Origin: an uncultured Verrucomicrobia subdivision 3 bacterium
GTDB taxonomy: Bacteria; Verrucomicrobiota; Verrucomicrobiia; Limisphaerales; UBA11358
NCBI GenBank assembly: GCA_903944085.1
Contig: CAJAQO010000083.1
Location: 70,590-126,552, forward strand
Direction: 5' to 3'
DNA: 55,963 bases
The number at the start of each line of letters is the position of its first letter. The first letter of the stretch is position 1. The translations under genes and the position numbers were made by a program. Shown here one piece after another: positions 1 to 55,963 of the stretch. A model generated the notes under the pieces. That model saw only the letters and a list, made by a program, of their open reading frames with translations, was not told where the DNA came from and did no database searches.

Positions 1-522
1 GCCGAGCGCATCCGCGCCATCAATCCCGATTGCCGCGTGACGGCGGTCCAGAAATTTTTTAATGAACAAACCGCTGAAGAACTGTTCGCGCCGAAATTTG
101 ATTTCGTGCTCGACGCGATTGACGATGTGACGAACAAGGTGTTGCTGCTCATCCGCTGCCGTGACAAAAATCTGCCGGTCATCGCCTGCGGCGGCGCGGG
201 CGGGCGGCGCGAATTGACTTCCGTGCGCGTTGGTGATTTGTCGCAAGCCAGCCACGACAAATTGCTGGCCGAGGTGCGGCGGCGGCTGCGCCAGGAACAT
301 GGTTTTCCCGCTGGGCAATCGCCGATGGATGTGCCATGCGTTTATTCGGTGGAGCGCACCATGTTTCCGCAACCGGACGGCTCGGTCTGCGAAATGCGCT
401 CGGCCGCGGAAGACGGCGCGCGCTTGAACTGCAACGGCGGCCTCGGCTCGGTGACGTTTGTGACGGGCGCGTTTGGTTTCGCGGCGGCGGGATTCGTGGT
501 GCGGAAAATTGCGGAAGCCTGA
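1..522 (+). CDS. tcdA: tRNA threonylcarbamoyladenosine dehydratase TcdA, C-terminal part
   Basis: The reading frame is open from base 1, so the gene enters from outside the window and only the last 173 residues are present. TcdA/CsdL is an E1-like (ThiF-family) enzyme that uses ATP to cyclise the t6A37 base of ANN-decoding tRNAs to ct6A. The visible part has the ThiF-fold segment FDFVLDAIDDVTNK followed by IACGGAGG. After it comes the TcdA-type tail with DVPCVYSVE, the PQPDGSVC segment and a final GSVTFVTGAFGFAAA stretch. The nucleotide-binding GxGxxG motif and catalytic Cys region lie outside the window. Plain ThiF or MoeB is less likely because the DVPCVYSVE and PQPDGSVC tail matches E. coli TcdA. 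Confidence 0.88.
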   Translation, partial: AERIRAINPDCRVTAVQKFFNEQTAEELFAPKFDFVLDAIDDVTNKVLLLIRCRDKNLPVIACGGAGGRRELTSVRVGDLSQASHDKLLAEVRRRLRQEHGFPAGQSPMDVPCVYSVERTMFPQPDGSVCEMRSAAEDGARLNCNGGLGSVTFVTGAFGFAAAGFVVRKIAEA

Positions 523-653
523 AGCGCCCTGGGCTCGTCACGCCGGCGCAGCTTGAAAAAAGCCGCGTTCAAACGGACTTGGCCGCGCACCCAATTAAGC
601 TCTCTCCGCTGCGGTGGCTCGACATTGGCTGTCTAGCCGCTAAACTTCGCCGC

Positions 654-1793
654 ATGACGCGCACGGAAAAACTTCTGGCGGAACTCATCGCGCTGCCCAG
701 CGTGAACCCGGCATTCCTCCCGCCGCAGCATTCTTGCGCCGGTGAAAAAAACGTCGGGGATTTTCTGGCGGCGACGGCGGCAAAAGCCGGGCTCGACCTG
801 GAATTTCAAAAAGTTGTCGTTTCGGACGGGCAACCGCGCTCCAATGTGATCGTCCGGCTACGGCCGCGAAATAAAATTCACCAGACCATTCTGCTCGCGC
901 CGCATCTGGACACGGTTGGCGCGGATGCCGCACAATTGATTCCACGGCGCAAAAACGGCCGCCTGCTCGGGCGCGGCGCGTGCGACACGAAAGGCTCCGT
1001 CGCCGCCATGCTCACGGCGCTGTGCGAACTGGCGGAGTCAAAATCGCGGCCGCTGGAAACGGAGATTATTTTCGTCGGCTTGATTGACGAGGAACATGCG
1101 CAGGCGGGTTCCCGCGCGCTGGTCGCCAGCGGTTTCAAGGCCGATCTGGCCATCGTCGGCGAGCCGACAAAATTGCAGGTCGTCACGGCGCACAAAGGCA
1201 GTTTGTGGCTGCAACTGGAAACGCGTGGCCGGGCGGCGCACGGCGCGACGCCGCAGCTCGGCAAAAATGCGGTCCAAGAAATGGCGCGCATCGTGGAAAT
1301 TTTGGAGACCGATTACGCGGCGCAGTTGCGGCGGCGGAAACACAAATTGCTCGGCCACGCGACGGTGAACGTGGGGCAGATTTCCGGCGGCACGCAGCCG
1401 AACATTGTGCCGGACCGTTGCACGATCACCATTGACCGCCGCACGCTGCCGGGTGAAACCGAGTTGGGCGTTCGCCGTGAGATCGCAGCGTTATTCCGGG
1501 CAAAAGGACTCGCGGCGAAAATTTTCAACGCCAAACTCGCGCCGGCCCTGGCGTTGGAAACCGATCCGAAGCTGCCGCTCGTCCGGCAGTTTTTTCAAAG
1601 TGCCGGCCAGTCGAAACCGGTGGGCGTGGATTATTTTTGTGATGCGGCGGTGCTGGCGGCGGGCGGCATTCCGAGCGTGGTGTTCGGCCCGGGCGACATC
1701 GCGCAGGCGCACACGGCTGACGAATGGATTTCGCTGGCGCAACTGGAGCGCGGGAAAAATTTGCTGCTTAAATTTCTAAAATCGCTTCCCTGA
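654..1793 (+). CDS. M20 family metallopeptidase/deacylase (ArgE/DapE-like)
   Basis: A 379-residue cytosolic zinc-dependent amidohydrolase of the M20 family, the group of acetylornithine deacetylase and succinyl-diaminopimelate desuccinylase. The metal and catalytic residues are visible: H84 and D86 in APHLDTVG, D111 in GRGACDTKGS, the E146-E147 pair in GLIDEEHAQ, the GEPT motif at 169-172, and the dimerisation-domain start RGRAAHGATP with H196. The final metal His lies in the DIAQAHTADEW segment near the end. The frame stays open upstream to about 336, but homology begins at the ATG at 654, which follows the tcdA stop by 131 bases. Length is normal for the family. The substrate cannot be told from sequence; ArgE is the first guess. 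Confidence 0.85.
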   Translation: MTRTEKLLAELIALPSVNPAFLPPQHSCAGEKNVGDFLAATAAKAGLDLEFQKVVVSDGQPRSNVIVRLRPRNKIHQTILLAPHLDTVGADAAQLIPRRKNGRLLGRGACDTKGSVAAMLTALCELAESKSRPLETEIIFVGLIDEEHAQAGSRALVASGFKADLAIVGEPTKLQVVTAHKGSLWLQLETRGRAAHGATPQLGKNAVQEMARIVEILETDYAAQLRRRKHKLLGHATVNVGQISGGTQPNIVPDRCTITIDRRTLPGETELGVRREIAALFRAKGLAAKIFNAKLAPALALETDPKLPLVRQFFQSAGQSKPVGVDYFCDAAVLAAGGIPSVVFGPGDIAQAHTADEWISLAQLERGKNLLLKFLKSLP

Positions 1794-1823
1794 ACGGAAC
1801 CGGTTTCGTATTGTCGAACGCTC

Positions 1824-3143
1824 ATGATTTCTGCAAAAAACGAAACGACGCCGGCGCATTCGGCGGCGCACCACCGGCTGGCCTTTTTCCGGCAGAGCGG
1901 CTGGGTGATGCTGACGATGACGCTGGGCGGCGCGGTGATGTATGCCGTGCATCCGGTGGTGGCGCGGCATGTGCCCAAGGAGGAATACGGCGTGTTCACG
2001 ACCTTGCTGCAAGTGGTGTCGCTGATGGGCATTCCCGCCGCCGGACTCGCGCCGGTCTTTGCGCAGCAGGCGGCGGCGGCCGTCACCGAGGCGCAGCAGC
2101 GTGCGGTCATCAGCACATTTCACGGCGTGTGCCGGGCGATTTTTTTCATCTGGCTGGCGATGGCCGTGACGGTGGCGGTGTTTTGGAAGCAGGTGCTGGC
2201 GAGCCTGCAAATCAACAATCCCGCCGCGCTGGCGGCCACCGTCGGCGTTGGGTTGGTGTCCATGCTGATGCCGGTGATGACGGGAATGTTGCAGGGCCGG
2301 CAGAATTTCATCTGGCTGGGCTGGATCAATATTATCAATGGCGTCGGGCGTTTCGCGATGATTTGCCTGGTCATCCTGGTGCTGGGCGCATGGGCGGCGG
2401 GCGCGGTCAGCGCGGTTTTTATCGGCATGGCGGTGGCGATTGCGGTGGCCCTCTGGCAAACCCGCGATGTCTGGGGCGTGGAAAAAAGCAAAGTGGACTG
2501 GGCGGAGTGGCTGCGGCGCGTGGTGCCGTTGACGCTGGGACTGGGCGTGGGCACGTTCATGCTGAGCGCGGATATGATTTTCGTGCAGAAATATTTTCCG
2601 GCCAAGCAAACGGGCTATTACGCGGCGGCAGGCATGATCGGCCGCGCGCTGATTTTTTTCACGCAGCCGCTGACGCTGGTGATGTTTCCCAAAATCGCGC
2701 ACAGCGCGGCGCGTTCGCAAAAAACCGATGTGCTGGCGCTGACGCTTGGCGCCACGGCGCTGGCAGGCGCGGCGGCGGCCATCGGCTGCACGCTGCTGCC
2801 GTGGCTGCCCTTGCGCGCGGCGATGTATGACAAAACTTTTCTGGAAATCTCCACGCCGCTCGTGCCGTGGTTCGCGTGGTGCATGTTGCCGCTGACACTT
2901 TCATTTGTGCTGGTCAACAGCCTGATGGCGCGCTCGCGGTTTGCCGCCGTGCCGTGGCTGGTGCTCGTGGCGGTCGGCTATGCCGTGGCGCTGGCGGTGG
3001 TGGGCCGCCACGCGGGAAGTTTGGCGGACACGCAGGCCGGCTTGCGCCAGATGATTCAGACGCTCGGCGCGTTCAACCTGCTGCTGCTCGGCACCTGCAT
3101 GTGGTTCACCTGGCGGGGAAAAGATGTCGCGCCGGCGAATTAA
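1824..3143 (+). CDS. Polysaccharide/oligosaccharide flippase (Wzx-like, MATE-fold)
   Basis: A 439-residue integral membrane protein with about 12 hydrophobic segments and almost no soluble domain. It starts with a segment of the type GWVMLTMTLGGAVMYAVHPVVAR followed by EYGVFTTLLQVV, the pattern of the polysaccharide-transport (PST/MOP) exporters. These flip undecaprenyl-linked oligosaccharides across the inner membrane for O-antigen, capsule or exopolysaccharide. The stop codon overlaps by 4 bases with the end of the convergent glycosyltransferase gene at 3140, so two envelope-glycan genes are packed tail to tail. No wider glycan cluster is present here, so the exported substrate is unknown. 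The start is the ATG 30 bases after the M20 gene. Confidence 0.8.
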   Translation: MISAKNETTPAHSAAHHRLAFFRQSGWVMLTMTLGGAVMYAVHPVVARHVPKEEYGVFTTLLQVVSLMGIPAAGLAPVFAQQAAAAVTEAQQRAVISTFHGVCRAIFFIWLAMAVTVAVFWKQVLASLQINNPAALAATVGVGLVSMLMPVMTGMLQGRQNFIWLGWINIINGVGRFAMICLVILVLGAWAAGAVSAVFIGMAVAIAVALWQTRDVWGVEKSKVDWAEWLRRVVPLTLGLGVGTFMLSADMIFVQKYFPAKQTGYYAAAGMIGRALIFFTQPLTLVMFPKIAHSAARSQKTDVLALTLGATALAGAAAAIGCTLLPWLPLRAAMYDKTFLEISTPLVPWFAWCMLPLTLSFVLVNSLMARSRFAAVPWLVLVAVGYAVALAVVGRHAGSLADTQAGLRQMIQTLGAFNLLLLGTCMWFTWRGKDVAPAN

Positions 3144-3955
3144 CTTTTCGGACGGGACAGCGGCGGCGGCGTGCGCAGTTTTTTATAAATCCACGCTTCC
3201 AGCGGGCGCAACGGCCTTAGCCATTTGTAAAACGGCGAGTAAACCAGCCAGATTCGCACCACCGATAAAAACATCGCCAGCGAATTGCGGAACAGCGACG
3301 CCGTGACCTTGGAGCCGACGACGTCCGTCCAATCCACCGGCATTTCCAAAATGCGGAAACCCGCGCGGTGAAGCGCCACCAGCAGGTTCACATCGAACGC
3401 CAGATCCGCGATGCGCAGTGAGGAATGGATTTTTTCCACCGCCGCCCGCCGCATGAGCTTGCACGGGCATTGCGTGTCCTTGATGTGCAGCCAGAACAGC
3501 AGCTCCACGATGAGATGAAAACACCGGCTGATCACCTGCCGGAATTTTGGCTGCGCCTTCAGCAGCACGCTGCCCGGCAGCCAGCGCGAACCGATCACGC
3601 AATCCGCCTGTTGCAGACAGGGAATCAGCTTCAGCACCGCCGCCGGCCCGGTTGCGCCATCCGCGTCCACATAGCCAATCAGGTCGGCGTGGCCGGCGAG
3701 TTTGAGGCCTTCGATCAGCGCTCCGCCCTTACCGATGGGCGCGGGAAAATCCAGCCAGCCGACCGCCGGAAATTCCTTCGCCACGCGCTGCACCACGCCG
3801 AGCGTGTTGTCGCGGCAGCCGTTGAGCACGACCACCAGTTGAAATTTGCCGGAATAATTCTGCCGGAAAAAATTCGCGTATTCACGCAGCACCGGTTCGA
3901 TGCGCGCTTCTTCGTTGTAAGCCGGGATGAGGAGCAGCAGGCTTGGTTCGGGCAC
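3140..3955 (-). CDS. Family 2 glycosyltransferase, ALG5/DPM1-like
   Basis: A 271-residue GT-A-fold glycosyltransferase. The nucleotide-sugar site is visible in IPAYNEEARI (10-19), GKGGALIEGL (75-84) and the metal-binding D97-A-D99 within YVDADGAT. The C-terminal part, with FDVNLLVALHRAGFRILEMP and a closing hydrophobic or amphipathic segment, resembles enzymes that make polyprenyl-phosphate glucose or mannose (ALG5/DPM1 group). The likely job is transfer of a sugar from a nucleotide donor to a lipid carrier at the inner face of the cytoplasmic membrane. It converges on the flippase with a 4-base overlap. Donor and acceptor are inferred from the family only. Confidence 0.85.
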   Translation of the reverse strand: MPEPSLLLLIPAYNEEARIEPVLREYANFFRQNYSGKFQLVVVLNGCRDNTLGVVQRVAKEFPAVGWLDFPAPIGKGGALIEGLKLAGHADLIGYVDADGATGPAAVLKLIPCLQQADCVIGSRWLPGSVLLKAQPKFRQVISRCFHLIVELLFWLHIKDTQCPCKLMRRAAVEKIHSSLRIADLAFDVNLLVALHRAGFRILEMPVDWTDVVGSKVTASLFRNSLAMFLSVVRIWLVYSPFYKWLRPLRPLEAWIYKKLRTPPPLSRPKS

Positions 3956-4091
3956 GCGGATTCTGTAACAGAAAATTTTCGCACAGGCAATCTTGGGAAA
4001 ATCGCGGCGCGGCGGTCACGGGCCGGCGCGGAAATGGAATTCACGAATCAAGCTTGACGCGCGGAGCTTTTAACGGTTGATTGTCGTCATT

Positions 4092-4487
4092 ATGAAAAAG
4101 AAAATTTTTGCCGTTCTCGCCGGGGCCGTCATCATCGCCACGGGCTGCGTTCACACCGTCAGCGACACCAGCACCTTTGCCGTCAGCTACGGCCGGGATT
4201 CCGTGGCCGGCCGTTACCAGCGTTCGCCGGAACAGTTATATAAGGCGGCCGTTACCGTCATCACCCGCGACGGCGTGCTGCTCACCGAATATGTGCCGCA
4301 CGACAGCACCAATGTTGTTCGCTCGCTGCAAGGGCGTGTGAACGAATGCAAAGTCTGGATTCGCGTGGAGCAGGTGGACCCGAAGATCAGTCAGGTGGAC
4401 GTGCAAGCGCGCACGAAATGGGGCCGCGTGGACCTCGACTTGGTGCATGAACTGGAAAAGGAAATCGCGCTGGAGCTGGCGCAGTAA
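4092..4487 (+). CDS. Small lipoprotein (DUF3568-like)
   Basis: A 131-residue predicted lipoprotein. It starts MKKKIFAVLAG, has a short hydrophobic stretch, and a lipobox ending ATGC with Cys19 as the lipidation site. The mature part contains RSPEQLYKAAVTVI and ends in an amphipathic VHELEKEIALEL helix. This architecture resembles the DUF3568 group of small Gram-negative lipoproteins, whose function is unknown. An in-frame start five codons earlier at 4077 is possible. The ATG at 4092 is preferred because it gives a normal signal peptide. The gene lies alone between a divergent glycosyltransferase and a convergent fucosidase. Confidence 0.7.
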   Translation: MKKKIFAVLAGAVIIATGCVHTVSDTSTFAVSYGRDSVAGRYQRSPEQLYKAAVTVITRDGVLLTEYVPHDSTNVVRSLQGRVNECKVWIRVEQVDPKISQVDVQARTKWGRVDLDLVHELEKEIALELAQ

Positions 4488-4556
4488 GCCCGGCTTCAGA
4501 CTCCATTCTGATTTCGGAATTCCAATTGGACCAGGGCGCGGTGGGCGGCGTTGGCT

Positions 4557-5987
4557 TCAATGCGCCGCGACCTTGGCTGACTTGTCTTTGATTTCCAGGC
4601 AGATCACGGAGGCGATTTTGTCTGGAGCTTCGGCCGGCAGGGCGAGGCTCACGCCGGCAGCAGATTGATTCACGTTCAATTTCTTGCCGCTGGCGAGCAA
4701 CCAGGCTTTTTTCACCTTGCTCTGCAGCCCGGCAATTTCAAATTTTCCATCCGTCGGCCATTTGAAAATCGCCACATAGATTTTCCCCGGTTGGGTAGTC
4801 GCGCGCCAGTCCCACGCGGGAATAAATTTCGGTTTGCCATGCGCGTCTTTTTCCGTGGCGCTGAATTGTCCGGCCTCCGCGCCGAACGGCGTCGGGCCGG
4901 CATTGTAAATTGCCGCGCCGTTGACTTTCATCCACGCGCCGACTTCGGCCAGCCGGTCCACGCTCGGCTGCGGGATGAGCCCTTCGCTGGTCGGACCGAC
5001 ATTGAGCAAATAATTTCCGCCTTTGCTGGCGATGTCGCACAAATTGTGAATGATCGTTTCCGGCGATTTCCAATGGTCATCATGTTTGTTGTAGCCCCAG
5101 TGATTGTTCAGCGTCATGCACGTTTCCCAATCCACGCCGGGGCCGAAGCCGCTCGGCGGAATCTGCTGTTCCGGCGTGCCATAATCGCCGACGCGATCCT
5201 TGCCCGCATCCATGCCTTCCATGCCGGCCCGCGCCTTGCCCACGCGGTTGTTAATGATGAGCTTCGGGTCCAGCGCGCGCAAATAGGCGTAAAGATCCGC
5301 GCCGCGCTCATGCGTCCACGGCGATTCCCATTCGCCGTCAAACCACATGACGCTGGGATGATATCGCGTAATGAGTTCCTTAAGCTGCCCTTTCATATAG
5401 GCCGTATAGCGGTCCATGTCCGGCGTGCCGGTGGCCACATCGTTCCACGCGCGGCGCGTGCCCCAATCCGAGCTGTGCCAGTCCATGATGGAATAATAAA
5501 CGCAAAATTTTATGCCCGCCTGGCGACAGGCATCCGACAACTCGCGCAGCGGATCGCGCTGAAACGGCGTGGACTTGATGCACCAGTCGGTCAGCGCCGA
5601 TGGCCACATGCCGAAGCCGTCGTGATGTTTCGAAGTGATGACAATATATTTCATGCCCGCATCCTTGGCCGTTTTGACAAACGCCTTCGCATCGAATTTT
5701 ACGGGATTGAACTCCTTCGCAAACTGTTCATAGCGGCTGACGGGAATGCGCCCGGTTTCCATGATCCATTCGGCGTGATCCGTGCCGCCGTTCCACTCGC
5801 CGGCGGGCACGGAATAAACACCCCAATGGATGAACATCCCGAACTTCGCTTCGCGCCACCATTCCATGCGCGCGTCATGTTGCGCCGGGGTTTCGGCCAG
5901 ACCGGTCGGATTGGTTTGTGCGGCGGCGACCCGCCAAATGACCGTCAGCACTAGGGCAGCGGCCAGCATCAGTGATTTTATTTTCAT
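4557..5987 (-). CDS. Secreted alpha-L-fucosidase, glycoside hydrolase family 29
   Basis: A 476-residue exported enzyme. Residues 1-23 form a signal peptide (hydrophobic LMLAAALVLTVIW, then AAAQ). The GH29 TIM barrel follows: EAKFGMFIHWGVYSVPAGEW at 46-65, the KHHDGFGMWPS substrate loop at 120-130, and MWFDGEW with D217 as the expected catalytic nucleophile. A small C-terminal beta domain closes the protein. GH29 enzymes remove terminal alpha-L-fucose from fucoidan, host glycans or plant polysaccharides by a retaining mechanism in the periplasm or outside the cell. The gene is transcribed alone and divergently from purH. Together with the GH2 gene at 21084 it suggests use of complex polysaccharides. 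Confidence 0.93.
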   Translation of the reverse strand: MKIKSLMLAAALVLTVIWRVAAAQTNPTGLAETPAQHDARMEWWREAKFGMFIHWGVYSVPAGEWNGGTDHAEWIMETGRIPVSRYEQFAKEFNPVKFDAKAFVKTAKDAGMKYIVITSKHHDGFGMWPSALTDWCIKSTPFQRDPLRELSDACRQAGIKFCVYYSIMDWHSSDWGTRRAWNDVATGTPDMDRYTAYMKGQLKELITRYHPSVMWFDGEWESPWTHERGADLYAYLRALDPKLIINNRVGKARAGMEGMDAGKDRVGDYGTPEQQIPPSGFGPGVDWETCMTLNNHWGYNKHDDHWKSPETIIHNLCDIASKGGNYLLNVGPTSEGLIPQPSVDRLAEVGAWMKVNGAAIYNAGPTPFGAEAGQFSATEKDAHGKPKFIPAWDWRATTQPGKIYVAIFKWPTDGKFEIAGLQSKVKKAWLLASGKKLNVNQSAAGVSLALPAEAPDKIASVICLEIKDKSAKVAAH

Positions 5988-6099
5988 AATCGTGCGAGCG
6001 GGGATTTACGCCAAAACCGGCCGGAATGTAAAGCCGCCGTTTTCCCCATTTCACACGTCTGGATTTTAGAAGTCTAAAACCCGACAGTTTGTTCGCCGG

Positions 6100-7719
6100 A
6101 TGAATTTTTTGCCGCCGGCTTGCGCAAATTCAGAATTGACGCCGCCGCTGCCGCCGTGGATTGTGTCGCGCGTGAAAATTCATCGTGCCTTGCTTTCTGT
6201 TTCCGATAAAACCGGACTCGTTCCCTTCGCCCAGATTCTCGCCAGCCACGGCGTGGAACTTATTTCCACCGGCGGCACCGCCAAAACCTTGCGCGAAGCC
6301 GGCTTGACCGTGAAGGACATCAGCGAACACACCGGCTTTCCCGAAATGCTCGATGGCCGCGTGAAGACGCTGCACCCGAAAGTCCACGGCGGCCTGCTTT
6401 ACATCCGCGGCAACGCCGCGCACGAGGCGGCGGTGAAAGAACACGCGATCACGCCGATTGATCTGGTCGTCGTGAACCTCTATCCGTTCGAGGCGACGGT
6501 CGCCAAGCCGGACGTGAAGCTGCACGACGCCATTGAAAACATTGACATCGGCGGCCCTTCGATGCTCCGCAGCGCGGCGAAAAACCACGATAGCGTGACG
6601 GTGGTGGTGGACCCGTTTGACTATGCCGAAGTTGCAAAACAGATCACCGAGAACGGCAACACGACTTTGGAATTTCGCCGCAAGCTGTGCGCAAAAGTTT
6701 TTGCGCGCACGGCGGCTTACGACGCGGCCATCGCCGCGCATTTGCAAAAGGAATTTGCCGCCGACAAAACTTCGCTGCCGCTCGTGCTGACGATTTCCGC
6801 GCCGCTGGCGCAGCCGTTGCGCTACGGGGAAAACCCGCACCAGACGGCGGCGCTTTACGGCAAGTTCCACGACTTTTTCAAGCAGCTCCACGGCAAGGAA
6901 CTTTCCTACAACAATATTTTAGACCTCACGGCGGCGGCGGCGCTGATCGCGGAATTTCGCGAGGACGCGGCGACGCTGGCGATTTTGAAGCACACGAATC
7001 CGTGCGGCGTCGGCCAGGGCGCGGATTTGCGCGAGGCGTGGGACAAGGCGTTCGCCACCGACAAGCAGGCGCCGTTCGGCGGGATCATCGCCGTGAACAA
7101 AACGCTCGACGGTGCGTGCGCGGCGGCCATCGCGGAAATTTTCAGCGAAGTGATCGTCGCGCCGGAATTTTCGGCGGAAGCGCTGGAAATTTTACAGAAG
7201 AAAAAAAATCTGCGCCTGCTCCAAATCCAGAAATGCCCGCTGTCCGCGCAGCCGTGGGATGTGCGCAGCGTGGGCGCAGATTCATTTTTGCTCCAGCAGC
7301 GCGATTTGAAAACCACCGCCATCGCCGATTTGAAAATTGTCACCAAGCGGCAGCCGACGGAGGCCGAGCTCAAGGCGATGCTGTTTGGCTGGCGCGTGGT
7401 GAAGCACCTGAAATCAAATGCCATCCTTTATGTCGGCGAAGGCCGGACGCTCGGCACCGGCGCGGGACAAATGAGCCGCGTGGATTCCAGCCGTATCGCG
7501 GTGTGGAAGGCGGGCGAGGCCAAACTGGATTTGAACGGCAGCGTGGTTTGCAGCGACGCGTTTTTTCCGTTTCCCGACGGACTCATCGCAGCGGCCGAGG
7601 CCGGCGCGACAGCGGCGATTCAGCCCGGCGGTTCGGTGAAAGACGCGGAAGTCATCGCGGCCGCGGACGCGCGCGGGCTGGCGATGGCGTTCACCGGCGC
7701 GCGACATTTCCGGCATTGA
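6100..7719 (+). CDS. purH: Bifunctional AICAR transformylase/IMP cyclohydrolase PurH
   Basis: This enzyme catalyses the last two steps of de novo purine synthesis, from AICAR through FAICAR to IMP. The N-terminal MGS-like cyclohydrolase domain is seen in [26 protein letters not shown] and [18 protein letters not shown]. The transformylase domain has [26 protein letters not shown] and [12 protein letters not shown], and the protein closes with [11 protein letters not shown] and [11 protein letters not shown]. Length (539 residues from the ATG at 6100) is close to the family norm. Family similarity starts only at the GTG at 6172 ([12 protein letters not shown]). The first 24 residues look unconserved, so the true start may be 6172; neither has a clear ribosome binding site. 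Confidence 0.95.
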
Positions 7720-7841
7720 AATCTGCCGGCGCAAGGACGCAAGCTACGCACGCGCCGGAAAAAGTGCGGCGATTTCCATGTCGGGAATCGCGAATAAAAC
7801 TTGCCTTTGAAAAAGTTGTCCGCAATTTAACGGTTTAAAAT

Positions 7842-8879
7842 ATGAGCCAAAACATTTTCATCGGCACGGACAGCGGCGCGACCACGACCAAATTTTCCGG
7901 CGTGCGCGAGAACGGCGAAACCATTTCCACCAAGCTGCTGCAACGTCCGACCAGTTCGGAAAACGGCCGCGGCGCGGTCATCAGCGGTTGGATCGCGGGC
8001 ATCAGCGAGTTTCTGGCGCAGAATCAACTGCAATGGTCGCAGGTCAAAGGCGTCGGGCTGGCGATTCCCGGACCCTACGAGCGTTACGGTGTTTTCGGCA
8101 AAACGCCCAATCTGCCCGCCAGTTTTTCCGGCTGGGATGTTTATTCCGATTACCGCGCGGCGCTGACCAAGCAGGCGGGCCACGACATTCCGCTGGTCGT
8201 GGGCAACGATGGCAATTACGGCGGCGTCGCCGAAGCCCAAATCGCGCGCGGCAGCACGCGGGCCTCAGTGATGATGCTCATGCCCGGCTCCGGGTTGGGC
8301 GCGGCGTTCATCGGCGCGGACGGGTTGTCGCTCGACGGTGACACGCTTGCCGGCATGGAAGCCGGCCACATGCCCGTGCCCTGGCAGTTGCTCGGCGTCA
8401 CGGCCAAACCGCTGCCCTGCGGCTGCGGGCGTGACTGGGGCTGCGTGGAGGCTTACACCACCATCTCCGGCCTGCCACATCTGCTGGCGGAAAAATTGTT
8501 GAAATTTCCCGACCACGAACTTGCCAAGTCCAGCGCGACGCCGAAGGAAAAGGCGCTTTCGCTCCGCGGCCGCGCGCAAAAAGGTGACGCGCTGGCGGTG
8601 GAAATTTTTGATTTTCAAGCGCGCGTAATGGGCTTGCACGTTGCTAACCTGGTGATGGCGCTGGATCCCGGCATCGTCGTCATCGGCGGCGGCTTGATGG
8701 ATCACGAAACGACCACGCCGGAATTTCGCGAGCGCTATCTCCGCATCGTCAGCGAAACGGCGCGGCCGTATCTCTGGATACAACAACGCGACACCCTTAA
8801 AATTGTCCCCGCCGTCTTGGGCGACTTGTCGCAGGCGATCGGCGCGGCGCTGGTGGCGCTGTATCAAAGCCGGAGCTAA
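7842..8879 (+). CDS. ROK family sugar kinase (glucokinase-like)
   Basis: A 345-residue cytosolic ROK-family protein. The N-terminal phosphate loop FIGTDSGATTTKFSG is present, and the sugar-binding and catalytic GNDGN motif carries D123 as the expected general base. H176 (AGH) and the cysteines C193, C195 and C201 form the structural zinc site. The usual spacing is CxCGxxGCxE. Here it reads CGCGRDWGCVE, one residue longer. There is no DNA-binding N-terminal domain, so it is a kinase and not a NagC/Mlc-type repressor. Glucose or an N-acetylated hexose is the likely substrate but cannot be fixed from sequence. It lies 122 bases after purH on the same strand. Confidence 0.85.
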   Translation: MSQNIFIGTDSGATTTKFSGVRENGETISTKLLQRPTSSENGRGAVISGWIAGISEFLAQNQLQWSQVKGVGLAIPGPYERYGVFGKTPNLPASFSGWDVYSDYRAALTKQAGHDIPLVVGNDGNYGGVAEAQIARGSTRASVMMLMPGSGLGAAFIGADGLSLDGDTLAGMEAGHMPVPWQLLGVTAKPLPCGCGRDWGCVEAYTTISGLPHLLAEKLLKFPDHELAKSSATPKEKALSLRGRAQKGDALAVEIFDFQARVMGLHVANLVMALDPGIVVIGGGLMDHETTTPEFRERYLRIVSETARPYLWIQQRDTLKIVPAVLGDLSQAIGAALVALYQSRS

Positions 8880-8905
8880 CACCAACGGCCAGCGGCCCGC
8901 TCGTT

Positions 8906-10105
8906 TTACAGCAGGTGCCCCATCTTCTGCTGTTTGGTTTTTAAATACCGTTCATTGTGCGGATTGGATTTTATTTTGATCGGCACCTGCTGAACAATTT
9001 TCAAGCCGTAGCCTTTCAGCCCGACGACTTTTTTTGGATTGTTCGTCAGCAGCCGGATGGTTTTCAGGCCGAGGTCCACGAGGATTTGCGCGCCGAGGCC
9101 GTATTCGCGGAGGTCCATGCCGTAACCAAGTTTCAAGTTTGCCTCCACGGTGTCGAGCCCTTCTTCCTGTAATTTGTAAGCCTTGATTTTCGGCGCGAGG
9201 CCGATGCCACGGCCCTCCTGCCGCATATAAAGAATCACGCCGCGCCCGGCCTCGGCCACCTGCCGCATCGCCTGATGCAGTTGCGGCCCGCAGTCGCAGC
9301 GGCGCGAGCCGAACACGTCGCCGGTGAGACATTCGCTGTGGACGCGCACGAGCACATCTTTTGTGCCGGCCACATCGCCGCGCACGAGCGCGAGATGATG
9401 CTGGCCGTCAATTTTTGAAGCGTAGAGATACAAATTAAAATCGCCATAGTCCGTCGGCATTTTCACCACTTCAATTCGCTCGACGAGTTTTTCGCGCGTG
9501 CGGCGGAATTCGATGAGATCGGCGATGGTGCAGATTTTCAAACGATGTTTGGTCGCAAATTTCCGCAGCGCCGGCAGCCGCGCCATCGTGCCGTCGTCAT
9601 TCATGATTTCGCAAATCACGCCGATGGGCCGCGCGCCGGCCAGCGTGACGAGATCCACGGCCGCCTCGGTGTGACCGGCGCGCTGAAGCACGCCGCCGGA
9701 TTTGGCGCGCAGCGGAAAGACGTGGCCGGGCTGGACGAGATCGTCCGGCACGGCGGTCGGCGAAGCCATGACTTCGATGGTTTTGGCGCGGTCGGCCGCG
9801 CTGATACCGCTGCTGATGCCGTGCGCGGCATCCACGCTCACTTGAAAATCGGTGCGGAACACTTCGCGGTTCTGCTGCACCATTCGCTCGATGCCGAGCT
9901 GCTGCAGACGCTCGCCGGTCGTCGGCACGCAAATGAGGCCGCGCCCGTGCTTGGCCATGAAGTTGATGGCGGCGGGCGTGACGAATTGTCCGGCCATGAC
10001 GAGGTCGCCCTCGTTTTCGCGGTCGGCGTCGTCCACGACGATGACCATTTTGCCTTTGCGGAGATCGGTGATGACGGTTTCGATGCGGTCGAAATGATTT
10101 TTCAT
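8906..10105 (-). CDS. ribBA: Bifunctional DHBP synthase/GTP cyclohydrolase II RibBA
   Basis: A 399-residue fusion enzyme that starts both branches of riboflavin synthesis. The N-terminal half makes 3,4-dihydroxy-2-butanone 4-phosphate from ribulose 5-phosphate, with the acidic [11 protein letters not shown] motif, and [12 protein letters not shown] and [11 protein letters not shown] further on. The C-terminal half opens the GTP ring, with [21 protein letters not shown] carrying the three zinc cysteines, followed by RQEGRGIGL and [10 protein letters not shown]. The start chosen is the ATG at 10105 (MKNHFDRIE); an in-frame extension to 10189 looks unconserved. It converges with the ROK gene and is divergent from the histidine kinase. 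No FMN riboswitch could be recognised in its leader. Confidence 0.95.
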
Positions 10106-10282
10106 TCGGTAAAATAATTTTAGCCGCCGGCGGTGAAAACGCCATCCCATTCGTGGTCGGCCAGGATTCGTGAAAATAATGGTGGGCATTGAGTTTTTTG
10201 TTGGTGGCCGGTGGAAGTGCGGCTAGATTATCGGTCAATCTTTTGAACGCCGCCGGCCCTAGAATGGCGGCGTGAAAACAAA

Positions 10283-11020
10283 ATGTCCTCCGACATCCCA
10301 CAAAAAATCATCCGCCCGGCGGCGGAACCAGTTTCTGCCACCCCGGAACCCGCGCGGCACGATCTGGAGCGGCTTGACCGGCTGGCTACCCTCGGCTTGT
10401 TTTCCGCGAGCATGGCCCACGAGATCAAGAACGGCCTGGTAGCCATCAAAACCTTTGTCGAAGTGCTGCTGGAAAAAGGCGAGGACCGCGAACTGGCCGG
10501 CGTCGTTCTCCGCGAGTTGAAGCGGATTGACGGGCTGGCGACCCAAGTGCTGCAATTTGCCACGCCCAAGCCGGTGGTGCTGGGACCAGTAAATGTGCCG
10601 GTGCTGCTGGACCACTCGCTACGCCTGCTGGAACCCAAGCTGCGGAGCCGGTTGATCACCCTCCAGCGCGATTACCGCGCCGCGCCGGAAACCGTGCTGG
10701 GCGATGAAGCGCAGTTGCAGCAGGTGTTCATCAATCTGCTGCTCAATGCCGTTGACGCAATGGGTGCCGGCGGCACGCTGACCGCCGCGACGGAAACGGC
10801 CGCCGATAAAATGAAAATTTCCATCCGCGACACCGGCGCGGGCATCGCCCCGGAAAATCTGGCGCAGGTGTTCGACACTTTTTTCACCACCAAAAAAAAT
10901 GGCACCGGGCTGGGCTTGGCCATCAGCCGGCGCTTGGTGGAAGCGCATCACGGCACGATTGAAGTCCAGAGCAAAGCCGGACGCGGTGCGACCTTCATCA
11001 TCACGCTGCCGCTCGCGTGA
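10283..11020 (+). CDS. Orphan soluble sensor histidine kinase, NtrB/FlgS-like
   Basis: A 245-residue kinase without membrane segments. After a short proline-rich N-terminus comes the HisKA domain with H46 in SASMAHEIKNGLVAIK, the class usually paired with NtrC-family regulators. The ATPase domain has the N box (NLLLNAVDAM), G1 box (RDTGAGIAP), F box (DTFFTTKKN) and G2 box (GTGLGLAISRRLVEAHHG). No PAS domain is visible, so the signal probably comes through a partner. No response regulator adjoins it. The NtrC-type activator at 47429 lacks a kinase of this class next to it and is a plausible partner, as in FlgS/FlgR flagellar control. That pairing is inference. Confidence 0.85.
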   Translation: MSSDIPQKIIRPAAEPVSATPEPARHDLERLDRLATLGLFSASMAHEIKNGLVAIKTFVEVLLEKGEDRELAGVVLRELKRIDGLATQVLQFATPKPVVLGPVNVPVLLDHSLRLLEPKLRSRLITLQRDYRAAPETVLGDEAQLQQVFINLLLNAVDAMGAGGTLTAATETAADKMKISIRDTGAGIAPENLAQVFDTFFTTKKNGTGLGLAISRRLVEAHHGTIEVQSKAGRGATFIITLPLA

Positions 11021-11041
11021 GTTCCAGCCGTCCGCCAACGG

Positions 11042-11770
11042 CTAATCCGCCGCCTTCAGATCCATGTCGCGTTTGAAATACAAAATCCGCCCACAGCTCG
11101 GACAGGTGACAATCTCAGCCTGCGCCTGGCAACTGACCAGGATTTGCGCGGGCAGTTTCATGTGGCAGCCGCCGCAAGAACTGTGTTCGATGCCCACCAC
11201 CACGTTTTCGCCTTTGCTCTTGAAAATGCGCTCGTAACGGTTGCGCGTGGATTCATCCACGACCGATGCCAGTTGCCCGCGTTCGCCGATCAGCTTGGCG
11301 AAATCCTGTTTTAAATTCGCTTCCCGCTGGTCCAGCAGGCCGATTTGATCGTCCAAAAGTTTTTTCGCGGCGGCGGCCTCGGTGGTGGCGCGGGCCACTT
11401 CCTTCTGCGCGGCCTCGGCCTGTTCCATCAAAATAATTTCCGCGTCCTCGATTTTGAAAATGACTTCCTTGGCCATCTCGATTTCATGCGTGAGCGCCTT
11501 GTATTCCTCGTTCTTGCGCGTCAGCAACTGTTGGTTCAGGTATTTCTCGATCTGCGATTTCTTGGCCTCGATTTCAAGGTCGCGCTGCTTGCGCTCGGTC
11601 TCGATTTGTTTCACGCGCAGCTTCGCCGCCTCCAATTGGCTTTGGGTGGCCGCCGCGCGGCCGCGCAGATTGTCGCGGTCGGGGCCGATATGGGCCAGTT
11701 CTTGGGTGACGCGGAGAATTTTCCGGTCGCGATCCTGCAAAATGAGCAGCTGCTCGATGATTTCCTGCAT
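11042..11770 (-). CDS. Coiled-coil protein with C4 zinc ribbon (CT398-like)
   Basis: A 242-residue protein. Residues from about 5 to 180 form a long charged coiled coil with an internal turn. The C-terminus is a zinc ribbon with two Cys pairs, CGGCHMKL and CPSCGRILYF. This is the zf-RING_7/CT398-like family, common in bacteria and usually of unknown function. The chlamydial member CT398 has been reported to interact with sigma-54 and with type III secretion components. That is notable here because the window also carries a sigma-54 activator, a likely sigma-54 flagellar promoter and a flagellar export apparatus, but a link is only inference. It is divergent from gmhA across a 180-base region holding a hairpin repeat. 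Confidence 0.8.
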   Translation of the reverse strand: MQEIIEQLLILQDRDRKILRVTQELAHIGPDRDNLRGRAAATQSQLEAAKLRVKQIETERKQRDLEIEAKKSQIEKYLNQQLLTRKNEEYKALTHEIEMAKEVIFKIEDAEIILMEQAEAAQKEVARATTEAAAAKKLLDDQIGLLDQREANLKQDFAKLIGERGQLASVVDESTRNRYERIFKSKGENVVVGIEHSSCGGCHMKLPAQILVSCQAQAEIVTCPSCGRILYFKRDMDLKAAD

Positions 11771-11825
11771 TTAGGCCAAAGGCTAATGCCCGCAACAATC
11801 CAAGTCAATCCGCAGACTCATTGAA

Positions 11826-11890
11826 GCGTGATGCGTGATGCGTGAACCACTTAAATACCATCGGCCCTCACGCCTCACGCCTCACGCCTC
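11826..11890. repeat. Heptamer tandem repeats forming an imperfect hairpin
   Basis: The left arm (11826-11845) is the unit GCGTGAT repeated almost three times. The right arm (from 11868) is the unit TCACGCC repeated three times. The arms are reverse complements except for the seventh base of each unit, giving about 18 paired positions of 20 around a loop of about 22 bases. It lies in the divergent upstream region of the CT398-like gene and gmhA. It belongs to the dispersed heptamer-repeat family of this window. Confidence 0.8.
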
Positions 11891-11950
11891 AACAACCCCC
11901 GTTTTCATTTCATCATTTCCACAACGCGATGATTGTGGTTAATTGCCCGC

Positions 11951-12517
11951 ATGAGTCATTTGCAACGCGCCATTGAGGATTCCATCGCCACGCTGCGCAG
12001 TTTGTCCGCGCTGGAAGCGCCGCTGGGCCGCGCCGCGCAGCTCGTTTTGCGCGCGCTGACCGGCGGCCACAAGCTGCTCGTCTGCGGCAACGGCGGCAGC
12101 GCGTCGGACGCCACGCATCTCGCCACGGAATTTCTCTGCCGCTTCAAAGAAGACCGCCGGCCGTATCCCGCCATTTCGCTCACCGCCAACGGCGAGTTCA
12201 TGACCGCCGTCTGCAACGATTATCACGCCGATGAAATCTTTGCGCGCCAGGTCTGGGGGCTGGCGGAAAAGGGCGACGTGCTCATCGGCATCACCACCAG
12301 CGGCAAATCCAAAAATATTTTGCGGGCGCTCGAAGAAGCCCAACGCATGGGCGTCGCGAGCATCGCCATTCTCGGCCGCGACGGCGGTTTCACCAAAGGC
12401 GTGGCAACGATTGATTTGATTGTGCCCGGCTCGGTCACGGCCCGGATTCAGGAAGCCCAAAAAGTTTTGTTCCACGCACTCTGCGAAATGGTCGAGGAAA
12501 AACTGCCGAAGACGTAG
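11951..12517 (+). CDS. gmhA: Phosphoheptose isomerase GmhA (SIS domain)
   Basis: A 188-residue sugar-isomerase-domain protein close to the usual GmhA length. GmhA converts sedoheptulose 7-phosphate to D-glycero-D-manno-heptose 7-phosphate, the first step toward LPS core heptose. The SIS signature LLVCGNGGSASDATHLATEF is present with the sugar-phosphate serines. It is followed by the GITTSGKSKNILRALEEA phosphate loop and a C-terminal RIQEAQKVLFHALCEMVE helix. The ATG at 11951 is chosen; an in-frame start at 11933 adds six unconserved residues. The other heptose genes are not nearby. DiaA-like SIS proteins are similar but usually lack this full match. Confidence 0.87.
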   Translation: MSHLQRAIEDSIATLRSLSALEAPLGRAAQLVLRALTGGHKLLVCGNGGSASDATHLATEFLCRFKEDRRPYPAISLTANGEFMTAVCNDYHADEIFARQVWGLAEKGDVLIGITTSGKSKNILRALEEAQRMGVASIAILGRDGGFTKGVATIDLIVPGSVTARIQEAQKVLFHALCEMVEEKLPKT

Positions 12518-12526
12518 CCGCCGGTT

Positions 12527-12805
12527 TCAAGCGGCGGCATAGCTGGCGAGTGCCTGGCAAATCAGCAGCGCGTCCACAATGCTCCAGACCAGCGCTCCAA
12601 CCACCGCACAGGCCACGCCCCAGATTCGATAAGGCCGCGCGGCGTTCCAAAACAGTTTTTCCTTCACCCGCACCCGGCCGGACAACCAGAGCGCGCCCAG
12701 CGCAAATGGCAGGCCGATGATCGGCAACAGACCGAGCACCCCGAAAATGAGGCAGCGGATGGAGCCTTTCATCATCTTGATTTTGGCGGCGGGAAGGTCG
12801 TTCAT
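12527..12805 (-). CDS. Small membrane protein, last gene of the T2SS-like operon
   Basis: A 92-residue protein with two clear transmembrane segments, around 19-42 (LIFGVLGLLPIIGLPFALG) and 62-85 (WGVACAVVGALVWSIVDAL), joined by a basic loop. The pattern is similar to small DUF4190-type membrane proteins, but no specific family is recognised. Its start overlaps the stop of the preceding pilin-like gene by four bases, so it is probably translationally coupled to the T2SS-like cluster. Its role there is unknown. Confidence 0.65.
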   Translation of the reverse strand: MNDLPAAKIKMMKGSIRCLIFGVLGLLPIIGLPFALGALWLSGRVRVKEKLFWNAARPYRIWGVACAVVGALVWSIVDALLICQALASYAAA

Positions 12806-13038
12806 TTGGCGGCGTTGATTATAGCTGTGACCAAGTTGGTCTGCGGCCCGTTCAGCCGCTTGATTTGCTGCTGCTCCAGCAGTTTCACCTCGCGGTGCAG
12901 GCGGATCACGGCGTTGCTTTCGACGCTGATTAAAATCATCATAATCGCAAGCAGCGCGATGAAAATTACCGTCGCCATGCCGCGCTCGCGAATTTCCGCT
13001 TTCCGCTTTCCGGTTTCCGCTTTTGAAAATGTTTTCAT
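12802..13038 (-). CDS. Short GspK/PilX-like pilin-type protein
   Basis: A 78-residue protein. A short basic N-terminus ends in RERG, followed by a hydrophobic helix MATVIFIALLAIMMILISV and a soluble helical tail. The RG-MA junction before the helix resembles the prepilin peptidase site of GspK/PilX-type minor pilins, but the large globular GspK domain is absent. The start (ATG at 13038) overlaps the stop of the previous gene as ATGA. Bases 12992-13022 in its 5-prime coding part are a heptamer tandem repeat (TTTCCGC units on the plus strand) and encode the basic segment AETGKRKAEI. This suggests the repeat has been captured in frame. Confidence 0.6.
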   Translation of the reverse strand: MKTFSKAETGKRKAEIRERGMATVIFIALLAIMMILISVESNAVIRLHREVKLLEQQQIKRLNGPQTNLVTAIINAAK

Positions 13039-13538
13039 GGCTTGGTTTGCGCCGCCTCGAAAGTGAACAACAAGGGCAACTGGGTTTCCGGGCGGCGTTC
13101 GTTCAAAACCAGTTCCCAGCGCCACGCGGTCACGCCGGCTCGTTCCTCCATCCGCATCTGCGACGCGTTGACTTTTTGCAGCAGCAACTGGGAATTTTTC
13201 AACGTCGAAATTTCGCGGCGCACTTCGCCGGACTCAAAGCGGTAAACAATTTCCTTTTCCGGTTCGGGAATCCGCACCACGTCGCCGGCCGCCGTGCTTG
13301 CGATGGAAATTTGTCCGGTCGCGGCGCGCACGTCGGCACGCCAGCGCTCGCCCGCGCGCAAGGCGGAGCTGATATCGTCCGTCGCGTAAATCAGCGCCTT
13401 GGAATGATCCCAGCACAAATAAAACGCCGCGAAACCAATGCCGGTCAGGATCGCGAACACGGCGAAATAGACGAGGCATTCGACCAGCAAAATGCCCGCC
13501 GTGCGGCGCGGTTTTGAAATGGCGGTGGGCAGTTTCAT
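13035..13538 (-). CDS. Pseudopilin, GspJ-like
   Basis: A 167-residue type II secretion/type IV pilus-like minor pilin. The prepilin signal is RRTAG followed by ILLVECLVYFAVFAIL. Cleavage after the Gly puts the conserved Glu at position +5, and a long hydrophobic helix follows. The rest is a soluble domain ending AWRWELVLNERR. GspJ-like is the best guess from size, order (I then J then K) and the aromatic-rich domain. The ATG at 13538 overlaps the stop of the upstream pseudopilin gene by four bases. An in-frame upstream extension to 13595 is ignored because it would place 19 residues before the prepilin leader. Confidence 0.7.
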   Translation of the reverse strand: MKLPTAISKPRRTAGILLVECLVYFAVFAILTGIGFAAFYLCWDHSKALIYATDDISSALRAGERWRADVRAATGQISIASTAAGDVVRIPEPEKEIVYRFESGEVRREISTLKNSQLLLQKVNASQMRMEERAGVTAWRWELVLNERRPETQLPLLFTFEAAQTKP

Positions 13539-13924
13539 TGGAGCGTGGTTTCGCGGACGACGGGGCCGAGGCCGTGCTTTTTGTCCGGCGTCCATTCCAG
13601 ACGCAGCTGGTTTCCGTTTTTGGTCAATTGAAAATGGCCCGGCGGCAACTGGCTCGCGGCGTTCGCGTGAACGGAATAATTCTGCGAACCATCGGGAAGA
13701 TTTTTCCCGGCGCCGGCGGCGAGAATTTCCATTTCGCCGTCCACGATTTCATTGGCGACGCTTCGGCTGTATTCGATTCGCAGCACCTGCCGCTCGCGCA
13801 CGAAGGAATAGCCCAGCGGCACAATCGCCAGCGTGAGAATCGCCAGGCCGACCATCAAATCCACTTCCAGAAAGCCGCCGCGGCGGTGCGTTTGGGCGGC
13901 TGATTTTGAAATGAGCGTTTTCAT
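13535..13924 (-). CDS. Pseudopilin, GspI-like, with Asp at +5
   Basis: A 129-residue minor pseudopilin. The leader MKTLISKSAAQTHRRGG is followed by FLEVDLMVGLAILTLAIVPL. Counting from the predicted cleavage after Gly, position +5 is Asp where most pilins have Glu, with a Glu at +3. The soluble part is short and ends in a GPVVRETTLQ strand. In T2SS operons a protein of this size next to a GspJ-like gene is usually GspI. It overlaps both neighbours by four bases, so it is translationally coupled to the F-type gene upstream. Confidence 0.7.
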   Translation of the reverse strand: MKTLISKSAAQTHRRGGFLEVDLMVGLAILTLAIVPLGYSFVRERQVLRIEYSRSVANEIVDGEMEILAAGAGKNLPDGSQNYSVHANAASQLPPGHFQLTKNGNQLRLEWTPDKKHGLGPVVRETTLQ

Positions 13925-15081
13925 CCGTTGGCCACCATGTGGTTTAATAAGGCGACAAAGATGCCGAACATGCTGACGGCGATCAGCGCGACGACCAGGC
14001 CGTTCATAATCACCAGGCCGCTGGTGAGGACATGCGTGGCGGCCTCCTCTTGTTGAAAGGCTTTCGCATCCAGCGCCTCGTGCCAGCCGCGCAGCGCGTT
14101 CAAAAATCCGCCGTGCGCGTGCGTGGCATTGGTGAGCCGCCAGTGAAATTCGCCGGTGTCGTCGAACGCGCGGATGGCGTCATCCAGCTTCACTCCTTTT
14201 TCCAGCGCGGCGATGACCCGCCGCGCCCGGCGGCGGCAGATTTCGTTGGCGGTGGCCTCGCCGGCCAGCCGGACGGCTTCGGCTTCCGGCACGCCGCCAT
14301 CCAGCAGCACGGCCAGCATGGCGGAGAACGTGCGCTGCAATTTTTTTTGTTTCCACGGAATGCGCCAGGTGAGCCAGTCCACGACCGGCACGCTGCGGAA
14401 TTGGAACCAGCGCACGAAGCCCGGTCCGCCGATGTAAATCGCCGCCACTGTCAGCAGCCCAACAAACAGCAGGGCTTCAAAACCAATCAGAATATGCGAG
14501 TCGTTGAGGGCAAAGACAAACAAGGTAATCGGCCACAGCTGCACGCCCATGCCGGCGGCGACCTCCTTGAATTTGGGAATGACAAACAGCGAAATCATGC
14601 AAATCAGCCAGATGGCCACCGGCGCGAAAATGAGCAGGATGGCCACCATGTAATGCGCCGTGCTGCGGACGGTGTCCGGCGCCACGCGCAAGACTTCGCG
14701 GCAGGCGGGCAGGACTTTTTTCAGGTCGCCGAGCTTTTCGCCCACGCGGAGCATGGCGTTGATTTGCGGCGGCAGGAAGCCCGGCTCGTTTTCCAGCGCC
14801 TCGCTCAACCGCGCGCCGCCCTCGATATGCGCGGCCACCATGTAAAAACGGACACCGATGGCGCGGTCATGATTTTCAGCGGCGGCCAGAATCGCCGGCT
14901 CCAGCGGCTGCCCGCGTTGCAGGACGGTTTCCACGAGATCGAGAAAAAACAGCGCGCGGTCGCGCCGGCGCATCGGCAGCGAAAGCAAAAAATGGATCGC
15001 CACTGAAAACGCGCCGCCCGGCAGCAGGATGAACACGGCATACCAAAACAAGGCGAACAAAAATTGGGCAAAATCCATCAT
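13921..15081 (-). CDS. Type II secretion F-family inner-membrane platform protein (second copy)
   Basis: A 386-residue GspF/PilC-type protein with two T2SSF helical domains, roughly 40-165 and 245-370. The domains are separated by transmembrane segments, including MVAILLIFAPVAIWLICMISL and a second around residue 205. A further segment VIMNGLVVALIAVSMFGIF lies near the C-terminus. Motifs typical of the family include GARLSEALENEPGF and MLRVGEKLGDLKKVL. F proteins connect the cytosolic assembly ATPase to the growing pseudopilus. It follows another F-family gene by 16 bases, so the operon carries two. They are not close copies and may form a heteromeric platform. Confidence 0.82.
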   Translation of the reverse strand: MMDFAQFLFALFWYAVFILLPGGAFSVAIHFLLSLPMRRRDRALFFLDLVETVLQRGQPLEPAILAAAENHDRAIGVRFYMVAAHIEGGARLSEALENEPGFLPPQINAMLRVGEKLGDLKKVLPACREVLRVAPDTVRSTAHYMVAILLIFAPVAIWLICMISLFVIPKFKEVAAGMGVQLWPITLFVFALNDSHILIGFEALLFVGLLTVAAIYIGGPGFVRWFQFRSVPVVDWLTWRIPWKQKKLQRTFSAMLAVLLDGGVPEAEAVRLAGEATANEICRRRARRVIAALEKGVKLDDAIRAFDDTGEFHWRLTNATHAHGGFLNALRGWHEALDAKAFQQEEAATHVLTSGLVIMNGLVVALIAVSMFGIFVALLNHMVANG

Positions 15082-15097
15082 GGCATCGGGGTTTGAA

Positions 15098-16114
15098 TTA
15101 GCTGCCGCTCAAATTGTTCAGCATGGCGATCAGCGGCAAAAACATGCTGATGACCAAAAAGGCCTGTGATAAAACGACCACGCCGAGAAACAGCGACGCG
15201 ATCGGCAGCACCGAATACAGCGCGACTTCGGTGCGATACAGGGCGCGGGAGTGATAAATTTCCGCCGCGCGATTGAACCCGGCGGTCAGATCCTCGCCCG
15301 CGCTCGCCACCACCCAGACGAACAGCGGCGGAATCAGCCGGTTGCTGGCGGCGACCTCGGAAAATTTGGCGGTGCCGGTGGCGAGTTTTTTTTGCCACTG
15401 GTGCAGGTCGGCGGCGGCGGCGGCGCTGCTTTCCAGCTTTTCCACCAGCCCGATGGAGTCGGGCAGGCTGACCCCGTTTTTCATCAGCAACGCGAGCGCG
15501 GCCGCGATGCGCGAAACCGTCGCCTCCTTGAACGCCGGGAGCCGCCAAAGATATTTTCCGCGCAGGCCGGGCACAAAAATGACCGCCGCCACCAGCCCAA
15601 ACAGGATTCCCAGAATCACCGGAAACACCCAGATGGCTTGCAGCGTCGAGAACGCAAAAATCGTCGCCGCCGGCAGCCTGACCCCCATGCCGCCAAACAC
15701 ATTTTGCATGCTGGGCCCGATGACGCAGGTCCAAATGAACGCCAGCGCCGTGGAAATCACGAACGCCACAAACATCACAATCAGCGGATAGGTCATCATG
15801 CTTTTCAACCGCGTCCAGACGTTGTTCTGGCGTTGAAAATAATCCGCCAGCATCGTCAGCGCGCCCGGCAGGTCGCCGCTTTTGACGCCGACCAGAATCA
15901 TGCGCTTGTAAAGTTCCGGCAACTGGCGCGGCGCGAGCGCGGCGGCCATCGGCGTGCCTTTGGCGAGCTCGGCTTCCAGCGCCTGCAATTCGGTGCGGAG
16001 CGTGCCGGCGCGCATTTCCTGGCAGAGCCGCCGCAGCGCGCCTTCGAGCGGGATGCCGTCGCGCAGCATCGCCGCGAGCTGCTGGTTGAAGAACGCAAAT
16101 TCGTCGTATTTCAT
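15098..16114 (-). CDS. Type II secretion F-family inner-membrane platform protein (first copy)
   Basis: A 338-residue GspF/PilC-type protein that starts directly in a T2SSF domain. It has QLAAMLRDGIPLEGALRRL at 12-30 and ILVGVKSGDLPGALTMLADY around 72-92. Two transmembrane segments follow, near 105-130 and 160-185, then a second T2SSF domain with MKNGVSLPDSI, and a final hydrophobic segment. The ATG at 16114 overlaps the end of the ATPase gene by four bases. Together with the next gene it makes two consecutive F paralogues, where T2SS and type IV pilus operons normally have one. Confidence 0.82.
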   Translation of the reverse strand: MKYDEFAFFNQQLAAMLRDGIPLEGALRRLCQEMRAGTLRTELQALEAELAKGTPMAAALAPRQLPELYKRMILVGVKSGDLPGALTMLADYFQRQNNVWTRLKSMMTYPLIVMFVAFVISTALAFIWTCVIGPSMQNVFGGMGVRLPAATIFAFSTLQAIWVFPVILGILFGLVAAVIFVPGLRGKYLWRLPAFKEATVSRIAAALALLMKNGVSLPDSIGLVEKLESSAAAAADLHQWQKKLATGTAKFSEVAASNRLIPPLFVWVVASAGEDLTAGFNRAAEIYHSRALYRTEVALYSVLPIASLFLGVVVLSQAFLVISMFLPLIAMLNNLSGS

Positions 16115-17208
16115 AAGCCGAAAACTCGTTTGAACTCCGCCTCGTTCGTCACGCCCTGGTTCACCAGCGAACGCGCCGAGGCGGCGAGCGTTTGCGTTGG
16201 CACTAACGCAGTTAGTTCGCGTCGCCGGATTTGTTCGCGCAGAGTTTCATTCACGCGCAGCCATTCGACGAGCGGCACGCGGCCGTTGTAGCCGGTGCGC
16301 AAACAGCTTTCGCAGCCCGCGCCGTCGCACGCGGAACAAACTTTGCGGACGAGCCGCTGGTTCAAAACCAGTTCCACCGCGCTGGCCACGGCGGAATGGT
16401 CGGCGCACATCGTCAGCAGCCGCTCAAAAACACCTTTGCACGAGCCGGCGTGCAGCGTGGAAATCACCAGATGCCCGGTCAGCCCGGCGCGGACGGCGAG
16501 CTGCGCGGTGGCTTCGTCGCGAATCTCGCCGAGAATTAAAACTTGCGGATCTTGCCGCAGCAGATGCCGCGCGGCACGGGCGAAATCCAGGCCGATGGCT
16601 TCGTTGATTTCCGTCTGCATCGTGCCAGGCACAATTTGTTCCACCGGGTCTTCGACGGTGATGATGTGGCGTCCGCCGAGTTCGGCCAGCTGGCGCAGAC
16701 AGGCGTAAATGGTCGTGGTTTTGCCGCTGCCAGCCGGGCCGGTGAGCAACAGCAAGCCGGTGGTTTGGCGGAGAAATTTTTCCAACTCAGCGTTCGCGGC
16801 GGCGGGCAGAGAAAGTTCGCCGAGTGATTTGGCAGTTTCGGAATTGAACAGCCGCAGCACAATTTTTTCGCCGGTAACGGTCGGGTAAGTCGCGACACGA
16901 AGGTCGTTTTTGCTTTTGAGTTCGGCGTGCGGAATGCGGCCGTCCTGCGGCAGCGTTTCCTGATACGTTTTCAGCCGCGCGAGAAATTTGATGCGGCCAA
17001 AAACGCGCTCGGCCACGTCGGCGGATAATTCCGCGCCGGGCGTGATGACGCCGTCGAGCCGGAACGCCACCTCCGCCGTCCGGCCGCGCATTTGCAAATG
17101 AATGTCGCTCGCGCCCGCGCGCTCGGCCTGGCGAACCAGTTGCTCCAAAATGGCGGGCGCGGATTCGGCCCGCAGGCCGGTGGCCGGCGGATGTGACTCG
17201 GTGAGCAT
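16111..17208 (-). CDS. Type II secretion/pilus assembly ATPase, short GspE/PilB-like
   Basis: A 365-residue secretion ATPase. It has a Walker A motif GPAGSGKT at 157-164, an Asp box with ITVEDPVEQ, a Walker B region LILGEIRD at 224-231 and a His box STLHAGS. A tetracysteine zinc module (C291, C294, C299, C302) is typical of GspE/PilB and absent from PilT. The N-terminal MshEN/GspE_N domain that docks these ATPases to the membrane is missing, which explains the short length. The start used is the ATG at 17208; an in-frame start at 17259 would add 17 residues. It is the first gene of a seven-gene overlapping operon. No secretin, GspG, GspL or GspM gene is in the window. Confidence 0.85.
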   Translation of the reverse strand: MLTESHPPATGLRAESAPAILEQLVRQAERAGASDIHLQMRGRTAEVAFRLDGVITPGAELSADVAERVFGRIKFLARLKTYQETLPQDGRIPHAELKSKNDLRVATYPTVTGEKIVLRLFNSETAKSLGELSLPAAANAELEKFLRQTTGLLLLTGPAGSGKTTTIYACLRQLAELGGRHIITVEDPVEQIVPGTMQTEINEAIGLDFARAARHLLRQDPQVLILGEIRDEATAQLAVRAGLTGHLVISTLHAGSCKGVFERLLTMCADHSAVASAVELVLNQRLVRKVCSACDGAGCESCLRTGYNGRVPLVEWLRVNETLREQIRRRELTALVPTQTLAASARSLVNQGVTNEAEFKRVFGL

Positions 17209-17290
17209 GAAATTGCGTGTTTCATATTTCGACCGGGCTGCCGCCGGTTCGTCACGCAAAATTAGCGGCGAGGTCGGGAACGGTCGGGTT

Positions 17291-17866
17291 TCAGTAATAA
17301 TCCGGCTCGTTGCCGGCTTGCCATTTGATGTTGCAGCCGATGCTGGCGGTTTGTTTTTCTGAAACGGTTTTTTCCGCGAGCACGGCGTCGAGCGCGGCGC
17401 GCAAATCTTTTCCCGTCACCGGAATGCCGTTGCCCGGCCGGCTGGCGTCAAACTGGCCGCGATAAACCAGCCGGCGGCCGCGGTCAAAAAGGAAAAAATC
17501 CGGCGTGCAGGCGGCGCGATAATTTTTGGTGACGGCCTGCGTCTCGTCGTAAAGATACGGAAAAATGTAGCCGGCGGTTTTCACTTCGTCCCGCATTTTG
17601 GCCGGGCTGTCGGCGGGATAATTTTTGGCGTCGTTGGCATTGATGCCGACGATGCCGACGCCGCGCGGCGTGTAATCGCGCGCGAGCTGCGCCAGCCCGC
17701 TGCGGACGTGGACGACATACGGACAATGGTTGCACATGAAAATCACCAGCAGCGCGGCCTTGTCCTTGAAGCTGGCGAGCGAGACGAATTTTCCGTGCGT
17801 GTCCGGCAGTTTGAAATCCGGTGCGGTCGTGCCGAGCGGCAGCATGGTGGATGGTGTCAGAGCCAT
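17291..17866 (-). CDS. Thioredoxin-family peroxiredoxin-like protein (AhpC/TSA-Redoxin)
   Basis: A 191-residue thioredoxin-fold protein. The N-terminal part GTTAPDFKLPDTHGK is typical of AhpC/TSA and Redoxin domains. The active site is MCNHCPYV, a CxxC pair at C45 and C48, followed by GINANDAKNYP and the cis-proline strand ACTPDFFLFD. Proteins of this subgroup with the CNHCPYV site are widespread and act as thiol-disulfide reductases or peroxidases; the substrate is unknown. There is no signal peptide from the ATG at 17866. The frame extends 11 codons further upstream to 17899, but that part is unconserved. Confidence 0.85.
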   Translation of the reverse strand: MALTPSTMLPLGTTAPDFKLPDTHGKFVSLASFKDKAALLVIFMCNHCPYVVHVRSGLAQLARDYTPRGVGIVGINANDAKNYPADSPAKMRDEVKTAGYIFPYLYDETQAVTKNYRAACTPDFFLFDRGRRLVYRGQFDASRPGNGIPVTGKDLRAALDAVLAEKTVSEKQTASIGCNIKWQAGNEPDYY

Positions 17867-17882
17867 GGGGAAAATATAAGTC

Positions 17883-17985
17883 CAATGGCCAAAGTTCAAA
17901 GTTCAAAAATCAGGGGATTTGTGATTTGCGGGAAAAGATTCGCATTTTTTAAATCCGCATTCGCAATTCCGAATTCCGCGTTTGA
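17883..17985. repeat. Two heptamer-type tandem repeat patches
   Basis: Bases 17883-17908 read as CCAAAGT/TCAAAGT-type units. Bases 17950-17985 read as a run of units such as AATCCGC, ATTCGCA, ATTCCGA and ATTCCGC. Both have a seven-base period and degenerate units, like the other heptamer loci in this window. They lie in the untranslated stretch between the redoxin gene start and the terminator at 18026. No gene is seen in 17867-18121. Confidence 0.6.
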
Positions 17986-18016
17986 AATGAGTTTCCTTGC
18001 GTCGTCTCCTGCCACC

Positions 18017-18059
18017 AAAAAAAGTGGCCGGAACGGTTGTCCGTTCCGGCCTTGGTTTT
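18017..18059. terminator. Strong bidirectional intrinsic terminator
   Basis: A perfect 11-bp stem (18026-18036 pairing with 18041-18051, arm GGCCGGAACGG) encloses a 4-base loop TTGT. On the minus strand it is followed by a run of seven T (complement of 18017-18023), and on the plus strand by TTGGTTTT. It is placed to end transcription of the Fn3-like gene at 18122. A further degenerate heptamer patch (TTCAGCT/TTCCGAT-type units) follows at 18073-18116. Confidence 0.88.
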
Positions 18060-18121
18060 GGCCAGCCTGCTGGATTCTGATTTCAGCTTTCCGATTTCAG
18101 AATTTCGGCTTTTGCCTTTGG

Positions 18122-18775
18122 TCAGTCCACGATGCTGGAGCCGGGCATGGACCAGTCGCTTTGACCGGTGCTGCCGCCCAGCGCCCGGGCGCGCACCTGA
18201 TACACCGTGCCGGTGGTCAGACCGGTCAGCGGAATGGTGCGGGCTTGCGACCAGTATTTGACGGTCGTCCACGCGCCCGTGCCGGTGCAGATCTGCACCT
18301 CGTAGCCAAACGCATTGGCCACGGTGGTCAGGTGCACGTCCAGCTCCGTGGAAGTGTCGTTGTCAATGCCTGTGATGGACGGCGTGTCCAGTTTCGACTG
18401 GCTGCGGTTGGTGCTCATTGGCACGAAGCCGGAGGTGAATATCAGATCCTGGTCGAAACGGGCGACCGTCTGCACGTAGAACGCTAGCGAATCCAGACCC
18501 TCGATCACCGCCGCCAAGGCCACATTTCGCGCCGTCAACGCCAGTTGGCCGCCATCCAGATAATTCTTGATGGCAACCTGCAGCGCCGTGATGCGCGTGG
18601 TCATGTTCACGGGAGCGGTCGGGTCGGGCGGCACCGCCGGTGCCAGCGGGACTGGCGGCTTGTTGAAAACCGCGCTTCCCGTCAGGCAGGTGACGACCCA
18701 CCCCGCAAAGGGCGGGACCGCCTCCACCGGCAGCTTTTTATAGCCCAAGCTGACTCGATATACTAATTTTTTCAT
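18122..18775 (-). CDS. Fibronectin type III-like protein of unknown function
   Basis: A 217-residue protein without an obvious signal peptide. Residues 1-30 (KKLVYRVSLGYKKLPVEAVPPF) and a proline-rich linker precede a helical region. The C-terminal half, from about 125, looks like one fibronectin type III domain: SKLDTPSITGI opens it and TGLTTGTVYQVRARALGG is the typical YxVRVRA strand. The ATG at 18775 has an AAAGG ribosome binding site nine bases upstream, rare in this window. The gene sits alone between a strong terminator and a twin hairpin, like a small insulated cassette. Fn3 domains mediate binding; the partner is unknown. Confidence 0.65.
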   Translation of the reverse strand: MKKLVYRVSLGYKKLPVEAVPPFAGWVVTCLTGSAVFNKPPVPLAPAVPPDPTAPVNMTTRITALQVAIKNYLDGGQLALTARNVALAAVIEGLDSLAFYVQTVARFDQDLIFTSGFVPMSTNRSQSKLDTPSITGIDNDTSTELDVHLTTVANAFGYEVQICTGTGAWTTVKYWSQARTIPLTGLTTGTVYQVRARALGGSTGQSDWSMPGSSIVD

Positions 18776-18877
18776 AATGAACCTTTCGGTTGATGGTTGA
18801 TAAAAATCGGTGCCATCTGGAGGAAGCCACCCGGCTTCGCGCGGCACCGTGTTATGCCCGGTTCAAATGCACTTGCC

Positions 18878-18932
18878 ATGCCGGAAACGGCATTTTAAAA
18901 AAACTGTAAGTGCTGCAAAAGCACTTACAGTT
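18878..18932. terminator. Back-to-back hairpins, probable two-way terminator
   Basis: Hairpin 1 has arm ATGCCG (18878-18883) and a GAAA loop, then CGGCAT (18888-18893), followed on the plus strand by TTT. Hairpin 2 has a 13-bp perfect stem (18902-18914 with 18920-18932, arm AACTGTAAGTGCT) and a 5-base loop. On the minus strand it is followed by a run of seven T. Each hairpin therefore has its U-tract on opposite strands. The element is upstream of the Fn3-like gene and would shield it from read-through from the right. Confidence 0.7.
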
Positions 18933-19043
18933 GCCCTTGAATGTGAATTTTTAACAGGGGCTTCGGGAGCAGGGACATGGCCAAAATCACTGTGCCAGAT
19001 CGTCGCGCCGCGCGGATTTTTCCGCGCACAAAAATCTCAGCGA

Positions 19044-19326
19044 GACGGTAAGAAAACGGGACAAGACGGTAAGACACTGGCGCGATTTTACCGACAAACA
19101 CCGCGAGACGGTAAGAAAACATCGCGCGCTTACCGTCTTGCGCCACGCGACGGCAAGCAATCGTCACGAAATTACCGTTTCACGTCGCGAGACGATAAGA
19201 AAACACCGCGAGCCTGGCGTCACGCGCCGTGAGATGGCAAGCAATCGTCACGAGCTTATCGTCACGCGGGACGAGACGGTAAGAAAACACCGCGAAATTA
19301 CCGTCACGCGGCGCGACATTGCCGTC
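19044..19326. repeat. 42-bp periodic array of alternating inverted half-sites
   Basis: GACGGTAA-type octamers start at 19065, 19107, 19149, 19191, 19233 and 19275. Reverse-complement TTACCGTC-type octamers start at 19088, 19130, 19172, 19214, 19256 and 19298. The spacing is exactly 42 bases throughout, with a fixed 15-base gap inside each pair and 11 bases between pairs. An extra direct half-site lies at 19044 and an extra inverted one at 19319. The 15-base inner segments alternate between a GAAAACACCGCG type and a GCAATCGTCACG type, giving an 84-bp higher-order repeat. Because 42 is a multiple of 3, open frames across it show 14-residue repeats, but none has support as a gene. It is not a CRISPR array: the gaps are not unique. 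Confidence 0.85.
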
Positions 19327-19559
19327 TTGTCGCCCAAATTCCTTCTCCGCATCGGATGGGGAAGGTGGCCGCAGGCCGGATGCCCGTCAACCCACAAGGC
19401 CCGTGTCTGCCAAGGCGCGGGAACTACTTCAAGGCCAACACAACGGACGCCCGGTCTGGATTCGTTCACCCAACCCGATGATACCAGAGTTGGTTTTCAT
19501 AATTATGATAACGATGTTGATAGTGAAATTTGCGATTATTTTGTTTGGTCGCTAAGTCG
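19327..19559. other. Non-coding-looking stretch with a weak peptide-like fragment
   Basis: No gene is supported here. In one plus-strand frame around 19404-19473 the translation contains AKARELLQGQHNGRPVWIRS. This vaguely recalls the RPVWIRSP motif that precedes small helix-turn-helix (excisionase-like) proteins in some Verrucomicrobiota, but no such domain follows. The segment from about 19485 is distinctly AT-rich compared with its surroundings. It may be decayed sequence. Confidence 0.3.
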
Positions 19560-19975
19560 GTGAAGGTGGATGCGGCGAATGAGCTGCTTTGCTCAAAGCA
19601 AATGTAGAAGGAAGAATGCAGAAACTTTCAAGCCGCTGCCCATCGCCGCCAGTCGGACGGTGAAACTGGGCGGGACGGTAGCCACGGTGGGTTTGCAAAA
19701 GCAAATGATGAAGTTTGAATGATGAATGAAGAAATAAAACGGCAACCGGCTCGCGACGGAGTTAATTCATCATTCATCCTTCTACATTCATCATTTCCCC
19801 GCCGTCGCTGCCGGAGAATGTGAATTACGCGGTGAAAAGCAGCCGGCTTTTGAGCTTCCTGGAATCGGTGCCGAACGTGGACGCGAAACTGAAAGAGCCG
19901 AATACGAAGGATGAAGCGTTTGAGGAGGTGGTCAAGTCAGCGCAGGAGGCGGCCGTTCTTGTTCTCGTTTATTGA
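19560..19975 (+). pseudogene. Decayed trypsin-like (S1C) serine protease gene
   Basis: Three fragments of one protein lie in order but in three different frames. 19560-19589 encodes VKVDAANELL. 19624-19689 encodes FKPLPIAASRTVKLGGTVA followed by TVGL. 19802-19975 encodes LPENVNYAVKSSRLLSFLES and ends AAVLVLVY before a stop. These match, in order, the strand before the catalytic Asp region, the strand before the substrate loop, and the C-terminus of Verrucomicrobiota trypsin-2/S1C-type peptidases. The section that would hold the catalytic Ser is missing. The junctions carry heptamer-type repeats (19597-19624, 19703-19735, 19763-19799), the last two as inverted arms. The remnant cannot make an active protease. 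Confidence 0.75.
19703..19799. repeat. Inverted heptamer repeats inside the protease relic
   Basis: The left arm (19703-19735) is built of units such as GATGAAT and GAAGAAA. The right arm (19763-19799) is built of TTCATCA, TTCATCC, TTCTACA and TTCATCA. They are imperfect reverse complements and flank a GC-rich loop of about 30 bases. The element replaces the part of the protease gene that should encode the GNSGG serine region. Confidence 0.7.
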
Positions 19976-20072
19976 ACACCAAGGAACGAAGGAACAAAGT
20001 TTTGCCGGCTTGGTTGCTTTGTTTCTTTGCTGTTAAAACCACAAGCCGGCGGCGGTGCTGGCTTATTGATTT

Positions 20073-20981
20073 TTACGCCTTCAAAAAATAATTCCGCTGC
20101 TTCTCGCTGATGGGCATTGCGAGTTTTTCCATCGCGGCCAGCATGTCTTCCCAGACGCGGCGCTTCTCGCTCATCGCCTGGTTGCGCAGCAAATACGCCG
20201 GATGATACGTCGGCATGAGCGGCGTGCCGCGATACGTCTGCCAGTTCCCGCGCAGCTTGGTGATGCCGACGGTTTTGCCGAGCAAGCCTTCCACCGCCGT
20301 CGCGCCGAGCGCCACGATGACCTTGGGCCGGATCAAATCAATCTGTTCGTGCAAAAACGGAATGCATGTCTGCATTTCTTCCGGCGTGGGCTTGCGGTTG
20401 CCGGCGGACTGACCCGGCGTGTCCGGCCGGCATTTCAAAATGTTGGCGATGTAAACGTCCGCGCGTGTAAGCCCGGTGGCCTGGATGATTTTCGTAAGCA
20501 ACTGTCCGGCTTTGCCGACGAATGGCTCGCCTTGTTCATCTTCATCCGCGCCCGGCGCTTCGCCGACGAACATCAATTGCGCGTCAATGCTGCCCACGCC
20601 GAAAACAACATGTTTGCGCGACGACGCGAGGTGCGGACATTTCACGCAGGCCAGCGCGCGTTCGCGCAGCGCGGCGAAAGCGGCTATTTTTTCCATTGCG
20701 GATTGCGGATTGCGGATTGCGGATTGTGGCAAAGGGTTGCTGGCAGCTTCGGACGGAACCGGCGCGGTCAACTTTTTCGCCGGCGCGAAAACCGGAGTTT
20801 CCGTTTTGGCGACCGGCGGCGCGGGCGTTTTCGCAATTGGAAATTGGAAATTGGAAATTGGAGATTGCGCCAGCGCCCGCAAGGTTTCCGGCGCGACGGC
20901 GACATGGCGCACGCCGCGCGCTTTCAGGTTTTCGAGGTGCTGAATCGTGGCACCAAGCAGTTCGTTGTAGGGCGCAGGCAC
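20073..20981 (-). CDS. Family 4 uracil-DNA glycosylase (4Fe-4S) with repeat-derived linker
   Basis: A 302-residue glycosylase that removes uracil from DNA. The iron-sulfur cysteines are C112, C115, C184 and C206. The catalytic GEAPG motif is at 140-144, DEQGEPFVGKAGQLL follows, NILKCRP is at 180-186, and the DNA-intercalating MPTYHPAYLL motif has H260. The catalytic domain starts near residue 97. Before it lies an unusual linker of about 60 residues, rich in Ala, Pro and Lys. Two stretches of that linker are read from heptamer tandem DNA repeats: PISNFQFPI (41-49, DNA 20834-20868) and QSAIRNPQSA (86-95, DNA 20695-20728). The start is GTG at 20981; no better ATG is in frame. It is divergent from the GH2 gene. 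Confidence 0.9.
   Translation of the reverse strand: MPAPYNELLGATIQHLENLKARGVRHVAVAPETLRALAQSPISNFQFPIAKTPAPPVAKTETPVFAPAKKLTAPVPSEAASNPLPQSAIRNPQSAMEKIAAFAALRERALACVKCPHLASSRKHVVFGVGSIDAQLMFVGEAPGADEDEQGEPFVGKAGQLLTKIIQATGLTRADVYIANILKCRPDTPGQSAGNRKPTPEEMQTCIPFLHEQIDLIRPKVIVALGATAVEGLLGKTVGITKLRGNWQTYRGTPLMPTYHPAYLLRNQAMSEKRRVWEDMLAAMEKLAMPISEKQRNYFLKA
20695..20868. repeat. Two heptamer repeat tracts inside the uracil-DNA glycosylase gene
   Basis: 20695-20728 is GCGGATT repeated about four times, and 20834-20868 is GGAAATT repeated about four times. Each tract is read in frame in the gene's linker. Three heptamers equal 21 bases, so the encoded peptide also repeats every seven residues without breaking the frame. 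They are the least degenerate heptamer tracts in the window, which suggests recent origin or expansion. Confidence 0.85.
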
Positions 20982-21083
20982 ACGTCATCGTAACAATTAT
21001 GCGGCGAAGCACAAAAAATTCTTGTTCACAATCGCCGGCTTGCCCCGCCGTCACTTTTTGGTGATGCTGACGTCCATTCTTCC

Positions 21084-23477
21084 ATGAAATTTCCGAAAAT
21101 ACATTTCACCATCGTCTTGGTTGGTTTTTGCACGTTGTTGCCGCTGCGCTCGCTGGCGGCACGGAACACGCAGGATTTTGACGCTGACTGGCTTTTCAGC
21201 AACGGCGACTTCGCGTCGGCCATGATGCCGGCGTTTGACGACGCCGGCTGGCGGACGCTGAACGTCCCGCACGACTGGAGCAGCGAAGGCCCGTTCAGCG
21301 CGGAATCTGGCAGCGGCAACGGCTACGCGCCCGGTGGCATCGGCTGGTATCGCAAACATTTCCGGCTCGACCCGCAGGAGCAAGGCCGGTCGGTCGCCAT
21401 CGAGTTCGATGGCGTTTACGATTATTCGGAGGTCTGGCTCAACGGTCAGCTCGTCGGCGGGCGACCATTCGGCTTCATCGGCTTTCAATTTGAGCTGACA
21501 CCGTATTTGAACTGGAGCGCCGACAACGTCGTGGCTGTGCGGGTGGATCATTCGCGCTTTGCCGACTCGCGTTTCTACACCGGCTCGGGCATTTACCGGA
21601 ATGTCCGACTAACCATCGCGGACAAATTACGGATCAGGCATTGGGGAACTTGCGTGACCGCGTCCAAGATCACAAGTGATTCGGCAGTCGTCCGCCTCGA
21701 GACAACCGTTGAAAATAATTTTGCCGACACGCGAAAATTTTCCCTGCAATCGGACCTCGTCGCGCCGGACGGAAAAATTATTGGAACCTTGACCACTTCA
21801 AAAGCGGCGGCGGGCAATTCGGTTCAAACGCTCGTTCAGGAAATTAAAATTTTGCAGCCGCAGTTGTGGTCGCTTGCCGCGCCGCAACTTTACACGCTGA
21901 AAAGCCGCGTCACTGCCGGCGACATCGCCGGGGATGAAACCGAAACACCGTTCGGCATTCGCACCGCGACGTTTGACGCGAACCAGGGATTTTTTCTCAA
22001 CGGCGTTTCGACCAAGCTGAAGGGTGTTTGCATTCATCACGACGCCGGCGCGCTCGGCGCGGCGGTGCCGGACAAGGTTCTCGAACGCCGCCTGCGGTTG
22101 CTGAAAGAAATCGGCGTCAACGCCATCCGCACCAGCCACAATCCACCGGACCCGGAATTGCTGAACCTATGCGACCGGCTCGGTCTGCTGGTGATGGACG
22201 AGGCGTTTGATGAATTCACGCCGGCGAAAAACAAATGGGCCACCGGTCGGAACAACGGCGTGCCGAGCCGTTTTGGCTACGCCGAGTTGTTCGACCAATG
22301 GTCAGTGACGGACATTTCGGACATGGTCCGCCGCGACCGCAATCATCCGAGCATCGTGCTCTGGAGCATCGGCAATGAAATTGATTATGCCAACGATCCG
22401 TTTTCCGATCCGGCGCTGGGTGAAAATTACCGCCCGGCAAATCCGCCGGCCACCGGTTTGCTGAAATGCGCCGCGCCGCTGGTGGCCGCCGTGAAATCGC
22501 TCGACCGCACGCGGCCCGTCACCGCTGCGCTCGCCACCGTGGCGATGTCCGACGCCGTCGGGCTGCCGGAGTTGCTCGATGCCGCCGGCTACAATTATCA
22601 GGAATCGCGTTACGCCGCCGACCACGCCACATTTCCGCGGCGGATCATTTACGGCAGCGAGAACAGCCAGCAATACGGCGCGTGGCAGGCGGTCGCCACG
22701 AACGCTTTTATTGCCGGCCAATTTCTTTGGACCGGCATTGATTATTTGGGCGAGGCAAATGAATGGCCCAATCGCGCGAGCGGCGCGGGCCTGCTCGATT
22801 TATGTGGTTTCAAAAAACCGCTCGCCTGGTTCCGGCAAAGCCTGTGGAGCGACCGGCCGATGGTTTATCTGTGCATCGCCAGCGGTCGCGGCGGGCGGCG
22901 CGGTTTTGCCGGCGTGGAAAACTGGAACTGGCCGTCCAACTCGACCGCGAGCATTCACTGTTTTGCCAATTGCCCGGAAGTCACGCTGACGCTGAACGGC
23001 AAAGTCATCGGCACCCAAAAATTGGCCGAAGCCGTCAACGGCGTCTTGAACTGGCAGGTGGCTTACGAACCGGGAACGCTCAAAGCTGTGGGCTGCGCCG
23101 ATGGACGCGAGGTGTGCGAATACACGTTGCAAACCGCCGGTGCGCCGCAGCATCTCGAATTGCTGCCGGACGTAAAATCATTCCGCGCCGACGGCAAGGA
23201 CGTGAGCCATGTGGAATTCCGGATTGTGGACGCCAACGGTGTGCGCGTTCCCGACGCGGAACCGGAAGTGAAGTTTGAACTGACCGGTCCGGCCAAAATC
23301 ATCGGCCTCGGCAACGGCGATTTGAACAGCACCGAGAATTGCAAAACGAACATGCATCGCGCTTTTCAAGGCCGGGGTCTGGCGATTTTGCAAACCACCA
23401 CGGCTTCCGGCGACATCACCTTGCAAGCGACGGCTCCCGGCCTCGCGCCCGCCAGCGTGACGTTGCAAAGCCGGTGA
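21084..23477 (+). CDS. Secreted glycoside hydrolase family 2 (beta-galactosidase-like)
   Basis: A 797-residue exported enzyme with a signal peptide at 1-26 (TIVLVGFCTLLPLRSLAA). An N-terminal jelly-roll sugar-binding domain (about 30-180, WYRKHFRL and FDGVYDYSEVWLNG) and an Ig-like domain (180-290) follow. The GH2 TIM barrel starts near 300 with KLKGVCIHHDAGALG, IRTSHNPPD and LLVMDEAFDEF. The acid/base is E432 in WSIGNEID and the likely nucleophile is E526 in IIYGSENSQ. C-terminal Ig-like domains close the protein. GH2 enzymes remove beta-galactose, glucuronate, mannose or related sugars by a retaining mechanism. The specificity cannot be read from sequence. It converges with the secreted protein gene at 23499. 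Confidence 0.92.
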   Translation: MKFPKIHFTIVLVGFCTLLPLRSLAARNTQDFDADWLFSNGDFASAMMPAFDDAGWRTLNVPHDWSSEGPFSAESGSGNGYAPGGIGWYRKHFRLDPQEQGRSVAIEFDGVYDYSEVWLNGQLVGGRPFGFIGFQFELTPYLNWSADNVVAVRVDHSRFADSRFYTGSGIYRNVRLTIADKLRIRHWGTCVTASKITSDSAVVRLETTVENNFADTRKFSLQSDLVAPDGKIIGTLTTSKAAAGNSVQTLVQEIKILQPQLWSLAAPQLYTLKSRVTAGDIAGDETETPFGIRTATFDANQGFFLNGVSTKLKGVCIHHDAGALGAAVPDKVLERRLRLLKEIGVNAIRTSHNPPDPELLNLCDRLGLLVMDEAFDEFTPAKNKWATGRNNGVPSRFGYAELFDQWSVTDISDMVRRDRNHPSIVLWSIGNEIDYANDPFSDPALGENYRPANPPATGLLKCAAPLVAAVKSLDRTRPVTAALATVAMSDAVGLPELLDAAGYNYQESRYAADHATFPRRIIYGSENSQQYGAWQAVATNAFIAGQFLWTGIDYLGEANEWPNRASGAGLLDLCGFKKPLAWFRQSLWSDRPMVYLCIASGRGGRRGFAGVENWNWPSNSTASIHCFANCPEVTLTLNGKVIGTQKLAEAVNGVLNWQVAYEPGTLKAVGCADGREVCEYTLQTAGAPQHLELLPDVKSFRADGKDVSHVEFRIVDANGVRVPDAEPEVKFELTGPAKIIGLGNGDLNSTENCKTNMHRAFQGRGLAILQTTTASGDITLQATAPGLAPASVTLQSR

Positions 23478-23498
23478 GTTGCGACGCGAATTCCGCCG

Positions 23499-24416
23499 TT
23501 AAAACCGGCTGGGAACGGTTCCGGTTTTCAAGCCGTCGGCGATGTCGCGAAAACTCTTTCGGATCTCGCCGCTTTTTCCCAGCGTGATGAACAGATCATA
23601 GGCGAACACCTTGCCCGGCGTGATGGCGAATTTCACCAGCGGCGCAAAATAGGAACACGCGCCGTGCTCGCGCCGGCCATCGCCAAAACGGTAGCAGGTG
23701 ATTTCATCCGCGACCGGCACGAACGCGCCGACGCCGAAATCATTCGTGTCCACATACGCTGCCCAATGCTCCGTGATGCGCCGGCCTTCATTCGGCCAGC
23801 CGGGTTTTGAGCGCTGCAAAGGCGCGCCGGCCCACGGCTGATTGCCCTCATAAAGAATCAGCGTATCCAAATCCGGTTGCGCAAAAAATGCCGGCACCTC
23901 CTGCGAGTTGACCGGATGCACGTTGGTTCCGGCGTAAGTCATTTGGAAACGGACGTGCGCAACTTTGCCGGTGAGCGTGATCCACTGTTCCATCGTCACC
24001 TCCGGCAAGTCTGCGCCGCTGGCCCAATGCTTCGGCAGCGTCCTGGCGTAAAGCGAATTGGTTCCCAAATTTAATTCCAACACGCGCGCCGCGTGGCCGC
24101 GCCAGTCGCCGCCCTGCACGGGATTCCAGCGCCACGGTTGTTTGTCCCACCGCGAGCCATCGGTCTGGCCATAATAAGATTGCTGCACGAGCCGGCCATG
24201 ATCCCAGTCATTGATGAGGTTGCGCGGCGAACCGCTGGCGGAAAACCAGCCGATGCCCGCGCCGGAAGTTTTTTTCACACCGAGCCGCACCTGGCCGTTG
24301 TCCAGAAACGCCCAGTCGTCCGCCCCGCCGGCCGCCACCCCCGCCGTGGTGCTGGCCGAAAATGCGAGGAGAAAAAAACAGTGCCAGCAAAATATTATCT
24401 GCGGGTTTATTTTCAT
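23499..24416 (-). CDS. Secreted protein of unknown function, possibly glycan-related
   Basis: A 305-residue protein with a signal peptide at about 1-29 (IIFCWHCFFLLAFSASTTAG). The mature part is rich in Trp, Tyr and Gly, with a pattern of beta strands: GQVRLGVKKTSGAGIGWFS, DKQPWRWNPVQGGDW and VTMEQWITLTGKVAHVRFQM. This is the look of a large beta-sandwich such as those in carbohydrate lyases, epimerases or aldose-binding proteins. No known catalytic motif could be recognised. It lies tail to tail with the secreted GH2 enzyme, which hints at a polysaccharide-related role but does not prove it. Confidence 0.7.
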   Translation of the reverse strand: MKINPQIIFCWHCFFLLAFSASTTAGVAAGGADDWAFLDNGQVRLGVKKTSGAGIGWFSASGSPRNLINDWDHGRLVQQSYYGQTDGSRWDKQPWRWNPVQGGDWRGHAARVLELNLGTNSLYARTLPKHWASGADLPEVTMEQWITLTGKVAHVRFQMTYAGTNVHPVNSQEVPAFFAQPDLDTLILYEGNQPWAGAPLQRSKPGWPNEGRRITEHWAAYVDTNDFGVGAFVPVADEITCYRFGDGRREHGACSYFAPLVKFAITPGKVFAYDLFITLGKSGEIRKSFRDIADGLKTGTVPSRF

Positions 24417-24547
24417 GGTGCCTTAATGCGGAAAAAGGTTGCGGGCGTAATTTGATTTGCCAGTTTTGTCCAAACAACGGTGCGGTTGGTGACAAATAAA
24501 AGCACTTTTCCAATTGCAAGCCAAGCCCGCGAAGCTGCCGACCAGGT

Positions 24548-25630
24548 TCAGACCTGGTTCCGTTCTGAATAATAGCGGAAGCGATTGATGCGATAGACCC
24601 AGGCCAGCACTTCGGCCACGGCGGCGTAAAGCTGCGCCGGCACTTCGCCGCCCACTTTCGCGTGCTTGAACAGCGTCCGCGCGAGCGGCTTGTTTTCCAT
24701 GATGGGCACTTGATGCTGGACGGCGATCTCGCGGATTTTTTGCGCGTTGAGGCGGATGCCTTTGGCGACGACCTTTGGGGCTTTCATGGTTTTGCGGTCG
24801 TAGCGCAGGGCGATGGCGATATGCGTGGGGTTGGTCACCACGACGTCGGCCTTGGCGACTTCGGCCAACTGTTTGGCCTTGCTCGCGGACTTACGGCGGC
24901 GGCGGGCATTTTTGATTTGCGGGTTGCCTTCGGTGCTCTTGGCTTCTTCCTTTAATTCCTCTTTGGTCATCATCAAGTCGCGGCCGGTCTTCCAGAATTG
25001 ATAGCCGTAATCGGCGGCGGCGATGACCACGAGCGCTAGCGACACGCGCAGCAAAATGCTTAACCCGGTCTGGCCCAGAAATTCCGCCAACCGCCCGACA
25101 CTCACCGAGGTCGTGAAAATCGGATCAAGCAAAACGGCGCGGATTTCCGTGTAGGTGAGCGCGAGGACGATGGCGAATTTCACCGCCGCAATCGCCGTCG
25201 GCACCAGCGTCTGGTTGGAGAACAGGCGCTGAAAACCCGTCACCGGATTCACGCGGTTCCAGTCCGGCGCCAGAATTTCGGAGGCCGTCTGAAACCGGTT
25301 TTGAATCGCGCCGGCCACCAGGCCCGCGAGCATGGTGATGAACACGAACGGCCCGGCGCATTTCAGCACCAGCAGCGCGCCGGACACGCCGTAAGCTTGC
25401 AGGGAGTCGGCGGTAACGGGCGTGTTGTAAAGATGACCGAAGGTTTGCACCTCGGTGTTGACGAGCGTCTGCCACGTTTCGCGGCCGCAGAACGTCAGCG
25501 CCGCCACGCCGCCGAGCAGCACAAAAACCGTTTGCACTTCGGCGCTGCGCGGCGTCTGGCCTTTTTTGATGGCCTCTTCCAGCCGCCGCTGGGTCGGCTG
25601 CTCGGTTTTTTCGCCGGTTTGCTCGCTCAT
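24548..25630 (-). CDS. flhB: Flagellar type III export switch protein FlhB
   Basis: A 360-residue inner-membrane protein of the flagellar export gate. It has a charged N-terminus (EKTEQPTQRRLEEAIKKGQ), four transmembrane segments between about 35 and 210, and a long cytosolic domain with the autocleavage site NPTH in VVTNPTHIAIALRYD. FlhB switches export from rod and hook subunits to filament subunits after hook completion. The length is normal. It is the last gene of the 20-gene flagellar operon and starts one base after fliR. Its stop codon lies in a short palindrome (ACCAGGT/ACCTGGT, 24541-24558) that has no T-run. Confidence 0.95.
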   Translation of the reverse strand: MSEQTGEKTEQPTQRRLEEAIKKGQTPRSAEVQTVFVLLGGVAALTFCGRETWQTLVNTEVQTFGHLYNTPVTADSLQAYGVSGALLVLKCAGPFVFITMLAGLVAGAIQNRFQTASEILAPDWNRVNPVTGFQRLFSNQTLVPTAIAAVKFAIVLALTYTEIRAVLLDPIFTTSVSVGRLAEFLGQTGLSILLRVSLALVVIAAADYGYQFWKTGRDLMMTKEELKEEAKSTEGNPQIKNARRRRKSASKAKQLAEVAKADVVVTNPTHIAIALRYDRKTMKAPKVVAKGIRLNAQKIREIAVQHQVPIMENKPLARTLFKHAKVGGEVPAQLYAAVAEVLAWVYRINRFRYYSERNQV

Positions 25631-25631
25631 G

Positions 25632-26396
25632 TCAGCCTCCGTGCAGCATCTGGCCCAGGCCGATCAGGTCATCCGGCAGCCGTTGCAGATGGTTGACGAT
25701 ATATTGCGCCGCGATTTGCAGCGTGAAGCCGAACACGACCAAGCCGGCGGCGATCTTGATGCCGAAACTTTCCGAAAAAACATTCATCTGCGGCACCGCG
25801 CGGCTCAGCACGGCAAAAAAAACCGTGATGCAAAACGAGACCGCCATCACCGGCGCGGAAATCTGCAGGGCGATCACGAAAATTTGCGAGGTGCGCGCCA
25901 CCATCGTTTCAAACAAAGCCGAACTCAAATGACCGTCGCCCAGCGGCAGCACGTCGAAGGATTTGGCAAAACCGAGCAACAGGCCGTGATGCAAATCCAG
26001 CGAGAGCATCGTGATGGTCGCGAGGAAAAACAGGATCAGCCCCGGCACCTGTTCCGGCTGGCGGGAGGTCGGATCCATGATGCTGCCCATGCTCAAGCCA
26101 ATTTCGTTGGCGATGATGACGCCCGCGATGTCCGTCGCGAAAAAAACCATGCGCGCAAAAAATCCAAACAGCAGGCCGATGGCGATTTCGCGCGCGACCA
26201 GGCCGAACAGCGTCAGCAAATCCAGGTGGCTGATGGCGAACGGCGGCAGTTGCGGCGCGAGCAGCAGCGCGGCCAGCGCGGCCAGCGCCACGCGCATCGT
26301 CGCCGGAAAATTCACCGCCGAAAAAAACGGCAGCGCCAGAAAAAATGCGCCCATTCGCACGAACACCAGGAACCAGTTGTAGAAATCAATTTCCAT
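25632..26396 (-). CDS. fliR: Flagellar export gate protein FliR
   Basis: A 254-residue very hydrophobic protein with about six membrane-spanning segments and family-typical regions such as FVRMGAFFLALPFFS and GLSMGSIMDPTSRQ. FliR forms the export gate with FliP and FliQ at the centre of the basal body. The gap to fliQ upstream (26397-26500) is unusually long for this operon, where most genes overlap, and is filled by an inverted heptamer repeat. FliR and FlhB are adjacent, as in many flagellar clusters. Confidence 0.94.
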   Translation of the reverse strand: MEIDFYNWFLVFVRMGAFFLALPFFSAVNFPATMRVALAALAALLLAPQLPPFAISHLDLLTLFGLVAREIAIGLLFGFFARMVFFATDIAGVIIANEIGLSMGSIMDPTSRQPEQVPGLILFFLATITMLSLDLHHGLLLGFAKSFDVLPLGDGHLSSALFETMVARTSQIFVIALQISAPVMAVSFCITVFFAVLSRAVPQMNVFSESFGIKIAAGLVVFGFTLQIAAQYIVNHLQRLPDDLIGLGQMLHGG

Positions 26397-26404
26397 CTTG
26401 CGGC

Positions 26405-26498
26405 GAATGAAGAATGAAAAATGAAGAATGAAGAAGCTTCTTCGCCGAACCCGCGCCGGTTTTTATTTCTTCATTTTTCATTTTGCCTTCCTCATTTG
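26405..26498. repeat. Inverted heptamer repeats between fliQ and fliR
   Basis: The left arm (26405-26440) consists of GAATGAA/AAATGAA units. The right arm (26465-26498) is its imperfect reverse complement with TTCTTCA and TTTTTCA units. A GC-rich loop lies between. In the operon mRNA this would form a long stem between fliQ and fliR. It is one of only two sizeable gaps in the 15-kb operon. Confidence 0.8.
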
Positions 26499-26500
26499 TT

Positions 26501-26770
26501 TCAGTGCGCCACCTGCGGCATCTTCATAAAGACCGCCGTGGTGAAGTCAATCAGCGACCGCACAATCCACGGCAGCAGCAAAAGCAGAATCCCGATCACC
26601 GCCAGCGCCTTGGGCACAAAGGCCAGCGTCTGTTCGTGAATTGTCGTCACGGCCTGGAACAGGCTGATCGCGAGGCCCACGACCATGGCCGTCAGCAAAA
26701 TCGGCGCGGCGATGGTTAGCGCCTGGAAAATCATGGTCTTCAACAGTTCGATGGCAAATTCAGGATTCAT
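26501..26770 (-). CDS. fliQ: Flagellar export gate protein FliQ
   Basis: An 89-residue protein with two transmembrane helices (FQALTIAAPILLTAMVVGL and VPKALAVIGILLLLLPWIV), separated by the conserved SLFQAVTTIHEQTLAFVPK loop typical of FliQ. It builds the export gate with FliP and FliR. The ATG at 26770 matches the family start MNPEFAIELLKTMI. The frame remains open upstream through the heptamer repeat, but that part is not FliQ. It is flanked on both sides by inverted heptamer repeats. Confidence 0.94.
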   Translation of the reverse strand: MNPEFAIELLKTMIFQALTIAAPILLTAMVVGLAISLFQAVTTIHEQTLAFVPKALAVIGILLLLLPWIVRSLIDFTTAVFMKMPQVAH

Positions 26771-26773
26771 AAC

Positions 26774-26860
26774 ATTTTCAATTTTCAATTTCCAATCGCC
26801 AATTTGTTTTGGCGGCGCATACGATTTTGAAATTGGCAATTGGCATTTGAAAAATGGAAA
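26774..26860. repeat. Inverted heptamer repeats between fliP and fliQ
   Basis: The left arm (26774-26807) is TTTTCAA, TTTTCAA, TTTCCAA, TCGCCAA and the start of another unit. The right arm (26826-26860) is its imperfect reverse complement (ATTGGCA, ATTGGCA, TTTGAAA). The loop includes GGCGGCGC. It separates the fliP stop from the fliQ start by about 95 bases in an otherwise overlapping operon. Confidence 0.8.
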
Positions 26861-26865
26861 TCGGT

Positions 26866-27639
26866 TCACATTCCAAAGCTGCGCACGAGCGATTGCACGA
26901 TCAGCGACCAGCCGTCCACCAGCACGAACAGCAGTAGTTTCAGCGGCAGCGAAATCGTCATCGGCGGCATCATCATCATGCCCATGCTCATCAGCACGGT
27001 CGCCACCACGATGTCGATCAAAATAAACGGCACGTAAATCAGAAAGCCCATTTGAAATGCCGTGCGCAGTTCGCTGATGATGAACGCCGGCGTGACGACG
27101 CGCAGCGGCAACTCTTCCACTTTGGTCGGCGGCAATTTGGCCATCGAGACAAACAGTTCCACATCCTTGGGCCGCGTCTGCTTGAGCATGAAATTGCGCA
27201 GATGGCCGCTCGCGGCATCCAGCGCCTGCTGGCTGGTGATTTTGTGCGCCTGATACGGCTCCAGCGCGTCGTGGTTGATGCCGTCCCAAACCGGGGCCAT
27301 GACAAAAAAAGTGATGAACAGCGACAGGCCGATGATGATCTGGTTGCCGGGCGAGCCTTGCAGTTGCAGCGCGGAGCGCACGAAACCGAGCACAATGGCA
27401 ACGCGCGTGAAACAGGTCATCAACAGCAAAATCGAAGGCGCGAGCGACAGCAGCGTGATGAGAAAAAGAATTTTGATGCCGGAATCAATGTCCGGCGCGC
27501 CGCTGTTGCCGTTGAGCGAAATCGAAAGCGGGCCGAGGCTGGTCGTGGCCACGTTCGTCTGCGCGGAAGCGGCAAACGCGCCGAACAGAAGAAACAAGAC
27601 GGCGCCGACCCGGCAAAATTTGAGCAAAGCCGGTTTCAT
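26866..27639 (-). CDS. fliP: Flagellar export gate protein FliP
   Basis: A 257-residue export gate protein with a cleavable-type signal sequence (VLFLLFGAFAASAQ), as in many FliP proteins. The membrane-spanning core starts at ILFLITLLSLAPSILLLMTCFTR and includes the signature FIISELRTAFQMGFLIYVPF and the Met-rich loop MGMMMMPP. Five FliP subunits form the core pore of the flagellar type III secretion system. The start codon overlaps the fliO stop by four bases. Confidence 0.95.
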   Translation of the reverse strand: MKPALLKFCRVGAVLFLLFGAFAASAQTNVATTSLGPLSISLNGNSGAPDIDSGIKILFLITLLSLAPSILLLMTCFTRVAIVLGFVRSALQLQGSPGNQIIIGLSLFITFFVMAPVWDGINHDALEPYQAHKITSQQALDAASGHLRNFMLKQTRPKDVELFVSMAKLPPTKVEELPLRVVTPAFIISELRTAFQMGFLIYVPFILIDIVVATVLMSMGMMMMPPMTISLPLKLLLFVLVDGWSLIVQSLVRSFGM

Positions 27640-28154
27640 TTCCGTTTCAGCACCTGGGCCAGCGCCTGGCTAAACGGCATGGGTGCGGCGGGTTTTCCGG
27701 CGGCTTCCGGTTCGGCAGCCTCGGCATCGGGCAAATGGCTCAACAGATTCACGCCGGCGGGCGAGGTGGCGACGAGAAAACGCTGGCGTTCGTAGCCGAC
27801 GACAAACACCGCCTGCCGCGCGCCGAGCGACCGCGTTTCAACAATGTTCAGCTTCGGCGACTGGCCGCGTTGCAGTGCGAGCCGCTGCCAGTTTTTGAAA
27901 AACCAGGCACCGGCGAGAAACAGTCCGAGCACCAGCGCGAGCGCGCCGGTGACGCGCAGCAGCGAAACGCCGGCGGCCGGAAATGGCGGCGCGGTGACGG
28001 GCGCGTTGGTGGATTGCGCCAACAGATTTCCCGCCGCAAAGCAAACGGCGACGCAAAAAAAAGTCCGCGCGCCCGACCGAAAGCCTTGGCAAAACAAAGG
28101 GAAATCAAGGGTTCGGACCGGGCGCGAGGACGTAAATTTTTTTTGGCCGTTCAT
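27636..28154 (-). CDS. fliO: FliO-like flagellar export accessory protein
   Basis: A 172-residue protein with one N-terminal hydrophobic signal-like segment (FFCVAVCFAAGNLLAQ) and one transmembrane helix near 70-87 (LLRVTGALALVLGLFLAGAWFF). A cytosolic domain follows with LNIVETRSLGARQAVFVVGYERQRFLVA, the typical FliO fold signature. FliO helps assemble the FliP ring. Position between fliN and fliP, with overlaps on both sides, supports the call. FliO is poorly conserved in sequence. Confidence 0.85.
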   Translation of the reverse strand: MNGQKKFTSSRPVRTLDFPLFCQGFRSGARTFFCVAVCFAAGNLLAQSTNAPVTAPPFPAAGVSLLRVTGALALVLGLFLAGAWFFKNWQRLALQRGQSPKLNIVETRSLGARQAVFVVGYERQRFLVATSPAGVNLLSHLPDAEAAEPEAAGKPAAPMPFSQALAQVLKRK

Positions 28155-28420
28155 GCCGCGATTGGCTGGCCGACGACCTCGGTGATTTTCACGCCGTAGC
28201 GGTCTTCGATGACGACGACTTCGCCGCGGGCGATGAGCTTGCCGTTCACGCTCAACTCGACGGGCGCGTCCGCCGGTTTGTCGAGCTGCACGACGGAGCC
28301 GATGATGAGCTGCAGCACCTCGCGCATCGGCAGCTTGCAGCCGCCGAGTTCGATGGTGAGGCTGACCGGCACATCGAGCACAAGGTTCAGGTTGGAAGGA
28401 TTTTCAAGGGTGGCGTTCAT
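28151..28420 (-). CDS. fliN: Flagellar motor switch protein FliN (SpoA domain only)
   Basis: An 89-residue protein that is nearly all SpoA/surface-presentation domain: LDVPVSLTIELGGCKLPMREVLQL and VNGKLIARGEVVVIEDRYGVKITEV. FliN forms most of the C-ring wall and takes part in torque switching and export cargo docking. It is at the short end of the family, without the acidic N-terminal extension of enterobacterial FliN. The ATG at 28420 overlaps the fliM stop by four bases; the longer upstream frame lies within fliM and is ignored. Confidence 0.93.
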   Translation of the reverse strand: MNATLENPSNLNLVLDVPVSLTIELGGCKLPMREVLQLIIGSVVQLDKPADAPVELSVNGKLIARGEVVVIEDRYGVKITEVVGQPIAA

Positions 28421-29370
28421 GGAGCAATGGCGGCGGTGAGCTGGACGGCCCATTTGGCATCGCTGGTGCCGGGCCGGCCGAAAAATTTGGGAATGTTGCC
28501 GAAGCGAACCACCACCTGCGCGGCGCACGCGGGATCGAGGCCGAGCAGATCGCCGGGCTGAAGCCGCGTGATGTCGCCGGCGGACATTTTCAAGCCCTGC
28601 CATTCGGCGGTCAGCGGCACTTTGACTTCGTCGAATTCCGAATTCCAACGCGGCTTGCCGGGTTTGGGCGCAGCGGGTTCGGCCCCGGTTAATTCCGGAT
28701 TGAGCAGCCGCATCAGCGGTTCAAGCGTGGCGTAAGGGAAAACCATTTGCAACGTCTCGGTCTGCTCCGCGATGGTGGCGGTCACGGTGAGAATGAGCAT
28801 GGACGTTTCCGGCGGCGAGGTCTGGAGAAACTTGCTGTTGTTTTCGTGGCCGAGCACCGTCGCGTGCAGATCGCGCATTTCGGGCCAGTGATTGCACCAC
28901 TCGGAAAGGATGAGCATCGCGGATTGGTCGCTCAAGGCGACCTCAATGTCCGTCAAATCGCGGTTGTCCGGCGGCATCTGACCGGGGCCGCCGAGCAACC
29001 GGTCCACCAATGTGAGCGCGAGGCGCGGCGGAACGACGAGCAAGCCGGCACCTTTCAGCGGCTCGGTTTTAAACAGCGTGATGTAGCTCGGATTGGACAG
29101 CGTCTCGATGAATTTCTGATAGCTCTCGATGTGAACTTTCGCGAGCGAGAGCGAAAATTCCAACCGCAGAAAAATCGCCAGCCGCGCGGCGAGCGAGCGG
29201 ATGAATTGTTCGTGCCGCTGCCGGATGCGGCGCAGTTCGCTGGCGGCGAGAAAGCCGGATTGGCGGAAATTGTGGGCCCGCACATCCTTGGCCGGCCGGC
29301 GTTCCCGCACCCCGCGCGCAGTCAGGACGACGATTTCATTTTCACTGGCGGATGGCGCGGTGGCTTCCAT
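28417..29370 (-). CDS. fliM: Flagellar motor switch protein FliM without a visible CheY-binding motif
   Basis: A 317-residue C-ring protein. The middle domain starts at AKDVRAHNFRQSGFLAASELRRI and includes HEQFIRSLAARLA, LVDRLLGGPG and LTDIEVAL. The C-terminal SpoA domain begins near 225. FliM normally starts with a CheY-P-binding peptide such as LSQDEIDALL. Here the N-terminus is MEATAPSASENEIVVLTARG, which has no such motif. The rotor may be switched in another way, through FliN or not at all. The gene is six bases downstream of fliL. Confidence 0.93.
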   Translation of the reverse strand: MEATAPSASENEIVVLTARGVRERRPAKDVRAHNFRQSGFLAASELRRIRQRHEQFIRSLAARLAIFLRLEFSLSLAKVHIESYQKFIETLSNPSYITLFKTEPLKGAGLLVVPPRLALTLVDRLLGGPGQMPPDNRDLTDIEVALSDQSAMLILSEWCNHWPEMRDLHATVLGHENNSKFLQTSPPETSMLILTVTATIAEQTETLQMVFPYATLEPLMRLLNPELTGAEPAAPKPGKPRWNSEFDEVKVPLTAEWQGLKMSAGDITRLQPGDLLGLDPACAAQVVVRFGNIPKFFGRPGTSDAKWAVQLTAAIAP

Positions 29371-29375
29371 GCGGC

Positions 29376-29918
29376 TTATTGGATGGCGAACTCCGTGATG
29401 TAGATTTCCTGCACCGAATTATCGCCCAGCACATTGTTGAACCCGTTGATCAGCTCGGTGCGGATGAGGTTGCGCGCGCCGGGTTTTTCCAGGTCGGCGA
29501 GCGTTTTGCTGGAGATGGCACCCATCGCCATATCCCGGAGCTGGGGGTCATTTTCGGTGACCTTGGCTTTGAAGGCCTCGCCGCCCGTGCCGACCAGCGT
29601 GACGCTGACGAGCAGATACCGCGCGCCCAAAGTGCCGGCGATATTGACGAGCAACTTGTTGAACGGCACGGAAATTTTCTTGGCGTCCGCCCCGGTTTTG
29701 GCCTTGGCGCCCGAACCACCTTCGGCCGGTTCCTTGATGCCCAGACTTTTTTGCAGCTCCGGCACAATGACAAATTTCGTCATGCCGAACGCGAGCGCGG
29801 GCATGAGCACCACCGCCAGAATGAGCGGCAGCCAGCTTTTGATGCCACCACTCGGCGCAGCAGCGGCAGCCTCGGCGGCGGCGCTTTCGGCCCCGGCAGT
29901 TTTGCGGTCGTCAGCCAT
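29376..29918 (-). CDS. fliL: Flagellar basal body-associated protein FliL
   Basis: A 180-residue single-pass membrane protein. After an Ala-rich cytosolic N-terminus comes one transmembrane helix (SWLPLILAVVLMPALAFGM, about 29-47) and a periplasmic domain of stomatin/SPFH-like fold with LVNIAGTLGARYLLVSVTLV. The C-terminus ends NSVQEIYITEFAIQ, a FliL hallmark. FliL supports stator function near the motor. Position between flgE and fliM agrees with many flagellar operons. Confidence 0.9.
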   Translation of the reverse strand: MADDRKTAGAESAAAEAAAAAPSGGIKSWLPLILAVVLMPALAFGMTKFVIVPELQKSLGIKEPAEGGSGAKAKTGADAKKISVPFNKLLVNIAGTLGARYLLVSVTLVGTGGEAFKAKVTENDPQLRDMAMGAISSKTLADLEKPGARNLIRTELINGFNNVLGDNSVQEIYITEFAIQ

Positions 29919-29924
29919 AAATTT

Positions 29925-30746
29925 TTAGCGCACGAGGTTGATGAGCGTCTGGAGCACGTTGTCACTGGTCGTAATCACTTTGCTGCTCGCCTGATAGGCG
30001 CTCTGCACGGTGATCAGATCCGTGAGCTGCGTGGCTAGATCCACGTTGGACATTTCCAACGAGCCGGTGACCAGCGATCCCATGTTACTGCTGTTCGGTG
30101 CCAGCGGCGTGGTCGTGGCCCCGGCAGCGGTCAGCCCGGAATAAAGATTATCGCCGACTTTGACCAACTGGCTGGGGTCGGCCACATTCTGGAGCAAAAT
30201 CTGCCCGCGCGTGAATTGGGTGCCATCGGCCAGCAGCACGGAAATTTTTCCGTCCGAACCGATCGTGTAGCTTTGCACCGCTGAAGTGTCACCGCTGGGC
30301 GCGCCGGTGTTGTCAATCTTGATGTCGCCCACCGTGCTCAGTCCGGCGTCGCTGTAGCCCTGCACGCGCTGACCCCCGTTCGCCACCAGATAGCCATTGG
30401 AATCCACCGTGAATTGCCCGTCTTGTGTGACATAGGAATTCCCGCTGGTCGGATCTTTGACGAGAAAAAAGCCGTTGCCATTGACCGCCATGTCCGTCTG
30501 CACCCCGGTGGCGGTGATGGAACCGGCGGAAAAATCGTTCGAGATGCCCGCCGACATCACCCCGGTGCCAACCTGGATGGAGCCGGCGGCGTTGGTGCCC
30601 AAGGTCTGGCTTAGCGTGTCCGCGAAATTAAAACTGCCGCTCTTGAAGCCAACCGTGTTGACGTTGGCGATGTTGTTGCCGATGACATTCAGGCTTTGCT
30701 GGTCCTGTTCCAGGGCGCTGAGGCCGGAGTCGATGGAGAGAAGCAT
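29925..30746 (-). CDS. flgE: Flagellar hook protein FlgE, short form
   Basis: A 273-residue flagellar axial protein. The N-terminal SGLSALEQDQQSLNVIGNNIANVNTVGFKS helix and the FADTLSQTLG segment match FlgE. VNGNGFFLVKDP marks the D1 domain, and the C-terminus SNVDLATQLTDLITVQSAYQ ending QTLINLVR matches FlgE better than FlgG. It lies directly after flgD, the usual place of flgE. Typical FlgE is 400 residues or more, so this one would lack most of the outer D2/D3 domains. FlgF or FlgG is the alternative, but the C-terminal helix and neighbour order favour FlgE. Confidence 0.8.
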   Translation of the reverse strand: MLLSIDSGLSALEQDQQSLNVIGNNIANVNTVGFKSGSFNFADTLSQTLGTNAAGSIQVGTGVMSAGISNDFSAGSITATGVQTDMAVNGNGFFLVKDPTSGNSYVTQDGQFTVDSNGYLVANGGQRVQGYSDAGLSTVGDIKIDNTGAPSGDTSAVQSYTIGSDGKISVLLADGTQFTRGQILLQNVADPSQLVKVGDNLYSGLTAAGATTTPLAPNSSNMGSLVTGSLEMSNVDLATQLTDLITVQSAYQASSKVITTSDNVLQTLINLVR

Positions 30747-30764
30747 AATTTTCCTGGGTTTGAT

Positions 30765-31214
30765 TTATTGGTTGGTTGAACTGGTCGAGTTGGTGGTGGT
30801 CGGGAGCGGAGTCGGTGTGACCGCAATCACCTGGCTCAAACTATAAGACGTGCCGTTCACGGTGATCTGCGGCGTGCCATTATTGAGCACGACGCCCGAC
30901 ACGACGCCGTTCGCGGTATTCTGCGAGTCCACTTGCACTGTCACGGTGCTGCCGACCAGACCGTTTGCCTGCATCATCGCCAGCGACGACGTTGACTGGG
31001 TCGCCTGCTGCAACGAAGTGAACTGGGCCATCTGCGCCGCCATGTCGGTATTCGACTGCGGGTTCATCGGATCCTGATATTGCAGTTGCGCCACCAGTAA
31101 TTTCAGAAAATCATTTTGATTCAGCGTGCTGCTGGGATTGGTGGACGTGTCGGTTGACGCGGTCGAAACCGCGCTGGCATTGGACGTCGAAGCTACCGAA
31201 GAAACAGTGCTCAT
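30765..31214 (-). CDS. flgD: Flagellar hook cap protein FlgD, minimal form
   Basis: A 149-residue hook-capping protein. A Ser/Thr-rich N-terminus leads into the conserved LNQNDFLKLLVAQLQYQDPMNP motif and TDMAAQMAQFTSLQQ, the export and assembly region. It then has a single small beta unit (VGSTVTVQV, GVVLNNGTPQITVNG) and a Ser/Thr/Pro tail. The FlgD Ig-like domains present in Salmonella (232 residues) are largely missing. The ATG at 31214 is chosen; the frame extends to 31244 without conservation. It sits between fliK and flgE. Confidence 0.88.
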   Translation of the reverse strand: MSTVSSVASTSNASAVSTASTDTSTNPSSTLNQNDFLKLLVAQLQYQDPMNPQSNTDMAAQMAQFTSLQQATQSTSSLAMMQANGLVGSTVTVQVDSQNTANGVVSGVVLNNGTPQITVNGTSYSLSQVIAVTPTPLPTTTNSTSSTNQ

Positions 31215-31234
31215 AAATAATAAAACAAAAATGG

Positions 31235-32782
31235 TTACGCCCACGATTCCCAGCCGTCGTGCGCCACTGCCAGCCGCGCCGTGGCACCGCCCGCAAATCC
31301 CGCCGAGGCGAACTCCGCAAACGCCGATGCCTGCTGCGCCGCTTCCTCGCGCGATGCCTGGTCCTGCTGGAAACTGCCGTCGCCGGCCGTCGAAAAATTC
31401 GCCTCGCCGCCCAGCGGCGCGAGCTTAATGCCGCGCTGCTCCAGCCGCTGCTGCAGCTCCGGCCAATGCTGGCTCAAAAATTGATGATCGCCGCGCGTCA
31501 ACGTCGCCTGCGCCTCCACGCCGCCGTTCCGCTGGCGCAATTCCAGTGACAATTCCGTGCCCACCGCCGGCTTGATCACCACCGACAGCGCATCCGATTT
31601 CGATTCCAGCAGCCGCATCGAATGCAGCGCCATCATGTCATGCGCCCGTTCCACCGCGCGCATCCGCGCATCCGCGAGCGACGGCAAATCCACGGCATTC
31701 AACACCGGCGCATTATCCGCCACCGGCGCATTGCCACTGCCGCTGGAAAAACTGAAATTCAAATCTGCACCCCGGTTTTCCATCGCGCGCCCCGGCGTCC
31801 CCAGCAGCGGCGTCGGCAAATTCTTCTCCCGCGCCACGCCGGTTTCACTGACCGGCAAAACTTTCACGTCTGGCCCGGCAACTTTGTTCGCTTTTTGAGG
31901 ATTTTTCATCGGCAAGTCTGTCATTGCAACTCCCGTGCCAGCATTTGCCGCCGCGCGTTCCGAGGCCGCCGCCGGATTCAAATCAAAGGCCTTGTCCGCC
32001 GCATCAGTGGCGGGCAAAGACCCAGAATCCGCCTGTGTTTCCAATGTTTTTTCGCCATCCGCCGGCACTGCCAGCTCCGCGCTGGCGGCATTTTTCGGCT
32101 CCGGCACCGGCGGCGCGACATTTTCCGGCGCAGCTTTTTTTGCCGAGTCGGCAGAAATAGTTTTGCCCAGCTCCGCCGCTTCGGCCGCCGTCACGGGCGA
32201 AAGAATTTGCAACAATGAGTTTTTCGCCGCCGGCACCAGCGACGTTTCCGGGTTGCCATCCAAATCAACCACCGCTGTTTTCACGGCGGCCGTCGCCGCA
32301 GTGGCAGCCAGCGGTAGATTGGCGAACGAAAGTTTATTGGCCGGCGATGACAGCTTGGCATCTGGTGCAACCGGACTGGCTCCGAAAAATGAGAAAGGCG
32401 GCGGCATCAAAAACCCCGATGCGGGGGTCGGTGCCTCCGACGGAATGTGCAGAGCATTTGCCGCCGGTGAAAATGTTTCGTCCGCTGCTGCGCCGCTTTT
32501 CACGGTGCTGATGGCTCTAGCCGTTTTGCCGTCGGAACTTTTCGCGTCGGCAGAAGCTGCCGGTGGCTCGTCCGCTGGTGCCGGCGTTTTGGTCGCTCCA
32601 TTTTTTCCCGGCCGGGCCGCGATTTTTCCCGCCGGAGATTTTTGGGCGTCCGGCGCGAGCGCGCGTTTCATCGCGTGGTCAAAATGGTCGCCGGTTGAAA
32701 GTTGTCCGGAAGAGTTTTCCGCCGGGTCCGCGTAAGAATTCCCCGGCGCGCCGGCGGCGAGCCTGACGTCAACGGCCGGCAT
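31235..32782 (-). CDS. fliK: Flagellar hook-length control protein FliK
   Basis: A 515-residue protein, mostly a long low-complexity Ala/Pro/Ser/Lys-rich ruler region. A conserved C-terminal domain lies at about 385-475 with MALHSMRLLESKSDALSVVI, then GTELSLELRQRNGGVEAQATL, and PELQQRLEQRGIKLAPLG. This is the Flg_hook domain that signals FlhB to switch export substrate. FliK varies greatly in length and is normally recognised by this C-terminus and by position. The start overlaps the end of the MotE-like gene by 14 bases. The rapidly diverging N-terminal part shows no other domain. Confidence 0.85.
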   Translation of the reverse strand: MPAVDVRLAAGAPGNSYADPAENSSGQLSTGDHFDHAMKRALAPDAQKSPAGKIAARPGKNGATKTPAPADEPPAASADAKSSDGKTARAISTVKSGAAADETFSPAANALHIPSEAPTPASGFLMPPPFSFFGASPVAPDAKLSSPANKLSFANLPLAATAATAAVKTAVVDLDGNPETSLVPAAKNSLLQILSPVTAAEAAELGKTISADSAKKAAPENVAPPVPEPKNAASAELAVPADGEKTLETQADSGSLPATDAADKAFDLNPAAASERAAANAGTGVAMTDLPMKNPQKANKVAGPDVKVLPVSETGVAREKNLPTPLLGTPGRAMENRGADLNFSFSSGSGNAPVADNAPVLNAVDLPSLADARMRAVERAHDMMALHSMRLLESKSDALSVVIKPAVGTELSLELRQRNGGVEAQATLTRGDHQFLSQHWPELQQRLEQRGIKLAPLGGEANFSTAGDGSFQQDQASREEAAQQASAFAEFASAGFAGGATARLAVAHDGWESWA

Positions 32783-33383
32783 TGGCGGTGAGATTGTTGG
32801 TGGCGGCCTCCGGCAGCACATCTTTGATCCGCTGCGTGAGCGTGGCCGCGCGCCGGGCCGGTGCCGCGCCGAGCTTGCTCATCGCGTCGAGAATCGCGCC
32901 GGAAACGTCCGGCTTCATCGCGTAAAGCAGCTTGGTCACCTCGTCGTCGGCCATTTCATTCAGCATCGCGGCGGCACCGTCGGGCGACATGTCGGCAATC
33001 AGCTTGAGCTGTTTTTTGGCGTTGTCTTTTTCCGCGTCCTTGAACAACAGCACCCGTTTGTCAAATTCCGCCTGCGTCCGGCTCACGGCCTGGGTCACGG
33101 CGGAAATCTCGCGGCTCTCGGCCGCCAGCCGCGCCTCCCATTCCTTGAGCTGCTGCTCGCGCACCGCCAGCGTTTCGCGCTCGTCCTTCATCTGCGAGAC
33201 CCACTGGTCAACATCCGGGTTGTGAAATTTCCATGACGGATCGTTCTCTGCCATCAGCGGCGCTTTGGCGACCGCCGCCACGCGGCCCAGCGGCAGCGTG
33301 CGCAGCACGGCGAACATGGTGAGAAAAAACAACAGCGCGGCGACGACGCCGACGGTGACGGGAGATTGGAGGATGCGATTCAT
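32769..33383 (-). CDS. MotE-like flagellar protein (MgtE-N type domain)
   Basis: A 204-residue single-pass membrane protein. It has an N-terminal transmembrane helix (VGVVAALLFFLTMFAVL), a periplasmic coiled coil (about 65-120, EREQ/KEWEARLAAESREI) and a C-terminal helical domain, LIADMSPDGAAAMLNEMADDEVTKLLYAM. The last domain resembles the MgtE N-terminal/FliG-like repeat of MotE, a chaperone of the stator-associated protein MotC in some bacteria, and of similar proteins coded next to fliJ. The function here is inferred from the family and from position between fliJ and fliK. Confidence 0.78.
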   Translation of the reverse strand: MNRILQSPVTVGVVAALLFFLTMFAVLRTLPLGRVAAVAKAPLMAENDPSWKFHNPDVDQWVSQMKDERETLAVREQQLKEWEARLAAESREISAVTQAVSRTQAEFDKRVLLFKDAEKDNAKKQLKLIADMSPDGAAAMLNEMADDEVTKLLYAMKPDVSGAILDAMSKLGAAPARRAATLTQRIKDVLPEAATNNLTANAGR

Positions 33384-33384
33384 G

Positions 33385-33849
33385 TCAGTTCAAACAAGAT
33401 TTTTCAAGCAGCGGCGCGGCCTGGCGCTGGACAGCCAGTTCATCGAACATTTTCTGTTCTTCCGCTTGAAATTCGCGCTGCCAGGCGGTGTGCGATTTGT
33501 CGTGAAACCGGTCGAGCGCCTCGCGTTCCCGCGCGGCGGCGGTCATCAGGCGGAAGGCGTCATTCGCAGCGCGGCGGGCTTCGGCAAACGCCGCCGCACA
33601 TTCATTGCGGCGGATTTCCAGCACCGCGCACCACGTCCGCAGATTGAGGATGCGCGCCGCCGTAATCCCCTGTTCGAGTTCGCCGCTCAACAGGGTGTGG
33701 CCGGCTTTCAATTCCTCTTCCGCCAGTTGCAGCACGCGCGCCGCGCCGTCGCGCAGCACGAGGGCGCGGGCGTAGCGCTGCTGCGCCGCCTGTTCGCGCT
33801 GCTTGCGCAACGTGCGGAGCGATTCGAGCGGAAAACGGAATGCTTTCAT
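33385..33849 (-). CDS. fliJ: Flagellar export protein FliJ
   Basis: A 154-residue all-helical coiled-coil protein starting MKAFRFPLESLRTLRKQREQ, the usual FliJ beginning, and ending with a REREALDRFHDKSHTAWQREF helix. FliJ is the central stalk of the export ATPase (analogous to F1 gamma) and helps recycle export chaperones. The start overlaps the fliI stop by four bases and the MotE-like gene follows one base after its stop. The sequence is poorly conserved, so the position strengthens the call. Confidence 0.88.
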   Translation of the reverse strand: MKAFRFPLESLRTLRKQREQAAQQRYARALVLRDGAARVLQLAEEELKAGHTLLSGELEQGITAARILNLRTWCAVLEIRRNECAAAFAEARRAANDAFRLMTAAAREREALDRFHDKSHTAWQREFQAEEQKMFDELAVQRQAAPLLEKSCLN

Positions 33850-35195
33850 AACGCCTTGGGTTTCGAGTGGAGGGTTTGGTTCAGCAAATTCCAGCTTTGC
33901 TCGGCGACAAAACCTTCGGTCACATTTTGCCGGAGAAATTTATTGAGCGGCAGATGCAGCGCGATCGCCTGGTCAATCACCGGGCTGCTCCCGGCCGGAT
34001 ACGCACCGATGTTGATGAGATCCTGGTTTTTGCGATACACCGCCAAGTGTTCGCGCGCGGCGGCCGTCAGCTTGATTTTTTCCGGCGGCAGCAAATCGCG
34101 GTTCAGGCGGCTGACGCTGTCCAAAACGTCTATCGCCGGATAATGATTTTGGGTCGCCAACTCGCGCGTCAAAACAATGTGGCCGTCGAGGATGGAACGC
34201 ACGGAATCCGCAATCGGGTCGTTCATGTCATCGCCTTCCACCAGCACGGTGAACAAACCGGTGATCGCACCCTGCTCGCCCGCGCCGGCGCGTTCGAGCA
34301 ATTGCGGCAGCAGTGAAAAAACGGACGGCGTGTAGCCGCGCGTGGTCGGCGGCTCGCCGACCGCCAGGCCGATTTCGCGCTGCGCCATTGCGAAGCGCGT
34401 CACCGAATCCATCATCAGCAAAACATTTTGTCCCGCGTCGCGGAAATGCTCCGCGATCGCCATCGCCAGAAACGCGCCCTTGACGCGATTGAGCGCCGGT
34501 TCATTCGACGTGGCGACGATGACCACGGATTTTTTCCGCCCGGCGTCGTCCAAATCACGTTCCAAAAATTCGCGCACTTCGCGACCGCGTTCGCCGATGA
34601 GCGCAATGACGTTCACGTCCGCCTCGGCCTGCGACGCCATCATGCCGAGCAAAGTGGATTTGCCCACGCCGCTGCCGGCAAAAATGCCGAGCCGCTGGCC
34701 GCGTCCGAGCGGAGTGAACGTGTCCACCGACTTGATGCCCGTTTGAAAAACCTGACTGATGCGCTGGCGCTTGAGCGGATGCGGCGGACGCATATTCAAT
34801 CCGACAAAATGATCCGTAACAATCGGCCCGTGGTCGTCAATCGGATTGCCGAGTCCGTCAATCACGCGGCCCTTGAGCGCGCTGCCGACCGCGACGCGCA
34901 TCGGCGCGCCGGTGGCAATGACTTCGCTGCCGGGATGAATGCCATGCAATTCACCGAGCGGCATCAAGAGTAAATGATGATTCCGAAAACCGACCACTTC
35001 CGCGAGCATGTCCGCCTGGCCGCGCGCCGATTGAATGCGCACAACTTCACCGAGCGCGGCGAGCGGGCCTTCCGATTCCACGACGAGGCCGATAAGCTGT
35101 ACCACGCGGCCGCACGTTTCCGTCACGCGCGTTTCGCGCACGCGGCGCAAGGCGCGCTGCATCCGGCTGCTGGTGCATGGAAGCGTTTGGGTCAT
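33846..35195 (-). CDS. fliI: Flagellum-specific export ATPase FliI
   Basis: A 449-residue F1-beta-like ATPase of the flagellar export apparatus. The N-terminal barrel ends with GRVIDGLGNPID, and the Walker A motif GSGVGKST is at 174-181. GERGREVREFLERDL, MMDSVTRFAMAQREIGLAVGEPPTTRGY and FTVLVEGDDMNDPIAD are the family signatures, and SGGL-type ATP synthase loops are absent. FliI forms a hexamer under the export gate, held by FliH and stimulated by FliJ. Its start overlaps the fliH stop by four bases. Confidence 0.96.
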   Translation of the reverse strand: MTQTLPCTSSRMQRALRRVRETRVTETCGRVVQLIGLVVESEGPLAALGEVVRIQSARGQADMLAEVVGFRNHHLLLMPLGELHGIHPGSEVIATGAPMRVAVGSALKGRVIDGLGNPIDDHGPIVTDHFVGLNMRPPHPLKRQRISQVFQTGIKSVDTFTPLGRGQRLGIFAGSGVGKSTLLGMMASQAEADVNVIALIGERGREVREFLERDLDDAGRKKSVVIVATSNEPALNRVKGAFLAMAIAEHFRDAGQNVLLMMDSVTRFAMAQREIGLAVGEPPTTRGYTPSVFSLLPQLLERAGAGEQGAITGLFTVLVEGDDMNDPIADSVRSILDGHIVLTRELATQNHYPAIDVLDSVSRLNRDLLPPEKIKLTAAAREHLAVYRKNQDLINIGAYPAGSSPVIDQAIALHLPLNKFLRQNVTEGFVAEQSWNLLNQTLHSKPKAL

Positions 35196-35776
35196 GTTGC
35201 CAGGGATTGCCGCAGTTGTTCAATTTTGGTTTCGCGGCGTGCGTCAATCAGGCCGAAGCGCGTCTGGATGATGCAGCCGCCGCGGCCGATTTCCGACGAG
35301 TGCGTAAAACGCAGCGGCCCGGATTCCGGCAGCCCGTTGAGAATTTCCGCCTGATGCTGGCGCAGTAGCGCCAGATCATCCGGATGCAGTTGAATCACAA
35401 TTTCCGCCGTGTCCTCAGCCTGCCGTAACGCTTCGCGAACCGTGCTTTCCACCATCGCCACATCCACCGGCATCCCGGCGACAATTTTTTTGGCGGCCTC
35501 CAGCGCGAGGTCAATCACCGCCGATTCCGCCTCGTGCGCAACTTTGGGGAAGGCCGTTTGCAGCGAATCCAAAATACCGCGTTGCAATTCGATGGTTTCG
35601 TTGCGCTGCCGGAGCAATTGTTCGTTCAGCGCGCTTTCGCCCGCGCGCCGGCCGTTTTCAAAAGCCGCTTGTTCGCGCTCGCGGATGAACTGCTGCCAGT
35701 CCTGCACGGGCGAACCGACCAGCAGGCACACGTCGCGCAGCGGTTGCTCAAACAAAATTGTGTCAGCCCATTTCAT
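35192..35776 (-). CDS. fliH: Flagellar assembly protein FliH
   Basis: A 194-residue regulator that binds FliI and links it to FliN. A coiled-coil centre (REREQAAFENGRRAGESALNE, about 40-70) is followed by the ATP synthase E/b-like C-terminal domain with DLALEAAKKIVAG, IVIQLHPDDLALL and EIGRGGCIIQTRFGLIDARRETK. The RGGC and DAR/ETK region is typical of FliH. The ATG at 35776 overlaps the fliG end by 14 bases; the open frame continues upstream inside fliG and is ignored. Confidence 0.9.
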   Translation of the reverse strand: MKWADTILFEQPLRDVCLLVGSPVQDWQQFIREREQAAFENGRRAGESALNEQLLRQRNETIELQRGILDSLQTAFPKVAHEAESAVIDLALEAAKKIVAGMPVDVAMVESTVREALRQAEDTAEIVIQLHPDDLALLRQHQAEILNGLPESGPLRFTHSSEIGRGGCIIQTRFGLIDARRETKIEQLRQSLAT

Positions 35777-36809
35777 TTTCGGTGACGCGGGAATCTTCGA
35801 GCTCGATTTCGCCTTCGGCTTCCAGCTTGCGCACGGCATCAATAATGCGGAATTGCGCGGCCTCGATGTCGCGCGCTTTCACGTTGCCGAGAAACGCAAT
35901 TTCTTCCTGCACGGATTCGGCGGCGCGGCGCGAAATATTGCTCAATAAAAGATTTTTCAACGGCGTGCTCGCCTTCTTGAGCGCCACCGTGAGGTCGCGC
36001 ATGTCAATTTCGCGCATGATGCGCTGGATGGAACTGCCGCCGAGCAACAGCAGATCCTCGAACGTGAACATTTTTTTGCGGATGGACATCGTCAGCTCAG
36101 GATTGCGATTTTCCAAATTCGTCAGCAGCTCACGGCTGACCGTTTTATCCATGGCGTTCAAAACATCCGCGACTGTCGTGACGCCGCCCGTCTGTGACAT
36201 CGCGCGCGTTTGTTTCACGCCGAGCTTGGTGTTTAAAACTTCCACGACTTTTTCCGCGACCTCGACCGGCGTGGCGGCGAGCGACGCGAGCCGTTCAATC
36301 GCCAGCTCCCGTTTTTCCGGCGTGAGCATGTTCAAAACCTGCGCGGCTTTTTCCGGTGAAAGATGACTGACTACAAAGGTGACCGCCTGCACCTGCTCGT
36401 CGCGGATGAGATTGAAAATGTGGCGCGGATCCATGTCCGCGATCACCTGCATCGAGCCGAGCGGCGAGCGCGTGGTGGTGACGCGGCCCATCACATCGCT
36501 GGCCTTGAACGAGCCGAGCGCCTTTTCGAGCGTGTGCCGCGTGACTTCCGCGCCGGCGGAAAGCGACGTGCTCGCGGCGAGCGCCACGCCGGAAAACTCC
36601 TCCAGAATCTGCTGCTGCTGCTCGCGCGTGATCAACGTGAATCGCGCCATCTCGCGCGAGACGGCTTCGATTTCACGCGGCTGAAACTGGCGGAGAATCA
36701 CCGACGCGCTTTCCGAGCCGAGCATCACCATCAACGCGGCGAGCATCTGCACTTTGTTGAGACTGCCGGTTTCGGCAACGGCCTCTGGATTTTCTTCGAC
36801 GGCGGTCAT
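35763..36809 (-). CDS. fliG: Flagellar motor switch protein FliG
   Basis: A 348-residue rotor protein with three armadillo-like domains. The N-terminal domain has LNKVQMLAALMVMLGSESASVIL and the middle domain has DMDPRHIFNLIRDEQVQAVTFVVSHL and ERLASLAATPVEVAEKVVEVL. The C-terminal torque domain has FTFEDLLLLGGSSIQRIMREID and EEIAFLGNVKARDIEAAQ, equivalent to the EFLG-KDVE torque helix. FliG joins FliF to the C-ring and contacts the stator. The start chosen is the ATG at 36809, two bases after the fliF stop; an extension to 36845 lies inside fliF. Confidence 0.96.
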   Translation of the reverse strand: MTAVEENPEAVAETGSLNKVQMLAALMVMLGSESASVILRQFQPREIEAVSREMARFTLITREQQQQILEEFSGVALAASTSLSAGAEVTRHTLEKALGSFKASDVMGRVTTTRSPLGSMQVIADMDPRHIFNLIRDEQVQAVTFVVSHLSPEKAAQVLNMLTPEKRELAIERLASLAATPVEVAEKVVEVLNTKLGVKQTRAMSQTGGVTTVADVLNAMDKTVSRELLTNLENRNPELTMSIRKKMFTFEDLLLLGGSSIQRIMREIDMRDLTVALKKASTPLKNLLLSNISRRAAESVQEEIAFLGNVKARDIEAAQFRIIDAVRKLEAEGEIELEDSRVTENEMG

Positions 36810-36811
36810 AA

Positions 36812-38431
36812 TCAGGATTCGGGCGTATGGCCGCGGTTCATCCATTCGCGGATGGCCTGCGTCATGTTGTTGGGGTTGTCTTTGATGAGCCGGTTCAGCA
36901 CGTCCACCGTCACCACGCCGGGCTGCGGTTCAAAATTGTGTTCACCGAAACGCCCGCCAATGGTGTGGCCGTTGCCATTGCCATTTTTGTAGCCGAGCCG
37001 GCCGACCGGGATGCCGAGCTGAATTTCCTGCACCGGCGTTTTCTTGAACGCGCGGAGCAGAATGAAAAACGCCACCAGCCCGAGCGCGGGATAAATCGCG
37101 TTGCGCGCCAGATTCACCCAGAAATCCCGCTTCTGCTGCTGATCCAACTGCGTCGTCATCTCGGTGGCGAACTGGTCGTTGAACGGCAGTTCCGCCAACT
37201 CAATCGTGTCGCCGCGCGTCGTGTCCGCGCCCAGCGCGCTGCTGACAATGCGCTGAAGTTTGGCAATTTCCTCCGGCGAACGGACGATGGGTTTGCGGTC
37301 CGCGCCGGTGCCTTCAAATTGCTGCGCCACCGTGATCGCGGCGGTGATACGCTTGATGCCGCCGGCGGATTGCGTCATTTCACTGGTCGTCTTGCCGATT
37401 TCGTATTCGATGGTGGTGAGCGTTTTGTGATTTTTGCTGCTGTTGACCGGCGCGGACGAAGCCTGCGTGCCGTTGGTGTCCGTCACGGTGTTGGCGCTGA
37501 TGCCCGTCGGTGTCGTATTGGCCGAAGTGGCGGTATCGTTGTTCTCGTCGTTTTTGGTTGATGTTTTCACGACTTGGCCGTCCGGGTCATATTTTTCCTC
37601 GGTCTTGGTGAGCGTGTCGTAATTCACTTCCGCCGACACGCGCACAATCGCCTGCCCGGGACCGAGCACGGTTTCGAGCATGTCCTGCGCCTTTTTGGAA
37701 AGGTATTGTTCGAGGCTGCGGCGCGCGGCGAGCTGCGAGGTCGAAACGCCGGCGAGCGATTCATTGTCGGAAATTTCCTCGGTGTTGCCGAGATTGTCCA
37801 CCACCGCGACGTGATTGGCCTTCAAGCCTTCCACGGAATTCGCCACGAGAAAGCGGATGGAATTGATCGTCTGCGGCGGCAACTGCGAATTTCCGCGCAC
37901 GCGGACAAAAACGGAAGCGGTCGGAAACTTGTCCTTGTCGAGCAGCAGCCGGTTTTCCGGCAGCACGATCATCACGCGCGCCGCCTTCACATCGTCCAAC
38001 TGGCCGATGGTGCGGGCGAGTTCGCCCTGCAACGCGCGGAGATAATTGGCGCGCTGCACAAAATCGCTGATGCCGAAATTCGGCTTGTCGAAAATCTCAA
38101 AACCCACGCCGTCGCCTTGCGGAATGCCCTTGCTCGCGAGTTGCATCCGCATGGTGTAAACCTTGTCCGCCGGCACCATGATCGCGCCGCCGCTGCCGAC
38201 TTTGTAGGCGACTTTCGCGTCGTCGAGCGCGGCGATCACTTTGGCCGATTCCGTGTCTGACAGGCCGCCGTAAAGCAGGCCATATTCCGCGTGCGACGAC
38301 CACAGCGCCGTGGCCGTCAGCCCCGCGACGAGCACGAACGTGGCCGCGAGAACGCTGACGCGCTGGCTCGCCCCGAGCTGTCCCCAGATCGTGAGCAACT
38401 GCTGACCGAGCTTGGAAAAATTATTGTTCAT
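36812..38431 (-). CDS. fliF: Flagellar MS-ring protein FliF
   Basis: A 539-residue protein with two transmembrane helices (VLAATFVLVAGLTATALW near 28-45 and NAIYPALGLVAFFILLRAF near 450). Between them lie the ring-building motifs EYGLLYGGLSDTESAKVIAAL and GGAIMVPADKVYTMRMQLAS, then VKAARVMIVLPENRL. The Thr/Ser/Asn-rich stretch near 295-330 matches the variable loop region. The cytosolic C-terminus ends NMTQAIREWMNRG, the FliG-binding helix. FliF is the assembly base of the basal body. It is preceded by fliE and followed by fliG, the standard order. Confidence 0.96.
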   Translation of the reverse strand: MNNNFSKLGQQLLTIWGQLGASQRVSVLAATFVLVAGLTATALWSSHAEYGLLYGGLSDTESAKVIAALDDAKVAYKVGSGGAIMVPADKVYTMRMQLASKGIPQGDGVGFEIFDKPNFGISDFVQRANYLRALQGELARTIGQLDDVKAARVMIVLPENRLLLDKDKFPTASVFVRVRGNSQLPPQTINSIRFLVANSVEGLKANHVAVVDNLGNTEEISDNESLAGVSTSQLAARRSLEQYLSKKAQDMLETVLGPGQAIVRVSAEVNYDTLTKTEEKYDPDGQVVKTSTKNDENNDTATSANTTPTGISANTVTDTNGTQASSAPVNSSKNHKTLTTIEYEIGKTTSEMTQSAGGIKRITAAITVAQQFEGTGADRKPIVRSPEEIAKLQRIVSSALGADTTRGDTIELAELPFNDQFATEMTTQLDQQQKRDFWVNLARNAIYPALGLVAFFILLRAFKKTPVQEIQLGIPVGRLGYKNGNGNGHTIGGRFGEHNFEPQPGVVTVDVLNRLIKDNPNNMTQAIREWMNRGHTPES

Positions 38432-38438
38432 TTAGTCC

Positions 38439-38780
38439 TCAAACTTGCATCCGCATGATTTCCTGATACGACTCGAGCAAACGATTGCGCACCTCCACCA
38501 TGAGCTGAAACGAGACGCTGGCCTCCTCCATCGAGATCACGGCCTGATGCAGCGGCACGTTTTGTCCACTTTGCAGCGCACTGACGGACTGCGCGGAAAC
38601 TTGCTGCTGCGCGTTGACCTCCGACACCATCTTGCCCAGCAGCGACGAAAACGAATCGCCGCCCACGGGCGTGGCGGCGGGCAGGGCCGACGGCAATTCC
38701 GAAATCTCCTTGCCCGGCAGCCGCTCGATTTGCGGCAGCAGGTTCTGGGAATAAGCGGGAATGGCTGAAAGCGGAGACAT
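38439..38780 (-). CDS. fliE: Flagellar hook-basal body complex protein FliE
   Basis: A 113-residue rod protein linking the MS-ring to the rod. The conserved C-terminal half is present: DSFSSLLGKMVSEVNAQQQ, VISMEEASVSFQLMVEVRN and the end RLLESYQEIMRMQV. The length is typical. It lies between flgC and fliF as in most bacteria. The ATG at 38780 gives MSPLSAIPAYSQ and needs no extension; the stop is seven bases before fliF. Confidence 0.94.
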   Translation of the reverse strand: MSPLSAIPAYSQNLLPQIERLPGKEISELPSALPAATPVGGDSFSSLLGKMVSEVNAQQQVSAQSVSALQSGQNVPLHQAVISMEEASVSFQLMVEVRNRLLESYQEIMRMQV

Positions 38781-38806
38781 CGCGTTTTTTTCTCAAAAAT
38801 AAAGGT

Positions 38807-39232
38807 TCAATGTTTTCCAATCGCCAGCGTCTGCATGGCCATGGAACGGGCGTTTTTTACGACGGCCAAATTCGCCTCAAACGTGCGCGAGGCCGAAATC
38901 AAGTCGGCCATTTCCTCCTGGATGTTGATGTTGGGCATCGCCACGTTGCCGTTCGCGTCGGCATCGGGGTTGCCCGGGTCCGGGATGAGCAGCGGTGGTC
39001 GCGAGTCGCGCTCAATCTTCGCGACCTGAATCGCCGGCAGGCTGGCGCTGTCACCGTTCATCGCGTTTTGCAACGCCGTCTCAAACACCACCACCTGGCG
39101 CTGGTAAGGTTTGCCGTCCACATCGTGCGTCGTGTGCGCATTGGCGATGTTCTGCGAAATGACATCCAGCCGCGTATGTTCCGCGTCGAGCGCGGCGGAC
39201 GTGTTCTGGATGCCGGAAAGGATTTGGATCAT
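38807..39232 (-). CDS. flgC: Flagellar basal-body rod protein FlgC
   Basis: A 141-residue proximal rod protein. The N-terminus GIQNTSAALDAEHTRLDVISQNIANAHT is the axial-protein signature. The loop GKPYQRQVVVFE is FlgC specific. The C-terminus has MPNINIQEEMADLISASRTFEANLAVVKNARSM ending MQTLAIGKH, as expected for FlgC. It follows flgB by nine bases. Confidence 0.95.
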   Translation of the reverse strand: MIQILSGIQNTSAALDAEHTRLDVISQNIANAHTTHDVDGKPYQRQVVVFETALQNAMNGDSASLPAIQVAKIERDSRPPLLIPDPGNPDADANGNVAMPNINIQEEMADLISASRTFEANLAVVKNARSMAMQTLAIGKH

Positions 39233-39241
39233 AACCTGAAA

Positions 39242-39619
39242 TCAATGGCCGGTGATCGCCAGGCGCATTTTGGCCAACATGCTGCTGACCATCTGTGTTT
39301 CCAGCGAATGGGTCATGGCATTCTGGTTCATGCGCATTAGTTCCTGCTCCAGATGCACGGTATTGCCATCTTTGCTGGCCGCCTTGGCCGTGGCATCCAC
39401 GGCGAGCGAGGGCGTCAGCGATGTAATCTGCTGCGCGTCCCCGGACGAACTGGCGCGTTCCAGCTCCTGTTCAAAACTCGGTGCCAGGTCCACGCGCTTG
39501 TAGCCGGGCGTTTCCAGGTTGGCGAGGTTGTTGTTGATCGCCTCCGAACGGAGCGCTACCGCGTCCAGCGTTTTTTTCGCTGCCAGGTAGTTTGGCTGGT
39601 TAAACAGGGCTTCGATCAT
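39242..39619 (-). CDS. flgB: Flagellar basal-body rod protein FlgB, first gene of the operon
   Basis: A 125-residue proximal rod protein. The N-terminus IEALFNQPNYLAAKKTLDAVALRSEAINNNLANLETPGYKR carries the LANxxTPGYK signature, and the C-terminal segment MRMNQNAMTHSLETQMVSSMLAKMRLAI matches FlgB. It opens the 20-gene minus-strand flagellar operon. A near-consensus sigma-54 element lies 21-36 bases upstream of the ATG, predicting a short leader of about 10 bases. A GGA is the only Shine-Dalgarno-like match. Confidence 0.94.
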   Translation of the reverse strand: MIEALFNQPNYLAAKKTLDAVALRSEAINNNLANLETPGYKRVDLAPSFEQELERASSSGDAQQITSLTPSLAVDATAKAASKDGNTVHLEQELMRMNQNAMTHSLETQMVSSMLAKMRLAITGH

Positions 39620-39639
39620 AAAAATTCCAGCAGATGCAA

Positions 39640-39655
39640 AGCAACGATGATGCCA
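39640..39655 (-). promoter_or_regulatory. Sigma-54 (-24/-12) promoter of the flagellar operon
   Basis: Read on the minus strand, 39655 to 39640 is TGGCAT-CATCG-TTGCT. The consensus is TGGCAC-N5-TTGCW, so only one of the conserved positions differs. The GG and GC doublets have the required 10-base separation. It lies just upstream of flgB in the only long gap (268 bases) before the operon. The NtrC-family activator coded at 47429 is the likely regulator. Upstream activator sites were not identified. Confidence 0.78.
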
Positions 39656-39887
39656 GCGGCAAAAAAGTGCGGAAAATCAGGGGATTTCATGGAATGACCG
39701 GCGGCCATGGGAAAATGTTTCCGGTCAAAACCAGGCGACTAGGCAAGGTTGTGGCGGTCTGAAACCCAAAAGCCGGATTCACAACCCTCCGGCTGACAAA
39801 ATGAAACCCATTGCCAAGCTTGCTCGCACGGACAAAGCAGCCGCCACCAGCGCCTCCGTCCCGGAGCGCCGGACGGAGCGCAAAACT

Positions 39888-42800
39888 TCAGTTTTTTACC
39901 GAGTGGTTTGCAGCGGCGGACGGCGCAGAAAAATCAGGATCGTCATTCGTTTCATTTTTGCCCTCCACGACCAAATACAGCGTTGGCAGCAGCATGAGCG
40001 TCAAAAGGGTGGCGGAAACCAGGCCGCCGATGATGACAATGGCCAGCGGCCGCTGCGTTTCCGAACCAATGCCGTGCGAAAGCGCCATCGGCAACAAGCC
40101 GAGAATCGCAAGCAGCGCGGTCATTAGCACCGTGCGCAGACGGTCACCAGCACCTTTGACCACGGCCTCGTAAACTGGCAGTCCGTCGTCTTGAAGTTGG
40201 TTGAAATGGCTGACCATGACCACGCCGTTGAGAACCGCCTGACCGAACAGCGCGATGAATCCGATGGAGCCTGAAACGCTCAAAGGGATGCCCGTGAGCA
40301 GCAGTGCAAAGATGCCGCCGATAAGTCCGAGCGGCACGTTGACCAAAATCAGCAGCGCGCTTTTCACGGATTTGAAAGCATTGAACAGCAAAACGAAAAT
40401 TAGAAAGATGCTGATCGGAACAATGATGGATAGCCGCTTCATGGCGCGTTGCTGGCTTTCAAACTCGCCGCCCCACGTTACAAACCAGCCGTGCGGCAAA
40501 GAAAATTTTGCCAGCCGCGCCTGCATGTCGGTCACCGTGCTGCCCATGTCGCGGCCTTTGATGAACACGCTGATGGCGGAAAAGCGCGTGTTGTCTTCGC
40601 GGCTGATGTTCATGCTGCCGCTGGTTTCTTTGAACGTGGCGACTTGTTCTAGCGGGATGTGCAACCCGTCCGGAGTGTCCACGAGAATTTTTTTCAGGTT
40701 GGCGAGGCTGCGCTGGGCTTCGGGGAGCCGCACGACGATGCTGAAGTGCTTTTCGCCCTCCCAAAGTTCCGTGGCCGCTTTGCCGGCGAGCCCGGTTTGG
40801 ATGACGTCTTCGATGTCGCCGATGTTCAGGCCGTAGCGGGCGGCGGCCTTGCGGTCAATTTCGATGATCGTCTGCGGCACTTCGCCGGCGCGATCCACGC
40901 TCGCCGTGTCCACGCCGCGCACGTCGGCGATGGCGGCGCACATTTCCTTGGCCTTGTTGCGCAGCGCGGTAGAGTCGTCGCCGAACACTTTGATGACCAC
41001 CTGCCCGTCAATTTGCGAAATGCTTTCCAGCACGTTATCCATGATCGGCTGGTCAAAGCTGATATCAATGCCCGGCAACGTGGAAACATTTTTGTTCATC
41101 TCATCCAGCAGCATTTGTTTGGTGAAACCGGGGCGCCATTCGTTCGGCGGTTTGAAATCCAAAAAAATTTCCGCCATGTTGATCGGCTTGGGGTCGGTGC
41201 CGTCTTCGGGCCGGCCGGATTTGGAAACCACCGTGTTGACTTCCGGCGTCTTGCGCAGCAGTTCGCGCATTTTTCGGCAATACTCTCGTGCCTGCTCGAC
41301 GGAAACACTGGCCGGCAGATTGGCGTTCACCCAGATGGAACCTTCGTTTAATTCCGGCAGAAATTCCGTGCCCAGCCGGGGTGCCAGCGCCAGGCTCACG
41401 CCCAGCGCGGCGAGCGCGGCGAGGACGACAAATTTCGGATGCGCCAGCGCCCAGCCCAGTGAGGCGACGTAAGGTTTCTTGATGAAACGGACGAGCGCAT
41501 TTTCTTCGTGCGGAATTTTTTTTCGCAGCAGGAAATAGCACAGCAGCGGCACCAGCGTCAGCGACAAAATCAGCGAGCCGATCAACGCACTGGTGATCGT
41601 CCACGCCATCGGCGCGAAGATGCGGCCTTCGTGACGTTGCAGCGTGAACACCGGAATATGCGCCGCGATGATGATGAGCATCGAGAAAAAAGTCGGGCGG
41701 CCGACTTCCACCGTCGCGTGTTCGATGGCGGTTCGAAATGCTTTTTTGTCGCTGCCCGGCTTCAATTCGCCGAGCCGGCGGAAAACATTTTCGACGACGA
41801 TGACCGCGCCATCCACGATAATCCCAAAATCCATCGCGCCCAGCGAAATCAGATTTGCCGGAATGCCGCGCCACGTCAGCCCGATAAAAGTAGCCAATAA
41901 TGACAAGGGAATCACGACGGCCACAATTGCCGCCGCGCGAATGTTGCCCAGGAAAAGCAAGAGCACGAAAGTCACCAGAATCGCGCCAGTGGCGAGATTC
42001 TCAAACACGGTGTGCAGCGTGGTGCCAATCAGCCACGCGCGGTCGTAGTAAGGAACAATTTTGACGCCTTTCGGCAAAATCGAATTGTTCAGAATTTCAA
42101 TCTTCGCTTTCAACGCCTTGAGCACCACCGACGGATTGTCGCCTTTGTGCATGTCCACGATGCCGAAAACAATGTCATCGTCCTTGTCTTGTCCGGCGAT
42201 GCCTTCGACCGGCAGATTGCCGAGCGTGACGTCGGCGATGTCTTTGACCAGCACCGGCGTGCCGTTGTGGGCGGTGATGACGATGTCCTTGATTTCATCG
42301 GCGGAATGCAGCATCCCGACGCCGCGAATGAGATACTGCTGCGAACCTTGCGTGACTTTGCTGCCGCCGACATTGGCGTTGCCACGGCCGAGCGCGGTGT
42401 AAAGCTGCTGCAAGGCGATGCCGTAATAACGCATCTTCGCGAGATCTGGATTCACCTCATACGTTTTGACCAAGCCGCCAAACGTATCAATGTCCGCCAC
42501 GCCCGGCACGCCGCGCAAATTGCGATCCACCACCCAATCTTGCAATGTTCGCAACTCGCGGGTCGTATAGCCGTCGCCCTTCACGCGATAGCGAAAAATT
42601 TCGCCGATGGCGGTCGAAAGCGGCTGGAGCTGCGGCTGCGCATCGGGCGGCACGTCCACGCCCGTCAGCCGTTCGAGCGTTTGCTGGCGGGCGACCATGT
42701 CCGTCGTGTGATCGTCAAACGTCACGACGATGTAGGACAAACCAAATTGCGTGTGCGAAAACAACCGCACCGCGTGCGGCATTCCGTTCAGCGCGGTTTC

Positions 42801-43007
42801 CAGCGGAATCGTGACCTGCTTCTCGACCTCCTCCGGCGCGCGGCCCGGATACAGCGTGATGACGTTCACCTGGATGTCCGAGACATCTGGAAACGCCTCG
42901 ATGGGCAGTTGCATGAACGCCGCCACGCCGCCGCCGATGAATAGCAGCATCATCAGCACGATGAACAACGGCTGGTGCAACGCAAAACTGACGACTCGTT
43001 TAATCAT
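39888..43007 (-). CDS. Heavy-metal-type RND efflux transporter (CzcA/CusA family)
   Basis: A 1039-residue inner-membrane proton antiporter with 12 transmembrane helices and two large periplasmic loops. Typical CzcA-family parts are QLPIEAFPDVSDIQVNVIT, YPGRAPEEVEKQVTIPLETALNG and the TM4 charged motif DFGIIVDGAVIVVEN. The second half starts at ARYGLNIGDIEDVI, and TM10-12 contain GFIALFGQAVLNGVVMV. The HME-RND subfamily exports Zn, Co, Cd, Ni, Cu or Ag; the metal cannot be told here. It is the last gene of a CzcC-CzcB-CzcA order operon. A weak GC stem at 39771-39794 lies after its stop, without a T-run. Confidence 0.93.
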   Translation of the reverse strand: MIKRVVSFALHQPLFIVLMMLLFIGGGVAAFMQLPIEAFPDVSDIQVNVITLYPGRAPEEVEKQVTIPLETALNGMPHAVRLFSHTQFGLSYIVVTFDDHTTDMVARQQTLERLTGVDVPPDAQPQLQPLSTAIGEIFRYRVKGDGYTTRELRTLQDWVVDRNLRGVPGVADIDTFGGLVKTYEVNPDLAKMRYYGIALQQLYTALGRGNANVGGSKVTQGSQQYLIRGVGMLHSADEIKDIVITAHNGTPVLVKDIADVTLGNLPVEGIAGQDKDDDIVFGIVDMHKGDNPSVVLKALKAKIEILNNSILPKGVKIVPYYDRAWLIGTTLHTVFENLATGAILVTFVLLLFLGNIRAAAIVAVVIPLSLLATFIGLTWRGIPANLISLGAMDFGIIVDGAVIVVENVFRRLGELKPGSDKKAFRTAIEHATVEVGRPTFFSMLIIIAAHIPVFTLQRHEGRIFAPMAWTITSALIGSLILSLTLVPLLCYFLLRKKIPHEENALVRFIKKPYVASLGWALAHPKFVVLAALAALGVSLALAPRLGTEFLPELNEGSIWVNANLPASVSVEQAREYCRKMRELLRKTPEVNTVVSKSGRPEDGTDPKPINMAEIFLDFKPPNEWRPGFTKQMLLDEMNKNVSTLPGIDISFDQPIMDNVLESISQIDGQVVIKVFGDDSTALRNKAKEMCAAIADVRGVDTASVDRAGEVPQTIIEIDRKAAARYGLNIGDIEDVIQTGLAGKAATELWEGEKHFSIVVRLPEAQRSLANLKKILVDTPDGLHIPLEQVATFKETSGSMNISREDNTRFSAISVFIKGRDMGSTVTDMQARLAKFSLPHGWFVTWGGEFESQQRAMKRLSIIVPISIFLIFVLLFNAFKSVKSALLILVNVPLGLIGGIFALLLTGIPLSVSGSIGFIALFGQAVLNGVVMVSHFNQLQDDGLPVYEAVVKGAGDRLRTVLMTALLAILGLLPMALSHGIGSETQRPLAIVIIGGLVSATLLTLMLLPTLYLVVEGKNETNDDPDFSAPSAAANHSVKN

Positions 43008-43041
43008 GCAAAAATTTCGAGAATGATAATTGTTGCGCCGA

Positions 43042-44175
43042 TCATTCCAGGAGCTGTTGCAGAAAAACGCAGCCGTCCGTCACGACTTGCTGGCCGGCTT
43101 GCAGGCCGCTCAAAATCAAAACGCGGCCAGCTTGTTCGGAACCAATGGCGACCTCGTGCCGCGTGAACTCGCCGGGCTTTTCCTGCACGAAGACAAAATG
43201 TTTTTCGCCTTTCAGAAAAACCGCCGCCGCCGGCACGCTGAGGCCATGCGTTTCGCCGCCGGGCAAAATCACGTTCACAAACATCTCAGCCTTGAGCCGC
43301 CGGCGCGAATTATCCACCGAGCCGCGCACTTTGATGGTGCGCGTGTTCGGGTCAATGAATTCGGAAACCTTGTCCACGCGGCCGGTAAAAGTTTCGTCGG
43401 GAAAAGCGCGACTGGTAAACGTGAATTCCCGACCGGGCAGCAATCGCGGCACGTCCACTTCTGTTGCGTCAATCTGAATCCACAGCTGCGCTGGATCGCT
43501 CACGATAAAGAGCGGCGCGGTGATCTCCGGCATATTGGCCAGCATCTGGTCGGGACGAACTTCCAGTCCCGGACTGACGCTCTTATCCACTACTGTTCCC
43601 GCGAGTGGACTGCGCAAAATAAAAACTTCATCCAGCGAATCGGCGTTGGCGCCATACGCCGCGATTTTTGAAACGGCGCGCGAATGCTCGGCCTCAGCCT
43701 GCGCCTGCGCGTCCTCGGCGGCCTCGACATCTTTTTGCGCCGCCGCGCCGTGCGCGAACAATTCCCGTTCCCGCGTCAAGCTGCGTTGCGCCAGTTTTAA
43801 ATCGCTTTCGGCTTTCCGCGCATCCGCTTGCGCCTGCCCGAAATCCGGGGACTCGACTTCCGCCAGCGACGAATTTTTCTCGACGCTTTGGCCGATGTCC
43901 GCCGTGATTTTGCGCACGCGCCCGGCGAACGGCGTGAAGATGCGCACCGTGACGTCATCATTCCAGGTGAGCCGGCCCGAGAGCTCGGTGCTGGCGGGCG
44001 CGCGCGATTCGACCGGCGCCAATTCGAGCGACGCCAGTTGCGTTGAATCGGCCGGAAAAGAAATTTTTTCGCCCGCGACTTTGGGATCGCCCGTCGGTTC
44101 CGGGCTGGCCGCGCGGTGACAGCCCGCCACCAGCGCCGCGAGGATCAAGCAGTTGAAGAATTGGAAAATTTTCAT
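43042..44175 (-). CDS. RND efflux periplasmic adaptor, lipoprotein (CzcB-like)
   Basis: A 377-residue membrane-fusion protein. A short signal peptide ends in the lipobox LVAGC (Cys19). A beta-barrel and lipoyl domain follow (FTPFAGRVRKITADIGQSV, and SPLAGTVVDKSVSPGLEV after the hairpin), split by a long coiled-coil hairpin at about 110-175. Then come AQLWIQIDATEVDVPRLLPG, VDKVSEFIDPNTRTIKVRG and a membrane-proximal domain. It bridges the RND pump and the outer-membrane channel. No His-rich metal-binding N-terminus is present, so the metal specificity stays open. Its start overlaps the outer-membrane factor gene by four bases. Confidence 0.92.
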   Translation of the reverse strand: MKIFQFFNCLILAALVAGCHRAASPEPTGDPKVAGEKISFPADSTQLASLELAPVESRAPASTELSGRLTWNDDVTVRIFTPFAGRVRKITADIGQSVEKNSSLAEVESPDFGQAQADARKAESDLKLAQRSLTRERELFAHGAAAQKDVEAAEDAQAQAEAEHSRAVSKIAAYGANADSLDEVFILRSPLAGTVVDKSVSPGLEVRPDQMLANMPEITAPLFIVSDPAQLWIQIDATEVDVPRLLPGREFTFTSRAFPDETFTGRVDKVSEFIDPNTRTIKVRGSVDNSRRRLKAEMFVNVILPGGETHGLSVPAAAVFLKGEKHFVFVQEKPGEFTRHEVAIGSEQAGRVLILSGLQAGQQVVTDGCVFLQQLLE

Positions 44176-45494
44176 GGGCGGACATTCTGTAGATTCATGG
44201 CTTCGGCGGCGGCTTTCAAATCGGCGACGGCGCTGGCGGTGTCGGACATGGCCTGGGCCGCCGCCAGCCGGGCGTCGTTGTCGGCGCGTTCGGCTTCCAG
44301 CAAATCCACCAGCGATGAACCGCCTTTTTCGTAGGCGAACGCCACCGCCTCGCGCACCTGCTGCGATCTGGGCAGGATCTGTTTTTGATAACGCTCCAGC
44401 CGTTCCGAGGCTTCGCTGAATTCAGATTGCGCATTGGCAATGTCGGCCGCCGCCTGGGCTTTGGCTTTGCCGAGGGCGAGCGCGTTTTTATCAACGGCCG
44501 CCTGCGCGGATTTGATTTCACCCCGGTTGAAATTCCACAGCGGCAGCGGAAACGAAACACCGATGCCGACCGTATCCTCCGGCGGTCCGCCGCCGGGCGG
44601 ATTGTGCTCGACCAAAAACGAAAACGTCGGGTCAGGAATTCTCATGGCCTTTTGCAGCTTGAGATCGGCTTGCGCCTGGCTCAAATCCGCTTCCGCCGCC
44701 AGCACGTCCGGACGTAGCGAATTGGTTTTTGATTCACCAGATTGCGGAACTGTGACGGCCATTTGCGCGAGCGATTCCGTCGGCGTCCAATTCCCTTTCG
44801 GCTGCGCGACGCCGAGCAAAATGTCCACCGCGATCCGCGCCTGCACGGCGGCGGCACCCGCCGATTTGGCCTGCAGCGCAAAAACCTCCGCGCTGTTTTC
44901 AATCTGCTTTTCATCGGCCGCCGAAATGTCGCCCGCCTGCAAGCGCGCCTGCGCAATTTCCGCTTCGTGGCGCAGCATCCCGGCGGACTCGGTCAAGATG
45001 CGCGCGTTCTCGCCCGCGAGCAGCGCCGCCACAAACGCTTTGCTCACGCCCTGATCCAGCAGCCGCCGCGCATCGAAAAACCGGGCTTGTGCGCCGGTGA
45101 TTCCGGCTTGCGCGGAAACTTTGCGATCGCGCCGTTTGCCGCCGATTTCAATGAGCTGGTTGACGGCGAAAATCGTGTCGTAGCTGCGGCTCCACAGGCC
45201 GTTGCCCGTGGACGTGCTGTTTTCGTAGGAACCAATTTTCGCGGTGGAATAGGAAAATGTCGGATTGGGAAATTCTTTGGCGACGAGCAATTGCGCCGTG
45301 GCCGCGTCCACGCCGCTTTTCGCCGCGAGCAAATCCCAGTTGCGCTCATAGGCCAAGCGTTTGGCGTCCGCGAGCGAAAGCATGTTCGTCGCCGTCAAAT
45401 CGCTTTGTGCCAACGCTTGCGGCTGAAACACGCCAAGCGCCGCCAGCAACAGGCGGGCCAGCCCGGCGCGTTGGAAAAAGGTGCGAATCAACAC
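44172..45494 (-). CDS. Outer-membrane efflux channel, TolC family (CzcC-like)
   Basis: A 440-residue outer-membrane factor. A signal peptide (LARLLLAALGVFQPQALAQS) precedes two repeated helical halves. The first has LSLADAKRLAYERNWDLLAAKSGVDAATAQL, and the second has LRPDVLAAEADLSQAQADLKLQKAMRIPDPTFSF. VGIGVSFPLPLWNFNRGEIKSAQA and SEASERLERYQKQILPRSQQV lead to the C-terminus EKGGSSLVDLLEAERADND. These are the TolC-family periplasmic helices and strands. It is the first gene of the efflux operon and is linked by a four-base overlap to the adaptor. Confidence 0.92.
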   Translation of the reverse strand: MLIRTFFQRAGLARLLLAALGVFQPQALAQSDLTATNMLSLADAKRLAYERNWDLLAAKSGVDAATAQLLVAKEFPNPTFSYSTAKIGSYENSTSTGNGLWSRSYDTIFAVNQLIEIGGKRRDRKVSAQAGITGAQARFFDARRLLDQGVSKAFVAALLAGENARILTESAGMLRHEAEIAQARLQAGDISAADEKQIENSAEVFALQAKSAGAAAVQARIAVDILLGVAQPKGNWTPTESLAQMAVTVPQSGESKTNSLRPDVLAAEADLSQAQADLKLQKAMRIPDPTFSFLVEHNPPGGGPPEDTVGIGVSFPLPLWNFNRGEIKSAQAAVDKNALALGKAKAQAAADIANAQSEFSEASERLERYQKQILPRSQQVREAVAFAYEKGGSSLVDLLEAERADNDARLAAAQAMSDTASAVADLKAAAEAMNLQNVRP

Positions 45495-45530
45495 GCCCTT
45501 TGAATAACCGAGAAACTGGCGCGAAGAAAT

Positions 45531-45571
45531 TAGGCGCGGGATAGTTCTCGCCTAGGGTATTGCCTTAGGCG
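45531..45571. promoter_or_regulatory. Three alternating copies of TAGGCG upstream of the efflux operon
   Basis: TAGGCG at 45531-45536, its reverse complement CGCCTA at 45549-45554, and TAGGCG again at 45566-45571. The middle copy can pair with either outer one, giving two mutually exclusive stems. It lies in the 85-base gap between the response-regulator stop and the efflux operon start. It may be a terminator, an attenuator or an operator; the sequence alone does not decide. Confidence 0.4.
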
Positions 45572-45579
45572 CCGCGCGG

Positions 45580-46236
45580 TCAACTCGTCGGATTGCTTTC
45601 CTGCCAGCGGACGGCCTCGCGCAACAACTCGGCGGCGTTGGTCAGCTTGAGCTTTTCCTTGATGTGGGCGCAGTGGGCCTGCACGGTTTTCATGCTCACG
45701 TTCATCATCTCGGCAACCTGACGGGTTTCGTAACCTTTGCCCAGCAGTTGAAAAGCTTCCAGTTCGCGGTCGCTCAGTTGTTCCACCAGCGAGCCGCTGG
45801 CCGGCAGCCGGCCGTCCACGAATTTTTCCGCGAAGAGCGCCGCCAGGCTTTCGCTCATGTAAATTTTCCCGGTCAGCACCTGCCGGATGGCGGTGATGAC
45901 TTTTTTGGCGGTCTCGCGTTTCATGATGTAACCACGCGCGCCGGCCCGCAGGGCGCGTTCGGCGTAAAGCCGCTCGTCGTGCATCGAAAGGACAATGACG
46001 GCCACGTCCAGCTGCATGGCTTTCAAATTTTTGATCAGCTCGATGCCCGAACCCTGCTTGAGCGAAATGTCCACGATCGCCACCGCCGGTCGGGTTGCGG
46101 CAATTTCCTGCAACGCGTGCGGCGCGTCTTCAGATTCGCCGCAGACCATGAGGTCCGGCTGCTGCTGAATCAGGTTGGTCAGCCATTCGCGCACGAGCGG
46201 ATGGTCGTCCACAAGAAAGATTTTTATTTTATTCAC
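45580..46236 (-). CDS. NarL/FixJ-family response regulator
   Basis: A 218-residue two-component regulator. The receiver domain starts KIFLVDDHPLVREWL, with D56 in AIVDISLKQGSG as the phosphorylation site, and the switch region has VIVLSMHDE. The output domain is LuxR-type HTH: LSDRELEAFQLLGKGYETRQV and VSMKTVQAHCAHIKEKL. The GTG at 46236 is chosen because GGAGA lies nine bases upstream of it; a TTG further upstream at 46257 is possible. It overlaps the sensor kinase gene by eight bases and follows it in the operon, so the two form a pair. The efflux operon is downstream on the same strand and could be a target. Confidence 0.92.
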   Translation of the reverse strand: MNKIKIFLVDDHPLVREWLTNLIQQQPDLMVCGESEDAPHALQEIAATRPAVAIVDISLKQGSGIELIKNLKAMQLDVAVIVLSMHDERLYAERALRAGARGYIMKRETAKKVITAIRQVLTGKIYMSESLAALFAEKFVDGRLPASGSLVEQLSDRELEAFQLLGKGYETRQVAEMMNVSMKTVQAHCAHIKEKLKLTNAAELLREAVRWQESNPTS

Positions 46237-47287
46237 GTTGGGTTTTCTCCGGTTCAACCTGCAGCTCGCAGGCGATCAGCGTGCCGCCGGTTTCATCCCG
46301 GCGCGCGGTGAAGGTGCTCCCAATCATGGCTGCCCGATGCGCCATGATGCGCAGGCCCATGCCCCGTTTTTTCGGCATGGGCTCCGGCAGACCGGCCCCG
46401 TCGTCTTTGACGGACAAAACCGTGCTGTCTTCGCCAACTTCCAGGCGGATCAGGATGTTCTTGGCCTTGCCATGCCGGATGGCATTGCGGACGGCTTCTT
46501 GCGCAATTCGGTAAAGATGACCGGCGGTGGCGGCATCATGGATGAGCACCGGCACATCACACTCAAAGCGGCAGAAGACCTTGAACAATTCGCTGGTGGT
46601 CGCGGCATATTCCTCCAAGGCCAGCATCAGACCGTCCGCTTCGATTTCCACCGGATACAAACCCTTGGCCAGCCGGCGGGAAAGGTTGATGCCTTCCTCC
46701 ACCAACTCGACGACCTTGTTGGCGTCGGCTGCTTCGGCCAGCTTCAGCGCGGCCAGCTTGCCTTCCAGCACCTGCCCGGCCAAAGTTGCGCCGGTGAGAT
46801 GCTGGCACAAGCCGTCGTGCAAATCCTGCCCAATGCGGCGCTGTTCCCGCTCGCTGATTTCGAGCAGCTCGCGTTCCAGCCGTTCGCGCTCAGCCATTTC
46901 CTCCGTGAGCGCGGCGGTGCGCTGTTTCACCTGGGTTTCCAAATAATTATGAAACGACCGTAGCCGGGCCAGCAGCCAGACGACCACGAGGTAAAACGCC
47001 AGCAGAATGATGGCGTTCCAAATCGGAATGAGCGGACTCGTGAACCGGGCACCGCTGGCGTAATCTCCCACCACCCAGACGGCCACGCTGAACACCGAAA
47101 CCACCGCCCCGAAACCCCGGCCAACGAACCAAACCGCCAGGGCCACGCCCAGCAGATAAAAAACCGAGAACGAAATTTCGTGGCCGGTCAGATAATCCAC
47201 CAGGCCGATGGCCACAATGATCACGCACGCCATCGCGCTTGAAACGAGGCGGGAACGGTTTTCCAGTGATCTGATCAATCGCAGCAT
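46229..47287 (-). CDS. Membrane sensor histidine kinase (NarX/HisKA_3 type)
   Basis: A 352-residue kinase with four to five transmembrane helices in residues 15-108 and a MASE/DUF4118-like membrane sensor look (ISFSVFYLLGVALAVWFVG). A coiled-coil linker (about 112-145) leads to the HisKA_3 box EREQRRIGQDLHDGLCQHLTG, with H157 as the phosphorylated His. The HATPase_c domain has RIAQEAVRNAIRHGKAKNI, KDDGAGLPE and GMGLRIMAHRAAMIG. The ATG at 47287 is chosen over a GTG at 47326. It pairs with the NarL-type regulator downstream. The signal is unknown. Confidence 0.9.
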   Translation of the reverse strand: MLRLIRSLENRSRLVSSAMACVIIVAIGLVDYLTGHEISFSVFYLLGVALAVWFVGRGFGAVVSVFSVAVWVVGDYASGARFTSPLIPIWNAIILLAFYLVVVWLLARLRSFHNYLETQVKQRTAALTEEMAERERLERELLEISEREQRRIGQDLHDGLCQHLTGATLAGQVLEGKLAALKLAEAADANKVVELVEEGINLSRRLAKGLYPVEIEADGLMLALEEYAATTSELFKVFCRFECDVPVLIHDAATAGHLYRIAQEAVRNAIRHGKAKNILIRLEVGEDSTVLSVKDDGAGLPEPMPKKRGMGLRIMAHRAAMIGSTFTARRDETGGTLIACELQVEPEKTQRE

Positions 47288-47428
47288 GATTGGCTTGGCG
47301 GTGAACCACCGACGTTTGATAAACACCAGACGCCCGGTGCGGTGTCAAATGCAATTCGGCGGTTGGGAAAAAGTTTCCAGCTTGGTCGCCAAAACCAGCG
47401 GGTGACCGGAACGAGGCGGAAAAACCAA

Positions 47429-48844
47429 TCAGGCTTCCGCCGCCTCGTCCTCGCCGGACTTGGACGACGTGTCGTTGTATTCGTGCAGCTTGTTGCGCAG
47501 CGTGCGGATGCTCACGTCCAGCAATTTGGCGGCGTGGGTGCGGTTGCCTTTGCAGCGGTCCAGCGCGGCAATGATGTGCTGTTTTTCCAGTTCGCCGAGC
47601 GTGGGAAATCCGCCGGAGCTGCTCAAAACCCCAGGCACGGCCCCATTGTCCACCGGCGCGGCGGCGGAATTTGATTGGCCGGCGGCCAGTCCGAGGTGTT
47701 CCGGTTCCAACATGCCAGTGTCGCCGCACATGATCACGGCGCGCTCGACGACGTTTTGCAGTTCGCGGACGTTGCCCGGCCAGGAATGTTCGTTCAGAAT
47801 GCGGAGCGCGGCATCGGTGAAGCCTTTGATGTGGACGCCGTGTTTGCGGCCCAGCCGGCGCATGAATTCCGTTGCGAGCAGCGAAATGTCCTCGCGCCGT
47901 TCGCGCAAGGCCGGCACGGAAACGGGCACGACGTTCAGGCGGAAAAACAAATCCTGCCGGAATTCTTTTTTCGCGACGCTTTCTTCGAGGTTGCGGTTGG
48001 TCGTGGCGATGACGCGCACATCCACTTTGATGGTGCGGCTGCCGCCGACGCGCTCGAATTCGCGCTCCTGCAAAACGCGCAGCAGCTTGGCCTGCACGGC
48101 GGGGGAAATTTCGCTGATTTCGTCCAGCAGAATCGTGCCGCCGTGCGCGAGTTCAAAGCGGCCCTCGCGCTTGGTCAGCGCGCCGGTGAACGAACCTTTT
48201 TCGTGGCCGAAAAATTCGCTTTCGATGAGGTTTTCGGGAATGGCGGCGCAGTTGACTTTGATGAACGGCGCGTTGGCGCGCGGGCTTTCGCGGTAAAACG
48301 CGCGGGCGACGAGCTCCTTGCCCGTGCCGCTTTCGCCCTGTATCAAAACGGTGGCCTGCGTGCGCGCCACTTTGCGGATGAGCGAGCGCAGCGTTTCCAT
48401 CGCGGGGCTGCGGCCGAGCAGTTCCGATTCGCCGTCGTCGGATTCCTGGCTCAACAGCGTGTTGACCTTGAGCAGTTGATTGAAATCCTGCGCCTTGCGG
48501 AGCGTCACCTCGATCTGCTCCATCGAAAACGGCTTGATGAGATAATCAAACGAGCCATTTTTCATGCACTCCACGGCGGATTCCACGGTGCCGAAACCGG
48601 TCATCACCACGGCCAGCGGGCGTTGCGGGCGGGACTGCAATTCCTTGAGCAGATCAATGCCCTCGCCGTCCGGCAACCGCATGTCCATGAAAATCAGATC
48701 GAAATTATCCCGGTTCAGAAAATCGCGCGCGGCACTCAGCGTGCCGGCGGACGCGACGTCAAACCGCTGCCGCCGGAGAAAATTCTCCAGATTCGAGCGG
48801 ACAATGGCGTCGTCTTCGAGGACGATGATCTTTTCAATGGACAT
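47429..48844 (-). CDS. Sigma-54-dependent response regulator, NtrC family (FlgR-like candidate)
   Basis: A 471-residue activator. The receiver domain has VLEDDAIV with D54 in FMDMRLPDG. The AAA+ domain has Walker A GESGTGKE at 170-177, the sigma-54 contact loop GSFTGA at 217-222 (a known variant of GAFTGA), and the Walker B motif ILLDEI. The Arg-finger region [17 protein letters not shown] and [20 protein letters not shown] follow. The C-terminal Fis-type HTH is [23 protein letters not shown]. It is the last gene of an operon with a FlgN-like gene three bases before it. With the sigma-54 site ahead of flgB, control of flagellar genes is the leading idea. Confidence 0.93.
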
Positions 48845-48847
48845 GGT

Positions 48848-49276
48848 TCAAACCGCAGCATGCCGGCGATACAAATTGGCGACAAAATTGGGCCGCTGAC
48901 TGGCGGCTGGCGGCAACTGCGTGGCGGGCATCAGCCCGCGCCGCAGCATTTCCTGCTGGTTTTCACGGTCGAGCAGCAACAGCCGCGGGAGCAAATTCTG
49001 TATGTCGCGGAACAAATTCCTGATCTCGCCGCAGGACTCGCGCTGATCCGCCGGCATCCGTTCCCACCACTGGCGATGACTGCGTAACTTTATTAACCCT
49101 GATTCCAAACGTGGGAGCAAGCGCTTTCTTTCCGCGTTGAACGCGCCGGGCGACCACGGCTGCGGTCGGCGGAGTGTCTGGTTCTCCTCGGTGAACAGCG
49201 CCAGAAATTCGCGGCTGAGGTCCAGATAGCTCTGCAGTTCGCGGGCAAGATCGGCAAGATCGGTTGGCGGGTTCAT
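48848..49276 (-). CDS. FlgN-like flagellar export chaperone candidate
   Basis: A 142-residue all-helical protein. The N-terminal helices are DLARELQSYLDLSREFLALF, then TEENQTLRR, and a central part follows with ERKRLLPRLESGLIKL. The last helix is DIQNLLPRLLLLDRENQQEMLRRGLMP. The layout of two long helices and a final DRENQ-type helix matches FlgN-family chaperones of hook-filament junction proteins, but sequence similarity is weak. The ATG at 49276 overlaps the TPR gene stop by four bases, and the sigma-54 activator gene follows after three bases. The flagellar context supports the call; a general helical protein is the alternative. Confidence 0.6.
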   Translation of the reverse strand: MNPPTDLADLARELQSYLDLSREFLALFTEENQTLRRPQPWSPGAFNAERKRLLPRLESGLIKLRSHRQWWERMPADQRESCGEIRNLFRDIQNLLPRLLLLDRENQQEMLRRGLMPATQLPPAASQRPNFVANLYRRHAAV

Positions 49277-50559
49277 GGCTGGCTCAAGTTCAGATTGGTG
49301 GTGGTCAGGGCGGCGGTTTCGTGGGTGAACGCTTCGGCCCGGTGGTTCCATTCGAGAAAATTTAACCGCCAGCTCGCCATATCCACCACGGCCTTGAGGC
49401 TGGGTGAAAGATTGGTGACGGCCAGCGGCGCGGCATTCGTGAGGATGTTGCGGTAAGCCTCGATCGCCAAACTTGGCTGCAGCAGTTTTTCGTAGGTGAT
49501 GCCGACTTGATAGCGCACGGGCAACTGCCACGCAGGCGCCGGATCGAGCTGCGCCAGCGCCAGATAAACCTGCAGCGCCTTCACAAAATCGCCTTCCTGA
49601 TACAGCTCGTTGCCAATTTCGTTGCCGACGCGCTGCTGCCAGTAAGACCAGATTTCCGGATTGTTCGTGGTTTGATCGCGTTCTTCTTTCAAAAAAATTT
49701 TCACCTGCTGGAGCGCCTCGGTATTCCGGTTCTGGCCTTTGAACGCCTGCGCCAAATGATACCGCACTTCCGGCTCCTCGGTGGATTTGGGAAAATGCGC
49801 CAGAAAATCCTGCGCCTGATTCGCCGCGTCCTCGTGGCGGTTGATGGCTTCGAGCGAGCGGATGAGCCGGAACTGGATTTGCGCGCGGTCGAGCGCGGGA
49901 TCATTCTGCGTGAGCAACCGCGAATAATAATCCGCCGCGTCCTTGAATTGGCCGACGAGATAATGCGTTTCCGCAATCTCCACCTGCGCCTGCAAGACCA
50001 GTCCTTTATAAAACGGGAGCTGGTTGTTTTTCAAGGACAGCGCGGTGGTCATCACGCCATAAAATTTGGCGAGCGCCAGATTGGGCAAACCCATCTGCCG
50101 GAAAAGCTGGCCCTGGTGCAGAAAAATTTCCGGCGTGCGGTCGTCGCCGGGCCAGCGCTGGAGATATTGCGCGTAGATGGATTGGGCGCGCGGCAGGTCG
50201 TTTTGCGCCGCCACCGCCTGGCCCAATTCAAATAGCGCCGTCTGCTGGGTCGCTTCCGGCACGTCCTCCGCGAGCAGCTTGATGAAATTGATTTCCGCCT
50301 CCGCATAATCCCGCGTGTTGGCCTGAAACCGCGCCGTCGCCAGCGTGAAATCAAAGCGCTCCAGCTTGGTCGGCATGGAAAAATTCGTCTCCGAAGCCGT
50401 GCTGACCATTTCCGGCGGGACCGCATTGGTCACGGCGATGCCATTCGTCGCCGGCGGATTCAACGGCTGGGCTGGCAATGTGACCAACCCAAAACCAAAC
50501 ACCGCCAGCACCACCGGCACGCGGCGGCACATCGGCAAAAAGTAATTCAGCCAGGTCAT
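49273..50559 (-). CDS. Exported tetratricopeptide repeat protein
   Basis: A 428-residue protein with an N-terminal signal or anchor (VPVVLAVFGFGLVTLPAQP) and a chain of TPR-like helical pairs over about 70-400. Examples are FDFTLATARFQANTRDYAEAEINF, AVAAQNDLPRAQSIYAQYLQRWP, AETHYLVGQFKDAADYYSRLL and AFKGQNRNTEALQQVKIFL. The spacing resembles YbgF/CpoB or outer-membrane assembly TPR proteins, which scaffold complexes in the periplasm. It overlaps its upstream and downstream neighbours by four bases each. The same operon encodes a FlgN-like protein and the sigma-54 activator, so a flagellar role is possible but unproven. Confidence 0.8.
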   Translation of the reverse strand: MTWLNYFLPMCRRVPVVLAVFGFGLVTLPAQPLNPPATNGIAVTNAVPPEMVSTASETNFSMPTKLERFDFTLATARFQANTRDYAEAEINFIKLLAEDVPEATQQTALFELGQAVAAQNDLPRAQSIYAQYLQRWPGDDRTPEIFLHQGQLFRQMGLPNLALAKFYGVMTTALSLKNNQLPFYKGLVLQAQVEIAETHYLVGQFKDAADYYSRLLTQNDPALDRAQIQFRLIRSLEAINRHEDAANQAQDFLAHFPKSTEEPEVRYHLAQAFKGQNRNTEALQQVKIFLKEERDQTTNNPEIWSYWQQRVGNEIGNELYQEGDFVKALQVYLALAQLDPAPAWQLPVRYQVGITYEKLLQPSLAIEAYRNILTNAAPLAVTNLSPSLKAVVDMASWRLNFLEWNHRAEAFTHETAALTTTNLNLSQP

Positions 50560-51056
50560 TTGACAATATATTCCGCGCGGCTGGATTTATCCGGCACCGG
50601 GGGCATGAAGCCGACATGAAACGGTCCGGTCAGCACCGTGTTCGTCCCGAATTGGACGGGATGAAAATACGTCGCCAGCATTTGCGGCGTGATGCTCAAC
50701 AAATCCGGCGTGGGCAGCGCAAACACCGACGCGCTGAAAGTTTCCTCCAAAGACCGGTCCGCGCCCAGACCGTTGAGCGGCCCGGCCAGAAAAGCGTTCG
50801 CCGCGTCGGTGCTGGTGGCGTCGGTGGTGCCGGGAAAATTTTTCACCGCCACCGCCGCCAAGTTGGTATGGGCGACGGGAGCCGCCTCAATTTTGAGGCC
50901 GGCGACCGGGCGCGGATTTTTCACCGCCAGCAGGCGCAACGGCGGCGGGCCGGTCAGCGGCAGATACGGCAGGCCGGCGTGCGCCACCGCGCCGAGCGCG
51001 AGAACGATGCCCAGCGCTTTTAGCGAGGCGATTCCCAAATTGACAGGTCGTTTCAT
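50556..51056 (-). CDS. Small secreted protein of unknown function
   Basis: A 166-residue protein with a signal peptide at 1-27 (LKALGIVLALGAVAHA). The mature part is Pro/Ala-rich in its first half and then has DRSLEETFSASVFALPTPDLLSITP and PVQFGTNTVLTGPFHVGFMPPVPD. No family was recognised. It is the first gene of a four-gene minus-strand operon (this gene, TPR protein, FlgN-like, sigma-54 activator), and its stop overlaps the TPR gene start by four bases. Its promoter must lie in the 153-base divergent gap with the HDOD gene. Confidence 0.65.
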   Translation of the reverse strand: MKRPVNLGIASLKALGIVLALGAVAHAGLPYLPLTGPPPLRLLAVKNPRPVAGLKIEAAPVAHTNLAAVAVKNFPGTTDATSTDAANAFLAGPLNGLGADRSLEETFSASVFALPTPDLLSITPQMLATYFHPVQFGTNTVLTGPFHVGFMPPVPDKSSRAEYIVK

Positions 51057-51155
51057 AATTCAAGGCGGAGAGACGCCGCCGGATGCGTCATCGGAACAAT
51101 TTGCCGGGACTTGAGGAAAATGTTTGGCGGCGGAAAAATTTTTTGCTTTTGCCGG

Positions 51156-51182
51156 TCAAGTCGCCGGCCATTCTGCCGATGA
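51156..51182 (+). promoter_or_regulatory. Possible sigma-28 (FliA-type) promoter of the HDOD gene
   Basis: TCAAGTCG at 51156-51163 and GCCGATGA at 51175-51182 are separated by 11 bases. The FliA consensus is TAAAGTTT-N11-GCCGATAA. The -10 part matches seven of eight bases and the -35 part five of eight, with the exact spacing. The HDOD start codon is 28 bases after the -10 box. Because a GC-rich genome yields GCCGAT by chance, this is tentative. Confidence 0.4.
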
Positions 51183-51209
51183 AAGGGTGGATTTAATTCC
51201 GATTTTAAC

Positions 51210-52121
51210 ATGGCGCAAATCTCGACGGCTCAAAGTGTAACCCGGCTCGGCAAAGGTGAAATTCAGACGCAACTGGCGCGCTGTCCTTCGCTGCCTTCGC
51301 TGGGCAGCATCAACAAGGCATTGCAGGGGCTGCTCCTGACCGAGCAGCGTTACACCGCGCAAATCGCGGAAATCATCCGGCGCGATCCCAGTCTCACCTC
51401 GCGCCTGCTGCGGCTGGTGAACTCCGTTTATTTCGGCCTCACCACGCCGGTCAACAGCATCGAGGAAGCCGTTTTTTATCTCGGCGTCCGGCAAATCCGC
51501 CAGCTCGCGATGGTCACGCCCGTCATTGAAGATTTTCAGCGGCTCACGCGCCAGTGCAGTTTCCCGTGGCGCGAATTTTGGCAGCACTGCATCGGCACCG
51601 CGATTTTGACGCGCGAAGTCACCGCCAACGTGCCCGGTCCCACGGAAGATTCCGATTATGTCGCCGGCCTCGTGCATGACATCGGCAAGATCGTCATGGC
51701 CTGGTCCTTTCCCGATCACTTTGCCGAAATCCATCGCCAAGCCATCGTCGGCGAGCGCGCGATTTCAGAAATTGAGGATGAAGTTCTCGGCGTGAATCAT
51801 GCCGAACTCGGCGCTTTATATCTGGAACGCCATCGCCTGCCGGAGCTGATGATTTATGCCGCGCGCTACCATCATTGCCCGGAGAAATCATCGCAATTCC
51901 GCCACACCATCGCCGCCGTGCAACTGGCCGACATGCTGCTGCGCAGCTCGAAAGTGGGTTGCAGCGGCGACTATGTGGAGGTGACGCGTGAAGCCTGTTA
52001 CTCCGCGCCCGTCTGGCAAGTGCTGCTGGCGCGCACGCCGGAAGCCGAGCAGGCCATCGTCAAAGCCTCGCTCTCGCGCACGCTCGAACAAATTCCCACC
52101 ATGCTCGAAGGCATGGTCTGA
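51210..52121 (+). CDS. HDOD domain signalling protein
   Basis: A 303-residue cytosolic protein made mainly of one HDOD domain (about 25-225). It starts with LPSLGSINKALQGLLLTEQ and QIAEIIRRDPSLTSRLLRLVNSVYFG, then IEEAVFYLGVRQIRQLAMV and the GLVHDIGKIVMAW motif. HDOD domains resemble HD phosphohydrolases but mostly act as signalling or scaffold modules. In several bacteria they act in motility, biofilm or chemotaxis control. The HDIGK metal motif is kept here, although HDOD proteins often lose it. It is transcribed alone, away from the flagellar-linked operon and ends at a bidirectional terminator. Confidence 0.9.
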   Translation: MAQISTAQSVTRLGKGEIQTQLARCPSLPSLGSINKALQGLLLTEQRYTAQIAEIIRRDPSLTSRLLRLVNSVYFGLTTPVNSIEEAVFYLGVRQIRQLAMVTPVIEDFQRLTRQCSFPWREFWQHCIGTAILTREVTANVPGPTEDSDYVAGLVHDIGKIVMAWSFPDHFAEIHRQAIVGERAISEIEDEVLGVNHAELGALYLERHRLPELMIYAARYHHCPEKSSQFRHTIAAVQLADMLLRSSKVGCSGDYVEVTREACYSAPVWQVLLARTPEAEQAIVKASLSRTLEQIPTMLEGMV

Positions 52122-52155
52122 AAAGCACCGGATTGCCGCAGCGGTTGATTGGCCG

Positions 52156-52189
52156 AAAAAGCGCCAGGGAAAATTCCGTTGCGCTTTTT
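52156..52189. terminator. Bidirectional terminator between HDOD and PEP-CTERM genes
   Basis: AAAAAGCGC (52156-52164) and GCGCTTTTT (52181-52189) form a perfect 9-bp stem. The stem brings its own A-run and T-run, so it works on either strand. The loop contains a smaller inverted GGAA/TTCC. It sits between the two convergent genes. Confidence 0.75.
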
Positions 52190-52207
52190 GCGCGGCGACA
52201 ATTTTTA

Positions 52208-52801
52208 TCAATTAACAAAGCTTTCGCACCGGCGTTTCCTTCCGCACCGGCGTTTCCTCACCTGCCGTTTCACCGGTTTGGCGCGCGCCAGAGCGATCAG
52301 CCCCGTCACGCCGCCAAAAACGCCCAGCGCCACATTCACCGGTTCGGGCACGGCGGTGATCTCCAGGCTCCAGCCCTCGAGCGTGGTTGCGCCGCCCGGG
52401 CTTTGATCCCCGAAATACAACGTCCAAGGGTTGTTTGGGTTTTGCGCGACAAAAGTAGTTCCAAAATCAACCGCGTAAGTCACCGGCGTGCTTTCGCTCA
52501 AGGTCTTACCCTGCACCAGACTGGTCAGGTCGGAAGCGGTCGAGTCGGTTAAATCGCCGAGCCGCAGATACCCGGACAAATCGCTTGCAAAACCGCCCTG
52601 CAAGACAAAGGTCAAGGTCACGTCCGTCAGACTGGTTCCCAATCCGCTCAACGTGCGGGCGTCGCTGAAACCAATGGTGCTGTTATCCGGAATGGCCCCA
52701 ATGGCCGGGCCGCCGTTCAATGTGCCGAAACTGTAAAGCGCGCCCCCCGCAGGAAAACTGAGCGCGAGCATCAAGCTCGCGAGGCAAACCTTCGTTTTCA
52801 T
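52208..52801 (-). CDS. PEP-CTERM exported protein with a P-domain-like beta-sandwich
   Basis: A 197-residue exported protein. It has a signal peptide at about 1-20, then a beta-rich domain (about 25-150) with LTFVLQGGFASDLSGYLRLGD and WTLYFGDQSPGGATTLEGW. That layout resembles the proprotein-convertase P domain. The PEP-CTERM sorting signal is VPEP at 151-154, a membrane helix at about 155-172, and a basic cluster. PEP-CTERM proteins are processed by an exosortase and often linked to exopolysaccharide. Unusually, about 25 residues follow the helix, including RKRRCG and RKRRCE. These two come from an 18-bp duplication (52225-52240 and 52243-52258 share 16 identical bases). Confidence 0.82.
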   Translation of the reverse strand: MKTKVCLASLMLALSFPAGGALYSFGTLNGGPAIGAIPDNSTIGFSDARTLSGLGTSLTDVTLTFVLQGGFASDLSGYLRLGDLTDSTASDLTSLVQGKTLSESTPVTYAVDFGTTFVAQNPNNPWTLYFGDQSPGGATTLEGWSLEITAVPEPVNVALGVFGGVTGLIALARAKPVKRQVRKRRCGRKRRCESFVN

Positions 52802-52818
52802 GTTAGTTATAGTTTGGA

Positions 52819-55800
52819 TTAATGTTGAGCGAGGCGATAATACCGGCTGACATGATTGGGCTGGTCCGTATCGGTGTAACTCACCACGCCATTGGCTGCG
52901 GCTTTGACTGTGTTAATTGTGGTCCAAGTGCCTCCCAAGTCATCACTCGCCTGCACATCGTAAGCTTGATTCGGCAGCCCGGACGCCGTCAGCGTTGCGC
53001 TGACACCGGCCGCGACCACAATATCCGTGATCCGGCTGGAGGCATTCACCGCATTGACCGTCACCGTCACGGTGCCGGGGCTGCTCCCGCCGGCGTCATC
53101 GCTCAATGTGTAAGTGAAACTATCCGCGCCGGTGTAATCCGTCGCTGGCGTATAGGTAATGTTGCCCCCGCTCAACGCAACGGTGCCATGCGCACTGGGG
53201 CTGGCCACCGCCGACACGTTCAGCGTGACGCCCGCGTCACTGGCGAAATGAATAATTTTAGAGGCGGCGAAAGTGGCTGCATTATTTTTCGTGGTGACCA
53301 GCGCAAAGGTGCCCGGTGCCGGATTGATTCGCACTGAGCCGCCGGCCCCGGCGAGCGTGTAATTGCCAGCCGTGCTGCCGCCGAGCGCGAGATTGCCAAG
53401 CGACGTGATCGTCTGCGAGCCGCCGTTGGCGGAGGCCAGCGAACCGCTGCCCGCAGCCACGGTCACGTCATCCGCATTGACTTTATTGGCGATGGCGAGA
53501 ATGGCGGCGGCCGTGGCCGCTGTGCCGTCATAAACCCGGCTGCCGGTCAACAAAACCGGCAGCGGATTGATCGTCAATGCCGTGGCATTGCCCGCCGCTT
53601 GGACAAACGCGTAATTGCCCGCCGCCAAGCCGCTGCCGTTGATCGCGCAGCGACCAGCCGCAGTGTGTGAACTGGCCGCAGTGGTGAAAGCCAGCGTGCC
53701 CGTGGTCACTCCCGCCTGATTCTCACCGTTGACAAAGCCGGAGACGCTGCCGCTTAAACTGGGAACCGTGCCGCCATAAGTCATGGCTGCGGTGTTGGCG
53801 GTATAAGTCAATGTGGCTTGGCTCACCGCGTTGCCGCTCGCGGCGGTGGTGAGGTTGACGGTGGTGGCCCCGGAACTGGTCAGCGCGATATGTTGCGAGT
53901 TATAAGAACCTGAGACGGCCGCCGTCGCTTTAAGCCGCACATGCAAGGTGCCGTTCACCACGCCGCTGACGGGAGTAAACGCCGCGGTGTTTCCATAAGT
54001 TGTGCCGTCGCTCGAAATCTCGAAGCCCGACGGTGCGGTGGCTGTAAGATTCGCACTCAAATAGGCTCCTGAAACGGCGAAACTTTGCGGCGTTGAGGCT
54101 GTTCCATAGGTCGTCGTAAAAGCCGACGCCATTGCCGCGCCCGTAATGGTCGGGCTGCCTGGGGCAAAAGCGATGCCTTTCAAAATTGTTCCGCTGGCAG
54201 CAGTGTAGAGAGTCACATTGTTTCCGGCAGTGATGTTAATCGGCGCATTATATCCTGCGGCATCCGTCAATTTGACGACACTGTTGGCGGTTGAAGCACC
54301 AGTGCCTGTCGTGGCATATAATATTGCCCCGCTGCCATTCTTGGCGGCGCAAAGACCAAATCCGCCAAAACCCGTCGGATAACTTCCATTGGCCACCCAT
54401 GACCCGCTAACCAGCGAATACTTGCACACAGCTCCCGCCGTTGAACTATTGTTTGTATTGTCGAGAGCATACAAAACGTCGAACGCGGTGCCGTTGTTGC
54501 CGGATGAGATCAGATAGAAATCCACCGCGTTTGCGTCCTGCGTTAAACCGGGCAAACCGGTGAAGGTGCCTCCAGTTGCTGCCGACACGGTTGAAACGAC
54601 AATCGTGCCTGTCCCTGACTGCAGCACATAGACGATGCCACCAAAGCTTTTTACACTGTAATAACTTCCCGACGGACCGGCACTTGTAGATCCATTCGAA
54701 TAAAAGCCACCCGCGTCACTTATAAACCAGGTTGCATTGTTTACGCTTGTCGCGCCGCGCGGCGGATTGCCACTGCCCGTCGTGGTGCCTGTATAAGTCG
54801 TAGGCAAGGAGAATGAGCCAACGGCATTCACTGTTCCAACACCGCGCAACGGAATGAGATTAACCGCGGCTGTGGTGTCGGCGCTATTGCCACCAACAAA
54901 AGCAAGCAGCGTCCCATCATCGCTGGCTGCGAGATAGGGAGCGGTTCTTGCGGAACCGCTAAAGCGCAAGGCGCTGCTGCCAGAGCCACTGATCGGAATA
55001 GTCTGGCTTGGTGTTTGCCCGGCTGCCGTCGTATTCAACTCCATCAACGAGCAAGTCGTATTCGTGGTGCTGGCAGCGGCCAGTAGGACCGCTAGGTTGC
55101 CGGCGGTGAAGCCGATATTAAATCCGGACGAAGTTACTCCTGCAAGCCCATTGGCGCTGAAAGCTATTGCCGCACCGGACAAGGCATTGACGCTGGTGGC
55201 CGTCAAGTCGGTAAAGGTGGTCACTCCGGAAACCGCCGCTTTGGTTGTGGTGCCGCCAATCGTCCACGCGCCCGCACCAACGGCGGCGGTGACATTCGCC
55301 GAGCTGGCAACTTGGTTGCCAAATTGATCTTGAACCACCACCACGGGTTGAGCGGGCATGACGGCGCCGTTGCCCGCCGTAGTCGTGGGCTGCGTCGTGA
55401 TGGCCAGTTTCGCCGCTACCCCAGCCGCGATGATCTGGGTAACCGGGTCACTACTGTAAGTTGTCGCGAGGACGGCGATGCTCTTTGATCCGTTAGTTCG
55501 GATCAATGAGTCGGCGGCGTCATTCGCCGGCGTGAAAGTAATTTGGCCGGCAGAAACTGTGTAAGCGGAAGTCGTCAGCGGACTGCCGTTCACCGTGACG
55601 CTGGTGATATTTCCGCGCCACGCTGAATTGTCCGTAAAAGTGATTGCGAACGGGGCATCCACGGTGGCGTTGCCCGCTGCCGTGAGGCTGGGCGGGGTAT
55701 TGCCGGCGGTGGTGAAACTGAGTTCGGGCGAGGACAACGTCGTGCCGTTGGCATTGACCGCGTAGGCTTTGAAATAATAAGTCGTTGCGCCAGTCAGAGC

Positions 55801-55963
55801 AGAGAGATTTAGCGAATACGAACCGGTGGTTCCGGCCACGGTGGTCTTGTTATCGGTGATCGTCACCCCGCTACTGGTCTTGTAAACAAAACCGCGTTCG
55901 GTAATCAAGCTGCCGCCGTCCGAAGTGACATTGCCGTTCAACGTGGCCGCTGATGCGGTAACC
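52819..55963 (-). CDS. Large multidomain surface protein, 5-prime end outside the window
   Basis: The frame is open to the window edge, so the N-terminus is missing and about 1047 residues are visible. From N to C there is an Fn3-like unit ([16 protein letters not shown]) and a cadherin-like repeat ([21 protein letters not shown]). A bacterial Ig-like unit follows ([16 protein letters not shown]), then a central region with a propeller-like look (about 320-600). MBG/YDG-type repeats follow ([34 protein letters not shown]), then a cadherin-like Ig domain ([22 protein letters not shown]) and a small C-terminal module ending SRYYRLAQH. Such modular proteins are adhesins or exported repeat proteins. 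No PEP-CTERM tail is seen; the end resembles a discoidin-free sorting or fold-capping module. The binding target is unknown. Confidence 0.8.

Follow-up and report, generated by a model that had tools for sequence, protein, structure and literature searches.

The window, that is, the whole stretch of 55,963 nucleotides analysed here from an uncultured Verrucomicrobia subdivision 3 bacterium, contains a tandem array of short inverted repeats, which is 283 bp long and is followed, after 268 bp, by a downstream gene on the minus strand that encodes 217 amino acids. The features of the locus are listed below, with the evidence for each in parentheses.

19044–19326, no strand assigned: array made up of 14 half-units, each of 21 bp (direct reading, periodicity, dyad symmetry, homologue on contig C285)
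18776–19043, minus strand: 268-bp spacer separating the array from the gene, with a hairpin and a sigma54-like motif in it (direct reading)
18902–18932, minus strand: terminator-like hairpin (13 pairs, T run) oriented like the gene and located between the array and the motif (terminator scan)
18868–18884, minus strand: sigma54-like -24/-12 motif, GG-N10-GC, weak when taken alone here (p 0.04) and stronger at other loci of the gene family (motif scan)
18122–18775, minus strand: downstream gene, 217 aa from the ATG, in a frame open to 18847 (ORF, Pfam, structure, paralogues, relatives)

The array consists of seven GACGGTAA-type and seven TTACCGTC-type half-units in the order ++-+-+-+-+-+--. Sites of the GACGGTAA type start at 19065, 19107, 19149, 19191, 19233 and 19275, and those of the TTACCGTC type at 19088, 19130, 19172, 19214, 19256 and 19298, both in steps of 42; partner sites are offset by 23, with gaps of 15 and 11. 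One extra plus site (19044) and one extra minus site (19319) each lie 21 bp beyond these two series, which brings the basic step to 21 bp and the number of half-units to 14. The first-pass annotation had described the 42-bp series, the offset and both gaps correctly, and missed the two outer sites. It had also proposed an 84-bp super-repeat, detectable as autocorrelation at lags of 42 and 84 bp. Identity within the array is 0.40 at a lag of 21 bp, 0.64 at 42 bp and 0.70 at 84 bp, compared with 0.15–0.28 at control lags of 19, 20, 22 and 23 bp, and Tandem Repeats Finder returned periods of 42 and 84; the 84-bp order is real, though slight. Across the 56-kb window, the array is the sole stretch that passes a test for 21-bp periodicity. 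Its agreement with its own reverse complement is 0.57, whereas column-permuted versions have a mean of 0.42–0.44, and the observed value was reached by one of 200 permutations of 21-bp units and by none of 200 permutations of 42-bp units. The window also harbors 7-bp tandem repeats (12993–13023, 20695–20726, 20835–20867 and 26405–26435), and similar ones are present elsewhere in the genome.

The protein encoded downstream is predicted to consist of a helical N-terminal domain and an Fn3-like C-terminal half. It matches Pfam fn3 with an E-value of 0.0019 and 18.8 bits, below the 25-bit cut-off, which is passed by two of the three relatives scanned (one of them at E 8.7e-8). AlphaFold2 on 23 sequences (mean pLDDT 90, pTM 0.60) predicted the helical N-terminal domain together with a beta sandwich. 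The 50 fold matches listed, from a total of 462 in the PDB (E<=0.001), are Fn3-containing chains, judging by their titles, and none of those listed is to the N-terminal domain. Searches of NCBIfam and PHROGs yielded weak or sub-threshold matches alone. In some members of the family, the gene is preceded by, or fused to, a short segment rich in Trp (TWDGKDAQGKPLxWDxPGLTWDG type) (L040, L055, L057, L072–L084 (gene starts)).

A paralogue of this gene, 93% identical in protein and 95% in DNA, exists on contig C285 of the same genome, and it too is accompanied by an array of 14 half-units. The two arrays agree without gaps at 232 of 291 positions (80%), although an aligner may place one compensating pair of gaps; the spacers to the genes agree at 225 of 257 positions, with eight gap events. 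Consensus columns have been kept in 153 of 168 cells, as against 43 of 84 cells in the other columns, and units agree on average at 32.7 of 42 positions in register versus 31.6 of 42 out of register. The kept consensus columns, the turnover of the others and the weak register suggest that units of the two arrays have been exchanged or have drifted, while their count remained constant.

The gene family is represented by at least 12 copies in the genome of the window, by members among relatives, in 21 of 59 genomes, and by 33 loci in named MAG records. These records are labelled mostly as Verrucomicrobiota, some just as 'bacterium' and a few otherwise (Klebsiella pneumoniae, Acidobacteria), as given in the records. 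We compiled a set of 56 loci, in which the duplicates L032, L033, L034, L035 and L052 were replaced by L062, L065, L063, L068 and L067; fragments and partial matches (L025–L029, L049, L085–L090 and L092–L094) were excluded, and L018, which has an internal stop in the gene, was retained along with the truncated or rearranged loci L044 and L053. One fixed test detected a 21-bp-periodic array upstream of 45 of the 56 genes and downstream of 4 of 55. Upstream counts for other unit lengths between 15 and 30 bp were 7 of 56 at 28 bp and a single one at 15 bp and at 18 bp; all other lengths gave zero. The 11 misses comprise two loci with a 41-bp period (L031 and L050), one with its array 1.9 kb off (L079), three with 300 bp or less upstream (L043, L046 and L064) and five without an array (L044, L053, L066, L067 and L068). 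Thirteen remoter members (L095–L098, L100–L102 and L104–L109), set apart from this count, include seven with a 21-, 42- or 44-bp array; among the thirteen, L108 has 251 bp of upstream sequence.

The arrays have mostly locus-specific sequences: by blastn at 1e-4, 20 of 990 array pairs are similar, and the units of different loci are mostly unrelated. The first-pass annotation had raised the possibility of a local duplication only. This does not hold for the type of array, which recurs across the family, although a DNA search located the particular unit sequence of the window array in just two of the 59 genomes, its own included. The same annotation had overlooked the association with a gene family whose members mostly have an array upstream. 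No DNA similar to the window array is contained in 72,556 plasmid records, from which a distant family member obtained two matches with 36% coverage, and none of 18 pattern matches in viral contigs encodes a relative of the family. At L113, a gene of the AraC-type HTH adjoins an array. A 120-aa ORF near another array (L019:2080-2442) appears Cas9-like by eye and is without a Pfam match.

It had been suggested that the array could be a decaying gene for a protein with 14-residue repeats, and a short gene for 7- or 14-residue repeats would be a related explanation; we regard either as very improbable. At least one stop-free frame exists in 39 of 45 arrays, where column permutation leads one to expect 32.3 +/- 2.6, with 646 stops as against 968, and the window array as delimited in this test has one such frame. 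The column-permutation null alone had thus hinted at coding. However, stop trinucleotides number 669 compared with the 650 expected from dinucleotides, so there is no depletion, and the dinucleotide count explains why stop-free frames are common. The periods of 41 bp (L031 and L050) and 44 bp (L096 and L100) are off the codon step. Furthermore, the arrays of L019 and L038, from different species, are 83.5% identical over 260 positions and are set apart by an exact 21-bp unit and by one base, and their substitutions are distributed 14/14/15 over the codon phases. On the basis of these periods and indels and the lack of codon phasing, the coding repeat was rejected. The arrays are non-coding and gain or lose whole units, and a conserved coding gene, which the first-pass annotation had set against a DNA element, is not what the relatives show. 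Other homologous pairs (L077/L083, L072/L073, L075/L082 and L040/L083, 63–74% identical) contain several gaps of 1–4 bp, and thus the indel-free relationship between the window and C285 arrays is not general.

Dyad symmetry was assessed in 43 of the 45 arrays, L045 and L065 being too short, and was accepted where 5 or fewer of 200 column permutations, with 21- or 42-bp units, reached the observed value. Beyond permutation of their own columns, 36 of the 43 Fn3-linked arrays are self-reverse-complementary. By the same measure, symmetry is present in 6 of 8 arrays of the genome G292, 2 of the 9 further arrays in the window's own genome, 2 of 8 mostly coding 21-bp repeats and 1 of 28 arrays linked to wHTH genes. 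These counts indicate that the symmetry marks the Fn3-linked class and some others, and not any 21-bp repeat. Dyad mismatches are more often G:T than A:C in 20 of the 25 arrays of the window's genus (raw counts, uncontrolled for base composition); over all arrays there are 1144 G:T and 995 A:C mismatches, with 27 versus 18 of 45 loci leaning either way.

That the arrays might be confined to Fn3-type genes was disproved by the wHTH-linked arrays and by further arrays in a sample of the window's genome. In 1,057,328 bases of this genome, a sample that includes the window, counts an overlap of about 18 kb twice and draws on contigs partly picked for known hits, 19 stretches pass the 21-bp test: six at Fn3-type genes or fragments, three at wHTH genes, one plainly coding repeat and nine at neither gene family, some of them between convergent genes. 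A multi-copy family of ArsR-like wHTH genes (Pfam HTH_20/HTH_5) has a direct-repeat array of 21-bp units directly upstream at 28 of 32 loci, a set in which L193 and L178 share one array and the upstream sequence of L184 and L188 is limited to about 300 bp. The unlinked arrays L141:15376-15730 and L146:18694-19038 have a TTGCGACGG unit in common, and the latter directly precedes a PAS/histidine kinase gene; TTAAGTC units are found at both L145 and L018. Other genomes vary. In G001, from the window's genus, 324 kb yielded a single 21-bp stretch, which looks like a coding repeat, and G076 has 13 in 400 kb, of which 11 lie in frames that are open throughout or nearly so. G292 has eight strong arrays (0.70–0.95) in 351 kb, which are nearly uniform and occupy varied intergenic places; one of them is in a fully open frame and the others have long open stretches. 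The positions are as follows.

L124:1321-1570; L150, L151, L153–L156, L177–L202: wHTH gene family, with 21-bp direct-repeat arrays just ahead of the gene at 28 of 32 loci
L110:16135-16572, L145:11658-12082, L123:14835-15118: arrays between convergent genes, without an adjoining Fn3-type or wHTH gene
L245:8273-8750, L248:812-1206, L249:14610-15063, L250:17098-17526: G292 arrays
L252:310-942, L255:5391-5782, L257:7872-8376, L262:10016-10476: further G292 arrays

Between array and gene, a sigma54-like motif (p<=0.05) is present at 22 of the 56 loci, where about three are expected. It belongs mainly to the window's genus (20 of 31 loci, against 2 of 25 others); outside the genus a general link to sigma54 found no support, though the arrays persist there. 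The distance from array to motif ranges roughly from 40 to 470 bp, which suits an enhancer. Terminators in the sense of the gene were predicted between array and gene at 12 of 43 loci (3.6 expected), many of them weak or overlapping the promoter motif, and antisense terminators at four (4.7 expected).

The function of the array is inferred, as are the binding of a protein, the role of this protein as a regulator and the direction of its action. The array may be a helically phased row of dyad protein-binding sites that controls this gene, a tentative reading to which we give somewhat less than an even chance. It would then be a cis-acting DNA platform, with dyad sites for a putative dimeric DNA-binding protein whose spacing of two helical turns places every one of them on the same side of the helix. 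From a variable distance it would control the Fn3-type gene, and within the window's genus this control would probably involve looping to a promoter of the sigma54 type. The geometry persists while the letters change, presumably through exchange between units and joint drift of site and binder. A dimeric protein at every second turn of one face accounts for the step and the dyads as well as for the columns that were kept, and half-units of 41/2 and 44/2 bp fit two turns as well. The proposal of the first-pass annotation of a protein-binding array on one DNA face gains support, because the two-turn step and the dyads recur at many loci with unrelated units; its interpretation as a whole is partly supported. 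Several observations speak against an operator. Nine of the 19 arrays in the genome sample are at neither family, and two of these nine are dyadic. The private units of most arrays would call for many different binders, or for a single one that recognises shape; sigma54-activator domains number only 16 in the window's genome and only three in the array-rich G292. The G:T lean in 20 of 25 arrays of the genus would suit RNA.

The two-turn step and the one-face geometry would also serve an architectural role, in which phased dyads nucleate a nucleoid-like or partition-like filament or set the shape of the DNA and the next gene is not specifically regulated. Arrays between convergent genes and at other genes agree with this, as does the resemblance of the 42-bp unit to sopC of the F plasmid, but the strong upstream bias to one family (45 of 56 against 4 of 55) does not, and mostly locus-specific sequences would be odd for a single filament protein; we consider this role unlikely. 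The excess of sense terminators together with the G:T lean leaves room for a transcribed array, that is, an RNA of repeated hairpins that is ended by a terminator before the gene and acts as a small RNA or leader. The window has a strong hairpin with a T run between array and gene, antisense terminators show no such excess, and G:T mismatches outnumber A:C ones in 27 of the 45 arrays, within the genus in 20 of 25. However, the overall difference (1144 versus 995 mismatches; 27 versus 18 loci) and the quality of many of the 12 terminators, weak or lying over the promoter motif, tell against transcription. In a search of positions 18000–20000, Rfam gave two sub-threshold rows, neither inside the array, and none at the curated gathering score, which also tells against it. 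A transcribed array seems to us quite improbable.

The exact gain or loss of a 21-bp unit between L019 and L038, the weak register of units between the paralogous arrays (32.7 versus 31.6 of 42) and the near uniformity of several G292 arrays are also what would be seen if 21-bp units spread and were homogenised by slippage and unequal exchange as a functionless, neutral minisatellite. Against such an origin, the same step recurs with unrelated sequences, dyads exist in the Fn3-linked class and are lacking in the wHTH-linked class, and the arrays are biased to the upstream side. We judge a neutral minisatellite distinctly improbable.

Several known systems resemble the arrays in part. In enhancers of sigma54 promoters, dyad sites stand ahead of a -24/-12 promoter, at a distance that is flexible and in dependence on the helix face. 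At 22 of the 56 loci the array dyads, too, lie upstream of a sigma54-like motif, at varying distances, but the arrays have far more sites, strictly in tandem, with a private unit per locus, and they are retained where the motif is scarce. Iterons and partition sites (sopC, for example) are tandem units of about 20–43 bp in helical phase with inverted repeats, and the array units are of comparable length, helically phased and inverted; unlike those elements, the arrays are spread over numerous loci of the chromosome, each of which has a unit of its own, and no Rep/Par-type gene was recognized by eye in the ORFs around the window array. REP elements and BIMEs are intergenic palindromes, in alternating orientation in BIMEs, and REPs share one sequence over many loci. 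The arrays are likewise intergenic palindromes in alternating orientation, whereas their unit is strictly tandem and mostly specific to its locus (the exact pattern at two arrays of the genome; 20 of 990 pairs). Bacterial minisatellites also have intergenic tandem units; in the present arrays, a single step and the dyads extend over unrelated sequences and go with a gene family. TIGR arrays (TIGR-Tas) are reported to adjoin a gene and to have repeats that are conserved within a locus, vary between loci and are palindromic in some clades (PMC12045711). The present arrays share these traits, with a step of 21 or 42 bp rather than the 36-nt guides of TIGR arrays (PMC12045711). A TIGR-like guide array was discarded, the genome of the window, a draft 95.9% complete, having no match to the Nop domain (PF01798).

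Searches of an open-access library, by titles and abstract openings, turned up no description of such arrays, which are apparently a type of DNA control element as yet undescribed. We view the array as a variant of the tandem binding-site array, and there is a real chance that it forms a class of its own. A broader proposal, which is rather doubtful at present, is that Verrucomicrobiota possess a class of cis-elements whose conservation lies in their geometry rather than in their sequence. Mostly private two-turn arrays at multi-copy gene families, dyadic at Fn3-type genes and direct at wHTH genes, would then be locus addresses that co-evolve with their own protein or RNA reader, so that paralogues are controlled apart. 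Any genome can be scanned for the signature of 21-bp periodicity upstream of genes, in its dyad or its direct form. Should the arrays be RNA-based or architectural, they would still be a frequent and apparently undescribed intergenic element in a poorly studied phylum. If paralogues each own a mostly private, fast-changing operator whose geometry is fixed, spacing and symmetry would be under selection and the letters would drift. This, if true, would be an unusual form of gene control in bacteria, and would account for the separate regulation of members of large paralogous families.
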